The notes under the pieces: model-generated
The model's input: only the letters and a program-made list of their open reading frames with translations
Databases searched by the model: none
What the model was told of the DNA's origin: nothing
Position numbers and translations under genes: made by a program
Shown here: in pieces, positions 1 through 64,000 of the stretch
How the letters are laid out: each line of letters begins with the position of its first letter
Numbering within the stretch: position 1 is the stretch's first letter
NCBI GenBank assembly: GCA_014706385.1
Contig: JACGZH010000007.1
Span: 1,515,820-1,579,819, forward strand
Direction: 5' to 3'
Length of the DNA: 64,000 bases
Source of the DNA: Phaffia rhodozyma
Taxonomy: Eukaryota > Basidiomycota > Tremellomycetes > Cystofilobasidiales > Mrakiaceae

Positions 1-3000
1 TCGTGAGGCTTTAGTAGTCGTTTGGTCACTTTAGAATCCGAATCAATAAACCGGTACACAGACTGCTCCAATCATAAAGCAAGAGAATGAAGTGTCGCCG
101 ACGAACAAGAAGAACGGTTAGAGGAACAAGAAAACTAAGATCTAAAACACATACGGATCCAAAAACTCACCTTAGACTTATTCCGCTGGGTCTTGCCTCC
201 GCCATTGCGCAGAACATCGTTCACCGAAGCGATTGGGTGCCTGATAGAAGACGAGCCAGCGCCTTTGTTTGAGAGATACTCGCGGATCATGATTTTGATC
301 TACGTGACGTCAAAAAAAAACAGCCCATCAGCAATTTATTAAATATACGGAAACCTATTGCCGGCAAAAGAGATCACGCTTGACTTACCTCGGCCTGTAC
401 AGGCTTCCAAAGTTCAAGAATATCGCCTGCCAGAGCACCTTTTGGAAGCGGGCCAGCATCATCCTTGAAATCTTTCCGCTGATCGGTTTTCAATATTCAC
501 ATAGATATCGCTATTAGAATCGCAAAATTCCTACAAAGCACAGATATGTTCAGAGATAGAGAGTAGAAAAGGGAAGATTACTCACCACTTCGATGGCGGA
601 GGTGACCTCCCACACGACTCGTAAGCCCTGGAGGACGGCGTCGAATTTCGAGAATACTGACCAAAACAGATCTCTCAACGTCTCTCCATTCTCATCCGTC
701 TCTCGTTTCTTTGCCGCCCCTTTCCCTTGTGCGCCTTCACCATCGATAGCTCCTCTTAGTCCGTCTGGATCGGTAGGATCGACCATAAGACTTGGCTCCG
801 ACGAAGGCGGTGGGGGAAGCAACGAGTTCATCGGGATCAACCCTGTGAGAGTCTGTCTTTTTCGATCAAGACTTCGTTCTTCAACCTCTTGAATCGTTCC
901 TTCTACGAGTGCGAACAACTCGGAGGCCTCTCTCTGAGCAAGCACATCCATCGCCCACCGGAGTTTTCCCAGAGCGGCCAACGCTTCGAGGAGATGTTCG
1001 ATATACATGAACGAATCGACCTCTGGGTTAACCATCTTGTCTGTCAGGTTTAAACCAGCCCCGAGTAAGCCCCCGTTGAGAACTGTTGTGGGTCCAGGCG
1101 ATCTCATTAGAGGGGTGGCAAGCATGGTCGAGAGTGTTTGAGAGGTGAAATCATCAGGTAGGTTCAGTGAAGGGTCATGCGCAAGTCTAAAAGGTAGATC
1201 TTGAAGAAACCGGGTTAGATATTTTGGAGCAGGGTTGTGAGACGTAGGTGATGGCCCGGCAAATGTTGAAGGGGACGGGTTGGGTTTCGAGTTGGTGGCA
1301 AAGCGCGATGGAGAAGGATCAAGGATATCCAAGTCGGGAACTACAAGACCAGAAGAGAACATCAAACAACATGATCAGTCTATGGTATGCCTTCGGTGCG
1401 AACGAGTCTAAGAAGGAAATCAATGGAACACGAACGCTCTGTTTGGCCTTTCGTATACGAGCTCCATCTGGAATCGCAATAGTAGGACTTCAAATACAGA
1501 TGGTTATGTAGCTCTTCAACCAGGATCTCTTGAAGTGCCTATTGGATCGAGAAGAAAGGAGAAACCTTGAGAAACACGATGGTAACCTTTGTGACGGCGT
1601 GAGGAACGGAAGGAAACGAACTGTCTCTTGAGATACAAGATAACTTCTCAGGTCGGAGAGCGCACCAATCTCAAGCATCTCTGGCTTGTTGATCTGCTTT
1701 AGGGATCGGACTAAAACAAGTGCAGCAAGAAGCAGCCTTTTTTCGATCAAGAGCGTCTCAAACTGGTCTGGTATTGATTTGAGGTGATCTCTGTTGAGAG
1801 AGACGTCCAGAGAATGAACGGGTCTGTCAGTCTTTCTTCGTCCAGGGCACTCTAAGTTTTTGAAAGGTTCAGGAGAGATGGGAAAGGAAAAGGAAAGAGA
1901 GGAGTTTATAACTCACATCACGTCCAGTAACGACAAGGTGTCTCGGACGACCCTACCTCTACTCCAAAGCGCGCCGATCTCTGCGTTCCGTTCACCCCGA
2001 AGAGACTCTTTACTCTCCAGCAAACTGTTTTTTGCGTCTCTGACTTCCTTTTGGGCTTGTGTGAGTTTGTGGAGAAATGTGTTGTGCGTGGAAAGTGCAG
2101 AGGCGAAGGATGAAGAGTGGGAGTGGACAGTGCTCTGGAGGGAATCAAGAAGCGCGTCGGCTAGATTTTGGAATGAACCAAGTCGTTCGGATGAGGTGTC
2201 GGAAAGTAAGTTGAGTGAGAGTGGGATAGGATTGAACTAGAGAACATGGCCTTCAAGGTCAATCAAGAGCTCAAAGAGAACGAGAATGGATGGCTGTGAG
2301 AACAGCGATGCTTACATCTGGTTCGGTCACCATGGACCATTCTTGTTTGATCTCTCTTAGAATTTCTGATTGCCATCGACAAAGCCATTTGGGATGCATC
2401 AGATGGCTCGGTTTCTCATCATACGATGAGGTATACTGAAAGAGAGAAGAGAAGAGGAAACGCACGGTCAATTCCGGAGAACTCTCCTCCTAGATCTTCT
2501 TCGGCATGAGCTACCCTTCTCTCTTGTGTCCTATCTTCGGTTCGTAGATCCTTCAACCGTCTATCTTTTCCCGAGTTTGCGAACGCCTTTCCGATCAATG
2601 CTGTTTTGAAATACGCCTGATCGTGTTCAATCGCGCTACCTGATACCTGCTGAGCTCTCGCACGCTCTCGACGTTCTTCCTCCCAAGTGGAATGATTCGA
2701 GTCGGCCAGAGACGTGGGAAGAGGAACAGAATCTCGAGATGATGAGGTCACTGGCAGAGAGACCTGTGAGGATTGTTGGGCAAGTGATGAGGAGAAAGAG
2801 GAACTAGATGCGGACGCAGCACCAGTTGCAGCAGAGACGGTAGATGTAGAAGTAAAGATGGATGAAGGCGGAGGGTTCACAGGTCTCCTAGCGGCAGACC
2901 GTGTCGGTCGCTGAGGAGTAGCAGATCCGTTCGGAGCTGGAAGAACAAAAGACGTAGATCCCACTGCTGACTGTGGAATAGTAGAGGATGAAGACGTTGG

Positions 3001-3108
3001 ATACCGAGATTCGTTCGGTTGGTTCAAAAAGTTGGTCGTTGACCCGGATGACATGGCCGGCGGCTGGACAGTAGATGAATTTGTCGGACGCAGTCGATCT
3101 CGAGACAT
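1..3108 (-). CDS. SEC8: Exocyst complex subunit Sec8 (3' end outside window)
   Basis: Sec8 (EXOC4) is part of the octameric exocyst that tethers secretory vesicles to the plasma membrane at sites of growth. The gene starts at the ATG at 3106-3108, which opens the first long exon, and is split by at least five short introns. The first 150 or so residues are Ser/Thr/Pro-rich and low in complexity. Family blocks follow in order: FNPIPLSLNLL near 2220, IGALSDLRSYL near 1660, YIEHLLEALAALGKL near 1000 and LFWSVFSKFDAVLQG near 660. Further exons lie at about 372-480 and before 290 (IMIREYLSNKGAG). The C-terminal part lies left of the window. The order of blocks and the length fit fungal Sec8 well. 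Exact exon borders are inferred. Confidence 0.88.
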
Positions 3109-3394
3109 GATCTAGTGGGCCAGGTCTAGTTGTCTGACCAAGGTTTGAGAGGATCTATTCAGACTTGACCGGTTTCCTCTAGAGAGATCAAAGAGACGAT
3201 CGGCGGGAAGAGGTGGGGGAAGGTGAAGGAAACGGTATAGGATGGTTGGATAGAACGAGATGGTGATCGTTCGTTCTGATTGTCGATGTTGTGATCGTCT
3301 TTGTGTACGAGGACTTTCTCTATTGTTTCATTCTCGTCTCGCTTTCTGATCTGTATGCCCTTCATGTACCGGTCTCTAAACTATCATAACATGT

Positions 3395-3429
3395 TGTGAT
3401 GATGATGATGATGATGACGATGACGATGA
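3395..3429. repeat. Short GATGAT/GACGAT microsatellite
   Basis: A run of tandem ATG/ACG trinucleotides lies between the divergent ends of SEC8 and MRPS5. No function is visible. Confidence 0.7.
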
Positions 3430-3493
3430 GAAAGAAAACATGTGTCTATTTGGATTTAGTCATTTTTATTACTGAACGGAAGATTGTCCGATT

Positions 3494-4931
3494 TTAGAAC
3501 TTGTATGGCTTGTTTCCGACCTCGAACCCATACCGTCCTCTCTCAAGCTCAACCTCCCTGATGTGCCTCAACCCACGACCCTTATCCTGCGATCGAGCGG
3601 AACCTCCCAAACCATCTCCCAAACCAGGCGCCCGAGCCTGATGAAGCAATGACGGAAAGATTATGAACCACAAAGAAAAAAACGAAAGCGTCAGCTACCA
3701 GGTCCTTTTTTCCCGTATTTGGTGAATCACTATGAGAAGAAAAACATCAAAGAAGAAACGCACCCCTCCCTGAAGAAGTAAAGCAGCGGCCTTGATGGTC
3801 TGCATCTGATTCGTACTTCCGTAGAGCTTAGCGGATACATCTTTGATACCACAGGCGGTGAATATCCTGTGCAGCACGGGGGAACATCGAAGTCCAAAGC
3901 CTGATGGAAAGAAACGGACGAAAAGTTGGAGGAAGAATGACGATGAGTTATTCAAGCTAAGAAGGACGATCTTGATCGGAAAAGATGAGGAGAGAGGAGA
4001 GAGAGAGAAAACGAACCAGGCGGACGAGCCCTCATCTGGATTCTCACACCTCCGAGCTTGATGGACATGTCCTGGCCGTCACCCCAGACGGTCCTGTTTT
4101 GGTATCTGCATACAGTGTCCAAGTTTTTTAAAGCTGGAAGGTCGATCGAAGAATGATGGTCAGTGAATACGAGAGACAAGAACCTTTCTCCATTTTATCC
4201 TTCCTTTCTATGGCTGCAAGATGATGAACGAGACATACCGGCTGCATAGGACTGTTCAACGGCTTTCGCACTGATGGGGCTCTTTCCCTGACCAACTCCA
4301 AGAAGACCGGTATCAGGGCAGCCGACGACAGTCATGACAAAGTGCTTGGCTACTCGACCACCTTTGGTCATGTTGACGACTCGCTTCTGGGACATTGTGA
4401 ACCTGCATAGGTTATCGATTCGCTTGAAATCCAATCCGACCATCTTGGAAAGGACTTCCTTCTGGACGAGCTTGTCATCGGCTGCCGAGCCCTGTTTGGG
4501 GAATCGTTGAGGGATGATCGGTGGGTCGTTGGCGATGACCTGACCTTGTTGAAGGGACGGATCTTGGGCTGTATAAAGATTTGGGGAAAAAAGACAGCAG
4601 AACGAAGCAGGTTGAGTTGACATGGCAGAGAGAAGAGAGGGGAGCCAGAACTCGCACAACATCGTTCGTGATCTTCCTAAAGATCTCTATCAAGGTGAAC
4701 AAACTCACGGATATCAAGGAAGTTGTCCCACTTCGCCAACGGATGCACGTAGTTCGAAGGAAGGTCGGCCGGGTGCTGATCCGAGAGCGGTCTCAGCGGC
4801 TCGTACGGCAGAACAGGAAACGGCTGGGCTGATTTGGCTCGAACAGAATGCTTTATGATCGAACTAGCCGACCGGGACTTGATAGCTGCCGATCTGAGAG
4901 CCTGGAAAGGAAGAAACGACGACGGTCGCAT
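3494..4931 (-). CDS. MRPS5: Mitochondrial small ribosomal subunit protein uS5m
   Basis: uS5m belongs to the mitochondrial 37S ribosomal subunit and helps decoding accuracy. The ATG at 4929-4931 opens an N-terminus rich in Arg, Ser and Ala (MRPSSFLPFQALRSAAIKSR), typical of a mitochondrial presequence. The S5 N-terminal RNA-binding domain is seen in the exon near 4270-4420 (VNMTKGGRVAKHFVMTVVG, then GLLGVGQGKS). The C-terminal domain lies in exons near 3780-3900 (GFGLRCSPVLHRIFTACGI). The last exon ends KPYKF with the stop at 3494-3496. At least four short introns separate these blocks. The assignment rests on the S5 signature and the targeting peptide. Confidence 0.88.
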
Positions 4932-5373
4932 GGTCTATGTCGGTGAGTGTGAGTGGTGGATGGAAGGGAAAAGAAAAAAGAGTCTATACGGCGATCAGCA
5001 AAAAGACTACAAACGGTCACTATGAAATTGTCCGAATTCTGTAGTAGCTTTCACAATCAACATCTTATGGCCTCGCCCACGAAAGCGCATCGTCCGGATC
5101 GAATAGATACACATCCTCAGTACACCCAGGTGAAGCCTTCAAACAGGCTTCGTCTCTTGGCATCCTCGCTTGTTCTCTCGCCTGAATTAAGGAGCAGAAA
5201 TCAGGCAAACAAAGAGGGATAGCGTGTGATCGAGGATGGCTCTGTATCAGGATGTCCGGTTTTGTAGTCTTTTTGGCTCAAAGTCCTAATGCGGATCGTA
5301 ATACCAAATCCTAGTGTTTCCTCGACGAGCGTTCTACCTTGCTTCCTCCATCCACATGGACCATACACACATC

Positions 5374-6395
5374 ATGAGTGACGACCAGGATCTCATCAAC
5401 ACACTCAATCAGCTGCTTCCTAATGGCAAGTCCAGGTCTGCTTCTGATGTCTTGGTGGACTTTGTTCCGGTGTCTGCTTCCTTCCGGGTCTCTCCTTTAT
5501 AGTCAAAAGCTCGGTTCATCGTTCAGAAAAGCTAACCATCTCGTTCTTTTACTTTGGTTTCCCGCTCGATCCGTTCACTCGTCTTCCTTCTCTCTCTCCC
5601 TCTCTCTTTTGCTGGAGGACTCTCTTTTGCCTTTTGCTGTTGATTCAGAACAAGCACTCCAAAAGGCTCACCTCATCCAAGCTTCACTCAGAACCCAGCT
5701 CCGACAGACCAGAGATGAGATCGCTCATCTGTTGACCGAGCTCAAAAAGGACCAGAGCAAGGAGCGCATTCAGATCGTCCAATCTCTCATCGCCGTGAGC
5801 CTCGTTCTTTTCCATCTCTTCTTACAGTTCTTCTGTCTCGATAGACCAACTCGGTTGTCTAAACATGTATCTCACGTTTCTGTTCTCATCTTTGGCTTCT
5901 CTTCCGTTCCTCTACCGCAGGAACTGTTGCTTCAGACGAGTCGGATCAAAGAGAAGGCGCTCGAGTCAGAGACCATCGTTCGAGATATCACACGCGACAT
6001 CCAGAGTCTCGATCGTGGCAAGAAGAACCTCGTCCAGACCGTCACCGTTCTCAGGCAGCTCGGACATCTCGTCAAAGCGCTCGACCGGTTGGACGCGTTG
6101 ATCCCGACCAAACGCTACAAGGACATCGCCGACGCGCTTTCTGTTCGCTCGCTTTCTTATTTCTCTCGTTTCTGCTTCCACTTACGCACTTCCATGCTTA
6201 TTGCTTGGCATATCTTCATACACGCATACAAACGCACAATCCTCTTTTCATCGCAGACGGTCAAAGAATACGCAAGCTCGTTCAGACCATATGCGACCGT
6301 TGATGAAGTGGCTAAACTCCAGAAGGCTGCAGCAGAGAAGCAGGCCATCTGCAGAACGATGGTCTCTGAAGAGTTCGAGAACTTGTAAGTCACCT

Positions 6396-6452
<57 letters not shown>

Positions 6453-9400
6453 CCTCTCTCTCTTTCTCCCTCTCTGATGCTCGACCTGACCTCCTGATAT
6501 AATCTTGCCTCCATCATGTTCCTTCCACAGCTTCGTACCACCTCCCTCGTCAACAACTGATCCCAGCTCGGTCCCACCGAGCGCAACCATTGCTGTAGTC
6601 GCCTCGGCGTGCCATGTGGTGGACGTTCTGGGGAGTGATGTCAGAAGCATGCTGCTAGACAGATACTGTACTCTTGAGCTAAGAGAATACAGACGCATAT
6701 TCAGATCCACCGATGAGGTCTGTATATCTCTCTTCTTTACAAGTACTGCACATCGTCTGACCATCGAAAAACACGGCAATCAACAAACAGGCAGGTCAAC
6801 TCGACAACATCAATCGCCGATACGCCTATCTCCGGCGCATTCTCAAATCTCACGAAGAAGAACGCGAGCCTGCGTTCCCCAAAGAATGGAAAGTCGGAGC
6901 TTACTTGGTCGCTCGATTTGCAGAAGTTACCAGGTGACTTTCTTTTTCTCGTCTCCCACACATATCGTACCTTGACAATTCGAGGCTTCCGATCACTTCA
7001 GCTGATGTGTCTATCCGCCACATCGTTCTCCTTCCGAAAATCAGCCAGGATCTCCGAAACGTACTATCCAAAAAGACGCCTGGTTCTGTCACCCTTCTCC
7101 TCGAGGCCCTTCAGTTTACCCTAGATTTCGAGGCACAAATGAGTTCGAAATTCAACATGACAGTAAGCATATTCGGACTTTTACTCTCCTTGGACACACA
7201 ACCTGTCTTGCTAAATATCAAACCATATTCACCCAACCCTTAGTTTCAACAGATTGTCTCAGACGTCCTCCCCAGCTCAACATACCAAGTCACGAGCGAG
7301 CCAATATCCAAAGTTTTCGATCCATACCTATCACTCTTCATCGAAGCACAAGACAAGTAGGTGTTCTGATCACCTCCATTCATCCATCCTCTAATCCATC
7401 ACACGCCTCTCATTTTTGTATTTGATCCTTCCGCGACCCAAATAGAGCTATTTCAGACCTTCTTCAGCCCTCTCGAGGACCTAGATCTCGAGCTTCCCTT
7501 GAGCTCGCTAATCCGAGGGCATCAACATCTTCCAGAGATGGTCAAGGTGATAAAGAAGCAGACGAAGAGCACAAGCCTAAAGTGCTTGGATCATCCACCG
7601 AGCTCTTCTACTTTTATGGAAAAACACTCGAGCAATTTGCTCGTTTCAGGTATGTTCCTCTAATCTCTCTATGCTTTTCTTCACTTAAACACGTGTGCTT
7701 GTCTAAAATGTCGTTGGAATCGCTTGGGGCCATGATATCTATAGTTGTGGTGCACCCATGAGAGATCTTGTCAACGTCTTCAAGAAATATCTCAAAATCT
7801 ACGCTGGTTCGTATGTTTTCTCATCACTGCAGAGTACATGAATTGTGACATACTAACATGGATATCAACTTTCGTTTACCCCAATCAATCAGAGGACGTC
7901 CTTCTTGCCAGTTTGAAAAGGTATCTTGTCCCTTCCTCTGATTCTCGATGAAAATGTGAAGCCTTACGACACCCCCTTTTTTTTCCCTAAAGAGAGCCCA
8001 TGTCACGTCGATCAGCTGATCGAAAGTCTATGGAAGGGCGATTCAATGCGTATGAATTCAAGAATATCTGTCTTGTACTCAACACTGCAGAATACTGCCA
8101 TACCACAGCGGCGCAGGTAATGTTCTTTACTTTTCTTTTGCTTTTTGCATACATCATCAGTCGGTATAGAAAAGTTTAATTCATTCCCTTTCTTTATTCA
8201 TTCCCCCTTTTCTGTTATTGGGAATTGCATTAGTTGGAAGAGATGAGTCGAGACAAGATCGAGGTTGGTCTTAGGGATGAAGTTTCGTTTCAAGAAGAGA
8301 AAGACCTATTCATCTCGTGAGTCATTTTTACATTCAGAACTCACCTTCAATCTCTGACCATCATCACCCATCCACCGTGTCTGCGCTATAGAGTGATTAC
8401 CACTTCTCTTCTCTCACTCTTACGAGAGGTCGAGACCACGATCGACCCAATCACCTCTCAGATTGCCAGGCTGCCTTCTTGGAACACAATGGAGAACGTT
8501 TCTGGACCGTCAAATTATGTTCAGGATCTATGTAACGCAGTGGATGATGTTGGAGACGTCGTTAGAGAAGGACTCGAGGGAAAGAAATACCTTCGAAACT
8601 TTTGCGATAAGGCTGTTGGGTAAGCGCTTTTCTTTTCTTTTTCTTTAAAAGCAGGGTATGGATCTACTTGAACAACGTCATTGGGTGTCATCGAACAGGG
8701 TCGTCATGATTCGATTGGTAGCTGCTGTTGTGAGAAGTCGGCCAATTAAAAAGATCGGTGCCGAACAAGTAGGTCATTTGTCATCTGAAGATCATACTTA
8801 AGATCGTGTCTTACGTTGAGGTCCTTTGCCATGTCTGTTTCAAGCTTCTACTCGATTTCTCATTGATAAAGAAAAGTCTGATGGACCTACCCAAATTTCT
8901 ACGCGATGATGCTCGTAGTATCTCGTATGTTCCACCTTGACCCTTTTCTTGGCTATGAATTTAATCACGTTGACAAAGACATACCTCTCCTCTGTTATAT
9001 TTTCAAATTTTGTAGGTCTTACCAAAGACATGTTCAGAATATCACAAGCCCTTTTGAAACGCTTCTCAAGGTGATCTTGGCCCCTGAATCGCCGCCGGAA
9101 GGATTCGTTCAAAACTTCCTCCTTCTGGTCGGCAGCTCATCTTTCAACGACTTCCAAAAGGTAAGCGATCCCTCTTTGTTCGACTTCAACATGTATGTCT
9201 TATGGACCATAACCGGGCGTGCCTCTCGATCACATATAGATTCTGGATCTCAAAGGGACATCTAGGAAAGATCAGAGCCACTTGCTCGATATCTTTGTCT
9301 CGGTAGTATCGGTCAAAGATGATCTTCAGGATTCATCGTTCTTGACAACGATGGACATGGATATCTCGGCGCCTGTACCTTCGATACTTTCCAATGCTTC

Positions 9401-9677
9401 TGCTGCCGGTTAGTCTTGCTTACCTTTCTTCTTTCTTCTCTCCCTTTTCTGTTTCGCTATGTGCCTATTCAAATACCCTGGTTATCGCCTGATCACGTCT
9501 TCTTTCATTTCTGGATGGATGTACTTAGATCGCGCTCTGTTGTTCCCGACAGGAAATTCCTCTGCCTTTGGTGATTCTCGAGGATCATCAAATGGGAACG
9601 ATGGTGGGCCGGGTACGGGTGTTGGTGGTCGATCATTTGCATTTTTTAGGAGTCTGACTGCCAGACGGGATAACTAG
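5374..9677 (+). CDS. VPS53: GARP complex subunit Vps53
   Basis: Vps53 is a subunit of the GARP tether that returns endosome-derived vesicles to the trans-Golgi. The ATG at 5374 (MSDDQDLINTLNQLLP) is the third Met of its frame and begins the conserved N-terminus. Coding then resumes at 5650 after an intron. The Vps53 N domain is clear: a coiled coil with HLIQASLRTQLRQTRDEI, then LDRGKKNLVQTVTVLRQLG, RLDALIPTKRYKDIADAL and LREYRRIFR. Later exons read LDNINRRYAYLRRIL and FPKEWKVGAYLVARF (6790-6930), CHTTAAQLEEMSRDKIEVGL (8090-8270) and ISVITTSLLSLLREV (8390). The tail is Gly/Ser-rich and ends ARRDN at 9677. I count more than ten introns. Exon borders are approximate. Confidence 0.88.
6403..6445 (+). 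repeat. (CT)n microsatellite in a VPS53 intron
   Basis: About 20 uninterrupted CT units follow an exon end at TTG|GTAAGT. They act as an intron polypyrimidine stretch and are length-variable by nature. Confidence 0.9.
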
Positions 9678-10082
9678 ATTGTCCTTCAAGAGACGGCGAT
9701 GTGATTCGTCTTGGAGGACTGACCGTATCTCGTGTGTTGTATCATAGTCTGTGCATATACCATCCTACTTGCCGATCTACGAGATCGTTTCATAACATGA
9801 GCCTAGCAGACACATAAAATATATATATATACGATATATACGATATATACGATATATACGACAAGAGAGAGAAGAGTGGAAAGACAGGATGACGAATGAA
9901 TAGAAGAATAAAGAATGAAAGGAAACGCTACAATAGATAAACACAAGGATTCAGACGTATTTAAAAGGATAGAGATAGCAGAACGTCACGGTCTCGATAA
10001 CTAACTAACTAACTAATTAGGACGAAGATACAGAAAGCCGATAGGTAGAAAAGGCAATACCAGAAAGAATGCGATCGTTTAA
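9678..10082. other. Intergenic, with ATATACG minisatellite
   Basis: This stretch between the 3' ends of VPS53 and RAD21 has no gene I can support. It contains a run of AT and ATATACG repeats at about 9818-9861 and a short CTAA repeat near 10003. Confidence 0.7.
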
Positions 10083-12851
10083 TCAAGCTACGCTGGCGCT
10101 GGCACTGATGCGCGATTGGGCGGCACGAGAAACGTTCTGGAACAGCGCTTCCTTCCCTTGTATCGAGATGTCGCCGTATGGTTCAGATTGACTGAGCTTG
10201 ACTTTATCCTTTGTGCCAAGTACGAGGAGCTCAAAGAAGAACGCAGAGGCAACTCGGCGAGATACCTGTTATGTCCATCCAATTGGAAAGGATGATAGCC
10301 AGGGTTGAGACGCGCCGTGTCAGTTTCAACCTCATGATATGGAATATGAGAAGTCTATCAGACAGAGAATAAAGATTTACGAACCCGTTCATTTGCAGCT
10401 TGGAAGCTAACGACCTTGTTTTCATCCAACCGATTGTTATCATCCGAAACTTTCAGTTGTTGTAATAACAGCTCGACTGCTCTTCCTTTCTCCCTCTCCC
10501 TCGCGCTCGTACTCTCTCCTTCCTCCGTCTCCGGGACACCTAGACTTCGAGTCAGACTGCCACCCCTGGAGCTTCGAGCTCTTCTCGCACCCCTGGCCAA
10601 GTCGGCCTCATCCACATCGGAGAACGCAACGGAACGAGCTCTCGACCCTGCTCTCGATCGATCATTTCTTAAAACTTCTTCCTCCTCGAAATCTCGTCCG
10701 AGAGATGATCCTCGAAGAGGGGCGAGATCATCGAACTGATCCAACGGGATCTCTTCGTCGTCCGCAAATGGAGGCCTTCCGTCGTCCTGCTGACCACCTC
10801 CAAAGTCCTGGAACATGAACTCGTCAGGAGCAACGTAGGGAGCTCGCTCGCCAGCAGCAAATATGCTGCTCGCTCGACCACCTCGAGAGACCGAAGGAGC
10901 TCGGGATGAATCCCTTCTTCGACCGAGTTCGACCTCATCATCATCCTCACCTTCGGTAGTTCGCGCCCGTTTGGCGCCTTCGTCTCTTCCTTCTACTCCA
11001 GATCCTTCTCGCCTCCTCGTCAAGCCGCCCACAGAGAACATGAATAAACCTTCAAGTTGTCCGCCGAGGCCTTTGGGCCCAGCGTAAAAGAATGGCTCTC
11101 CGCCTTGGACTTGTCGAACAGGAAGGAAGTAGCCAGCCGGGTCTTTTCGAATAGATTGTAATGCGAGAACAGCGCTCGAAGCCGGGATGAACTTTTGGGG
11201 TCGGAGGATGGTGGAAAGGTCTCTGAGGGAAGCTCGAGCAGATTGAGAAGCGGTCGTCTGTGAACCAATTGGGAGACTCTCTGATTCGAGCTCGGTTGTG
11301 GCATCGACGATGATTCGAACAGTTTTCCTGCGCCTTACATCGTCGGCCGCTGTGTCCTGTCTGTTGGCAGCAGCAGCGATTTGAGCGGCTGTTCGAGGGG
11401 TCAAGTTACCTGCTATCGATGAGGTATGAAGCGAGCTCTCGAGAGTAGGAGTGGACAAGCGGGAGGCTGTATCAAGATGTAGAACAAAATATTGAGCAGT
11501 TAGAATGTCTCCTGCTTCCCGATTTGATGTTTAATGAGCAGGTAAGGCAAAAACACTCACAAGCTCTGCCCTCTCGTCCCAAACCAAGTTCGTTGAGCTC
11601 GTCCAGTCCTACCCCGAGACCCTCTCCATAATCATAATCCAACCCCTCGCCCATCAGCTGATCGTCTCCGCCCCGTCCGAGCCCGAACGGATCTTCCAGC
11701 TCTTCTCTGGGTGAACCAATATCCAATCCAAGGTCCATCGGTTCTGCCTCGAAATCCAATGGGTCCAACCCACTACCAAACGGATCACGAATGATATCGC
11801 CCTCTCCACCAAGGATAGAAATATCTCCTCTTTGGCCACCGGTGACTGAACCACCGAACCGTGATCCCAATGACTCTCGAGCAGAACGGAGAGGCGCGGC
11901 GTCTCGGCCGTATTCAACGGCAGAAAGCGTCTCATCGGCATCATCGCCAACATCCAACTCTAGGTCGATATCGAAATCATGTGAGTTGAACCCATCGGAG
12001 GGTCCGACATCGAATGAGTAGTGCGATCGACGCGGGCCGGAGAAGGAGGAAACGGACAATGCGCCGGGTTCAGAGAGGTTATTTAGAGGCGCAAAGAGGT
12101 CTGGGAGGGGAACGTTCCTATCAGGTTACGTTCGAGGTTCACAGATCAGACTTGTTGAGATGGATGAGAGAGAAAGCGGGTAGATTTGAGATGATGGAAG
12201 AGACGTACCAATCAAGGTCGAACCCAAACTCTGCTCCGCCATCTACCGTGATGTCGATGTTAGAAGCTGCGAGTTGGTCTTCTGGCAAGTCCACTAAGGA
12301 CGGTCGAATTTGCTACACGACACGAAACTTGGCGTTAGTGGTTGTTTCTGCACTGGTCTGAGAACAGAAAACGCGTCCAAACAGGAAGGAGGCGCGTACC
12401 ATTTTCAGGGTGACCAAAGCCTCGGTGCAGTCATCCAACAGATACTTGGCTTTTCGAGAGTAAATTCTGCATACTCCGAGGAGTAGCTGGCCGGACAATC
12501 GAAGAGCCATAGGCTCCACCTGATCTCGAAGGATATCGTCTAGAAAGCATACATCACGAGGCAAGACGCGTAGCCAAGAAGCAGAACGGATAGTAAGTCT
12601 CGTTGAGCCATATCTTGACGAGATTCTTCATGTTGTCCCACTCATTCACTCGTGCACCGTCTCCAAACCCTGGCAAAGAGCAGACATGATGATATTTAGG
12701 GAAATCAAATAACATGCAGGTACTTACTGACACTCTGCTCAACATCTACACTCCCGACTTGCAGCTTCGTTAGCTTGGACTCCATATGGGCGGCCAGCCA
12801 AACCTTAGCCAGGGCCCCCTTCTTGTTGAGGATGAAATCCGAGTAGATCAT
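10083..12851 (-). CDS. RAD21: Cohesin kleisin subunit Rad21/Scc1
   Basis: Rad21 is the kleisin that closes the cohesin ring; separase cleaves it at anaphase. The N-terminal Rad21/Rec8 domain begins at the ATG at 12849-12851 with [20 protein letters not shown], followed by [20 protein letters not shown]. The next exons read [20 protein letters not shown]. The middle is acidic and Ser/Arg-rich (11480-12060), with REPL-like separase-type patches not resolved. The C-terminal winged-helix exon reads [20 protein letters not shown] and then [14 protein letters not shown], and the stop is at 10083-10085. It shares a divergent promoter with the RCC1-like gene. The window does not tell RAD21 from the meiotic paralogue REC8 with certainty, but the C-terminus and length favour Rad21. 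Confidence 0.88.
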
Positions 12852-13073
12852 GTTCTCTCGGTCGGCTCGATACGTTCACAGAGATTTGTTGTGGTGTGAT
12901 GTGGTGTGGTGTGGTGTAGTGTGTAGAGCGATAGTGATAAGAATATGTTCTAGCTGATAAAAAGAGACCTCTAAGCAAAGAAGGCAAGGGAAGGTCAAGA
13001 ATGAGGGAAGGGGGAGGAAAAAGGGCTGGACTACTAGGAAGGCGATCAGTCCGTCAACCAAATCCGGAACGCG

Positions 13074-13151
13074 ACGCGTCGTGTCTCTTTTCTGTTCGCG
13101 TGTCTTGACGCGTCGCGTGTACGCGTCCAGAGCCTGTCTCGGATGACGCGT
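13074..13151. promoter_or_regulatory. Cluster of four MluI cell-cycle boxes
   Basis: ACGCGT occurs at 13074, 13108, 13121 and 13146, inside the 334-bp divergent promoter between RAD21 and the RCC1-like gene. In fungi ACGCGT (MCB) is the site of the MBF factor that drives G1/S transcription, and yeast MCD1/SCC1 is such a target. The positions are seen; binding is inferred. Confidence 0.7.
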
Positions 13152-13185
13152 CATCGGTTGGATACGTTCTCTTATAATTTAAACA

Positions 13186-14498
13186 ATGATCCTCGGACTG
13201 GGACTCAACACTGCTTTCACACTCAACGCTTCTCCATCTTCGTTCTTTTCTGTACCTACAGATCTTGGGCTGGAAGCCTACGGTATACATGAGATAATTT
13301 GGACATCTTGGGGTGCTACCGTTGGCTTCGGTTCGCAAGCTTTTTATTTCATCAAATCGTTTCAGGAATTTTTCGTACTCACTTTGGTTTCCTCCATCAC
13401 GACACAGACCGATCGAGTCAAACGTACAAGATATGGGGCTACTCTCCTGTTGTGCACTACCATGGTCTCACCAAACCTCAGCGGATCGTTCTTCCTTCGG
13501 GCGTTCATCCAAAGACTTTCATAGGAACAGATAATCTTGAGGGCATCCTGGGCGAAGACGGTTACATCTACCTGCCATTAGAAAAAGAGGACAAAGAAGG
13601 ATTTCTTTGGCAAAAACGAACTCAAGATAGTGGAGGATGGTTGGATATTGGGATGCTAGGTAGTGGTATATTGATCGGTCTTCATAGTTAGTGTCATCAC
13701 GTCAAAGATCCGCCGTGAGGAGGTGCTCCATACGATCTGACTCCTGGCCCAACTTCAGGCTATGATACTAGTACCCCTATATATTCCTCATCTCTGTCGA
13801 CCCTGTGTAGCTCTGCCCCCTCGGCTTCGACTTCTTGTCAACCTGCCCATGTCCCAACGTTCAACCACGTACACCCCTCGCTATCTCATGCTCTACTGAC
13901 GCCTTGTCTGCCGACTATCCATCCTCCCTACGCCCAAGGTTCGAACCTATACGCCCAACTTTCTCTATCGGGGTTGACCTATTCGCATACACCCGTTCGA
14001 CTTGAACAGTTCGACGGTCTCGGTCTAATCAAACTCTCCTCGGCAGGAGTCTACTCGAGTGGACTCACAGAGGCCGGATCGATCTATGTCTGGGGAGGAC
14101 GTTACGGCTGTTTAGATGACGCACTTGATGTCCCGCTTATCCAAAGTTTGCTTCATACCCAGCTTGCCGAGTCGACATCGATAGGGAAGTCAAATGGGGC
14201 CTCAAAGCAAGAACTAGGTGCAGCAACACCGGCAGAGGAGGAGGAGGAAGAGATTGTAGATCATCTGATAACACCGTTTGGGGGAGTCCTTCTTGCACTC
14301 AGAAATGGGTTCGTCTTGGGATACAACTTTGACAAGGCGGACCTCATGCCAGCCTCCGGACAGGAAGTCTTTCGTGATACGAGAGGTGAATACGGTCGAT
14401 CGGTTTGGAGTATCGTTTGGGACCCTAAGGATGGTCTAGAGGTAAAAAATATCCGAGTCGGCAGTGGTGGAAGTGCTATCTTCTTTGCAACGAGATAG
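13186..14498 (+). CDS. RCC1-repeat-like protein
   Basis: The ATG at 13186 opens MILGLGLNTAFTLN. The frame then changes across a short intron of about 50 bp (near 13314-13364) and continues as SSQTYKIWGYSPVVHYHG and ILGEDGYIYLPLEK. A second intron lies between about 13690 and 13760. The last exon carries the best RCC1-type motif, LSSAGVYSSGLTEAGSIYVW, followed by GGRYG, then an acidic loop of Glu residues and the end GSGGSAIFFATR. RCC1 blades form a beta-propeller used in Ran exchange, ubiquitin ligases or other scaffolds. Here only two or three weak blades are visible, so a specific role cannot be given. It may be an ATS1-like protein. Confidence 0.5.
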
Positions 14499-15085
14499 CT
14501 ACGAGATCTTGTTCTACTTCGTCACACAAATTAATTATCAATTAGATGTCTGAACAGAGTCAACTAAGCATGATGAACTATCATGAAGAAAAAGACGAAG
14601 TGAGCAAAAGCATTGGAAATTCAAACAGTATCAAGTCAGAGTCAAAAAGGATTAAAGCGGAAGAAGAGAAGAAGACGTCAAAATGAACATGAAACCATTG
14701 CAGATAAGAAAAGAAAGAAAGAAAAAGGGAAAATAAGAAGAAGTAGGATGATTATAAGCACAGGGGATGAGGGGTACACGATAAATCGAAACGAATAAGA
14801 TGAGAAAGATGAAAGAAGAAACTCTCGGAAAAGACGGAAACTGTAGAGGGTTTTGTGTTTTCAATTCTGGAGAGGAGAAGAGGAACAGGACGCTCTGCTT
14901 CCGATCCGCACGTTCTGATGAATACAAGATACAGTTCTGTGACATTTGTTTTGAGCACAACAAGACGGTACAAAAAGAGAAGGAGTCTTTGCATCAGCCC
15001 AAGCTTGAAGAAAGGCGGATGTTACTCGATAACGTCCATACGAGCGAAGAACGATGTACGCACCTGAAACCCAAACAGGGGCTAC
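14499..15085. other. Intergenic, A/G-rich
   Basis: The stretch between the convergent ends of the RCC1-like gene and the next minus-strand gene is rich in GAA/AAG. I see no gene or RNA in it. Confidence 0.6.
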
Positions 15086-16459
15086 TCAAGCGGTAAGCGC
15101 CGAGGATCCTCTTGTGCTCTGAGAGCTCGTGAGATATTCTTCTGGAACTCGAGGGCAGGAAGCCACTTGTGAAATTGTATGAAAAGTCATCAGAGAAGGC
15201 TTGCCCATGATCGGCTTGTACGCCTTCTCTGCTCCTGTTGGTGACCGGTTAAGTACTGTTGTGTCTGACGTGGATGCATTAATAGCTGGAGAAAGGGTAG
15301 AAGAAGCGGCGGCTGGAGGTGAGGAAGACGGTTGGGGCAGCAACGAATTGGATAAAGGGGATGGAACCCAAGACTTGAACTTCTCTCGGTGCTTAGCGAT
15401 ATGAGGATTGTTTCCGTTTAGTATCACAACATGGGGAGGACCGGGCAAAGAGCCAGTCGATGCATCGGTGCTTGTCGTCACTGACGGAGCACCAGGCTCA
15501 GTCGAGAAGGTGGAAGTAGTGGGGGGACACGGCGCCTGTTGTGAATGATCTAACGGTGAGCTGTCGTTTGAGACAGAAGGAGCTATCGGTTCGATGGAAG
15601 GCGAAATCGGCCGAAAAGTAGCCTGGGAAAAGCCAGCGGTGGACATTGACTTGCGCATCTTTTTGTTCGACGTGGCAGGAGAAAACGTCGGTGCCAAACT
15701 TGAAGGTTTGACTATGGGCAAGGAAGCCGATACCAGCGCTTTGGAAGGTCGTGGACGGGGCTGAGAAGTGGCAAATAAAGTTTGATCCGTACTCTTTCTG
15801 CGTCGCTTCCGGTCCACTGTTGATGAACTAGATTCATCGACAGTCAAGGCTACCGAGTTGGATCGACTTCCGCTAGCAGAAGCCCTTCGGAAAGGTCCTG
15901 CTGTCGGCTGTTCCCTCTCGGGAGAGAAAGAGCCTGATTTTCGCTTGTGCGCCTTGGACCTTCTTGTCTCTCGAGCGGTATTGGAGAAAGCTCCGAGCGG
16001 TCCTGAGTGGGAGGTTTCCTTTCCGATGACGAGCTGGACGGCAGGGCCGGAGGGGAAAAGCTTTGGTTGGGGGAGAGGTGCATAGGGTATATAGGAAGGC
16101 GGAATATGCCTATTGTTCTCCAGGTCGGCTTTTGCTGTTTTCAATAGACATTGGGAAAGGATGAGGTGTAAGTTTGACGTGCCTCCGAGAGAGGATGGCG
16201 GAGTAGAAGAGGCTGAGGATGAAGCTGAAGATGAGGATGAGGGTGTTGTACGAGCCTGATTGGTTGTGATGAGAGGGGTCGGGTGTTGGGCGGACAATGG
16301 TCGAACAGGGAGGGTGACAGGGATGGCGTGGGTCACACAGGCCGGAATATCAAGACTGACATGACTGGCAGGGTTGAAAACCGAGGGATCGAACGGAGAA
16401 CCTTTGGGTGGAAGGACAACAGGAAACCTGAATCGATTGGGCACCAAAGTATTCGGCAT
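15086..16459 (-). CDS. Ser/Pro-rich protein of unknown function
   Basis: This is an uninterrupted frame of 457 codons, starting MPNTLVPNRFRFPVVLPPKG and ending at 15086. The N-terminal 60 residues and the segment HVVILNGNNPHIAKHREKFK near residue 340 look like folded, conserved patches. The rest is Ser/Thr/Pro-rich, with basic clusters (RKRRRK near residue 218, NKKMRK) that could be nuclear localisation signals. I do not recognise the family. The long single exon stands out among intron-dense neighbours. It may be a nuclear regulatory protein, but that is only a guess from composition. Confidence 0.6.
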   Translation of the reverse strand: MPNTLVPNRFRFPVVLPPKGSPFDPSVFNPASHVSLDIPACVTHAIPVTLPVRPLSAQHPTPLITTNQARTTPSSSSSASSSASSTPPSSLGGTSNLHLILSQCLLKTAKADLENNRHIPPSYIPYAPLPQPKLFPSGPAVQLVIGKETSHSGPLGAFSNTARETRRSKAHKRKSGSFSPEREQPTAGPFRRASASGSRSNSVALTVDESSSSTVDRKRRRKSTDQTLFATSQPRPRPSKALVSASLPIVKPSSLAPTFSPATSNKKMRKSMSTAGFSQATFRPISPSIEPIAPSVSNDSSPLDHSQQAPCPPTTSTFSTEPGAPSVTTSTDASTGSLPGPPHVVILNGNNPHIAKHREKFKSWVPSPLSNSLLPQPSSSPPAAASSTLSPAINASTSDTTVLNRSPTGAEKAYKPIMGKPSLMTFHTISQVASCPRVPEEYLTSSQSTRGSSALTA

Positions 16460-17089
16460 TGATGTATATATCGAAGAGAAGCCAAACGATATGGGTGTGC
16501 AAGTGGGTATGTGTTGTTTGTAGGTTGGCTTTTTTTTCTTTCACAAACGAGTTGCTTTGTTCTCGACAACACGATCCAGACAGAAAGCGAACGGAGCGGG
16601 AGAAAAAGGAATAGAGAGAACGACGACCGATGGGCTTCAACAGAGGAACGTTCGACCGATGAGGTGGGAGAGAGAAGAGCGAGCAATGTAAAAGAAACAA
16701 AGTGGAAAGTGAAAGAAAGAAGGAAGAAGGAGGAAAGAAAGAGAAAAAAAGGGCGGTCCGGGCGTGAGGTCAAAGCGTGCGGCCCATGTTTGTCCGGTGG
16801 GTGCCTGGCGGCGACAGAGAAACGGGCGGGGCCCAGGCGGTTGCTTCGGCCCGTGCGGGTGCCTGTGTCTCTATGACAACGCCCGATCCGAATTCTTATC
16901 AATTGGCCTTTTGCTTGTCTGATTAAACTTTCAATGCTGTGCTCAACGAGCATTGTGATCACGCCACGGCTCAGCCCGTATCTGACGCCACATCCACGCC
17001 ACACCCACCCACACAATACATCGCATACAATGGAATCAAGTGCTACATTCAATGTGGAGTTGTACAGTACTCTAGAGTCGATTTGGAAC
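16460..17089. other. Upstream region of the Ser/Pro-rich gene
   Basis: This non-coding stretch has a purine-rich run at about 16585-16770 and GC-rich patches near 16780-16860. No gene is supported here. Confidence 0.5.
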
Positions 17090-17561
17090 TCAGTTTCCGG
17101 GAATAGGGTTAACCTTGACCTCTTGGTCCTCCTCTGTGATGGTTGGATGCGTTCCGTGTCAGCGATGATTCTTCATACATGCGCAACAAGAGTACATGTG
17201 TCTTACCGATAGATTCAATCAGATCGTGGCTCTTCAAGTCGCTGGCAAGATTCTCGGGAAGAGACGCAGAGGCATACTTCAGAATAGCTGTTGTGTATAG
17301 AGAGAATAGAATGTAATTGAGTCACGTAATCGGAGCAGATATCACCCCTTTTCGGTTTTACATGTAGAACGAACAGGAGTCATGCTTCTTCTTGTGAACA
17401 GTCGAACCTAGGGAGCATGTCATCCAGGTTAGTCCGGAACAAAGCCAAATACCGAGATGTCAAACTACAGCAAAGGAAAACTTACCCTGGCCCTCAATGT
17501 CCTTGTAAAAAGCCTCGATATCCTCGGTCTTGGCGGAATCCTTGAAGGTAACGATGTAGTT
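17090..17561 (-). CDS. Inhibitor I9-type protease inhibitor (PBI2-like)
   Basis: Small proteins of the I9 family, such as yeast Pbi2, inhibit vacuolar subtilisin-like protease B and share the fold of subtilisin propeptides. An exon starting at 17561 reads NYIVTFKDSAKTEDIEAFYK. A later exon reads AILKYASASLPENLASDLKS and then HDLIESI, which joins across an intron to EEDQEVKVNPIPGN and the stop at 17090-17092. The YIVTFKD start and the IEEDQEV end match the family closely. The true first exon is not resolved; candidate ATGs lie upstream to about 17820. Confidence 0.75.
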
Positions 17562-17958
17562 CTGGGCTGTATGCGTCAAGTCCAGGACGAAACAAAGAGT
17601 AGGACATGAGATCCCAGTTCGTCCACACCATACGGATCTATCTGTACGAACCAGGCATGGCAGCAAACGATTGAAATAAGAATAAGTTGAAGAGAAGGAA
17701 GACGGGGAAGAGAGATCTTTTGATTGACAGAATGGCGGGCAAAGTAGCGAGATGGACGGGACTGTTGAGGTGGAAGTTTGGGAGAACTGCTTTCTCATTC
17801 TTATCGCACGGCACATGGCGAGCAACTCGAACGAAGCGGACGTCATATATAATTTAACCCTAACCTTCACTTACGTAATGCTTAAACTTCCCCACCTTCT
17901 TATTCATTTCACCACACGATCTACTCAGCCACTGCTCTACTTTCTAAACCTCAGCCAG

Positions 17959-20720
17959 ATGGATGTATCATCTCCGATCTACATTCTACGTATACCTCCA
18001 GAGGTTAGCACAACATTCCTCATCGAAATGGTATTTATTCTGTGCTAAGCTCACTCCGTGTTCACCGCTCTTGCGATCTTCAATTACAGCTATGGGACTA
18101 TATTCTTTCTTTCATCCCTGAGCCTCACCTACAAAGGACCGCACTCTCCCTACTCTCCGTGTTTCCGAACGTCTCAATCTCTGACCGACATCTCTGGAAA
18201 AACCTGGTGGTTGCCAGGTCAGAACAACTACCAGCGCTCTATCTGATTATTAGAGAACTCGATAAACGTCGGCAGTTCAGACCCGGTCTGATCGATGATG
18301 ATTCTGAAACAGAGGATGAGGACACGTGGATAAATTTCGGTCCTGCTTTGTCGACAAGTTTCGAGATGCGAAGCTGGTGAGCCTTCTATCTTCCGTGCTT
18401 CTGACTTCTATTCTTCTCCTCCTTGCCTTAAACTTCTCGAGGAACTTTTTCTCTTTGGAGTAAAGTTGTTCAATTGGAAGCTCAACCCTTCTTCTGTCAT
18501 GCTGCTTTCGGTATGATCTATAGGAAAGGCAACGCCGACGCGCTAGTCAACATTCTTCATCTGCTTCCAAACCTGGAGGCTATACGATTGCGCATAGGAA
18601 CGAACTTTAATCCGGAAGTGAGTGTCTCTGTTCCAGGCTCAATCATAATTCGTTGAACAGAAGTTCATTCTTTCAACTGCCCACCATCCTCAAATCCGTC
18701 GTCCGGAGCAGCATCTTGAAGATATATTTTTGACCCCTCGGCCGAAACTGCAGTCCATCAACCTTCGGTTCCGACCTTATGTCAACACGGTCTCGTATCA
18801 TCAATTTCTTTCTGGCATCTATTACGATACTTTCATCGATCTTCTCGCCTCTTGGACTGTCACACCTGCAAATCAACCTCTTCGGTCGCTCAGCCTTGTT
18901 CAGGATGTTCCACCTCGACATCTAGTCGATCCAAGAGCTCCACGACCGGCAGAAAACAACGCTTCCAAGGAGGACGCAAAGGAAAAGGAGAGAGTACAAG
19001 GAAAAGGAGGCTATACTGGCCATGGTCCGTTCAACTATTTGAGTGAGGCTTTGCAAAGCTTTCAACCAAAGATATTTGCCCAACCGTGAGTAGATATGAT
19101 CATCTCGGGCGCTCGGCCTCTGGGCATATGTATCGTACATTCACTCCTACACTGCCCTTCACTGATCTTAATTTTCATTTTATTTTATACATCTCATCCT
19201 CCTTCTATAGAATCGTTTTTTTCAACACAATGTGTATCACCAGACTATCCCTTTCACTTCTCACTAAAATGACTACTCATTTGCGACTTCGGATTCCCCA
19301 AAAGGATATTATCTCACCCATCACCACCTCGGCCTTAAGTTTTCCATCGCTACAATTTCTTGATGTGTCCACCTCCAACATCCGGCTGCATACCAATATA
19401 CCCACCTTACTTAGGACGTATCCAAATCTTCAACATCTCATCATGGATCATACAAATCTGTTTGGTTTTTTGGGAAACGACAAGGAAAGAGGAAAAGAAT
19501 GTTGCCATGAGCTCGGCAGGCTGTTGGTGATGAGCGGAATGAACCGAGGGAAAGAGGTCGAGCGTTCGATCGGAAACTGGGAAAAGGAGGAATCGTTTAG
19601 AGCAACTAGAAGGCGAGACCAAGATGTAACTGAAACGTCAAACACAAACGGCCCACAGACCACACCAGAAAGATCTGTCTCCAATGATATCGATCGCATG
19701 GCCGATCGACTAGAAGCTCTCACCACTATGGACTACAATCTCAACGCATCGTCTCGGGAACGAAGACGAGGGGTCCGACCGATGGGAATCTCTTCATTCT
19801 CTATCCGTTCATCCAATTCGAGCTCTTCGACGAACAATCTTGCCCGAACGGCTCTCTCGAACGCCACAACATCTTCTCATCACGACAATTCGCTTTCTAC
19901 TCCAACTTCGATCAACTACGTTCTTCCCTCAATCCCTGTCCTCCGGTCAGTTTCTCTCGGAGGCGAAGCCATACTGACATCATCTCAGAGAAAAGAATGG
20001 ACAAGCGAGTTCAAGCGAGGTTGGAAGGAAGGTCTAGAAAAAATCGTGGAGTGGGCTCTTGGCGGAGTAGGTGAGAGGTACGAACGTAGTCGGAGGAAAG
20101 CCGAGAAGGACAGAGTGGAATGGGAGAAGTGGCTGACCACCCAGGCCACCGGTGGGAGGCAAACAGACAGTCCACTAGAAGATCGTTCTACAGGGGCTCC
20201 TGTAACGAACGGGAAGGGTAAAGGGAAAGCGCACACAATATCTTCATCCAAGATATCTGGTTCTGCAGTACCAAAGCCGCCTCCTCAAGTCAATCTGTAT
20301 CGATTCCCAACCCCTGCCGAACGAGCGTCCCTTCCTCCGTTCGACCCTTCGGCCAATCCGACATCTCAACTGGTTCTCATATCGGGTGATTCAACTGAAG
20401 ACTGGCGATCCACCTATGCCGATCTTCTTTCGAGGGATGTAAGCTGCGTATTTTGTACAGTCCCGGAGGATCCGACCGGTGGTCCTCTTCGACGCGGAGG
20501 GGAGAATCTCGTCAGGCTTTCTCATGGGGGCACCGAGTCTGCTGGTAGTGGGAGCGTTTCGGGAAGTACTCTACCTAGTGGAGTGGGAACCCCCAGAAGT
20601 TGGGTAGGAGGATATCAGTTCGAAGAAGAAGATCAAGTGGAAGACAATGTTGTAGATAGACATCCTAACGGCTGTGGCCATGCGATAGGAAAAGACGTCT
20701 GGGAAGATTGGGGCGACTGA
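17959..20720 (+). CDS. F-box-like protein with leucine-rich segments
   Basis: The ATG at 17959 gives MDVSSPIYILRIPPE. After an intron the frame continues LWDYILSFIPEPHLQRTALS and LLSVFPNVSISDRHLWKNLV, a fungal F-box-like start. Following exons hold leucine-rich segments (VNILHLLPNLEAIRLRIG, PKLQSINLRFRPYVNTVSYH, TLLRTYPNLQHLIMDHTN). The long last exon is Ser/Arg-rich and ends KDVWEDWGD at 20720. F-box proteins usually recruit substrates to SCF ubiquitin ligases. The substrate is unknown. About six introns are inferred. The leucine-rich part may be a degenerate LRR fold. Confidence 0.6.
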
Positions 20721-21244
20721 GATGATCTGTTTTCATTTAGCCTCATCTCACAAGTACCTATGGTTGAGCGCGTGATGACCTTATTATACAGTCATCCATC
20801 TATAAGATTCCGGTGGTCGACGATGGAAGATACGGGCCCACCATCCTTTTTGTTTTTGCTCATCAATGAATGAATCGCTGTCTGCACAGCATGCGCGTTA
20901 ACGATAAACAGGGTGAATAGAGAGGCAAGTCATGCATATATCACCAATGGCGAGAGCTGGTATCTGAACGACGAATTTTTCTGGCTACTGAGAGAGAAAG
21001 AAGAGAAAAAGGAAGGAGGGGAGATATGGCAACTCTGTAGTCCCACTATGTCTCTGGTTTGCAAAGAAACAAGAAATAAGTAAAGCTGGAAATGGTATGA
21101 ATCGAGGGAAAGCTGACGAGCTTATGTGTATTGATGCGATACAATCGTCCATTTAAAAAAGAGGGGAATGGATGATCCTGAAGAAGAAGAAAACTGGAGA
21201 GAAGAGAGAGAAGAAGTGTCCAACAGGAGATGCTAAAATTCAAC
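20721..21244. other. Convergent 3' flanks, no gene seen
   Basis: The stretch lies between the 3' ends of the F-box-like gene and the glycoprotein gene. I see no supported feature. Confidence 0.5.
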
Positions 21245-23670
21245 TTAGAGAGCGACGGCGCCAGCACCAACCACAACGGCTCCGAGGACAAGGAGACCAG
21301 CTTGGAAGGAGAAGGCAGAGCCCTGTCGAAGAGAAGCTCCTGATACAGCAGAGGAGACAGAGGCTGTGGAGACGATTCGTTGAGAGTGTGATACATCACA
21401 TGTATTTGTGAGAGACTGGCAATGTGAACTAAAACGCAGAGAATTACTTACAAGCAGCAGTAGAGGCTTTGGTAGAAGCAGAAGCTACCACGGAACCAGA
21501 TGAGGCTCGGGCAGAGCTGGCAGCAGATGATGCGGAGGCGACAGCCGATCCAGAGGACGAGGCTAATTGGAAGATAGATGCAAAAAAAGACGAACATAAT
21601 TAGTCTCTTATCAAGTTTAGAGAAGCATAATGTGATCGATTTTCTTACCCTTAGATGTAGAAGACGCTGAAGCGGTGGCGGCAGCGACAAGACCGGTAAT
21701 TCCGTTGGAAATCGACGAGACGGTTCGGCAGTTAGACACCGAAGGGGTGGAGTAGGCGGCAGAAGGGGTTTCGGTTCTTTAGAGACGTAGATAGATAAGC
21801 AAGAAGATTCCACCAAAATCAGCACCGCTCTAGGGTTTCGAAAAAGTTTCTAAAAGACTCACACTCCGATAGTGATGGGCGTTCCAGTCCCGGTGATGGT
21901 GAACTATAAACATTTGAATGATCCATCAGCTGACGAAGCTACACCTAGAACTGAACAAGTCTATGACTTACTCGCTGGTGGAACGTGGAAGTGGTGGTGG
22001 CAGGCGATCCGACAGGGTAGACACCAGGGGGCTGGGGTACATCAGAGTCACACTCGGTAAAGGTCCCATTGATGGTCCCGTAATCGGCGGGCTGAGAAAG
22101 TTGTGAATGTTCGGACATTGATTATTTATAGTCTTTGCGTATAACTAGTCGCGATTCAACATACCATGATCCAGTAGCATCCCATCAAGTCAAGTTCGTG
22201 CTGGCACATGATAGCAGCAGAGATGGTGTCATTCTGTCCAATACACTCTCGGATGCAGAACTGATCGAAACTCATGAAAGCCATCCACTCCTCGTAATTG
22301 ACGTCTTGTCCGGTAACGTTGCTAGTGAGGTTACCACCCACAGGGTTTCCTGAATGCAAGAACACGATATTCAGTCATCAACAGAATAGCCTCTGCAAAA
22401 CAAGGTTCCGGACAATCAACCTACCTTCTCCGGTGGCACCGTGGGGATCAAGCTCTCCTCCAGCGTCTCCATCCCTAATGATCAATAAGAAGCGATGATC
22501 AAAAACTGACTGAAAAGGTAAAGTTTCTGAATGGGCTCTCACATGATATTGATCTTCGTTCCGTCGAGGAAACCGACGACCTGGACATAGAAGTCGTTCT
22601 TGGTGAATTGAGCTCCGTAGATGGTACCCTGTGACGATATTAAGGATCGAGGTCGGTAGCAGAAACCATGTCAGATTGAGAAGAACATCAAACTTGACGA
22701 AAGATCGTGTCGATCAACACGAAACGTACGTCAGGGATAACTCGAGCGTTGTTTCGAGGCTCTGGAAGGACATGAAACGGGGCGAGTCATCAGACGATAA
22801 ACATAGAGAGAAGCACGAGATGTTGTGATCTTTCTTACTGGTACACCTGTTATGAAAGTATTCAAGGGGGAAGAATCATTAGACAAGGCCTTGTTTTTGA
22901 GAGGAACACGGTGTGAATTCAAGTTACTGACCAAGCTACGACCTCGGCCTCCTGGTCGCCGATGGTTCCTCCAGGTCTGTATCACGAGCAAAGAAGTCTT
23001 TGTTAGAAAATATCAACAAGGGGCAAAGGCATACAAAAAGACACACTCACTCGGCAGGCGCAAAGAGACAGAAATCATCAACCGAGTTGATAGAAGCCAA
23101 TCGGGACACAGAGGTCTGGTTGACAGCGGTACCCAAAGTAGGAGTAGCAGCTGAAAGAAAACGGCGAACAGAGATGGATGACGGTTAGTCACCTCGAGAA
23201 GAGTGATCGACGGGCTCAGATTCAAGGGCGCGCCCGTTTCTTCTTCTCGGGAACAGGAGATTCTGGACTCACGGTTGGTAACTCCCATGGTTCCTGAGAC
23301 GCGTGGAAAATCAACAAAGTATCATCACAATTATGTGCGCGTGCATCGCATACACATGTTACGAGTTTGAGAGACACAGACAGCAGAAAACGACATCGGT
23401 TTTTCTAGTTAGCAAAAAGCTATCACCAAGACGAGAATGAAAAAGAGAGAGGAACAGCGACAAGAAATCAAAGAAAAAAGAAAAAGAAAAAGAAAAAGAA
23501 AAGAGAGTGGAGGAAAACAAGAGAATGTGAAGAGAAGGTGAAGAGAAACGATGAAAGTAAGAGAAATGATGGGAAAGAAATCAGGGCGAACCGGTAGCGG
23601 TAACCTGAGCAGAGACCATCTTGGCGGCGATAGCTCCAGAGAGCACGAGGGAGGACGCGATGGAGAGCAT
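21245..23670 (-). CDS. Secreted macrophage-activating-glycoprotein-like, GPI-anchored
   Basis: The ATG at 23668-23670 opens a signal peptide (MLSIASSLVLSGAIAAKMVS). More than ten small exons follow. They spell blocks known from fungal macrophage-activating glycoproteins: INSVDDFCLFAPAE near 23080, GTIGDQEAEVVAW near 22960, GTIYGAQFTKNDFYVQVVG near 22590, GELDPHGATGEG near 22450 and NYEEWMAFMSFDQFCIRECI near 22260. A Cys-rich block (MCQHELDLMGCYW) comes next. The C-terminus is a Ser/Ala-rich stalk and a hydrophobic end (LLVLGAVVVGAGAVAL) with the stop at 21245-21247, a typical GPI-attachment signal. The protein is probably cell-wall or surface bound. Its function in fungi is not known. Confidence 0.78.
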
Positions 23671-24418
23671 GACTGAGAGAAACGAGAGTTGAGGAGAGAC
23701 GAGTGTGGATAGAGCCAAGAGAGTGGAGAGGAAGAGGAGAAAGTCGATGGGGAAGAAAAACAAGGAGAGGAGAGAAAGGATGAACGCAAAAGAAAGAGGA
23801 AAGAGTGATTAGTTTGAAAAAGGCCAAGGTGACATATTTATTTAAAAATAGAACAAGTCTTGGCGAGGACTTGTTTCGATCCTTGAATCACGATCGTGAT
23901 AGTGTGTTACAAAGTGGGTGACTGGTACAGAGTTGAGCGCAAAAATGGATGTTTAGGCTTCTATCCGGTTTACTGAAGACAAGGAGAACGAGGTGAACGG
24001 ACGACAGGATACAAGAAACAAAACCGATAGAACGTAAACGACTAGAACGCATTTCTCTAAAGGAGTATACAAGGAGAGAATTAACAAAGCCTCAGCCTCA
24101 AGTTTCTATGCTAGATTGGATGAGGAAGCGTCCCTTCACATACTATCCTAAAGCTTCGACAGCGATATATGAAAATCCGATAGCGAGGCATATGGTCCTC
24201 CCGCAAAAGACTGTGTCTACGAAAAACATAGCCACATAAAAGGGTCGAGTTCCGCAACCCGATGTGCCACACACAGTAAACACGCCAAGTTCAGTTTGCA
24301 CCATTGATGAAACTCTTGTTGATTAGTCAGCTATGGCACGTTCCTATGTGTGTTTCTCAATTACGATATAACATGATTATAGAGTTGTAAAGCTATCAAA
24401 CACAATTAAAAAATCCCT
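23671..24418. other. Intergenic between glycoprotein gene and DUR3
   Basis: This holds the promoter of the minus-strand glycoprotein gene and the 3' flank of DUR3. No gene or RNA is supported. Confidence 0.5.
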
Positions 24419-27400
24419 TCAGCTCGCTCGGGCCAAAGCACCGGTTCCGTTATGGAAAATATCCTGGGTCCCCAGAAGAAATCATGAACACAAGAGAGAG
24501 CGAATCGATTCAACCCGCCATTCTCTAGTCAACAAATAAACGAAAGTGAAAGCTCACCTTGTAAATTCCTCTGAAGATCCTTGCCAGTTCTTGCCTGCTT
24601 TCGTAGAGGGGATAAAGAACCACGATGAAAGCCGCGACCTGAAGTGGAGGGCACTCGTATCAGCTTACGAGACACCAAACGAAAGACGTGGACACTTATC
24701 AGAATAAGTTACTTACGAACGACCAGGTCACACTAACGGCAACCCAAGCGGTGAAACCTTTAACAGGATATACGTATCCACTTGCAAAAAGCGGGATCGG
24801 GACGAGCTAAATTTCGACGTGCGACACAAAGTGATAAGATATAAGTGCATGATTGGGTCACACACTTGAACTGGAAGTAATACACTAGATACTTACAATA
24901 ATGAAGACCAAGAACAAAGTGACCGATGCGTAGACAGCAAACTTAAAGGCTTTGTTCAGTCCATGGAAGTCAATCTCTGGTAGTTCAACCCTCAAATCCT
25001 TCGCATTCTTCACCGTCGATATACTCTCTACCACTTTTTCATCGTTCTCTCCAAAAGACTCTTTCTCGGCATTTTCCTCAACCAACGGTTCAGAAACAAT
25101 CTCCTCGTTCTTCGAATCCATCGCTGCCACGGTGGAGTGAAGAACGATGTCATAGTTCAGCGCCCTGGTGATGTCAAAGTCGAAGTCCTCCGGGTCCACG
25201 AGGGACCAGACCAGACTGACGACCGCCCCAACTCCAAGAGCCACGCAGTTTCCTGCCAACATCGGGTAATCTTGACCAGTCGTGTCAATCGTGACTACAC
25301 CTCCATTCAGCTTCGCAGCGGTCACGAGCCAGGCAACGAGACCAAGAGCGAGACCCGCAATCGATCCGACCGTGCAACCCGTTCGGTTAGCCTTCTTCCA
25401 ACTCGTGGCTAAGGCGACTGGAACGACAGAAGATCCAATGATCGTTCCCATCACTTTTGAAAACGAGCGTAGACACAACATGGCAAACGATAAGAACACG
25501 ATGATCTTGCTATGTTAAGACTTCCGCGGATAGTCAAGCAAATTCACACTCACATTCGTACAAGTAGCCTGTGTAGCGATTTTGTTGAAATATTAGCAAC
25601 TATTTTTTCTCCTCAAGCAAACATCAAAAACGAAGAGAACAAGACTACTCACCCATAGAAATACCAATGTAGTAAAAAGCGACACCAAGTACACCCATCA
25701 TGATAGCCGCAAATGCGACCATCGCCTGTGAGAACCTAAGGATCTGCGCCTCATTGGCATTCTTGTTAATGTGACGTTTATAAATGTCGTATGTCAGGAC
25801 AGAAGAAACAGCAACCAATTCTCCAGCAGTAGCGGATGTGACGGCAAGCTGAAAGGATATAGGCACAAGATGTATGAGATCAGTACTGTTCCAGAAGAGC
25901 CCAACAGGAAAGCAACTACTAAACATAAAAGAAAGAGGTTCATGACATACGAAAAGAAGGATCAACATTGCTACCGCACCTCCTTTTCCAAGTAGCGCAG
26001 CAGCGGCAGTGGGAGCAGGAAGTCCAGCAGAGACCTGGGCGGCGGTAAGAGGAACTTCAAGCGCGACCGCAGCCAATCCGAGAGTTGTCGACAGAGTAAA
26101 CGGAATGGCAAACCAGGCAAGACCACCCAATAGATACGCCTTCACAGCGGTCTGTGGGGTACTGGCGATGGCTCGTTGCCAATATGCTTGATCATTAAAG
26201 ACAGTACCAAAGTTTCCGACAATGTTGAGAACGCCGAAGATGATACCGCCCGTACTCCTCATAGTCACGTACGAGCCGCCGGCGTTTCGAGCTACCGGAG
26301 TTTTGGCGGAAACGTTCGCCAGCATCTCGTACATCTTGGCGGGCGAACCTAGATCGATCGTACGTAAATGGATGGGTATACATCAGGCCTCGCCTTTGAT
26401 TTCTTGATGTCGATCAAGAGAGCGATATCTCACCAATCTTATCAGATGTTCCATAGGTCACGAAGACAAAGAGCAAAAGAATGATATAGAGGATGGCAGT
26501 GTGGGTGTAGTCCGCGATCAACGTAGCTTTGGGTTGAATTATGACGCGTACGCAGAAAGGGTCGTTAGAATATGATGTCTCAACATTGATGAAAATGAGA
26601 AAAAGAGAGTGTGGGCAATACATACATCTCATGCCTCCAATCCAGACATAAAGAGCAACACCCAAGGGGATCAAGAAGCAAGCGGCCTGGGTCGACATTC
26701 CAGTCAAATCGCTTACGGTTGCGCTTCCTCCCAAAACAAGCATGGTCCTGAGAGAGCGAGAAAACGTAACAACTTAAGAACTGTAAGTGACGAGGAGGAA
26801 ATATTTAGAGCAAAGAATCTACTCACGAGACGATGATGTTACAAGCGAGAGCAAAAAATAAGAAGATAGAGTGGACGAAGGACCCCTTCCATCGACAACC
26901 AATGATCTATAAGAAAAAGAGAATATTTGTTTTCAGCACTTAGTCCTCTATTGAGATAGTCGGTTGATCATCTCAGTAAGAGATACCAACCTCAAGGAAG
27001 GTGTGGGCGTAGGGCGCGTTGAGCTTAAGCTTAGCAGCTAGCTGAGCAAACAGCAAAACTTGCACAGTGGCTCCAGAAGCGTACCAGTATGTGCCGGAGA
27101 TACCAAACTTGTAAGCGACAGCACTGCTCTGAAGCAGAGTGGCAGCCCACTATGTGCGACATTCCAAGACAAGATATTCATATCAGCGCGAGCAAAATAG
27201 AAAGAAGGACAAGAAAAGTTGAGTGTTTTTAAAACACGTCATGACTCACAGTCCAGGCGGAGACGATACCCTGCGCATAGATCAATGAGTCGATCGTGTA
27301 AAATCAGTGACGCCCGAAAGCTAGACGAAGAGAACAGTGAGATGTACGGACCGTAGCAATCAGTCCCGGCTTTACGGATCTAGAAGCAGATGAGAATTCT

Positions 27401-27707
27401 TCGGCACTTTCAGAGGCTGTAGACGTGTATCGCCGTTGCTGTAGGATATAAAGGATGCATGAGTACAATGAAGAGCGTTCCGCAAAGATACACTCTGAGT
27501 TGTCCGCTTACCATGAAAGTGATGCCCATCTAAGAGTTGAAACATCCAGAGATCAGTATAGTTACCCTGACTGGCGATTATGATGTGCATAATATAACAT
27601 TGAAACTATAGCTACTCGATACTTACCATGCAAGCTGAGAAGAAGAGACCCATGCCACAAACGATCCCATAGCCCACTCCTTGGGAGAGAACAGGCGTGT
27701 CAGACAT
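24419..27707 (-). CDS. DUR3: Urea active transporter Dur3 (sodium:solute symporter family)
   Basis: Dur3 imports urea, and in some fungi polyamines, across the plasma membrane. The ATG at 27705-27707 gives [20 protein letters not shown], and many short introns follow. Exons read [20 protein letters not shown] (the conserved loop after the first helix), [44 protein letters not shown] and [20 protein letters not shown]. Later come [20 protein letters not shown] near 26200 and [33 protein letters not shown] near 25790. The last exon reads [14 protein letters not shown], stop at 24419-24421. The hydrophobic segments and motif order match the SSS family Dur3 branch. It lies about 8 kb from a nitrilase gene, another nitrogen-release enzyme; a link is only suggestive. 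Confidence 0.9.
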
Positions 27708-27927
27708 TCAAAGAACTGATGAAAGGAGAAGAAGGTAAGAATAGAAGGAGAGACAAGATCTAGTTCGGAAAGTAAAGAGAAAAGCTATCCAGATGTAAAG
27801 CTGACCGAAGCAACCCTTCTTGTAAGAAATCAGCCCATTGAATGGATAAGACTGAGCTTCCTCCAAATATCGAAAAAGCATGAAGAAAAGAAGTGACCAC
27901 ATTGATACAATGCTAAAAAGTGGTAGA

Positions 27928-27943
27928 GATAAGAATTGATAAG
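27928..27943 (+). promoter_or_regulatory. Paired GATAAG motifs upstream of DUR3
   Basis: GATAAG occurs at 27928-27933 and 27938-27943, about 220 bp upstream of the DUR3 start. Fungal nitrogen-regulatory GATA factors (AreA, Gat1, Gln3) bind such sites in pairs and control urea permeases. The rest of 27944-28544 shows further GATA cores but no gene. Confidence 0.5.
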
Positions 27944-28544
27944 GGAAGCTTCGACTGCGCGATAGTTAAAATCAAATCAATCCAAAGCAACGCCTGCTTA
28001 AACCGAGGATTTCCTAACGTAAGCAAAGTGGCTTATGGTCTCGTGAGCATATGCGATAGACACGGACTACTGAGATAGGCCAACCGTTTGAGCATGAAAG
28101 ATACAGATGATAAAAACAGGATGATAACAACAGGATAGAAGGTAGAGGAAGATCAAGACCTGCAAGGCAGAATAAGACTTTTTTTTCATTGATTTAAAAA
28201 TCAGAGCGAACCTTCAGTTTGAGCCACATCGAACGCCCCGAGGTGGATCGTTCGGATCGATGGTCTCGACAATAGTTCATGAGCATCTCTCGCTCAAAAA
28301 TCCTTTGAAGAATGGGCCTATTAACTGAACATAGCATGTAATGAATGGGTCGATGGATCGATGTCTGGGGCAATGGACAACGGACTGATAGAACACGAAG
28401 ACAGTGATGCGTCGTGAGATGAACTGCACGTTCTTGTTTTTTGAGCTGTAAATTCGTGTTTCTTCCTTCAGATCCTTTCTCATTCAGATCTGCCAGTCTC
28501 GACGGTCTTCACGCTGCTCTCACCTCGCATTCTCGGGGGTTCTC

Positions 28545-28925
28545 TTGGCTTCTCCCGTTCTTTACCGTCCGACGCAGAAACGTCTCCACTGGGGTGCGCA
28601 CATCAGCCAAAAGCAAGTGTACCACAAGCTGGCACTTCGTTTATCACAACGACGTCCACGTATTTTTCTGGCCTTCGGGGACGGCGTATTCCCATCGTCT
28701 TCTCGTGGGAATGATCCTGGCCCGGTAAAGGTGCTGTTGGCCAAGCCGAGAGCCCCTCCGCTGCTCCAGCTTCGTAACGTCCGGGGGTACTGGATGTCGA
28801 GGGCGTGCTTCAAGTGCCATGGCGAGTTCTCTGGAAGAAGCAAAACGTGGGCGCTGAAAGAGTGTCGAAGCATCTGTCGAGTAAATCGCGTTCTTCTTAA
28901 TTCTCAAGCTAGTTTCTCAGAATGA
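28545..28925 (+). pseudogene. Possible TnpB/Fanzor-like zinc-ribbon remnant
   Basis: An open frame of 126 codons has the layout of the C-terminus of TnpB/Fanzor-type proteins. IFLAFGDGVFPSSSRGNDPG and PVKVLL are followed by MSRACFKCHG (a CxxC knuckle), then KECRSICRVNR where intact members read CxxC and NRD. The expected Asp after NR is replaced by Val, no long upstream frame carries the rest of the protein, and no inverted termini are seen. It reads as a degraded piece of a mobile-element gene. The similarity is from memory of the family and could be chance. Confidence 0.35.
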
Positions 28926-30314
28926 TGTCTCGGGATAGTGTCTCGAATATTGATCGTTTTCTCTGCTCTTTGTGCTTGCTCTCAGATTTGGTGAAATGGA
29001 AATGCCCATCTGTCTCGCACCATACTCCACCTAGCCGTTCATCAGAAAGATGAGAAGCGAGTATGCTTGTATTCGGCACTGCTACCACTGCTCCGGTCGC
29101 TAAGGCTGAGACTGTTCCATCGATGGGACGAACTAGACCCATGGCCCATGACATCTTGGTGGTCTGTGGTCTGAGGGCACTTAAGTTCGGAAGGGCCAAG
29201 TATCGACCATTATTGGTTGAAGTCGATCTCACTGGACCTAAGGCTCAAAGCTGTCAAACGTCTTACGAAGCCTTCGCTTCTGTCAAGGATTGACCTGAGC
29301 TGGCCTTCTGAAGTAAAGCTGAGATCAGAATGATCCTCTTTTCATCATCGATGGGTCTGTACTAATATTCCTTTTTCTTCTGTAATAACGGTATTTCTCT
29401 ACTCCCCTTCTCTCCTTCCTTTCTCTTCCTCCCTTAAGCTAGAATTTCATCATCTTTTCCCCTTCTTTCGTGAAATCTTCTTTTCCACTTGCCATACAAC
29501 TATTACGTCATCTATCACTGAACGGAAACCTGAGCAATTTCTATACCTTTCAATAGCCTTTTGTAGCTCAGAGTCTTCCCGCCATAACATTTCAGCAAAC
29601 GCGGTTCATAGGGGCTTCAGACTATACAATACATTCTCAGATAACAGAGACAGTAACGGTGAAAGCTGAGGGGGAAAGAAAAGGCGCGAAGGTAGAGAGA
29701 AAGATTTCACAGATAGTTGACGAGAAGAAAAGCTAACTAAGTAAGAGATAGGTACTGATGCTACACAAATCAAATATCTCCAACACCTTCTCCTCCCAAA
29801 CCTCTTCAGAACGAGAGTTGGTATTGTAGATCTCAGCCCATCACCGATCCTCGTCTGTTGTTTTCAAGGCGTCTTGTTTGCTTGGGCCATTCATTTACTT
29901 TGCCGAAACACAAAACTCTTAACTTCAAAACTTGAAAGGCGATACTTCCCGAGGAAAGCAGCCTGTTCTCCCCTCGTTCCCCTAGCCTATTCAACATCTT
30001 CATCTTCATCCGTCGAAACAAGTTCGACTATTTGCACCTGAGGGTCACCCATCCGCCTCTTGGGGACCATAGTCATGCCCCAAAGCTCAAGACAGGCGAA
30101 CAAAGTGGAAACCAAAGTCGGTTCATCATTCATGCTCTTCTGTCAACATATATCGTTCTCAAAAGCTGATAATCATAAATATTGCTCATCTGTCTGTGAT
30201 CCAGTACAATGTTACTACAGATTGTAGGCCTTCTTTCTTTCTGTTAACTTGGATAGAATTCTTTCACTCACTCTCGTCTGAATCTTCCGCTCATAACTCA
30301 ATCTGATCAGTTCC
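28926..30314. other. Long region without a supported gene
   Basis: The short frames here have no recognisable features. The 3' side (from about 30200) probably contains the promoter and first exon of the ankyrin gene. The 5' side may hold more of the decayed element. Nothing else is seen. Confidence 0.4.
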
Positions 30315-33300
30315 TGACCTAGGCCTTCATGCGGCAGCCATCTCGGGCAACTATGGCCTCGCTCACTACGCTCTTACTAACGGACAGCCAGTACGCCCAA
30401 CTTCACTTTCTTCCTTTCTCATCCTACAACCAAGGTCTCTTTAGATCGAGAGCGAAGTGCTAAGCTTCTATTATTTCCCATTAAAGGAAAATTCTGTTCT
30501 TCACGGGTTGCTTCCTCTGCATGCAGCTTGCTCGGGAGGTTCTGAGCCTGTAGTTCGATTGCTGCTCGATAGGGGGGCTGACGTCAACGCGCCAAGGTTG
30601 GTATAGCTTATTGATAACTTTCTACTACTCCGGACACTGACCGAATGTATATCCTTATGTTTTCCAACCTTAGGCTGCCTCGTAGGTACAGTAATGAAAC
30701 GAGGAAAGCACCTAGCGTAGGAGTATCTGGTAAGATTAGCTTCCTTGTAGCAGTATTTTAGTCACTTGTTGAGATGCACTGTCTAATCTGGCATCATTCA
30801 GGATCCGGCCCCCTTCATTTCGCAGCTGCAAACGGCCACTTTGAAATTGTTAAGCTACTTCTCTCCAAGGGTGCAATCTACAACAAACTCGATAAGCATG
30901 GCCTTACGCCAGAGGATCTTGCCTATGCCAACGGACATGACGATATCGTCTCTGCCCTCCGAGCCTGGGAAACTCTTCAAAACAGTATGCGGGAAAGAGA
31001 TGATTCAGATGGGACACCTGCTATAGCAGAAGAGGGCTCGTTGTTTACTCACGCTGCTCCTCGGCCGAAGTCACGGGTCGGTTCTGTTGGGAGTGTGAAG
31101 AGAGGAATCGAGAACATCGTCCACAGAAGCTCACGAAGAGCTAGCTCGGGCACTTTCACCTCGGATATACATCTACCTAACTCTCCCTCCGACCTGCTGT
31201 CCCTCCGAAACTTATCCAAATTGTCAATCACCTCTCTCTCCCCCTCTGAATCAGCTCTGTCTACCCACTCTCCTACTGACCCTCCATCCCGCCGACTAGC
31301 CACTGACCCTCCGCCGACTCCTCTGCCTGCACATATCATTCAGCCCCGTCAGCGTAGACCTTCTCTGCCATCTATCATTGAGAAGGCGGCCTTCCACGTG
31401 TCTCACTCGAAACAGCACGGGTATGATCCTACTCCGTCCATTGGTAGATCAAGATCAAAGAGATCGATTGTGTCCGATACAGATTCTCGGTCGGCCAGCA
31501 GCTCTAAAAAAACCACCAGCCATAAATCTCTCCTTCATCTTTTCTCTCATCGCTCTAGTCAGGTCGTTCCTCATGTCGAAGATGAGTTCCAGTCGGACGG
31601 TTCACAATCCTCCTTACCTTCCAATGCCCCATCTCGAACGGATGATGACAGAAGCCTGTTCAATACAATCAACGCTTTCACCAAGAAAAGTTTTCAGCCA
31701 GCATCTCCCCGGGGAGGCTCTCTTGATTTGCCCCAAGCCGCTCGAATCGATGAAGAGGATCTTGCAGAAGGCAGACACTGGATCTCAAACCCTCCCCCCT
31801 CGGCTCCGGCTGTACGAACCACATTCTTCCCATCCTCTCCTATCATCCCTCAATCTGCATCCTCTTCTTTGTCTTCCACTGCTCCGGGCATAAATTTCAG
31901 AATGGATAGGACTACGTCCCGGAGATCCAGTTTTTCCGCACCTTCGCCGGACCCTTCTGACTACGAAAGTGGCTTAGGAGAACGTTCCTGGAATCAAAAC
32001 ACCAGTGGAGGAGCTATAAAGTTCAGTGAGGCTGCCTCGAGGTCTCCATTAGGATTAGGGTGGTCCACTACAGATTTAAACCGACATTCTCATGTTGACA
32101 ATAGTTTTGCTGGATACCGTCGATCGATCTCGGGAGAGTCGGCGCCCCGTCGAGGCGATGCCAAAGGAAAAGGACGAGCTAGCTCGTACAGCGATGGAGA
32201 TAGTCAAAAATACCTTTCATCTTCTTCGGCCAATGAAGGCTCTTATTATCACGCCTCTCCAATCTCTTCCGAACCTCACTTTCACTTTGTCAAGCCAACA
32301 TCACCCTGGCTATCATTGTCCTCCCGAAACCATGAGTACGACTCCGATCGGGGAACGCCGGTCCGATCCGTCTTGGAACGGTCCTTCACAGCAAACAGTG
32401 GCTTCAGTTCGGATGGCTCTTCCCTTCGGAGAGTAGCATCAGCCAATCTCAGACGAAACTCTTTCCACGAATCATCAAAAACTTACAGCCTGTCCACAAC
32501 CAGTCTCGGCGACGCTGCTTCTGGATTCACAGCAATATCAAGCGGACCCTCTCATCATACAAGTAGGGGAGTGAAGAGCCCAAGATCAAGTTTTTATGGT
32601 CCTAAACGCCCGAAAAGTCTCACACTTACTGATTTGAGGGATGGTGACTCAGGTGTCAGGGGCTTTGAATCCCCTTTGACCTTAAATCACTCTCCAAGCT
32701 TGTCCAAAGATACCTCTGCGTCAGAAGACTATGCAGCTCCCATCATACTTGTTTCGGATACATCTACAAGAACTGGACGGCCCCGCAACATCAGCATTTC
32801 CTCAGTTTCCTCCGTTGGATCTACGAAGGGAGGGCCTACATATTCACCTTCATCCAGTGCCACAAATTTTACCAACCCGTCATTTCTCTCGTCCGGAGCA
32901 CCCAGCACCTCATCTGGAGGAGCTCCCTCTATCCCTTCCGTTCCCGAGAATCCTCTTACGTCTCCCACAGATTTCTTGCAACAACTATACACATCTAGAT
33001 CAGAAGCTTCGCTTGCCATTTCCAGAGAGGAGGCTCATCAATTGGTCGAGCAAGCGGAGAGAGCAATCCTTGCTGTGAACCGTAACTCGGTCGACGGGGC
33101 GACCGTGTCACTCTCAGCTCAGCTAGCAGCATACGGAGAGAAGCTTGCTCTGGAACGATCTCTTGCGCAAGGCGAACTGCACGAGACGCGAGATCCGAAA
33201 GAGGCTTCAGATCGTAGAGACGAGACAGTTCCTACTAGAAGCTTCAAATCCACTTTCATATCGCCATCAGGCTCGGTCACGGTTGATTCCCCACACGGAT

Positions 33301-34495
33301 CGGAGAACGAGGACCCAATCCGTTCAGGCAGAAATGACACTGATGATACTCTCAAGGCCGAGAGAATTTCTTCTGATACCGAGTTGGAGGGGTCTTCTTC
33401 ATTTGTTTCGACAAAACTGCCATCTGTTTTCACACCAGCAATTTCCAACACCATGCCAACGGCTCTGAATTCACCAGCCTCTAGTTTGAGTTCGAACTTT
33501 GTATCTCGAGCAAAGATGAGCCAACAAACAAAAGATCGAAGAGCATCCAACAAATGTAAGTAGCCACTTTGTTTGAATTTCGATCAGCAAACTAAACTAA
33601 CGGGCCGTGTTCATTGGTTTTCTGCATTGTAATGTAAGCTCACAAGAAGCAATCAGCTTCTACCCCTCTGACCCATGTCGCTTCCACCTCTCTCTCTCCG
33701 TCCTCGGTACCGGGCCTGCCCAATGTCTCCCAAATCTATGTGAATCGTGCTGAGGCTTTGCGAAAGAAAGGAATAGAGATTACATCTGCTGTCTCTTCTC
33801 CCTTGGCGTATCCAATATCCCCTTCCATCCGGAAGGGAACTAGCTCCTCAAATTCAAAACCTTTCGATGACGACAATCAAGTATGGATTATCTCTGGACA
33901 CAAACCGAGCACCTTTATCTCAACGGTGCCATCCAAGTGGGGTATACCACCAGGATCCAAATCTAACACTCGAGGACAATTGCCGTTTTCCAAGCCCTTC
34001 AATGGAAGTCCCACTAAAGATTTGAAGACCCATCGTAAATTGAGTGACTCCACAACTTCGAACAGACCTCTTTCAGGCACCGGTTCATCAGTCACGGCTG
34101 TATCGTCTATTCATCCAAATCAACTTTCTTCCAACACCCCCTCTGTATTAAAATTCGCGAGCAATCAACACCGTGGTTCGCCTCGGTCTTCGCCTCTACA
34201 CTCTCCGATTCCTTCTCCTCGTAGTACACCTCGACAATCCCCCAGGAATTCTATCTCGCTCTCTATACCTTCCGGATCAAATCGTACTTCCTCTGAGCTG
34301 ATGAGCCAAGAGAAGGATCATAAGCTAGATCAACTGAGAAGCTCTAATGATGAGGGGAACACAGTCGGCAATCGAAATGTTGGGTTGCATCATGATCTCG
34401 AAAACGATAATGGGATGGGTCTGCCCGACGGATCATCTCGAAAGAAACATGGTTGGGGGTCGCGATTCTTCGGAATAAACCGCAAGAGTTCTTAA
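30315..34495 (+). CDS. Ankyrin-repeat protein with long disordered tail
   Basis: Three ankyrin repeats are spread over small exons: VPDLGLHAAAISGNYGLAHY from about 30320, HGLLPLHAACSGGSEPVVRL and LLDRGADVNAPR at 30490-30600, and GPLHFAAANGHFEIVKLLLS with DKHGLTPEDLAYANGHDDIV at 30800-30960. A large exon of more than 2.7 kb then encodes a Ser-rich, probably disordered tail, with VKRGIENIVHRSSRR shortly after the repeats. An intron follows at about 33557-33640, and the last exon ends GSRFFGINRKSS at 34495. The first exon is not resolved. Ankyrin repeats bind proteins; the partner is unknown. The repeat block with LPRRYSNETR between repeats recalls a conserved basidiomycete family. Confidence 0.75.
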
Positions 34496-34817
34496 ACTGT
34501 TTGTTGTTCAGCATGTATTTCTCTTCAGGCTGTTGCATGATCTACCTCAACACTCCCAACAAGATAATTTTTGCATTATAAAAAAATAACATTGCCGCAC
34601 TCTTCTCGTTTTGTTTCGATCGTATATATCGATGTCCCTGCTTTAAGAAGACCTATCTTCTGATTAGCGTTAACGGCACTGATCCGAGTTCCTGACATAA
34701 ATCGACAATAATATCCAACTTGCTAAATCCTGCTTCCTTGAATCAATTCAGTTCTGAGAACAGTATGAAGTCATGAGACGATGATAGAGTAAAAAAAGAG
34801 AAGAAAAAGAAAAAGTT

Positions 34818-34911
34818 GATGAAGACGAGATTCGAACTCGCGCCACGAATGACTGCGAAACACGGTCGATAAACCTGAACACAGCGCCTTAGACCACTCG
34901 GCCACTTCACC
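34818..34911 (-). tRNA. tRNA-Leu(CAG), outside the array
   Basis: The acceptor stem is GGTGAAG with CTTCATC and discriminator A. A class II variable arm and the T-arm loop TTCGAAT are present. The anticodon CAG is at 34875-34877, and a 14-nt intron follows position 37 (34860-34873). It closely resembles the Leu(UAG) gene of the array, whose units lack Leu(CAG). Confidence 0.9.
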
Positions 34912-35484
34912 TGATGTCTTTATACAAGCAAACATAACTCGGTTTGGAAGACAAACCTTACCTCACAGTTTCAATCTTACAGACACCATGTTATTTTGTT
35001 TGATCTCAAGATGGCGATGAACATCATTCTGCAGTACAAGAGAATGTGTCATCATCGTAGTAGAAGTGCGGAGGTTCACAAGGAATAAATTCCCCGGGAT
35101 CGACAAATAGACTCATATCAGCGTCCGATTCCAAGATTGATGTAGAGCGATTGCGGTGAAGGCAAGGGATCAATACTGCTTTCCATCATGATCACTGTTG
35201 AACATCTTTAGATAGTTCGGAGGTCTTAACGCCGTCTCGGTGTTACTTTCTCCGAGCCTTCTTCTGTCCCTCCTTGTCCTCTCTCTTCAGTCTCCCTTGG
35301 CACTTTCCCTCATACAACATAGGGAACAGCCATGCTGTCTTCGTTTCCCTCAACTTCTCTTATCAGCATGGACGGACGTTGATCAACGGGTTAAAAAAAA
35401 CAGGATGTAACCTATCTTTTCCTCCATTCATTTCCCTTATCCCCTTTCTACGATAACCACTCTTTACTTTTCTCCCTATCGCAC
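34912..35484. other. Upstream region of the nitrilase gene
   Basis: A pyrimidine-rich stretch at 35240-35480 resembles a basidiomycete promoter. No gene is seen in the stretch. Confidence 0.5.
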
Positions 35485-37069
35485 ATGACTTCTTTTACTC
35501 ACACCACCACCCGCATGGCTGCAGTTCAGGCTGAGCCCGTGAGTTAATAGACCGCTCGGTAGATGTTGCGATTAATGTGCCTGACTGCGTTCCATTCCTT
35601 CATCTAATTATTTAGGTCTGGGGCGACCTTCAGGGATCTGTTCGTAAGACGGTTGCCCTCATTGAAGAGGCAGCATCCAAGGGCATCAAAGTTCTCGTCT
35701 TCCCCGAACTCTGGCTGCCTGGATATCCGTTCTGAATCTGGTTCCTTGCTCCTTCCCTGTGGGGTGACTTGTGGAAAAACTACCTTGCAAACGGCCTCAA
35801 GACAGACTCCGAAGAGATGAACACGATCCGACGAGCGTGTGCTGCGAACGACATCTGGGTGAGTAATGATTAGTCCACTCTGGACCTTACTTATATAATC
35901 ATTGACACCTTCGGAATACATAACAACCATTTCTACAGGTCCTTGTCGGTTATGCCGAGAAGAAGGGTTCAAGCATGTGGATGTCAACGAGCTGGATCAA
36001 CAACCAGGTAAGCTTCCGTGTGTTGCCCTCTGTTGTCCTATCGATCATCTTTCTAACTCTGCTTTCTCGCCTATTCATCTACTTATCTTCACTTGTCTCT
36101 GCTGGTCTCTCATGACTTCCTCTTTTCAGGGCGAGGTCGTCGGTCATCGACGCAAACTGCAGCCCACGGGTGTCGAGCGTGTCATCTTTGGCAATGCTTC
36201 GGGCGATACGGTCAACAATGTCATTGAATCTCCCTTCGGTCGTTTAGGTTCACTGCAGTGCTGGTGAGTCGTCTACTGATTAGCTGCCTATCGATAATTT
36301 TCAAGCTAAGCTAGAGTTTAATTGCACGCAACAGGGAGCATGCTCAGCCGCTACTGAAGTACCACACGGCCTCTCTCCGTATGTACAGACTTCTTCTTTG
36401 TTAGCCGAACTGCAGTAAATTGATTTCTCTTAATCTACACACACAGATGAGCAAATCCACGCTGCATCATGGCCATGTCTCTTTCCACACATGGGCCCAG
36501 AGCATTCTGGCATGTCGAAGGAGGGAACACTTGCTTTGAATCAAGCATATAGCATGGAGACTGGCGCCTTCTCGCTTGTTGCAACCTGTGTAATGACAGA
36601 GGCAGGAGCCAAGTCGATGGGTTTTACACCTGAGATGTTGGCGGTCTCGTTTCTTGCCTTGCCGGGTGGAGGTGCCAGTCGTATCATTGGACCGGACGGA
36701 AGAGTGCTTGCAGGAGCGGACCTGCCTGGTGATACTGAGACCCTTCTCACTTACGACATCGATCTGGCTGAGATCGAGGTTGCAAAGCAGCTCATGGACT
36801 GTGTAGGACACTATTCTCGACCGGATGTGTTCCGGTAAGTCGCACTGATCATTCTCTATTCTTTGTGATTGTCTGCTGATTCTGACTCTGCATATTGTAG
36901 ACTTCAAGTTGCCAACCAACACAATGCGCCGGTCCACTATCATTCTATCAATTCAAAGAATCTTCCCTTGCCGGCTCCGATTCAGGGGTTTCCAACTCTC
37001 GTTCAGAAGTCCTCCACTGAGAGTTCATTCGACTTGGTCGATGCAACTAGCTTGATGGCTGACGCATAA
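35485..37069 (+). pseudogene. Nitrilase-family gene with in-frame TGA
   Basis: Nitrilases hydrolyse nitriles to acids and ammonia with a Glu-Lys-Cys triad. The frame starts MTSFTHTTTRMAAVQAEP at 35485. All three triad blocks are present: FPELWLPGYP near 35700 (Glu), GHRRKLQPTG near 36150 (Lys) and LQCWEH, joined across the intron after 36263 (Cys). Later exons read GPEHSGMSKEGTLALNQAYS and SRIIGPDGRVLAGADLPG, and the gene ends at 37067-37069. Directly after GYPF the codon at 35733-35735 is TGA, where relatives have Trp (TGG), and the frame stays open on both sides (IWFLAPSLWGDLWKNYL). It is a one-base nonsense change, a sequencing error, or a programmed readthrough. All else looks intact, so loss would be recent. 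About five introns. Confidence 0.8.
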
Positions 37070-37307
37070 TCTGGGTACTATTCCTTCCTCACTCTATTTT
37101 GTGCTTTTCTTGTTGTAGTTTGATGTATGTACGGATTTCTTAATCACCAAAGCCATGCATACTACAGGCAGATTGCAACATAGACACTGGATTAAATAAA
37201 ATATGAATAGGGAAGATCGACGGTCATCTCGAACTGATGCCCACGCCTCGCGAGGAAACAACAGTAAAAAATGAACAAAAGAGAATGGACAAAAGAGAGT
37301 AATAAAG

Positions 37308-37379
37308 TGGACCCAGCAGGGATTGAACCCGCGGCCTTTCGCATGCAAAGCGAATGTGATACCACTACACCATAAGCCC
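37308..37379 (-). tRNA. tRNA-Ala(TGC), unit 1
   Basis: The acceptor GGGCTTA pairs with TGGGTCC. The anticodon arm is TTCGC-TTTGCAT-GCGAA, and the T loop is TTCAATC. There is no intron. Confidence 0.93.
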
Positions 37380-37568
37380 GTGTGGGATGGAGGCGTGGTG
37401 TGTCGGCCGGTGGGGCGAAGTGCGGTGCGGTGCGGTGAGGTGCGGTGCGGTGAGGTGCGGTAAGGTGCGGTGCGGTGAGGTGCGGCGAGGTGAGGTCTGG
37501 TATGATGCTATCAGAAACAGAGTCTTGGTTGCAAAACCACACGGAATCTCTCGGCGGGGGGCAAAAGA

Positions 37569-37650
37569 TGAACAGAGGGGGATTCGAACCCCCGCATCTT
37601 GCGATATCAGAACTTGAGTCTGACGCCTTAGACCGCTCGGCCATCTGTCC
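37569..37650 (-). tRNA. tRNA-Leu(CAA), unit 1
   Basis: This is a class II tRNA with acceptor GGACAGA/TCTGTTC. The anticodon arm TCAGA-CTCAAGT-TCTGA has no intron, and a long variable arm follows. Confidence 0.93.
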
Positions 37651-37739
37651 GGATGGGGTGCGTGAGGTGTGTGTGGGTGCGGGAGTGTGCGGGAGTGTGG
37701 GCCGGGTAGAGCGAGTGCACCCTGCCCGGGCACACACAC

Positions 37740-37825
37740 GCCCCGTTGGCAGAATGGTAACGCGTCTCCTTCCTACTGTCTGGTGAGAGAGGTGAAGATT
37801 CTGGGTTCAATCCCCAGGCGGGGTT
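37740..37825 (+). tRNA. tRNA-Arg(CCT), unit 1
   Basis: The 5' part closely follows the fungal Arg(CCU) pattern (GTTGGCAGAATGGTAACGCG). The anticodon is at 37772-37774, with an intron of about 14 nt at 37776-37789. The lower anticodon stem has one T-T mismatch. Confidence 0.82.
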
Positions 37826-38057
37826 TCTCTTTTTTTGCGGCGGGCGTGGTTGGGGTGTGGTTGGGGCGTGGTTGGGGTGTGAGTGGGGCGTGGTTGGGGT
37901 GTGAGTGGGGTGTGAGTGGGGTGTGAGTGAGAATGTGAGTGAGAAGGTGGGTGAGAATGTGGGTGTACACGTGAGACGCTTGGTATGCTGGCGGGCTGTA
38001 GAGTGTGGACTGTATGCGCAGGGTATAGGACTGATGTATGTGGACCCTCCCATCAAC

Positions 38058-38129
38058 GGGATGTTCGTATAATGGTTATTATTCCAGATTTCCATTCTGG
38101 AGACAGGTGTTCGATTCACCTACATCTCA
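38058..38129 (+). tRNA. tRNA-Gly(TCC), unit 1
   Basis: The acceptor is GGGATGT/ACATCTC, the anticodon arm CCAGA-TTTCCAT-TCTGG and the T loop TTCGATT. There is no intron, and a T-run follows. Confidence 0.93.
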
Positions 38130-38296
38130 TTTTTGTCATTTTTTTTTGTGCGCGTGGCGGGGGCGGAGGCGGTGGCAGTACAAGACACTGTGCGGACGGC
38201 GGCAAGACTCTGAGGCACACGACCGGGGCGTGGGAGGGGCTAGTTGGGTGGCGGCGTTGGTGTCTAGGGGTACGGGCCGGGCTGGGGACTATAACC

Positions 38297-38390
38297 GCCC
38301 TGTTAGCTCAATCGGTAGAGCGTCAGACTCTTACCCAGTCTCTTGACAGTTGGCATCTGAAGGCTGGGGGTTCGACCCCCCCATGGGGCT
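38297..38390 (+). tRNA. tRNA-Lys(CTT), unit 1
   Basis: The acceptor is GCCCTGT/ATGGGGC. The anticodon CTT at 38330-38332 sits in stem TCAGA/TCTGA, and a 21-nt intron lies at 38334-38354. Confidence 0.92.
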
Positions 38391-38608
38391 AGCTTCGTTT
38401 TTGTGTGTCGGTGTGATTTTTTGTTTCTGTTTCTGTTTCTGTTTTCGTTCTTTGTGTTTTTGTTTGCTGGCTTGGTGTGCGCTTGGTGGGCCGTCGACGG
38501 TGGAAGGGTGCATGGAGGGTTGAACAGAGGTGAGAGGTGGGTCGGCTGGTGGGTCGCGCGGGCATGTCTGACGATCTGGGCTGGTAGCACGGACAGACAG
38601 ACACACAC

Positions 38609-38681
38609 GGGGATTTAGCTCAGTTGGCAGAGCGCAATCTTAGCATGGTTGAGGTCGTGAGTTCGATTCTTACAATCTCCA
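38609..38681 (+). tRNA. tRNA-Ala(AGC), unit 1
   Basis: The acceptor is GGGGATT/AATCTCC, and the anticodon arm CAATC-TTAGCAT-GGTTG has no intron. A T6 terminator follows at once. Confidence 0.92.
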
Positions 38682-38897
38682 CTTTTTTGTGTCGTTTTTG
38701 TGTGTTTTTTTGTGTTTTTTGGTAGTCTTTTTTTTTTTTTTTTTTTCCGCCCGCTGCCTTTTTTGCACTCTCTTCTTTCGCTCTGCTCCTCTCGGTCATG
38801 CTCCGTCCTGCCCACCACATCACACACCATGTGTTGCACCGAGACAGGCCGGCTGCTGCGAGCACACTGGCCGACCGGCCGGACAGGCCTTCATCCA

Positions 38898-38990
38898 GGT
38901 GAGGTGGCCGAGTGGTCTAAGGCGCTGTGTTAAGGCTCTTTCTATGCCCCGCAGTCAGTAATGGCGCGAGTTCGAATCTCGCCCTCATCA
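38898..38990 (+). tRNA. tRNA-Leu(AAG), unit 1
   Basis: This class II tRNA has acceptor GGTGAGG/CCTCATC. The anticodon AAG is at 38932-38934, and a 13-nt intron lies at 38936-38948. Confidence 0.92.
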
Positions 38991-39161
38991 CTTTTTGTCC
39001 GGCCGGCACGGGCCGTGCCTCTCGGGTCTGCCTGGCCGGGCTGTGCTCTCAGGTGCGGTGCCATGGTAGTATGATGCCACGTTGCAACACTGCCACACCC
39101 CCTTGCTGTCTGCCGGTCCGTTTTGGACTGTGGACTGAATGAACAGACCGTACAGCATCCA

Positions 39162-39232
39162 ACAGCTGTGGTGAAATGGTATCATTGGTGCTTGCCATGC
39201 ACTAGGCCGGGGTTCGATTCCCCGCGGTTGTA
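39162..39232 (+). tRNA. tRNA-Gly(GCC), unit 1
   Basis: The anticodon arm is GGTGC-TTGCCAT-GCACT and the T arm CGGGG-TTCGATT-CCCCG. The acceptor pairs as ACAGCTG/CGGTTGT, with several wobble pairs. There is no intron. Confidence 0.88.
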
Positions 39233-39423
39233 TCCTTTTTTTTTCTCGTCCCACACACCGATCGGCTCTGTGCTGGCGGGTGCACATCTGCCGATCGTCC
39301 GTGTTCGGTCTCGCCGGCTGGTGCGATGATGGTGTGTGCTGCCGTTCGGACGAGCAGTGCGTCTGTGCCGACACAGGGGCAGGACACGAAGGACGTACCG
39401 ACGCGCTCGGTGGACACCAACCG

Positions 39424-39496
39424 TCCTTCTTAGCTCAGTTGGTAGAGCGCGACACTAGTAATGTCGAGGTCAGTCGTTCAAATCGGCTAGCAGGAA
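39424..39496 (+). tRNA. tRNA-Thr(AGT), unit 1
   Basis: The anticodon arm is CGACA-CTAGTAA-TGTCG and the D arm TAGCTCAGTTGGTAGAGC. The acceptor TCCTTCT/AGCAGGA has one T-C mismatch. There is no intron. Confidence 0.88.
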
Positions 39497-39695
39497 CATT
39501 CTTCTTTTTTTTTATTCTCCGTTCATTTCCGTTCATTTCTTCTTCTTCTTTTTCTGTTGTATCCTTCCCTGTCGCCCCGGCGGGCGTCTGGTCGACGCGT
39601 GCTCGTTAGGGTTCCGCACAAAGCACAGCACCACACCACACCACACACCACAAACGACACCACAAACAACACCACAAACGCAGGGAAAGCATGCT

Positions 39696-39794
39696 GGTGA
39701 AGTGGCCGAGTGGTCTAAGGCGCTGTGTTTAGGTCTCTCTTCCGAGTCCAGACCGCAGTCAGTAATGGCGCGAGTTCAAATCTCGTCTTCATCA
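39696..39794 (+). tRNA. tRNA-Leu(TAG), unit 1
   Basis: This class II tRNA has acceptor GGTGAAG/CTTCATC. The anticodon TAG is at 39730-39732, and a 19-nt intron lies at 39734-39752. Confidence 0.92.
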
Positions 39795-39828
39795 TTCCTT
39801 TTGTCCCGGCCGGGGGGGCAGGGCAGCT

Positions 39829-39910
39829 GGGGATTTAGGCTAGTTGGTAAACTGGACGCTTCGCACTGTCGATCATGTGTCATTCCTGGGTTCGATTCCC
39901 GGAGTCTCCA
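39829..39910 (+). tRNA. tRNA-Ala(CGC), unit 1
   Basis: The acceptor GGGGATT/AGTCTCC resembles the Ala(AGC) gene. The anticodon CGC at 39862-39864 sits in stem GACGC/GTGTC, and a 10-nt intron lies at 39866-39875. The D stem pairs imperfectly. Confidence 0.82.
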
Positions 39911-40067
39911 TCTCTTTTTGGTGTGTTTCGGTGTGTTTTGTTTTATCTTGGCGTATTTGATTTCGTTGCATTTCATATGGCATGTTGTGTGTCGTGTTCT
40001 GTGTGTCTTCTCTTGGTCTGCTGCCCACCGGCTTGTGCTCACCGCTCACCGAGCGGCGTCCATCCAA

Positions 40068-40177
40068 GGCCGTTTGGCGGAGTGGTCTAACGCGGTAGCC
40101 TCGAACGAGTCCCCTCTGTGGGACGACGCGACAGCTACTCTTCTCTGAAGGCGTAGGTTCAAATCCTACAGCGGTCG
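40068..40177 (+). tRNA. tRNA-Ser(CGA), unit 1
   Basis: This class II tRNA has acceptor GGCCGTT/AGCGGTC and discriminator G. The anticodon CGA is at 40102-40104, and a 27-nt intron lies at 40106-40132. Confidence 0.92.
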
Positions 40178-40319
40178 TCCTTTCTCTTTTTCTTTTTGCC
40201 CACTTCCGTTCTCTCTGCCTTCTGTCGCGTCGATCCTTCCTTGCTGTCTGTGTTTGCTGTCTCCGCATGCTCACACCCCGCCAGGCAGAGAGACAGACGG
40301 GCTGACGGGCTGCCATCGT

Positions 40320-40413
40320 GCGTGATTGGTGTAGTGGTATCACGCCAAGTTTGGGCACACTTTCTGCCGTGCACATCTCTTGGAGGTCTTCGGTTCAATC
40401 CCGGAATCGCGCC
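40320..40413 (+). tRNA. tRNA-Pro(TGG), unit 1
   Basis: The acceptor is GCGTGAT/ATCGCGC with discriminator C. The anticodon stem is CCAAG/CTTGG with TGG at 40352-40354, and a 22-nt intron lies at 40356-40377. Confidence 0.92.
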
Positions 40414-40546
40414 TTTTTGTTCGGCCCGTCTGGGCGGGTGGCGTGGTCGGTGTAGGGTTACTTGCTGTGTCAGTTGCTGTGTTACTTGCTGTGCTACTCA
40501 TAGGATTACCCGCCACATAGCGTCCGCTGTTACCCTATGCTGTGTA

Positions 40547-40769
40547 CTCTTTTTTTTTTTCTTTTTTCTTTTTCCTCTCCCGTTTTTTCTTTGTCCTTTT
40601 TCTTTCCTCTTTTTTCCTCTTTTTTCCTTCTTTTTTCCCTTCTTTTTCCCCCTCTTTTTTCCCCTCTTTTCCCTTCTTTTCCCTCTTTTCCTTTTTTCTT
40701 CTTCTTTTTCTTTCTTTTTCTTCTTTCTTTTCTTTTCTTCTTTTTTCTTCTTTTTCTTCTTTTTTTTCT
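40547..40769 (+). repeat. Polypyrimidine tract of unit 1
   Basis: Over 223 nt the plus strand has only T and C, built of T-runs split by C, CC or CCC. It lies between the long plus-strand tRNA block and the permuted tRNA-Arg gene. Such mirror-rich tracts can form triplex DNA. Confidence 0.9.
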
Positions 40770-40953
40770 GTCAACGATAGATGCATCAATATAGAAAGAG
40801 AAAAAGACATATGGCAGAAAGACAACAGCATAACAATGGCAACACAGTAAAAACATAGCGAGAACACAACGAGAACACAACCATGCAATGCAATGCACCA
40901 GCAACACAGTGTCAACACAACAGAAAGACCAAAACAAAAGAAGGCAAAGATCC

Positions 40954-41050
40954 TCGTAGTCAGACGCCTTACCGCTGGGCCACTCGGCCAGAGCGAATGG
41001 GTGGTGGGACCACTAGACCAAGACGGGGTTCGAACCCGCGATTTCCTGAT
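40954..41050 (-). tRNA. Circularly permuted tRNA-Arg(ACG), unit 1
   Basis: On the minus strand the 3' half comes first. It spans 41050 to 41015 and reads A38, stem TCAGG, variable AAATC, T arm GCGGG-TTCGAAC-CCCGT, acceptor CTTGGTC and discriminator T. A 25-nt linker follows (41014-40990). Then comes the 5' half, 40989 to 40954: acceptor GGCCGAG, TG, D arm GCC-CAGCGGTAA-GGC, G26, stem TCTGA, and loop bases C, T, anticodon ACG (40955-40957) and A37. The halves pair fully as one cloverleaf and give loop CTACGAA, the same as yeast Arg(ACG). No 3' half follows the 5' half, and no 5' half precedes the 3' half. An 11-bp inverted repeat (40941-40951 and 41090-41100) brackets the gene and could form the helix needed for splicing and circularisation. 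Its expression is inferred. Confidence 0.88.
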
Positions 41051-41283
41051 GCATACAAGCTGGCAGCCGGCCATGACGACCGTTCCACCATCTTTGCCTT
41101 TAGCTTTCGTCTGGTTGTGTGGATGTATGGCCAAGTGGATGTGTGGGCGTTGGCTCTGCTAGGGTTATCCGAGGCGGTGGGCGTCCGGCCGATCCGTCCG
41201 ATCGCCCATCGGATATCGGACGTCGGACGTCGGACGTCGAGCCCCGGAGTACGGAGCCCGGCGGAGAAAAGGCCGTGTCGATC

Positions 41284-41367
41284 GGTCGCCTGGTCTAGTG
41301 GTATGACGCTTGCTTCACATCTCACCCGGTGCGCAATAGGTCGCCAGTTCGATCCTGGCGGTGACCA
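41284..41367 (+). tRNA. tRNA-Val(CAC), unit 1
   Basis: The acceptor is GGTCGCC/GGTGACC and the T arm GCCAG-TTCGATC-CTGGC. The anticodon CAC is at 41316-41318, and an intron of about 12 nt lies at 41320-41331. The last anticodon-stem pair is C-T. Confidence 0.85.
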
Positions 41368-41587
41368 TGACGTCTTTTTGCCCTCAGCACACGGCCACGA
41401 TGGACAGACCGAGAGAAGCCATCGCAAGATAAGATGCATGATAAGATACACAGCCAGCCGACAGAGATGGCAGATAAGATCGACAGACACGATCGATCGG
41501 CAAGAAAGAAAGAAGATAAGATGGCGATAAAGACAAAAGACAAAAGACAAAAGATACAAGATAAAAGCCAGGTCGGCAAAAAGACAA

Positions 41588-41687
41588 GGCGCGATCCCGG
41601 GATTGAACCGAGGACCTCCGTCAGACACGTGTTTCATGCGAGCCAGCAAAGCCCGAAGACGGCGTGATACCACTACACCAATCCCGC
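41588..41687 (-). tRNA. tRNA-Pro(CGG), unit 1
   Basis: The anticodon stem is CCGTC/GACGG with CGG at 41653-41655, and a 28-nt intron lies at 41624-41651. The acceptor GCGGGAT/ATCGCGC has one G-G mismatch against its Pro(TGG) relative. Confidence 0.88.
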
Positions 41688-41765
41688 CAGTGATCGCACA
41701 GGCCTGGCCGGTCAGTTTGTCGGTCTCCAGCCGGCCGTCCGTCCGTCCGTCCGGGAGGCAAAAGA

Positions 41766-41863
41766 TACTCCATATGAGGTTCGAACTCATGATCCTTGTT
41801 AAGCACTAGAGGCACGGACGGCAACCTATAAGAACAATGCGATAACCACTTCGCCAATGGAGT
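41766..41863 (-). tRNA. tRNA-Ile(TAT), unit 1
   Basis: The acceptor ACTCCAT/ATGGAGT is perfect. The anticodon stem is TTGTT/AACAA with TAT at 41828-41830, and a 25-nt intron lies at 41802-41826. Confidence 0.92.
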
Positions 41864-42025
41864 AAAGGTAAGCGTCGGTGGAAAAAGACGAGACAGGACG
41901 AGACAGGACGAGACAGGACGAGAGAAGGCCGCACCGGACGGCACACGCCAGACCGGGCCGAGTCCGACAGAAGACGGCACAGGCGGCAGGAGGAAGGACG
42001 GGAAAAAGAGGGCAAAAAAAAGGAA

Positions 42026-42108
42026 AGGTCCTACTCAGATTCGAACTGGGGATTCGAGAAGGTGAGTCAATCAGAATCTCGCGTGATAACCAACTTCACC
42101 ATAGAACC
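42026..42108 (-). tRNA. tRNA-Gln(CTG), unit 1
   Basis: The acceptor is GGTTCTA/TAGGACC. The anticodon stem is CGAGA/TCTCG with CTG at 42072-42074, and a 10-nt intron lies at 42061-42070. The T stem has one mismatch. Confidence 0.88.
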
Positions 42109-42300
42109 GGTCGTTGTCGGCCTATTGCCCTCGCGAGTCTCGTTCCGGCGGTGTGTCCGCTGGCAAGGGTCCGTCGGCGCGTGTCCGCTGGCAGGTGTGC
42201 TTACATCGCTGGCCGACCTGTCCGCCCGCCGCACGTGGCCCGGCCGGCATGACACGCACGGCCGACCCGATACACACAGCGGACATCGGAGCAAAAAGCA

Positions 42301-42373
42301 AGCCCAAACGCGGATTTGAACCACGGACCTCACCGTTACGAGCGGCGCACTATAACCACTTAGCTATTCGGGC
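42301..42373 (-). tRNA. tRNA-Thr(CGT), unit 1
   Basis: The acceptor is GCCCGAA/TTTGGGC, and the anticodon arm CGCCG-CTCGTAA-CGGTG has no intron. Confidence 0.9.
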
Positions 42374-42524
42374 CTGGTGCCCGTCGCCCGGTCGTGTTGT
42401 CTCTAACGGTGTTGGTGTGTCGATGTGTTGGTGTACCGGTGTGGTCAGGACCCGGCCCACACCGTCCGCTCGGCCAGACGTAGCCCATCGAGGTCGACCG
42501 CCGGGGCGGCTGGGCAGTCAACGT

Positions 42525-42611
42525 GCCTGGGTAGTTTAGTGGTAAAACGTAGGTCTCATACCGTCACCCGAGTGTGATCCTCAGCCGCGAGTTCGATTCT
42601 CGCTCTGGGCA
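42525..42611 (+). tRNA. tRNA-Met(CAT), elongator, unit 1
   Basis: The acceptor is GCCTGGG/TCTGGGC, the D arm GTTT...AAAC and the T arm GCGAG-TTCGATT-CTCGC. The anticodon CAT is at 42557-42559, with an intron of roughly 20 nt after A37. The 3' side of the anticodon stem pairs poorly, so intron borders are uncertain. The other CAT gene of the unit is clearly the initiator. Confidence 0.75.
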
Positions 42612-42859
42612 ACCCTTTTTTTTCCTCTTTTGCTGTGTTTCCCATCCTTCCTGATGGTTGGTGGGCGGCCGGGCTGGGCCAGGCGGAGGTGCGGTCGGAT
42701 CCGGCCGTCAGATGGGCTGAGCATGACGGCAGTGGAAGTGGAAGTGGCGGCGGTGGCGGTGGCGGTGGCGTCGGCAGTGCTGATGACGACGACGACTGCT
42801 GCTGCGCAGAGTCCGCTTGGACGAGAATCTATCCGGACAAACGGTGCTGGCACCATACC

Positions 42860-42946
42860 CGCCGCTTAGCTCATCTGGAAGAGCGTTGGTTTGTAAAGGA
42901 TACACTTGTTCACCGAAGGCACTCGGTTCGATCCCGAGAGCGGCGA
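42860..42946 (+). tRNA. tRNA-Tyr(GTA), unit 1
   Basis: C1-G72 in acceptor CGCCGCT/AGCGGCG is the eukaryotic Tyr identity pair. The anticodon stem is TTGGT/ACCGA with GTA at 42893-42895, and a 14-nt intron lies at 42897-42910. Confidence 0.92.
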
Positions 42947-43168
42947 TCTTGTTTTTTTGCCTTTTGCTTTTTGTTCTTTTTTGTTCTTTTTTTTCTGCCT
43001 TGTGGCTGCTTCCTCTTTGACTGCTAGGGTTCCTGCCTTCGGTCCAGTCCGGTCGCTCTCACGCAGCATGCGCACTGTCTCGGCCAGACGGGCGATGCGA
43101 CCGATGACGTTCTCCCAGCTGCTGCTGCCGATGTAGTGGTCACCGGGGCAGGGCAAGCGATCATATCT

Positions 43169-43267
43169 GGCCGATTGGTGTAGTGGCTATCACAGCAGTT
43201 TTCGGTACTCGTCCGCAAGGTCGTCTTCGCTCGCTGCTGGTCGTCGGTTCGATCCCGACATCGGTCT
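43169..43267 (+). tRNA. tRNA-Arg(TCG), unit 1
   Basis: The acceptor GGCCGAT/ATCGGTC with discriminator T resembles the permuted Arg(ACG) gene. With A26 in place, the anticodon stem is GCAGT/GCTGC and the anticodon TCG at 43202-43204. A 26-nt intron lies at 43206-43231. Shifting the stem by one base would give TTC (Glu), but that leaves no position 26. Confidence 0.82.
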
Positions 43268-43488
43268 AAATGTTCACTTTTTGTGTCCCCCTTTCTTTGC
43301 CTCTTTTTGCCCTCCTTTTTGCCCTTCTTTTTCTCTGCACGCTCTCTCTGCACTCTGTTTCTATCGGCCGTTGTGTGGGTCACTGTCTGTCCGACCGGTC
43401 TGGCCTGTGTGCGCGTGTCCACCACGGTCGAGCCAGGTCGACACAGCTCCCTGTGGTGGGGCAGGCAGACGGGCGGGAAAACAAAAAA

Positions 43489-43562
43489 AGACCCATACCC
43501 GACTTGAACGGATGACCTCAAGATTTGGAATCTTGCGCTGCTACCAACTGAGCTAATGGGTC
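43489..43562 (-). tRNA. tRNA-Trp(CCA), unit 1
   Basis: The acceptor GACCCAT/ATGGGTC is perfect, and the anticodon arm CAAGA-TTCCAAA-TCTTG has no intron. Confidence 0.93.
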
Positions 43563-43719
43563 GCTTGCCCGGAGGCTCCGTGCCCAGAGGGTATGTCGAG
43601 CGCCCGGCTGGCTGGCCGTACAGACGGTGGCACCATGCGGCCGGCTTGCAGGCCTCCAGCACGGACGGCCGGACGGGGGCCAGGGAAAAAACCGAGGGAA
43701 AACGAGCAAAAAGACAATG

Positions 43720-43791
43720 TTGCCAAGGCCCGTCTCGATCAGGCGACCTCCGGGTTATGAGCCCGGCGCGCTTCCACTGCGCTACTTGGCA
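43720..43791 (-). tRNA. tRNA-Met(CAT), initiator, unit 1
   Basis: The D arm GCGCAGTGGAAGCGC, the GGG/CCC base of the anticodon stem (GCCGGG-CTCATAA-CCCGG) and the T loop GATCGAGAC are initiator traits. The acceptor is TGCCAAG/CTTGGCA. There is no intron. Confidence 0.93.
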
Positions 43792-43999
43792 TTGATGGGA
43801 GACCATGGCTGAGGAGTGTGTATGTGGTGTCGGCCGCAGGTCACGTGCCGGTGTCGATGTCAGTGTCGACGTCAGTGTCGATGCCAGTGCCAGCACCAGT
43901 GTCATTACCAATGCCAGTGTCAATGCCAGTCACACCATCGACTGGTGCGACCGACGGTACACCTGGCCATGGTCTGCCGGGTGGGCCTGACAGTCATCG

Positions 44000-44073
44000 G
44001 ATCGATTAGCTCAGTTGGTTAGAGCGTGGTGCTAATAACGCCAAGGTCGCGGGTTCGACCCCCTCATTGATCA
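44000..44073 (+). tRNA. tRNA-Ile(AAT), unit 1
   Basis: The acceptor is GATCGAT/ATTGATC, and the anticodon arm TGGTG-CTAATAA-CGCCA has no intron. A T5 run follows. Confidence 0.93.
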
Positions 44074-44329
44074 CTTTTTCTTTCTTTTTCTAATTTTCGC
44101 CATCTTTTTTTGCCATCTTTTTTGCACCCCTCCTGTTCTCGACCGTTGCGGTCTGTGTGGCATTGTTGTCGACTGGCACGCTCCATGGTGAGCGATGCAG
44201 TGTTGTGACGGTGTGACGATGTGGTGGTGCAGTGGCGACGATGGGAACGCAGATATACACCCGGCTGTGCTGGACAGTGTCCGACCAGACATGGGCCTAT
44301 GGTGTCTGGGCTGGGCTGGGAGGCATCGT

Positions 44330-44416
44330 GCATGCTTGGTGTAGTGGTATCGCGCCATGTTAGGGTCTTTGCGCCTTGTCTCATGGAGGTCCTCAGTTCA
44401 ATCCTGGGAGCGTGCC
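44330..44416 (+). tRNA. tRNA-Pro(AGG), unit 1
   Basis: The acceptor is GCATGCT/AGCGTGC with discriminator C. The anticodon stem is CCATG/CATGG with AGG at 44362-44364, and a 15-nt intron lies at 44366-44380. Confidence 0.92.
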
Positions 44417-44625
44417 TTTTTTCCTTTTCCTTTCGTTCTTTGTTTCCTTTTCCCGAGCGCTTCCTGTCGCTCTTCGTTGTTTTCTGCCACTTTTCACTCA
44501 CTTTTTGCCACTCTCCGCCACTTTCTCGGCAGCAGACAAGCGATGTGTGCACCCGGTGGAGACGTCTCTGACGCATGGACAAGCTGTCTGGACAAGGTGT
44601 CTGGACACGGATGACAGCCATCAAG

Positions 44626-44697
44626 TCCTCAATTGTCTAACGGCTATGATAACCGCCTCTCACGCGGTAGGCCCGGGTTCGACTCCCGGTTGGGGAT
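44626..44697 (+). tRNA. tRNA-Glu(CTC), unit 1
   Basis: The acceptor is TCCTCAA/TTGGGGA, and the anticodon arm ACCGC-CTCTCAC-GCGGT has no intron. Confidence 0.93.
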
Positions 44698-44927
44698 CTC
44701 TCTTTTGGTCTTTTCTTTTGCTCTCGTTTCTTTTTTTCTTTTTTTCCTTGTCCTTCTTTCCTTTCGTCTTTCTGTTTCGTCTTGTTTTTGTATGTCCGTT
44801 CTGACCACTGGTATCAGCGCTGGTGTGTGCCTGCGGGTACTGTGTGGTTGAATGCACGGTATGGGGTGCATGCACCGGCCAGCTGTCCAGCCACCTGGCG
44901 AGCGGACAAGGCTGACAACCAACCGAC

Positions 44928-44999
44928 TCTTGGATGGTCTAACGGTTATGATTTCCGCCTGTCACGCGGGAGACCGGGGTTCGACTCCCCGTCCGGGAG
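44928..44999 (+). tRNA. tRNA-Asp(GTC), unit 1
   Basis: The acceptor is TCTTGGA/TCCGGGA with discriminator G. The anticodon arm TCCGC-CTGTCAC-GCGGG has no intron. Confidence 0.93.
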
Positions 45000-45380
45000 C
45001 ACTTTTTGCCTTTTGCTCCTCTCTTTTGTACTTGCATTTGTACTTGCATTTGCATTTGCATTTGCATCTGCATTTGCATTTTTTCTTTCCATTCTCTTTT
45101 GCTGTACAGCTGTATGGTTGTCTTGCTTTGTTGTGTTTGTCCGTCGACGGCCATCGATCGTTATCTTTTTTTCTTTGGTCTGTATGTCTCCTTCTTTTTC
45201 TCTTTCTTTTTCTTTTGCTCTCTTTGACGGCGCATGTTTGGCAGCACACGCTCCGAAAGACGCACCGAGCACAGCACAGCACAGCACAGCACGCCGACAC
45301 GTGTGCGCTGGGCAGACCAACTGGCTGGATGGCTGTTGAGCACAGGCTATGGGCAGTCGATCGGCAGACCGAGACCATAC

Positions 45381-45463
45381 GCTGTCTTAATCAAGTGGTC
45401 TACGATGAGAGATTAGAAATCTCTTCCTCTTTGAGGGCGCAGGTTCGAATCCTGCAGACAGCT
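45381..45463 (+). tRNA. tRNA-Ser(AGA), unit 1
   Basis: This class II tRNA has the perfect acceptor GCTGTCT/AGACAGC. The anticodon arm AGAGA-TTAGAAA-TCTCT has no intron. Confidence 0.92.
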
Positions 45464-45686
45464 TTCTTTTGCACCCTGTACTTTGCCACCGTGGCCTTTG
45501 CTCTTTTTGCTTTTTTTTTTCTTCTTCTTCTCTTCTATGCCTTTGCCTATGTGTGTCTATGGTTGTCGTTCATGTATGCATAGTACGCACACACCGGGCA
45601 GCCAGCCCAAACAAAAAAAAAAGACGGCCACACCATCGAAGCCATCCTCACTGACACACAGAGCGAGGACCGGAAAAAAAAAGGGA

Positions 45687-45772
45687 TGCCGTCAGCCTGA
45701 ATCGAACAGGCGACCTTATGATTGCGGACAGATGTCTTCAGTCATACGCTCCACCAATTGAGCTATGACGGC
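45687..45772 (-). tRNA. tRNA-Phe(GAA), unit 1
   Basis: The acceptor GCCGTCA/TGACGGC is perfect. The anticodon stem is TATGA/TCATA with GAA at 45737-45739, and a 13-nt intron lies at 45723-45735. Confidence 0.93.
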
Positions 45773-45967
45773 CGATGACAGTCAGCGCCGTCCATCAGGC
45801 CATGGCCCGTCTGGGTGGCTGTCGGGCCGTCGGGCCGTCCGGCTGGCACTCACTCGGTCGGTCTCAGCCGGGTCGGTGTGTGTGCTGACGCGGCAGGCAA
45901 AACATGCTGGGCACTGACCGTCAGCGTGTGCTGTCTGAGTGCTCGGACACAGCAGGCGACCATCCCA

Positions 45968-46040
45968 TGCCCTGTAGCTCAGTTGGTAGAGCGTGGAGCT
46001 GTTAACTCCAAGGTCTACGGTTCGAGCCCGTACGGGGCAG
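45968..46040 (+). tRNA. tRNA-Asn(GTT), unit 1
   Basis: The acceptor is TGCCCTG/CGGGGCA, and the anticodon arm TGGAG-CTGTTAA-CTCCA has no intron. Confidence 0.93.
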
Positions 46041-46225
46041 TCTTTTTGTCGTCTTTTTGTCGTCTTTTTGTCGTCTTTTTGTCTCCTCATTTTTTTTCCC
46101 TCTCCCTTTCCTGTGCAGTACTTCCCCTCTCGTCTTCTGCCGTCCATGAGGTGTGCGTGTTCTTGGTATGTTCTTGCGATGGACATCATCCATCTTCCAC
46201 CAGCATGCTCGGCCGGCAAGAAAAA

Positions 46226-46298
46226 AGGAGTCACCCGGGATTGAACCAGGGACCTGCTGGGTTGCAACCAGCCGCAACTACCGCTGTGCTATAACTCC
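46226..46298 (-). tRNA. tRNA-Cys(GCA), unit 1
   Basis: The acceptor is GGAGTTA/TGACTCC with discriminator T. The anticodon arm GCTGG-TTGCAAC-CCAGC has no intron. Confidence 0.92.
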
Positions 46299-46469
46299 GT
46301 ATGAGGCTGCCGCGCCATCGGACAGATCATCCACAGGCACGCTTGCACACATGCACACAGCACAGTGGCAGCCGCTTTGTCGTCCTGCGATCGAGTAGTG
46401 GCAGCTGTGGACGCAACATCGCCCGGTGCGACCAGGCCGGCGTCACAGATGCTGCATCTGCACAGAGAA

Positions 46470-46579
46470 AACAAAAGGAACAAAGGAGCAGAAAAAAGAA
46501 CAGGAAAAAAGAGCAAGAAAAAAGAGCAAGAAAAAAGAGCAAGAAAAAAGAGCAAAAAGAACAAAAAGAACAAAAAGAG
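46470..46579 (+). repeat. Purine-rich AAAAAGAGCAAG minisatellite, unit 1
   Basis: Tandem A-runs split by GAGC or GAAC lie just downstream of tRNA-Val(AAC). Read on that gene's strand they are T-runs and would also serve as Pol III terminators. The other two units keep them. Confidence 0.7.
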
Positions 46580-46651
46580 TAGTCGCACCCAGAGTCGAAC
46601 TGGGGTCGTGAGTGTGTTAGACTCAAGTGATAACCGTTACACCATGCAACT
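46580..46651 (-). tRNA. tRNA-Val(AAC), unit 1
   Basis: The acceptor is AGTTGCA/TGCGACT, and the anticodon arm TGAGT-CTAACAC-ACTCA has no intron. Confidence 0.92.
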
Positions 46652-46842
46652 CTGATGACTGCCGGTCTCTGCCCAGTATCCTACTCATCGACCAGGCACC
46701 GCTCGCTCCGCCGTCTGCCCGCCCGCCGCTGTGTGTCCATCGGTCGGCCGGCCCATCAGCCCGATCGTGCGACACCGGGACCATGCCTGCCGACAAGCTG
46801 GCCCTCAGACGAGGCAGCCCGGGGAGAAAACAAAAAGGATCG

Positions 46843-46915
46843 TTCCCCATCCGGGAGTCGAACCCGGGTCCTCAGCGTGAAAAGCTGATATCGTAAACCG
46901 TTTGACCAATGAGGA
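46843..46915 (-). tRNA. tRNA-Glu(TTC), unit 1
   Basis: The acceptor TCCTCAT/ATGGGGA is shared with Glu(CTC). The anticodon arm TCAGC-TTTTCAC-GCTGA has no intron. Confidence 0.92.
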
Positions 46916-47055
46916 CTAGTACAAGCACGCCGAATCGGTCGAGTCGTCTGCAGTCGTCTGCAGTCGTGCGCAGTCGTGTGCAGCCTGCTCCGTCGTGCGG
47001 TAGGCTGTGAGCGGGTGGCCGCCGGTCAGCATGCTTCCGACCGGACGGCAAAAAG

Positions 47056-47127
47056 TGGACCCAGCAGGGATTGAACCCGCGGCCTTTCGCATGCAAAGCG
47101 AATGTGATACCACTACACCATAAGCCC
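47056..47127 (-). tRNA. tRNA-Ala(TGC), unit 2
   Basis: Unit-2 counterpart of the gene at 37308; no difference seen. Confidence 0.92.
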
Positions 47128-47301
47128 GTGTGGGATGGAGGCGTGGTGTGTCGGCCGGTGGGGCGAAGTGCGGTGCGGTGCGGTGAGGTGCGGTAAGGTG
47201 CGGTGCGGTAAGGTGCGGTGAGGTGAGGTCTGGTATGATGCTATCAGAAACAGAGTCTTGGTTGCAAAACCACACGGAACCTCTCGGCGGGGGGCAAAAG
47301 A

Positions 47302-47383
47302 TGAACAGAGGGGGATTCGAACCCCCGCATCTTGCGATATCAGAACTTGAGTCTGACGCCTTAGACCGCTCGGCCATCTGTCC
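47302..47383 (-). tRNA. tRNA-Leu(CAA), unit 2
   Basis: Unit-2 counterpart of the gene at 37569. The GT-rich spacer before it is shorter than in unit 1. Confidence 0.92.
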
Positions 47384-47492
47384 GGATGGGGTGCGTGAGG
47401 TGTGTGTGGGTCCGGGAGTGTGCGGGAGTGTGCGGGAGTGTGCGGGAGTGTGGGCCGGGTAGAGCGAGTGCACCCTGCCCGGGCACACACAC

Positions 47493-47578
47493 GCCCCGTT
47501 GGCAGAATGGTAACGCGTCTCCTTCCTACTGTCTGGTGAGAGAGGTGAAGATTCTGGGTTCAATCCCCAGGCGGGGTT
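47493..47578 (+). tRNA. tRNA-Arg(CCT), unit 2
   Basis: Unit-2 counterpart of the gene at 37740; intron kept. Confidence 0.82.
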
Positions 47579-47776
47579 TCTCTTTTTTTGCGGCGGGCGT
47601 GGTTGGGGTGTGAGTGGGGTGTGAGTGGGGTGTGGTTGGGGTGTGGTTGAGGTGTGAGTGAGAAGGTGGGTGAGAATGTGGGTGTACACGTGAGACGCTT
47701 GGTATGCTGGCGGGCTGTAGAGTGTGCACTGTATGCGCAGGGTATAGGACTGATGTATGTGGACCCTGCCATCAAC

Positions 47777-47848
47777 GGGATGTTCGTATAATGGTTATTA
47801 TTCCAGATTTCCATTCTGGAGACAGGTGTTCGATTCACCTACATCTCA
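47777..47848 (+). tRNA. tRNA-Gly(TCC), unit 2
   Basis: Unit-2 counterpart of the gene at 38058. Confidence 0.92.
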
Positions 47849-48015
47849 TTTTTGTCATTTTTTTTTGTGCGCGTGGCGGGGGCGGAGGCGGTGGCAGTAC
47901 AAGACACTGGGCGGACGGCGGCAAGACTCTGAGGCACACGACCGGGGCGTGGGAGGGGCTAGTTGGGTGGTGGCGTTGGTGTCTAGGGGTACGGGCCGGG
48001 CTGGGGACTATAACC

Positions 48016-48109
48016 GCCCTGTTAGCTCAATCGGTAGAGCGTCAGACTCTTACCCAGTCTCTTGACAGTTGGCATCTGAAGGCTGGGGGTTCGACCCCCC
48101 CATGGGGCT
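48016..48109 (+). tRNA. tRNA-Lys(CTT), unit 2
   Basis: Unit-2 counterpart of the gene at 38297; the 21-nt intron is unchanged. Confidence 0.92.
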
Positions 48110-48339
48110 AGCTTCGTTTTTGTGTGTCGGTGTGATTTTTTGTTTCTGTTTCTGTTTCTGTTTCTGTTTCTGTTTTCGTTCTTTGTGTTTTTGTTTGCTG
48201 GCTTGGTGTGTGCTTGGTGGGCCGTCGACGGTGGAAGGGTGCATGGAGGGTTGAACAGAGGTGAGAGGTGGGTCGGCTGGTGGGTCGCGCGGGCATGTCT
48301 GACGATCTGGGCTGGTAGCACGGACAGACAGACACACAC

Positions 48340-48412
48340 GGGGATTTAGCTCAGTTGGCAGAGCGCAATCTTAGCATGGTTGAGGTCGTGAGTTCGATTC
48401 TTACAATCTCCA
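48340..48412 (+). tRNA. tRNA-Ala(AGC), unit 2
   Basis: Unit-2 counterpart of the gene at 38609. Confidence 0.92.
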
Positions 48413-48623
48413 CTTTTTTGTGTCGTTTTTATGTGTTTTTTTGTGTTTTTTGGTAGTCTTTTTTTTTTTTTTCCGCCCGCTGCCTTTTTTGCACTCTCTT
48501 CTTTCGCTCTGCTCCTCTCGGTCATGCTCCGTCCTGCCCACCACATCACACACCATGTGTTGCACCGAGACAGGCCGGCTGCTGCGAGCACACTGGCCGA
48601 CCGGCCGGACAGGCCTTCATCCA

Positions 48624-48716
48624 GGTGAGGTGGCCGAGTGGTCTAAGGCGCTGTGTTAAGGCTCTTTCTATGCCCCGCAGTCAGTAATGGCGCGAGTTCG
48701 AATCTCGCCCTCATCA
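48624..48716 (+). tRNA. tRNA-Leu(AAG), unit 2
   Basis: Unit-2 counterpart of the gene at 38898; intron kept. Confidence 0.92.
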
Positions 48717-48887
48717 CTTTTTGTCCGGCCGGCACGGGCCGTGCCTCTCGGGTCTGCCTGGCCGGGCTGTGCTCTCAGGTGCGGTGCCATGGTAGTATGA
48801 TGCCACGTTGCAACACTGCCACACCCCCTTGCTGTCTGCCGGTCCGTTTTGGACTGTGGACTGAATGAACAGACCGTACAGCATCCA

Positions 48888-48958
48888 ACAGCTGTGGTGA
48901 AATGGTATCATTGGTGCTTGCCATGCACTAGGCCGGGGTTCGATTCCCCGCGGTTGTA
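48888..48958 (+). tRNA. tRNA-Gly(GCC), unit 2
   Basis: Unit-2 counterpart of the gene at 39162. Confidence 0.88.
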
Positions 48959-49148
48959 TCCTTTTTTTTCTCGTCCCACACACCGATCGGCTCTGTGCTG
49001 GCGGGTGCACATCTGCCGATCGTCCGTGTTCGGTCTCGCCGACTGGTGCGATGATGGTGTGTGCTGCCGTTCGGACGAGCAGTGCGTCTGTGCCGACACA
49101 GGGGCAGGACACGAAGGACGTACCGACGCGCTCGGTGGACACCAACCG

Positions 49149-49221
49149 TCCTTCTTAGCTCAGTTGGTAGAGCGCGACACTAGTAATGTCGAGGTCAGTC
49201 GTTCAAATCGGCTAGCAGGAA
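49149..49221 (+). tRNA. tRNA-Thr(AGT), unit 2
   Basis: Unit-2 counterpart of the gene at 39424, with the same acceptor mismatch. Confidence 0.88.
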
Positions 49222-49419
49222 CATTCTTCTTTTTTTTATTCTCCGTTCATTTCCGTTCATTTCTTCTTCTTCTTTTTCTGTTGTATCCTTCCCTGTCGCC
49301 CCGGCGGGCGTCTGGTCGACGCGTGCTCGTTAGGGTTCCGCACAAAGCACAGCACCACACCACACCACACACCACAAACGACACCACAAACAACACCACA
49401 AACGCAGGGAAAGCATGCT

Positions 49420-49518
49420 GGTGAAGTGGCCGAGTGGTCTAAGGCGCTGTGTTTAGGTCTCTCTTCCGAGTCCAGACCGCAGTCAGTAATGGCGCGAGTT
49501 CAAATCTCGTCTTCATCA
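49420..49518 (+). tRNA. tRNA-Leu(TAG), unit 2
   Basis: Unit-2 counterpart of the gene at 39696; intron kept. Confidence 0.92.
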
Positions 49519-49553
49519 TTCCTTTTGTCCCGGCCGGGGGGGGCAGGGCAGCT

Positions 49554-49635
49554 GGGGATTTAGGCTAGTTGGTAAACTGGACGCTTCGCACTGTCGATCA
49601 TGTGTCATTCCTGGGTTCGATTCCCGGAGTCTCCA
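49554..49635 (+). tRNA. tRNA-Ala(CGC), unit 2
   Basis: Unit-2 counterpart of the gene at 39829; intron kept. Confidence 0.82.
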
Positions 49636-49792
49636 TCTCTTTTTGGTGTGTTTCGGTGTGTTTTGTTTTATCTTGGCGTATTTGATTTCGTTGCATTTCA
49701 TATGGCATGTTGTGTGTCGTGTTCTGTGTGTCTTCTCTTGGTCTGCTGCCCACCGGCTTGTGCTCACCGCTCACCGAGCGGCGTCCATCCAA

Positions 49793-49902
49793 GGCCGTTT
49801 GGCGGAGTGGTCTAACGCGGTAGCCTCGAACGAGTCCCCTCTGTGGGACGACGCGACAGCTACTCTTCTCTGAAGGCGTAGGTTCAAATCCTACAGCGGT
49901 CG
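49793..49902 (+). tRNA. tRNA-Ser(CGA), unit 2
   Basis: Unit-2 counterpart of the gene at 40068; the 27-nt intron is unchanged. Confidence 0.92.
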
Positions 49903-50044
49903 TCCTTTCTCTTTTTCTTTTTGCCCACTTCCGTTCTCTCTGCCTTCTGTCGCGTCGATCCTTCCTTGCTGTCTGTGTTTGCTGTCTCCGCATGCTCACA
50001 CCCCGCCAGGCAGACAGACAGACGGGCTGACGGGCTGCCATCGT

Positions 50045-50138
50045 GCGTGATTGGTGTAGTGGTATCACGCCAAGTTTGGGCACACTTTCTGCCGTGCACA
50101 TCTCTTGGAGGTCTTCGGTTCAATCCCGGAATCGCGCC
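50045..50138 (+). tRNA. tRNA-Pro(TGG), unit 2
   Basis: Unit-2 counterpart of the gene at 40320; intron kept. Confidence 0.92.
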
Positions 50139-50271
50139 TTTTTGTTCGGCCCGTCTGGGCGGGTGGCGTGGTCGGTGTAGGGTTACTTGCTGTGTCAGTT
50201 GCTGTGTTACTTGCTGTGCTACTCATAGGATTACCCGCCACATAGCGTCCGCTGTTACCCTATGCTGTGTA

Positions 50272-50493
50272 CTCTTTTTTTTTTTCTTTTTTCTTTTTCC
50301 TCTCCCGTTTTTTCTTTGTCCTTTTTCTTTCCTCTTTTTTCCTCTTTTTTCCTTCTTTTTTCCCTTCTTTTTCCCCCTCTTTTTTCCCCTCTTTTCCCTC
50401 TTTTCCCTTCTTTTCCCTCTTTTCCCTTTTTTCTTCTTTTTCTTCTTTCTTTTCTTCTTTTCTTCTTTTTCTTCTTTTTTCTTCTTTTTTTTC
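50272..50493 (+). repeat. Polypyrimidine tract of unit 2
   Basis: This is the 222-nt T/C-only tract of unit 2. Its total length is near that of unit 1, but the internal T/C pattern is rearranged. Confidence 0.9.
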
Positions 50494-50700
50494 TGTCAAC
50501 GATAGATGCATCAATATAGAAAGAGAAAAAGACATATGGCAGAAAGACAACAGCATAACAATGGCAACACAGTAAAAACATAGCGAGAACACAATGAGAA
50601 CACAACGAGAACACAACCATGCAATGCAATGCACCAGCAACACAGTGTCAACACAGTGTCAACACAACAGAAAGACCAAAACAAAAGAAGGCAAAGATCC

Positions 50701-50797
50701 TCGTAGTCAGACGCCTTACCGCTGGGCCACTCGGCCAGAGCGAATGGGTGGTGGGACCACTAGACCAAGACGGGGTTCGAACCCGCGATTTCCTGAT
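50701..50797 (-). tRNA. Circularly permuted tRNA-Arg(ACG), unit 2
   Basis: The 3' half is at 50797-50762, the linker at 50761-50737 and the 5' half at 50736-50701. The bracketing inverted repeat lies at 50688-50698 and 50837-50847. Both halves match unit 1. Confidence 0.88.
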
Positions 50798-51030
50798 GCA
50801 TACAAGCTGGCAGCCGGCCATGACGACCGTTCCACCATCTTTGCCTTTAGCTTTCGTCTGGTTGTGTGGATGTATGGCCAAGTGGATGTGTGGGCGTTGG
50901 CTCTGCTAGGGTTATCCGAGGCGGTGGGCGTCCGGCCGATCCGTCCGATCGCCCATCGGATATCGGACGTCGGACGTCGGACGTCGAGCCCCGGAGTACG
51001 GAGCCCGGCGGAGAAAAGGCCGTGTCGATC

Positions 51031-51114
51031 GGTCGCCTGGTCTAGTGGTATGACGCTTGCTTCACATCTCACCCGGTGCGCAATAGGTCGCCAGTTCGAT
51101 CCTGGCGGTGACCA
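51031..51114 (+). tRNA. tRNA-Val(CAC), unit 2
   Basis: Unit-2 counterpart of the gene at 41284; intron kept. Confidence 0.85.
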
Positions 51115-51341
51115 TGACGTCTTTTTGCCCTCAGCACACGCCCACGATGGACAGACCGAGAGAAGCCATCGCAAGATAAGATGCATGATAAGATACACAG
51201 CCAGCCGACAGAGATGGCAGATAAGATCGACAGACACGATCGATCGGCAAGAAAGAAAGAAGATAAGATGGCGATAAAGACAAAAGACAAAAGACAAAAG
51301 ACAAAAGATACAAGATAAAAGCCAGGTCGGCAAAAAGACAA

Positions 51342-51441
51342 GGCGCGATCCCGGGATTGAACCGAGGACCTCCGTCAGACACGTGTTTCATGCGAGCCAG
51401 CAAAGCCCGAAGACGGCGTGATACCACTACACCAATCCCGC
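51342..51441 (-). tRNA. tRNA-Pro(CGG), unit 2
   Basis: Unit-2 counterpart of the gene at 41588. The spacer before it has one extra CAAAAGA repeat. Confidence 0.88.
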
Positions 51442-51519
51442 CAGTGATCGCACAGGCCTGGCCGGTCAGTTTGTCGGTCTCCAGCCGGCCGTCCGTCCGT
51501 CCGTCCGGGAGGCAAAAGA

Positions 51520-51617
51520 TACTCCATATGAGGTTCGAACTCATGATCCTTGTTAAGCACTAGAGGCACGGACGGCAACCTATAAGAACAATGCGATAAC
51601 CACTTCGCCAATGGAGT
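51520..51617 (-). tRNA. tRNA-Ile(TAT), unit 2
   Basis: Unit-2 counterpart of the gene at 41766; intron kept. Confidence 0.92.
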
Positions 51618-51790
51618 AAAGGTAAGCGTCGGTGGAAAAAGACGAGAGATGACAAGACAGGACGAGACAGGACGAGACAGGACGAGAGAAGGCCGCACCG
51701 GACGGCACACGCCAGACCGGGCCGAGTCCGACAGAAGACGGCACAGGCGGCAGGAGGGAGGACGGGAAAAAGAGGGCGAAAAAAAAGGAA

Positions 51791-51873
51791 AGGTCCTACT
51801 CAGATTCGAACTGGGGATTCGAGAAGGTGAGTCAATCAGAATCTCGCGTGATAACCAACTTCACCATAGAACC
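51791..51873 (-). tRNA. tRNA-Gln(CTG), unit 2
   Basis: Unit-2 counterpart of the gene at 42026; intron kept. Confidence 0.88.
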
Positions 51874-52065
51874 GGTCGTTGTCGGCCTATTGCCCTCGCG
51901 AGTCTCGTTCTGGCGGTGTGTCCGCTGGCAAGGGTCCGTCGGCGCGTGTCCGCTGGCAGGTGTGCTTACATCGCTGGCCGACCTGTCCGCCCGCCGCACG
52001 TGGCCCGGCCGGCATGACACGCACGGCCGACCCGATACACACAGCGGACATCGGAGCAAAAAGCA

Positions 52066-52138
52066 AGCCCAAACGCGGATTTGAACCACGGACCTCACCG
52101 TTACGAGCGGCGCACTATAACCACTTAGCTATTCGGGC
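52066..52138 (-). tRNA. tRNA-Thr(CGT), unit 2
   Basis: Unit-2 counterpart of the gene at 42301. Confidence 0.9.
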
Positions 52139-52289
52139 CTGGTGCCCGTCGCCCGGTCGTGTTGTCTCTAAGGGTGTTGGTGTGTCGATGTGTTGGTGTA
52201 CCGGTGTGGTCAGGACCCGGCCCACACCGTCCGCTCGGCCAGACGTAGCCCATCGAGGTCGACCGCCGGGGCGGCTGGGCAGTCAACGT

Positions 52290-52376
52290 GCCTGGGTAGT
52301 TTAGTGGTAAAACGTAGGTCTCATACCGTCACCCGAGTGTGATCCTCAGCCGCGAGTTCGATTCTCGCTCTGGGCA
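52290..52376 (+). tRNA. tRNA-Met(CAT), elongator, unit 2
   Basis: Unit-2 counterpart of the gene at 42525. Confidence 0.75.
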
Positions 52377-52618
52377 ACTCTTTTTTTTCCTCTTTTGCTG
52401 TGTTTCCCATCCTTCCTGATGGTTGGTGGGCGGCCGGGCTGGGCCAGGCGGAGGTGCGGTCGGATCCGGCCGTCAGATGGGCTGAGCATGACGGCAGTGG
52501 AAGTGGCGGCGGTGGCGGTGGCGGTGGCGTCGGCAGTGCTGATGACGACGACGACTGCTGCTGCGCAGAGTCCGCTTGGACGAGAATCTATCCGGACAAA
52601 CGGTGCTGGCACCATACC

Positions 52619-52705
52619 CGCCGCTTAGCTCATCTGGAAGAGCGTTGGTTTGTAAAGGATACACTTGTTCACCGAAGGCACTCGGTTCGATCCCGAGAGC
52701 GGCGA
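52619..52705 (+). tRNA. tRNA-Tyr(GTA), unit 2
   Basis: Unit-2 counterpart of the gene at 42860; intron kept. Confidence 0.92.
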
Positions 52706-52927
52706 TCTTGTTTTTTTGCCTTTTGCTTTTTGTTCTTTTTTGTTCTTTTTTTTCTGCCTTGTGGCTGCTTCCTCTTTGACTGCTAGGGTTCCTGCCTTCG
52801 GTCCAGTCCGGTCGCTCTCACGCAGCATGCGCACTGTCTCGGCCAGACGGGCGATGCGACCGATGACGTTCTCCCAGCTGCTGCTGCCGATGTAGTGGTC
52901 ACCGGGGCAGGGCAAGTGATCATATCT

Positions 52928-53026
52928 GGCCGATTGGTGTAGTGGCTATCACAGCAGTTTTCGGTACTCGTCCGCAAGGTCGTCTTCGCTCGCTGCTGGT
53001 CGTCGGTTCGATCCCGACATCGGTCT
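52928..53026 (+). tRNA. tRNA-Arg(TCG), unit 2
   Basis: Unit-2 counterpart of the gene at 43169; the 26-nt intron is unchanged. Confidence 0.82.
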
Positions 53027-53240
53027 AAATGTTCACTTTTTGTGTCCCCCTTTCTTTTTTGCCCTCCTTTTTGCCCTTCTTTTTCTCTGCACGCTCTCTC
53101 TGCACTCTGTTTCTATCGGCCGTTGTGTGGGTCACTGTCTGTCCGACCGGTCTGGCCTGTGTGCGCGTGTCCACCACGGTCGAGCCAGGTCGACACAGCT
53201 CCCTGTGGTGGGGCAGGCAGACGGGCGGGAAAACAAAAAA

Positions 53241-53314
53241 AGACCCATACCCGACTTGAACGGATGACCTCAAGATTTGGAATCTTGCGCTGCTACCAAC
53301 TGAGCTAATGGGTC
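53241..53314 (-). tRNA. tRNA-Trp(CCA), unit 2
   Basis: Unit-2 counterpart of the gene at 43489. Confidence 0.92.
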
Positions 53315-53471
53315 GCTTGCCCGGAGGCTCCGTGCCCAGAGGGTATGTCGAGCGCCCGGCTGGCTGGCCGTACAGACGGTGGCACCATGCGGCCGGCTTG
53401 CAGGCCTCCAGCACGGACGGCCGGACGGGGGCCAGGGAAAAAACCGAGGGAAAACGAGCAAAAAGACAATG

Positions 53472-53543
53472 TTGCCAAGGCCCGTCTCGATCAGGCGACC
53501 TCCGGGTTATGAGCCCGGCGCGCTTCCACTGCGCTACTTGGCA
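53472..53543 (-). tRNA. tRNA-Met(CAT), initiator, unit 2
   Basis: Unit-2 counterpart of the gene at 43720. Confidence 0.92.
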
Positions 53544-53751
53544 TTGATGGGAGACCATGGCTGAGGAGTGTGTATGTGGTGTCGGCCGCAGGTCACGTGC
53601 CGGTGTCGATGTCAGTGTCGACGTCAGTGTCGATGCCAGTGCCAGCACCAGTGTCATTACCAATGCCAGTGTCAATGCCAGTCACACCATCGACTGGTGC
53701 GACCGACGGTACACCTGGCCATGGTCTGCCGGGTGGGCCTGACAGTCATCG

Positions 53752-53825
53752 GATCGATTAGCTCAGTTGGTTAGAGCGTGGTGCTAATAACGCCAAGGTC
53801 GCGGGTTCGACCCCCTCATTGATCA
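53752..53825 (+). tRNA. tRNA-Ile(AAT), unit 2
   Basis: Unit-2 counterpart of the gene at 44000. Confidence 0.92.
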
Positions 53826-54081
53826 CTTTTTCTTTCTTTTTCTAATTTTCGCCATCTTTTTTTGCCATCTTTTTTGCACCCCTCCTGTTCTCGACCGTTG
53901 CGGTCTGTGTGGCATTGTTGTCGACTGGCACGCTCCATGGTGAGCGATGCAGTGTTGTGACGGTGTGACGATGTGGTGGTGCAGTGGCGACGATGGGAAC
54001 GCAGATATACACCCGGCTGTGCTGGACAGTGTCCGACCAGACATGGGCCTATGGTGTCTGGGCTGGGCTGGGAGGCATCGT

Positions 54082-54168
54082 GCATGCTTGGTGTAGTGGT
54101 ATCGCGCCATGTTAGGGTCTTTGCGCCTTGTCTCATGGAGGTCCTCAGTTCAATCCTGGGAGCGTGCC
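54082..54168 (+). tRNA. tRNA-Pro(AGG), unit 2
   Basis: Unit-2 counterpart of the gene at 44330; intron kept. Confidence 0.92.
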
Positions 54169-54377
54169 TTTTTTCCTTTTCCTTTCGTTCTTTGTTTCCT
54201 TTTCCCGAGCGCTTCCTGTCGCTCTTCGTTGTTTTCTGCCACTTTTCACTCACTTTTTGCCACTCTCCGCCACTTTCTCGGCAGCAGACAAGCGATGTGT
54301 GCACCCGGTGGAGACGTCTCTGACGCATGGACAAGCTGTCTGGACAAGGTGTCTGGACACGGATGACAGCCATCAAG

Positions 54378-54449
54378 TCCTCAATTGTCTAACGGCTATG
54401 ATAACCGCCTCTCACGCGGTAGGCCCGGGTTCGACTCCCGGTTGGGGAT
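54378..54449 (+). tRNA. tRNA-Glu(CTC), unit 2
   Basis: Unit-2 counterpart of the gene at 44626. Confidence 0.92.
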
Positions 54450-54679
54450 CTCTCTTTTGGTCTTTTCTTTTGCTCTCGTTTCTTTTTTTCTTTTTTTCCT
54501 TGTCCTTCTTTCCTTTCGTCTTTCTGTTTCGTCTTGTTTTTGTATGTCCGTTCTGACCACTGGTATCAGCGCTGGTGTGTGCCTGCGGGTACTGTGTGGT
54601 TGAATGCACGGTATGGGGTGCATGCACCGGCCAGCTGTCCAGCCACCTGGCGAGCGGACAAGGCTGACAACCAACCGAC

Positions 54680-54751
54680 TCTTGGATGGTCTAACGGTTA
54701 TGATTTCCGCCTGTCACGCGGGAGACCGGGGTTCGACTCCCCGTCCGGGAG
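54680..54751 (+). tRNA. tRNA-Asp(GTC), unit 2
   Basis: Unit-2 counterpart of the gene at 44928. Confidence 0.92.
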
Positions 54752-55132
54752 CACTTTTTGCCTTTTGCTCCTCTCTTTTGTACTTGCATTTGTACTTGCA
54801 TTTGCATTTGCATTTGCATCTGCATTTGCATTTTTTCTTTCCATTCTCTTTTGCTGTACAGCTGTATGGTTGTCTTGCTTTGTTGTGTTTGTCCGTCGAC
54901 GGCCATCGATCGTTATCTTTTTTTCTTTGGTCTGTATGTCTCCTTCTTTTTCTCTTTCTTTTTCTTTTGCTCTCTTTGACGGCGCATGTTTGGCAGCACA
55001 CGCTCCGAAAGACGCACCGAGCACAGCACAGCACAGCACAGCACGCCGACACGTGTGCGCTGGGCAGACCAACTGGCTGGATGGCTGTTGAGCACAGGCT
55101 ATGGGCAGTCGATCGGCAGACCGAGACCATAC

Positions 55133-55215
55133 GCTGTCTTAATCAAGTGGTCTACGATGAGAGATTAGAAATCTCTTCCTCTTTGAGGGCGCAGGTTCGA
55201 ATCCTGCAGACAGCT
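55133..55215 (+). tRNA. tRNA-Ser(AGA), unit 2
   Basis: Unit-2 counterpart of the gene at 45381. Confidence 0.92.
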
Positions 55216-55437
55216 TTCTTTTGCACCCTGTACTTTGCCACCGTGGCCTTTGCTCTTTTTGCTTTTTTTTTCTTCTTCTTCTCTTCTATGCCTTTGCCTA
55301 TGTGTGTCTATGGTTGTCGTTCATGTATGCATAGTACGCACACACCGGGCAGCCAGCCCAAACAAAAAAAAAAGACGGCCACACCATCGAAGCCATCCTC
55401 ACTGACACACAGAGCGAGGACCGGAAAAAAAAAGGGA

Positions 55438-55523
55438 TGCCGTCAGCCTGAATCGAACAGGCGACCTTATGATTGCGGACAGATGTCTTCAGTCATACGC
55501 TCCACCAATTGAGCTATGACGGC
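55438..55523 (-). tRNA. tRNA-Phe(GAA), unit 2
   Basis: Unit-2 counterpart of the gene at 45687; intron kept. Confidence 0.92.
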
Positions 55524-55718
55524 CGATGACAGTCAGCGCCGTCCATCAGGCCATGGCCCGTCTGGGTGGCTGTCGGGCCGTCGGGCCGTCCGGCTGGCAC
55601 TCACTCGGTCGGTCTCAGCCGGGTCGGTGTGTGTGCTGACGCGGCAGGCAAAACATGCTGGGCACTGACCGTCAGCGTGTGCTGTCTGAGTGCTCGGACA
55701 CAGCAGGCGACCATCCCA

Positions 55719-55791
55719 TGCCCTGTAGCTCAGTTGGTAGAGCGTGGAGCTGTTAACTCCAAGGTCTACGGTTCGAGCCCGTACGGGGCAG
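55719..55791 (+). tRNA. tRNA-Asn(GTT), unit 2
   Basis: Unit-2 counterpart of the gene at 45968. GTCTTTTT repeats follow, as in unit 1. Confidence 0.92.
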
Positions 55792-55976
55792 TCTTTTTGT
55801 CGTCTTTTTGTCGTCTTTTTGTCGTCTTTTTGTCTCCTCATTTTTTTTCCCTCTCCCTTTCCTGTGCAGTACTTCCCCTCTCGTCTTCTGCCGTCCATGA
55901 GGTGTGCGTGTTCTTGGTATGTTCTTGCGATGGACATCATCCATCTTCCACCAGCATGCTCGGCCGGCAAGAAAAA

Positions 55977-56049
55977 AGGAGTCACCCGGGATTGAACCAG
56001 GGACCTGCTGGGTTGCAACCAGCCGCAACTACCGCTGTGCTATAACTCC
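55977..56049 (-). tRNA. tRNA-Cys(GCA), unit 2
   Basis: Unit-2 counterpart of the gene at 46226. Confidence 0.92.
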
Positions 56050-56330
56050 GTATGAGGCTGCCGCGCCATCGGACAGATCATCCACAGGCACGCTTGCACA
56101 CATGCACACAGCACAGTGGCAGCCGCTTTGTCGTCCTGCGATCGAGTAGTGGCAGCTGTGGACGCAACATCGCCCGGTGCGACCAGGCCGGCGTCACAGA
56201 TGCTGCATCTGCACAGAGAAAACAAAAGGAACAAAGGAGCAGAAAAAAGAACAGGAAAAAAGAGCAAGAAAAAAGAGCAAGAAAAAAGAGCAAGAAAAAA
56301 GAGCAAAAAGAACAAAAAGAACAAAAAGAG

Positions 56331-56402
56331 TAGTCGCACCCAGAGTCGAACTGGGGTCGTGAGTGTGTTAGACTCAAGTGATAACCGTTACACCATGCAA
56401 CT
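56331..56402 (-). tRNA. tRNA-Val(AAC), unit 2
   Basis: Unit-2 counterpart of the gene at 46580. Confidence 0.92.
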
Positions 56403-56593
56403 CTGATGACTGCCGGTCTCTGCCCAGTATCCTACTCATCGACCAGGCACCGCTCGCTCCGCCGTCTGCCCGCCCGCCGCTGTGTGTCCATCGGTCGGCC
56501 GGCCCATCAGCCCGATCGTGCGACACCGGGACCATGCCTGCCGACAAGCTGGCCCTCAGACGAGGCAGCCCGGGGAGAAAACAAAAAGGATCG

Positions 56594-56666
56594 TTCCCCA
56601 TCCGGGAGTCGAACCCGGGTCCTCAGCGTGAAAAGCTGATATCGTAAACCGTTTGACCAATGAGGA
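56594..56666 (-). tRNA. tRNA-Glu(TTC), unit 2
   Basis: Unit-2 counterpart of the gene at 46843. Confidence 0.92.
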
Positions 56667-56806
56667 CTAGTACAAGCACGCCGAATCGGTCGAGTCGTCT
56701 GCAGTCGTCTGCAGTCGTGCGCAGTCGTGTGCAGCCTGCTCCGTCGTGCGGTAGGCTGTGAGCGGGTGGCCGCCGGTCAGCATGCTTCCGACCGGACGGC
56801 AAAAAG

Positions 56807-56878
56807 TGGACCCAGCAGGGATTGAACCCGCGGCCTTTCGCATGCAAAGCGAATGTGATACCACTACACCATAAGCCC
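56807..56878 (-). tRNA. tRNA-Ala(TGC), unit 3
   Basis: Unit-3 counterpart of the gene at 37308. Confidence 0.92.
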
Positions 56879-57052
56879 GTGTGGGATGGAGGCGTGGTGT
56901 GTCGGCCGGTGGGGCGAAGTGCGGTGCGGTGCGGTGAGGTGCGGTAAGGTGCGGTGCGGTAAGGTGCGGTGAGGTGAGGTCTGGTATGATGCTATCAGAA
57001 ACAGAGTCTTGGTTGCAAAACCACACGGAACCTCTCGGCGGGGGGCAAAAGA

Positions 57053-57134
57053 TGAACAGAGGGGGATTCGAACCCCCGCATCTTGCGATATCAGAACTTG
57101 AGTCTGACGCCTTAGACCGCTCGGCCATCTGTCC
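57053..57134 (-). tRNA. tRNA-Leu(CAA), unit 3
   Basis: Unit-3 counterpart of the gene at 37569. Confidence 0.92.
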
Positions 57135-57243
57135 GGATGGGGTGCGTGAGGTGTGTGTGGGTCCGGGAGTGTGCGGGAGTGTGCGGGAGTGTGCGGGAGT
57201 GTGGGCCGGGTAGAGCGAGTGCACCCTGCCCGGGCACACACAC

Positions 57244-57329
57244 GCCCCGTTGGCAGAATGGTAACGCGTCTCCTTCCTACTGTCTGGTGAGAGAGGTGAA
57301 GATTCTGGGTTCAATCCCCAGGCGGGGTT
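57244..57329 (+). tRNA. tRNA-Arg(CCT), unit 3
   Basis: Unit-3 counterpart of the gene at 37740; intron kept. Confidence 0.82.
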
Positions 57330-57527
57330 TCTCTTTTTTTGCGGCGGGCGTGGTTGGGGTGTGAGTGGGGTGTGAGTGGGGTGTGGTTGGGGTGTGGTTG
57401 AGGTGTGAGTGAGAAGGTGGGTGAGAATGTGGGTGTACACGTGAGACGCTTGGTATGCTGGCGGGCTGTAGAGTGTGCACTGTATGCGCAGGGTATAGGA
57501 CTGATGTATGTGGACCCTGCCATCAAC

Positions 57528-57599
57528 GGGATGTTCGTATAATGGTTATTATTCCAGATTTCCATTCTGGAGACAGGTGTTCGATTCACCTACATCTCA
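57528..57599 (+). tRNA. tRNA-Gly(TCC), unit 3
   Basis: Unit-3 counterpart of the gene at 38058. Confidence 0.92.
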
Positions 57600-57767
57600 T
57601 TTTTGTCATTTTTTTTTTGTGCGCGTGGCGGGGGCGGAGGCGGTGGCAGTACAAGACACTGGGCGGACGGCGGCAAGACTCTGAGGCACACGACCGGGGC
57701 GTGGGAGGGGCTAGTTGGGTGGTGGCGTTGGTGTCTAGGGGTACGGGCCGGGCTGGGGACTATAACC

Positions 57768-57861
57768 GCCCTGTTAGCTCAATCGGTAGAGCGTCAGACT
57801 CTTACCCAGTCTCTTGACAGTTGGCATCTGAAGGCTGGGGGTTCGACCCCCCCATGGGGCT
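57768..57861 (+). tRNA. tRNA-Lys(CTT), unit 3
   Basis: Unit-3 counterpart of the gene at 38297; intron kept. Confidence 0.92.
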
Positions 57862-58091
57862 AGCTTCGTTTTTGTGTGTCGGTGTGATTTTTTGTTTCTG
57901 TTTCTGTTTCTGTTTCTGTTTCTGTTTTCGTTCTTTGTGTTTTTGTTTGCTGGCTTGGTGTGTGCTTGGTGGGCCGTCGACGGTGGAAGGGTGCATGGAG
58001 GGTTGAACAGAGGTGAGAGGTGGGTCGGCTGGTGGGTCGCGCGGGCATGTCTGACGATCTGGGCTGGTAGCACGGACAGACAGACACACAC

Positions 58092-58164
58092 GGGGATTTA
58101 GCTCAGTTGGCAGAGCGCAATCTTAGCATGGTTGAGGTCGTGAGTTCGATTCTTACAATCTCCA
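58092..58164 (+). tRNA. tRNA-Ala(AGC), unit 3
   Basis: Unit-3 counterpart of the gene at 38609. The T-run behind it is one base shorter. Confidence 0.92.
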
Positions 58165-58374
58165 CTTTTTGTGTCGTTTTTATGTGTTTTTTTGTGTTTT
58201 TTGGTAGTCTTTTTTTTTTTTTCCGCCCGCTGCCTTTTTTGCACTCTCTTCTTTCGCTCTGCTCCTCTCGGTCATGCTCCGTCCTGCCCACCACATCACA
58301 CACCATGTGTTGCAACCGAGACAGGCCGGCTGCTGCGAGCACACTGGCCGACCGGCCGGACAGGCCTTCATCCA

Positions 58375-58467
58375 GGTGAGGTGGCCGAGTGGTCTAAGGC
58401 GCTGTGTTAAGGCTCTTTCTATGCCCCGCAGTCAGTAATGGCGCGAGTTCGAATCTCGCCCTCATCA
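58375..58467 (+). tRNA. tRNA-Leu(AAG), unit 3
   Basis: Unit-3 counterpart of the gene at 38898; intron kept. Confidence 0.92.
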
Positions 58468-58638
58468 CTTTTTGTCCGGCCGGCACGGGCCGTGCCTCTC
58501 GGGTCTGCCTGGCCGGGCTGTGCTCTCAGGTGCGGTGCCATGGTAGTATGATGCCACGTTGCAACACTGCCACACCCCCTTGCTGTCTGCCGGTCCGTTT
58601 TGGACTGTGGACTGAATGAACAGACCGTACAGCATCCA

Positions 58639-58709
58639 ACAGCTGTGGTGAAATGGTATCATTGGTGCTTGCCATGCACTAGGCCGGGGTTCGATTCCCC
58701 GCGGTTGTA
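58639..58709 (+). tRNA. tRNA-Gly(GCC), unit 3
   Basis: Unit-3 counterpart of the gene at 39162. Confidence 0.88.
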
Positions 58710-58900
58710 TCCTTTTTTTTTCTCGTCCCACACACCGATCGGCTCTGTGCTGGCGGGTGCACATCTGCCGATCGTCCGTGTTCGGTCTCGCCGACTGGTG
58801 CGATGATGGTGTGTGCTGCCGTTCGGACGAGCAGTGCGTCTGTGCCGACACAGGGGCAGGACACGAAGGACGTACCGACGCGCTCGGTGGACACCAACCG

Positions 58901-58973
58901 TCCTTCTTAGCTCAGTTGGTAGAGCGCGACACTAGTAATGTCGAGGTCAGTCGTTCAAATCGGCTAGCAGGAA
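58901..58973 (+). tRNA. tRNA-Thr(AGT), unit 3
   Basis: Unit-3 counterpart of the gene at 39424. Confidence 0.88.
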
Positions 58974-59171
58974 CATTCTTCTTTTTTTTATTCTCCGTTC
59001 ATTTCCGTTCATTTCTTCTTCTTCTTTTTCTGTTGTATCCTTCCCTGTCGCCCCGGCGGGCGTCTGGTCGACGCGTGCTCGTTAGGGTTCCGCACAAAGC
59101 ACAGCACCACACCACACCACACACCACAAACGACACCACAAACAACACCACAAACGCAGGGAAAGCATGCT

Positions 59172-59270
59172 GGTGAAGTGGCCGAGTGGTCTAAGGCGCT
59201 GTGTTTAGGTCTCTCTTCCGAGTCCAGACCGCAGTCAGTAATGGCGCGAGTTCAAATCTCGTCTTCATCA
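59172..59270 (+). tRNA. tRNA-Leu(TAG), unit 3
   Basis: Unit-3 counterpart of the gene at 39696; intron kept. Confidence 0.92.
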
Positions 59271-59305
59271 TTCCTTTTGTCCCGGCCGGGGGGGGCAGGG
59301 CAGCT

Positions 59306-59387
59306 GGGGATTTAGGCTAGTTGGTAAACTGGACGCTTCGCACTGTCGATCATGTGTCATTCCTGGGTTCGATTCCCGGAGTCTCCA
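59306..59387 (+). tRNA. tRNA-Ala(CGC), unit 3
   Basis: Unit-3 counterpart of the gene at 39829; intron kept. Confidence 0.82.
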
Positions 59388-59544
59388 TCTCTTTTTGGTG
59401 TGTTTCGGTGTGTTTTGTTTTATCTTGGCGTATTTGATTTCGTTGCATTTCATATGGCATGTTGTGTGTCGTGTTCTGTGTGTCTTCTCTTGGTCTGCTG
59501 CCCACCGGCTTGTGCTCACCGCTCACCGAGCGGCGTCCATCCAA

Positions 59545-59654
59545 GGCCGTTTGGCGGAGTGGTCTAACGCGGTAGCCTCGAACGAGTCCCCTCTGTGGGA
59601 CGACGCGACAGCTACTCTTCTCTGAAGGCGTAGGTTCAAATCCTACAGCGGTCG
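59545..59654 (+). tRNA. tRNA-Ser(CGA), unit 3
   Basis: Unit-3 counterpart of the gene at 40068; intron kept. Confidence 0.92.
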
Positions 59655-59797
59655 TCCTTTCTCTTTTTCTTTTTGCCCACTTCCGTTCTCTCTGCCTTCT
59701 GTCGCGTCGATCCTTCCTTGCTGTCTGTGTTTGCTGTCTCCGCATGCTCACAACCCCGCCAGGCAGACAGACAGACGGGCTGACGGGCTGCCATCGT

Positions 59798-59891
59798 GCG
59801 TGATTGGTGTAGTGGTATCACGCCAAGTTTGGGCACACTTTCTGCCGTGCACATCTCTTGGAGGTCTTCGGTTCAATCCCGGAATCGCGCC
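59798..59891 (+). tRNA. tRNA-Pro(TGG), unit 3
   Basis: Unit-3 counterpart of the gene at 40320; intron kept. Confidence 0.92.
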
Positions 59892-60025
59892 TTTTTGTTC
59901 GGCCCGTCTGGGGCGGGTGGCGTGGTCGGTGTAGGGTTACTTGCTGTGTCAGTTGCTGTGTTACTTGCTGTGCTACTCATAGGATTACCCGCCACATAGC
60001 GTCCGCTGTTACCCTATGCTGTGTA

Positions 60026-60249
60026 CTCTTTTTTTTTTTCTTTTTTCTTTTTCCTCTCCCGTTTTTTCTTTGTCCTTTTTCTTTCCTCTTTTTTCCTCTT
60101 TTTTCCTTCTTTTTTCCCTTCTTTTTCCCCCTCTTTTTCCCCTCTTTTCCCTCTTTTCCCTTCTTTCCTTTTCCTCTTTTCCTTTCTTTTCCTTCTTCTT
60201 TTTTCTTCTTTTCTTCTTTCTTCTTTTCTTCTTTTTCTTCTTTTTTTCT
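60026..60249 (+). repeat. Polypyrimidine tract of unit 3
   Basis: This is the 224-nt T/C-only tract of unit 3, with an internal pattern different from both other units. Confidence 0.9.
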
Positions 60250-60455
60250 GTCAACGATAGATGCATCAATATAGAAAGAGAAAAAGACATATGGCAGAAA
60301 GACAACAGCATAACAATGGCAACACAGTAAAAACATAGCGAGAACACAATGAGAACACAACGAGAACACAACCATGCAATGCAATGCACCAGCAACACAG
60401 TGTCAACACAGTGTCAACACAACAGAAAGACCAAAACAAAAGAAGGCAAAGATCC

Positions 60456-60552
60456 TCGTAGTCAGACGCCTTACCGCTGGGCCACTCGGCCAGAGCGAAT
60501 GGGTGGTGGGACCACTAGACCAAGACGGGGTTCGAACCCGCGATTTCCTGAT
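60456..60552 (-). tRNA. Circularly permuted tRNA-Arg(ACG), unit 3
   Basis: The 3' half is at 60552-60517, the linker at 60516-60492 and the 5' half at 60491-60456. The inverted repeat lies at 60443-60453 and 60592-60602. Both halves match units 1 and 2. Confidence 0.88.
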
Positions 60553-60785
60553 GCATACAAGCTGGCAGCCGGCCATGACGACCGTTCCACCATCTTTGCC
60601 TTTAGCTTTCGTCTGGTTGTGTGGATGTATGGCCAAGTGGATGTGTGGGCGTTGGCTCTGCTAGGGTTATCCGAGGCGGTGGGCGTCCGGCCGATCCGTC
60701 CGATCGCCCATCGGATATCGGACGTCGGACGTCGGACGTCGAGCCCCGGAGTACGGAGCCCGGCGGAGAAAAGGCCGTGTCGATC

Positions 60786-60869
60786 GGTCGCCTGGTCTAG
60801 TGGTATGACGCTTGCTTCACATCTCACCCGGTGCGCAATAGGTCGCCAGTTCGATCCTGGCGGTGACCA
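60786..60869 (+). tRNA. tRNA-Val(CAC), unit 3
   Basis: Unit-3 counterpart of the gene at 41284; intron kept. Confidence 0.85.
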
Positions 60870-61096
60870 TGACGTCTTTTTGCCCTCAGCACACGCCCAC
60901 GATGGACAGACCGAGAGAAGCCATCGCAAGATAAGATGCATGATAAGATACACAGCCAGCCGACAGAGATGGCAGATAAGATCGACAGACACGATCGATC
61001 GGCAAGAAAGAAAGAAGATAAGATGGCGATAAAGACAAAAGACAAAAGACAAAAGACAAAAGATACAAGATAAAAGCCAGGTCGGCAAAAAGACAA

Positions 61097-61196
61097 GGCG
61101 CGATCCCGGGATTGAACCGAGGACCTCCGTCAGACACGTGTTTCATGCGAGCCAGCAAAGCCCGAAGACGGCGTGATACCACTACACCAATCCCGC
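61097..61196 (-). tRNA. tRNA-Pro(CGG), unit 3
   Basis: Unit-3 counterpart of the gene at 41588; intron kept. Confidence 0.88.
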
Positions 61197-61274
61197 CAGT
61201 GATCGCACAGGCCTGGCCGGTCAGTTTGTCGGTCTCCAGCCGGCCGTCCGTCCGTCCGTCCGGGAGGCAAAAGA

Positions 61275-61372
61275 TACTCCATATGAGGTTCGAACTCATG
61301 ATCCTTGTTAAGCACTAGAGGCACGGACGGCAACCTATAAGAACAATGCGATAACCACTTCGCCAATGGAGT
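61275..61372 (-). tRNA. tRNA-Ile(TAT), unit 3
   Basis: Unit-3 counterpart of the gene at 41766; intron kept. Confidence 0.92.
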
Positions 61373-61546
61373 AAAGGTAAGCGTCGGTGGAAAAAAGACG
61401 AGAGATGACAAGACAGGACGAGACAGGACGAGACAGGACGAGAGAAGGCCGCACCGGACGGCACACGCCAGACCGGGCCGAGTCCGACAGAAGACGGCAC
61501 AGGCGGCAGGAGGGAGGACGGGAAAAAGAGGGCGAAAAAAAAGGAA

Positions 61547-61629
61547 AGGTCCTACTCAGATTCGAACTGGGGATTCGAGAAGGTGAGTCAATCAGAATCT
61601 CGCGTGATAACCAACTTCACCATAGAACC
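61547..61629 (-). tRNA. tRNA-Gln(CTG), unit 3
   Basis: Unit-3 counterpart of the gene at 42026; intron kept. Confidence 0.88.
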
Positions 61630-61821
61630 GGTCGTTGTCGGCCTATTGCCCTCGCGAGTCTCGTTCTGGCGGTGTGTCCGCTGGCAAGGGTCCGTCGGCG
61701 CGTGTCCGCTGGCAGGTGTGCTTACATCGCTGGCCGACCTGTCCGCCCGCCGCACGTGGCCCGGCCGGCATGACACGCACGGCCGACCCGATACACACAG
61801 CGGACATCGGAGCAAAAAGCA

Positions 61822-61895
61822 AGCCCAAACGCGGATTTGAACCACGGACCTCACCGTTACGAGCGGCGCACTATAACCACTTAGCTATTCGGGGC
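61822..61895 (-). tRNA. tRNA-Thr(CGT), unit 3, with acceptor insertion
   Basis: This counterpart of the gene at 42301 has one extra G in the 5' acceptor strand (near 61891-61894). The gene is 74 nt long and the acceptor pairing is shifted. It is either damaged or a sequence error. Confidence 0.75.
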
Positions 61896-62048
61896 CTGGT
61901 GCCCGTCGCCCGGTCGTGTTGTCTCTAAGGGTGTTGGTGTGTCGATGTGTTTGGTGTACCGGTGTGGTCAGGACCCGGCCCACACCGTCCGCTCGGCCAG
62001 ACGTAGCCCATCGAGGTCGACCGCCGGGGCGGGCTGGGCAGTCAACGT

Positions 62049-62135
62049 GCCTGGGTAGTTTAGTGGTAAAACGTAGGTCTCATACCGTCACCCGAGTGTG
62101 ATCCTCAGCCGCGAGTTCGATTCTCGCTCTGGGCA
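62049..62135 (+). tRNA. tRNA-Met(CAT), elongator, unit 3
   Basis: Unit-3 counterpart of the gene at 42525. The gene itself is intact although it lies inside the indel-rich patch. Confidence 0.75.
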
Positions 62136-62378
62136 ACTCTTTTTTTCCTCTTTTGCTGTGTTTCCCATCCTTCCTGATGGTTGGTGGGCGGCCGGGCTGG
62201 GCCAGGCGGAGGTGCGGTCGGATCCGGGCCGTCAGATGGGCTGAGCATGACGGCAGTGGAAGTGGCGGCGGTGGCGGTGGCGGTGGCGTCGGGCAGTGCT
62301 GATGACGACGACGACTGCTGCTGCGCAGAGTCCGCTTGGACGAGAATCTATCCGGACAAACGGTGCTGGCACCATACC

Positions 62379-62465
62379 CGCCGCTTAGGCTCATCTGGAA
62401 GAGCGTTGGTTTGTAAAGGATACACTTGTTCACCGAAGGCACTCGGTTCGATCCGAGAGCGGCGA
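62379..62465 (+). tRNA. tRNA-Tyr(GTA), unit 3, with two indels
   Basis: This counterpart of the gene at 42860 has an extra G in the D stem (near 62388) and a missing C in the T arm (near 62453). Both break conserved pairs and the internal promoter. It is either a pseudogene or poor consensus sequence. Confidence 0.7.
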
Positions 62466-62694
62466 TCTTGTTTTTTGCCTTTTGCTTTTTGTTCTTTTTT
62501 GTTCTTTTTTTTCTGCCTTGTGGCTGCTTCCTCTTGACTGCTAGGGTTCCTGCCTTCGGTCCAGTCGGTCCGGTCGCTCTCACGCAGCATGCGCACTGTC
62601 TCGGCCAGACGGGCGATGCGACCGATGACGTCTCCCCAGCTGCTGCCTAGGTGCCGATGTAGTGGTCACCGGGGCAGGGCAAGTGATCATATCT

Positions 62695-62794
62695 GGCCGA
62701 TTGGTGTAGTGGCTATCACAGCAGTTTTCGGTACTTCGTCCGCAAGGTCGTCTTCGCTCGCTGCGGTCGTCGGTTCGATCCCGACAGTCGGTCT
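62695..62794 (+). tRNA. tRNA-Arg(TCG), unit 3, with indels
   Basis: This counterpart of the gene at 43169 has an extra T in the intron, one base fewer in the variable region and an extra G in the 3' acceptor strand (near 62786). Confidence 0.7.
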
Positions 62795-63007
62795 AAATGT
62801 TCACTTTTTGTGTCCCCCTTTCTTTTTGCCCTCCTTTTTGCCCTTCTTTTTCTCTGCACGCTCTCTCTGCACTCTGTTTCTATCGGCCGTTGTGTGGGTC
62901 ACTGTCTGTCCGACCGGTCTGGCCTGTGTGCGCGTGTCCACCACGGTCGAGCCAGGTCGACACAGCTCCCTGTGGTGGGGCAGGCAGACGGGCGGGAAAA
63001 CAAAAAA

Positions 63008-63081
63008 AGACCCATACCCGACTTGAACGGATGACCTCAAGATTTGGAATCTTGCGCTGCTACCAACTGAGCTAATGGGTC
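63008..63081 (-). tRNA. tRNA-Trp(CCA), unit 3
   Basis: Unit-3 counterpart of the gene at 43489; intact. Confidence 0.92.
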
Positions 63082-63238
63082 GCTTGCCCGGAGGCTCCGT
63101 GCCCAGAGGGTATGTCGAGCGCCCGGCTGGCTGGCCGTACAGACGGTGGCACCATGCGGCCGGCTTGCAGGCCTCCAGCACGGACGGCCGGACGGGGGCC
63201 AGGGAAAAAACCGAGGGAAAACGAGCAAAAAGACAATG

Positions 63239-63310
63239 TTGCCAAGGCCCGTCTCGATCAGGCGACCTCCGGGTTATGAGCCCGGCGCGCTTCCACTGCG
63301 CTACTTGGCA
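63239..63310 (-). tRNA. tRNA-Met(CAT), initiator, unit 3
   Basis: Unit-3 counterpart of the gene at 43720; intact. Confidence 0.92.
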
Positions 63311-63518
63311 TTGATGGGAGACCATGGCTGAGGAGTGTGTATGTGGTGTCGGCCGCAGGTCACGTGCCGGTGTCGATGTCAGTGTCGACGTCAGTGTCGA
63401 TGCCAGTGCCAGCACCAGTGTCATTACCAATGCCAGTGTCAATGCCAGTCACACCATCGACTGGTGCGACCGACGGTACACCTGGCCATGGTCTGCCGGG
63501 TGGGCCTGACAGTCATCG

Positions 63519-63592
63519 GATCGATTAGCTCAGTTGGTTAGAGCGTGGTGCTAATAACGCCAAGGTCGCGGGTTCGACCCCCTCATTGATCA
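63519..63592 (+). tRNA. tRNA-Ile(AAT), unit 3
   Basis: Unit-3 counterpart of the gene at 44000; intact. Confidence 0.92.
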
Positions 63593-63848
63593 CTTTTTCT
63601 TTCTTTTTCTAATTTTCGCCATCTTTTTTTGCCATCTTTTTTGCACCCCTCCTGTTCTCGACCGTTGCGGTCTGTGTGGCATTGTTGTCGACTGGCACGC
63701 TCCATGGTGAGCGATGCAGTGTTGTGACGGTGTGACGATGTGGTGGTGCAGTGGCGACGATGGGAACGCAGATATACACCCGGCTGTGCTGGACAGTGTC
63801 CGACCAGACATGGGCCTATGGTGTCTGGGCTGGGCTGGGAGGCATCGT

Positions 63849-63935
63849 GCATGCTTGGTGTAGTGGTATCGCGCCATGTTAGGGTCTTTGCGCCTTGTCT
63901 CATGGAGGTCCTCAGTTCAATCCTGGGAGCGTGCC
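63849..63935 (+). tRNA. tRNA-Pro(AGG), unit 3
   Basis: Unit-3 counterpart of the gene at 44330, the last gene before the window edge. Confidence 0.92.
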
Positions 63936-64000
63936 TTTTTTCCTTTTCCTTTCGTTCTTTGTTTCCTTTTCCCGAGCGCTTCCTGTCGCTCTTCGTTTTT

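Follow-up and report, generated by a model that had tools for sequence, protein, structure and literature searches.

Can a tRNA gene whose 3′ half is encoded upstream of its 5′ half serve as a working gene in a fungus? The question is raised by a short minus-strand locus in Phaffia rhodozyma, a yeast used for making the pink pigment astaxanthin, that lies within a window of 64,000 nt (contig JACGZH010000007.1 of assembly GCA_014706385.1, positions 1,515,820 to 1,579,819), the whole stretch of DNA analysed here. The sequence leads us, with considerable confidence, to answer yes: the locus very probably represents a functional type II (37/38) permuted nuclear gene for tRNA-Arg(ACG) that is present in at least 43 array copies and is apparently the sole source of tRNA-Arg(ACG/ICG).

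The layout of the locus is confirmed. The minus strand encodes first the 3′ half (41050-41015), then a linker of 25 nt, then the 5′ half (40989-40954), and our re-reading of the sequence bears out the coordinates, order, strand and linker length given in the original prediction. Although reversed in order, the two halves lie on one strand and together make a full cloverleaf in the ARAGORN drawing. When they are joined in tRNA order, ARAGORN calls the resulting 72-mer as tRNA-Arg(acg) with all four stems: an acceptor stem of 7 bp (two G-U), a D stem of 3 bp, an anticodon stem of 5 bp (one G-U) and a T stem of 5 bp (one G-U). The pairing of all rejoined arms had been claimed from the letters alone, and a failure of the joined sequence to score as a tRNA had been named as fatal to the idea; the arms pair and the sequence scores. 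In circular mode the program adds an overlapping wrapped call for the joined 72-mer, and with CCA appended it returns a single call. The anticodon loop, CTACGAA, is presumably that of yeast Arg(ACG). The junction falls at 37/38 of this loop; a cut one base later also leaves a 7-nt ACG loop, and a junction at 38/39 may be an alternative. By eye, position 73 is U in Arg(CCT), Arg(TCG), Arg(TCT) and the joined Arg(ACG), a weak mark of arginine identity because several other tRNAs of the array carry U73 too.

Table 1. Features of the permuted locus and of the tandem unit that contains it (window coordinates).
Feature	Position	Strand	Remark
3′ half of tRNA-Arg(ACG), positions 38-73, unit 1	41015..41050	-	RF00005 positions 37-71
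Linker, 25 nt, position 73 joined to position 1	40990..41014	-	Without TTTT
5′ half of tRNA-Arg(ACG), positions 1-37, unit 1	40954..40989	-	RF00005 positions 1-36
Leader strand of 11-bp leader/trailer helix	41090..41100	-	Watson-Crick run of 11
Trailer strand of 11-bp helix	40941..40951	-	Perfect complement of leader strand
A-box-like motif (TRGYNNARNGG) in leader, proposed displaced A box	41080..41090	-	
B box, T arm of 3′ half	41025..41035	-	
A-box sequence, D arm of 5′ half, downstream of B box (reversed order)	40972..40982	-	
T4, proposed pol III terminator, 14 nt past 5′ half	40936..40939	-	One base beyond helix
Tandem unit, ~9.75 kb	37307..47054	.	33 tRNA genes called by ARAGORN, 16 of them with introns by our reading, and the permuted gene
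Permuted Arg(ACG), unit 2	50701..50797	-	Identical to unit 1 over 231 bp
Permuted Arg(ACG), unit 3	60456..60552	-	Identical to unit 1 over 231 bp
Arg(CCT)	37740-37825		Stem pairing, by eye
Arg(TCG)	43169-43267		Stem pairing, by eye
Phe(GAA)	45687-45772		Stem pairing, by eye
Tyr(GTA)	42860-42946		Stem pairing, by eye
Val(CAC)	41284-41367		Stem pairing, by eye
Ala(CGC)	39828-39912		Stem pairing, by eye

Scans with tRNA models agree with this reading. Scanned apart against the Rfam tRNA model RF00005, the 5′ half gives a 3′-truncated match to model positions 1-36 (14.9 bits; E 0.26, not significant alone) and the 3′ half a 5′-truncated match to positions 37-71 (19.8 bits; E 0.011), such that the two tile the model with neither gap nor overlap. 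Their summed score of 34.7 bits, which excludes the bridging acceptor and anticodon stems, exceeds the RF00005 cut-off of 29. A search for permuted tRNA genes, proposed along with the original prediction, was run within the window as a doubling scan, in which each stretch of sequence is doubled and ARAGORN must find a tRNA with an intron at positions 36-39 that spans the doubling point. In 36801-47000, at three stretch sizes, the permuted Arg(ACG) is the sole locus that passes this filter; nothing passes in window positions 1-36800 at the same three sizes or in five shuffled units at one stretch size. Unfiltered, the scan returns 35, 33 and 40 rows, mostly ordinary genes that straddle the doubling point together with a few odd calls, and the odd calls are absent after the junction filter. 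The claim that neither half has a partner in the normal order also held: in 38001-44000, with introns of up to 3000 nt permitted, no ARAGORN call in normal order overlaps the locus, and within that range it is not an ordinary intron-containing tRNA gene.

The locus is part of a tandem array of ~9.75-kb units that spans position 37307 to the end of the window. Residues 1-500 of one ORF of the window agree at 100% identity, over 98%, with a P. rhodozyma protein, in line with the fungal, basidiomycete host named for the gene. The permuted gene occurs at least 43 times in the assembly (19.77 Mb in 15 contigs), spread over nine contigs; the count comprises 42 exact 5′ halves and one that has lost a single base. 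All 43 known copies have the 3′ half first, as established by paired halves for 40 and by a whole-region match for three. In a separate comparison over 231 bp, 35 of 40 scored copies are identical. The arrays occupy contigs C4-C7 and the ends of C9-C13, and each unit holds about 34 tRNA genes; with its permuted gene counted at least 43 times, the assembly probably contains well over a thousand tRNA genes. The available part of PMC5103461 gives 49 tRNAs with 12 anticodons for a short-read P. rhodozyma genome, a low count that may reflect the collapse of arrays in a short-read assembly and the invisibility of a permuted gene to a normal-order search. Several intron-containing array genes are misnamed by ARAGORN under one or another setting, and their identities were read by eye from stem pairing. 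The elongator Met gene has, by eye, a 16-nt intron in its array copy (42524-42614) and none in a dispersed copy (L050, C9:1200417). Just outside the array, at window positions 34817-34911, there is one intron-containing Leu(CAG) gene.

Under the usual rules of eukaryotic decoding CGU and CGC are read only by an ICG tRNA, and whether the permuted gene works turns in large part on whether an ordinary Arg(ACG) gene exists elsewhere. Were there one, the permuted copies could be a dead rearrangement spread by array amplification while the ordinary gene does the work, an explanation that we consider improbable but place first among the rivals. The original prediction had likewise named a set of normal-order Arg(ACG) genes as the finding that would undo it. 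We searched the whole genome with two patterns. The first, which runs from the A box through a CTACGR or TTACGR loop and is indifferent to introns at 37/38, has 44 matches (17 for the reversed control), of which 42 are permuted copies and two are not tRNA-like by eye. The second, from an ACG loop to the B box and suited to intronless genes, has 18 matches against 24 for the reversed control, and none of the 18 is an Arg gene (three inspected, 15 judged by eye); of the three inspected, the match at C2:1345437 falls on the end of an intron in a Lys(TTT) gene, and ARAGORN calls no tRNA at the other two. As a positive control we put TCT for ACG in the first pattern, which then picks up all eight Arg(TCT) genes among the Rfam-search loci, plus 10 further matches. 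With GCG it has no match in the whole genome (12 for the control), which leaves Arg(GCG) without a candidate gene by this pattern. A third pattern, YTACGRN{17,47}GTTCRANNC (178 matches; 133 for the reversed control), was dropped, as its spacing starts above the intronless range. A genome-wide Rfam census covered only 63 of its 2082 candidates; the case against an ordinary Arg(ACG) gene therefore rests on the two patterns, which such a gene could escape if it were very odd. Contigs that end inside the arrays set a further limit on genome-wide claims of absence and leave the dead-rearrangement explanation some room; the lack of an ordinary gene by two patterns in the 19.8-Mb assembly, with a control that recovers eight of eight, speaks against it.

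Codon usage points in the same direction. In the available part of PMC4404019, the RSCU values in ribosomal ORFs are 0.30 for CGU and 0.25 for CGC, rising to 0.51 and 0.29 once the set is extended by the most highly expressed ORFs; it counts against the argument that the favoured Arg codon in both sets is CGA (2.83 and 2.10, respectively) rather than CGU or CGC. Because CGU and CGC are present even in ribosomal-protein genes, the permuted gene probably has to work, and since we find no other gene that would read these codons it is probably essential.

Variation among the copies is less telling. We compared 31 of the at least 43 copies, three from the window and 28 from elsewhere. Over the 72 mature positions there are no substitutions and one gap cell, and two copies have a single-base insertion each. 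Copy L060, which is misaligned at indels, accounts for every nominal substitution in leader and linker, and small deletions in the trailer or T run occur in three of the 31 copies. L060 itself (C13:1395300-1396700) carries small indels in the leader, 3′ half and linker and has an intact 5′ half; the indels may be sequencing errors or mark a decaying copy. The absence of changes in the halves fits selection without proving it and is suggestive at best. We rejected cross-copy conservation as proof of function, given that three spacer stretches too vary at only 47 of 532 positions, some of these perhaps through misalignment. Array copies are homogenised, which makes their sameness weak evidence, and homogenisation could equally keep a useless piece near-identical from unit to unit, as the dead-rearrangement explanation would have it. 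The preservation of both halves in units 2 and 3, noted in the original prediction, thus stands, and extends to identity over 231 bp, but the argument for function that was drawn from it loses most of its force. What the dead-rearrangement explanation accommodates less easily is that every stem is intact, with no substitution in the halves of 31 copies.

The splice junction provides a point in favor of a dead piece, in that the usual pair between position 32 and the third-last base before the 3′ exon is missing: in the permuted gene position 32 and the third-last leader base are C and U, which do not pair. Among the 16 introns of the unit, this position holds a pyrimidine-purine pair in 15 by our reading, with Ala(CGC) as the exception, and in 13 by the first parse of our script; the reading of 15 uses a second script parse for Arg(TCG) and sets the elongator Met by comparison with the intronless dispersed copy. 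As alternatives, C32 may pair with the second-last leader base, or the cut may fall one base on, giving the loop CUACGAG. Predicted folds also give a mixed picture of the (relaxed) bulge-helix-bulge that leader and trailer of a type II gene would form at the junction. When the precursor is arranged in tRNA order, its most stable predicted fold retains the anticodon stem and an 11-bp helix between leader and trailer, together with a 6-bp helix of the anticodon loop with the leader end, but not the other arms of the cloverleaf. None of the unconstrained minimum-energy folds, whether of the precursor, the rotated form or the joined 72-mer, is a full cloverleaf; such folds are common for unmodified tRNA sequences.

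The 11-bp helix supports the permuted reading. A Watson-Crick run of this length between leader and trailer is reached by one of 5000 dinucleotide shuffles of the leader, and at 1724 window positions of like geometry runs of 11 occur twice, at the gene itself and near 58276. The helix stands off from the junction, by 2 nt on one side and 39 nt on the other. Just beyond it lies the T4 that we propose as the terminator; there is no T4 between 41110 and 40940, linker included, and in all 33 other tRNA genes of the unit a T4 falls within 12 nt. A leader/trailer helix and a terminator so placed would have no evident reason in a dead piece, and it is these features, together with the intact stems and the missing ordinary gene, that lead us to prefer a functional permuted gene over a dead rearrangement. 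The possibility that the leader is a decayed 5′ half, left over from a tandem duplication, was rejected, because 1985 of 5000 shuffles, and likewise 910 of 2916 array 60-mers, align at least as well.

In the permuted order the A box of the D arm comes after the B box of the T arm, and the question arises of how a promoter could be assembled. The leader contains an A-box-like sequence, TGGTGGAACGG (41090-41080), 55 nt upstream of the B box (41035), which could restore the A-then-B order despite the swapped halves. We offer this as a suggestion only, because outside the array the window has the motif at a background of about 0.007 per 50 nt, and unit spacers, by our count, at about 0.01. Further A-box-like strings are found at 41020, 40990 and 40982, the first of which (41020-41010) extends from the 3′ half into the linker. 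No TATA is present within 60 nt upstream of 41100. A start-site motif in common with the other array tRNA genes was considered and dropped, as the CATC-like string seen by eye beside many of them is not at a matching distance here.

These same elements could be taken to point to a split tRNA, each half being transcribed separately before the two pair and are ligated in trans. Archaeal split tRNAs have complementary leaders and trailers, as does this locus, and the A-box-like motifs at 41090, 41020 and 40990, besides that of the D arm, would offer more than one place to start. We nonetheless regard a split tRNA as quite unlikely, less so only than an artefact. The halves are 25 nt apart on one strand, the linker has no T4, and a T4 appears only after the 5′ half; moreover, the known route for such a layout, according to the available part of the review PMC3978253, is one transcript and a circular intermediate. 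An artefact of assembly or sequencing, to which the small indels in a few copies (many in single-base runs) might be attributed, has a negligible chance of accounting for at least 43 copies on nine contigs in the same order throughout, with the array on the window's own contig, C12, joined to single-copy Phaffia sequence.

Returning to a single-transcript permuted gene, we envision a scenario in which pol III, directed by the leader A box and the B box of the 3′ half in their usual order and spacing, would transcribe leader, 3′ half, linker, 5′ half and trailer and stop at the T4. The transcript ends would zip into the 11-bp helix, which would hold the open ends together and allow the tRNA body and anticodon arm to fold. 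The tRNA splicing endonuclease could then cut on both sides of the anticodon-loop junction, treating trailer plus leader like an intron, and ligase would close the RNA into a circle, from which RNase P and tRNase Z would excise the linker before CCA is added. Deamination of A34 to inosine would finally allow the tRNA to read CGU and CGC. We lean, with appreciable reservation, toward the broader model in which the fungus reads CGU and CGC only by way of a tRNA that passes through a circular RNA, and does so with ordinary yeast machinery: the displaced leader A box would serve TFIIIC, and the end-to-end helix would make of leader and trailer an intron that the endonuclease accepts. By this model permuted tRNAs would not be an oddity of algae and archaea but could arise anew wherever tRNA introns are common.

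The genome appears to contain parts of such machinery. Exons matching the catalytic tRNA splicing endonuclease family occur at two places and look, by eye, Sen2-like and Sen34-like; the Sen2-like match contains an in-frame stop that we take for an intron. An exon of the B-block subunit of TFIIIC is found once with the PF04182 profile, a match that is supportive only, because this profile also passes its cut-off in four of 14 control genomes. The fungus thus seems to keep TFIIIC, unlike Cyanidioschyzon merolae as described in the available part of PMC3978253.

P. rhodozyma is an industrial species and can be transformed. If our reading is correct, permuted tRNA genes extend to fungi, and to a species that allows the genetics of their promoter, splicing and ligation.

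The original prediction named permuted tRNA genes in red and green algae, nucleomorphs and one archaeon and knew of none in fungi. The part of PMC3978253 available to us agrees, listing 34 such genes from algae, a nucleomorph and one archaeon, with type II (37/38) genes in C. merolae and prasinophyte green algae (Soma 2007; Maruyama 2010); to these, the available part of a 2025 paper (PMC12636532) adds genes of the green alga Auxenochlorella. Among the titles and abstract openings listed from the open-licence literature we found neither a permuted tRNA gene in a fungus nor a description of these arrays, a scope that leaves absence from print unproven, and the available parts of PMC8450103, PMC6379350, PMC4033280, PMC5103461 and PMC12749792 contain no fungal case. 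A search of viral contigs for the permuted layout had no match. The Phaffia gene belongs to a kind already known from algae and one archaeon, in a kingdom where we found no earlier example, and stands out by its unusual copy number and by flanks that hint at how the transcript might be made and held together.

Its closest relatives in design are the algal type II genes. As represented in the available part of PMC3978253, these share with the Phaffia locus the upstream 3′ half, the 37/38 junction, a T stretch after the 5′ half, the lack of an encoded CCA and a leader and trailer that can base-pair close to the junction, and the Phaffia linker of 25 bp lies inside the reviewed range of 1-74. The differences are these: the host is a fungus; Arg(ACG) is absent from the 34 listed genes; the gene is repeated at least 43 times in tandem arrays; it lacks a TATA in the 60 nt upstream but has an A-box-like motif in its leader; and its 11-bp helix runs end to end and is set off from the junction. 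The Auxenochlorella genes (PMC12636532, available part) belong to an alga and likewise came to light through an incomplete tRNAscan-SE set. Nearer at hand, the ordinary intron-containing genes of the array are spliced at 37/38 as the permuted gene would be, but unlike it they have the normal order and, in 15 of 16 by our reading, the pair at position 32. The archaeon Thermofilum pendens, in the available part of PMC3978253, differs in its 59/60 junction, its linkers of 7 and 1 bp and its encoded CCA; like the Phaffia gene, however, its permuted tRNA is the single source of an anticodon and is for that reason presumed to be functional.
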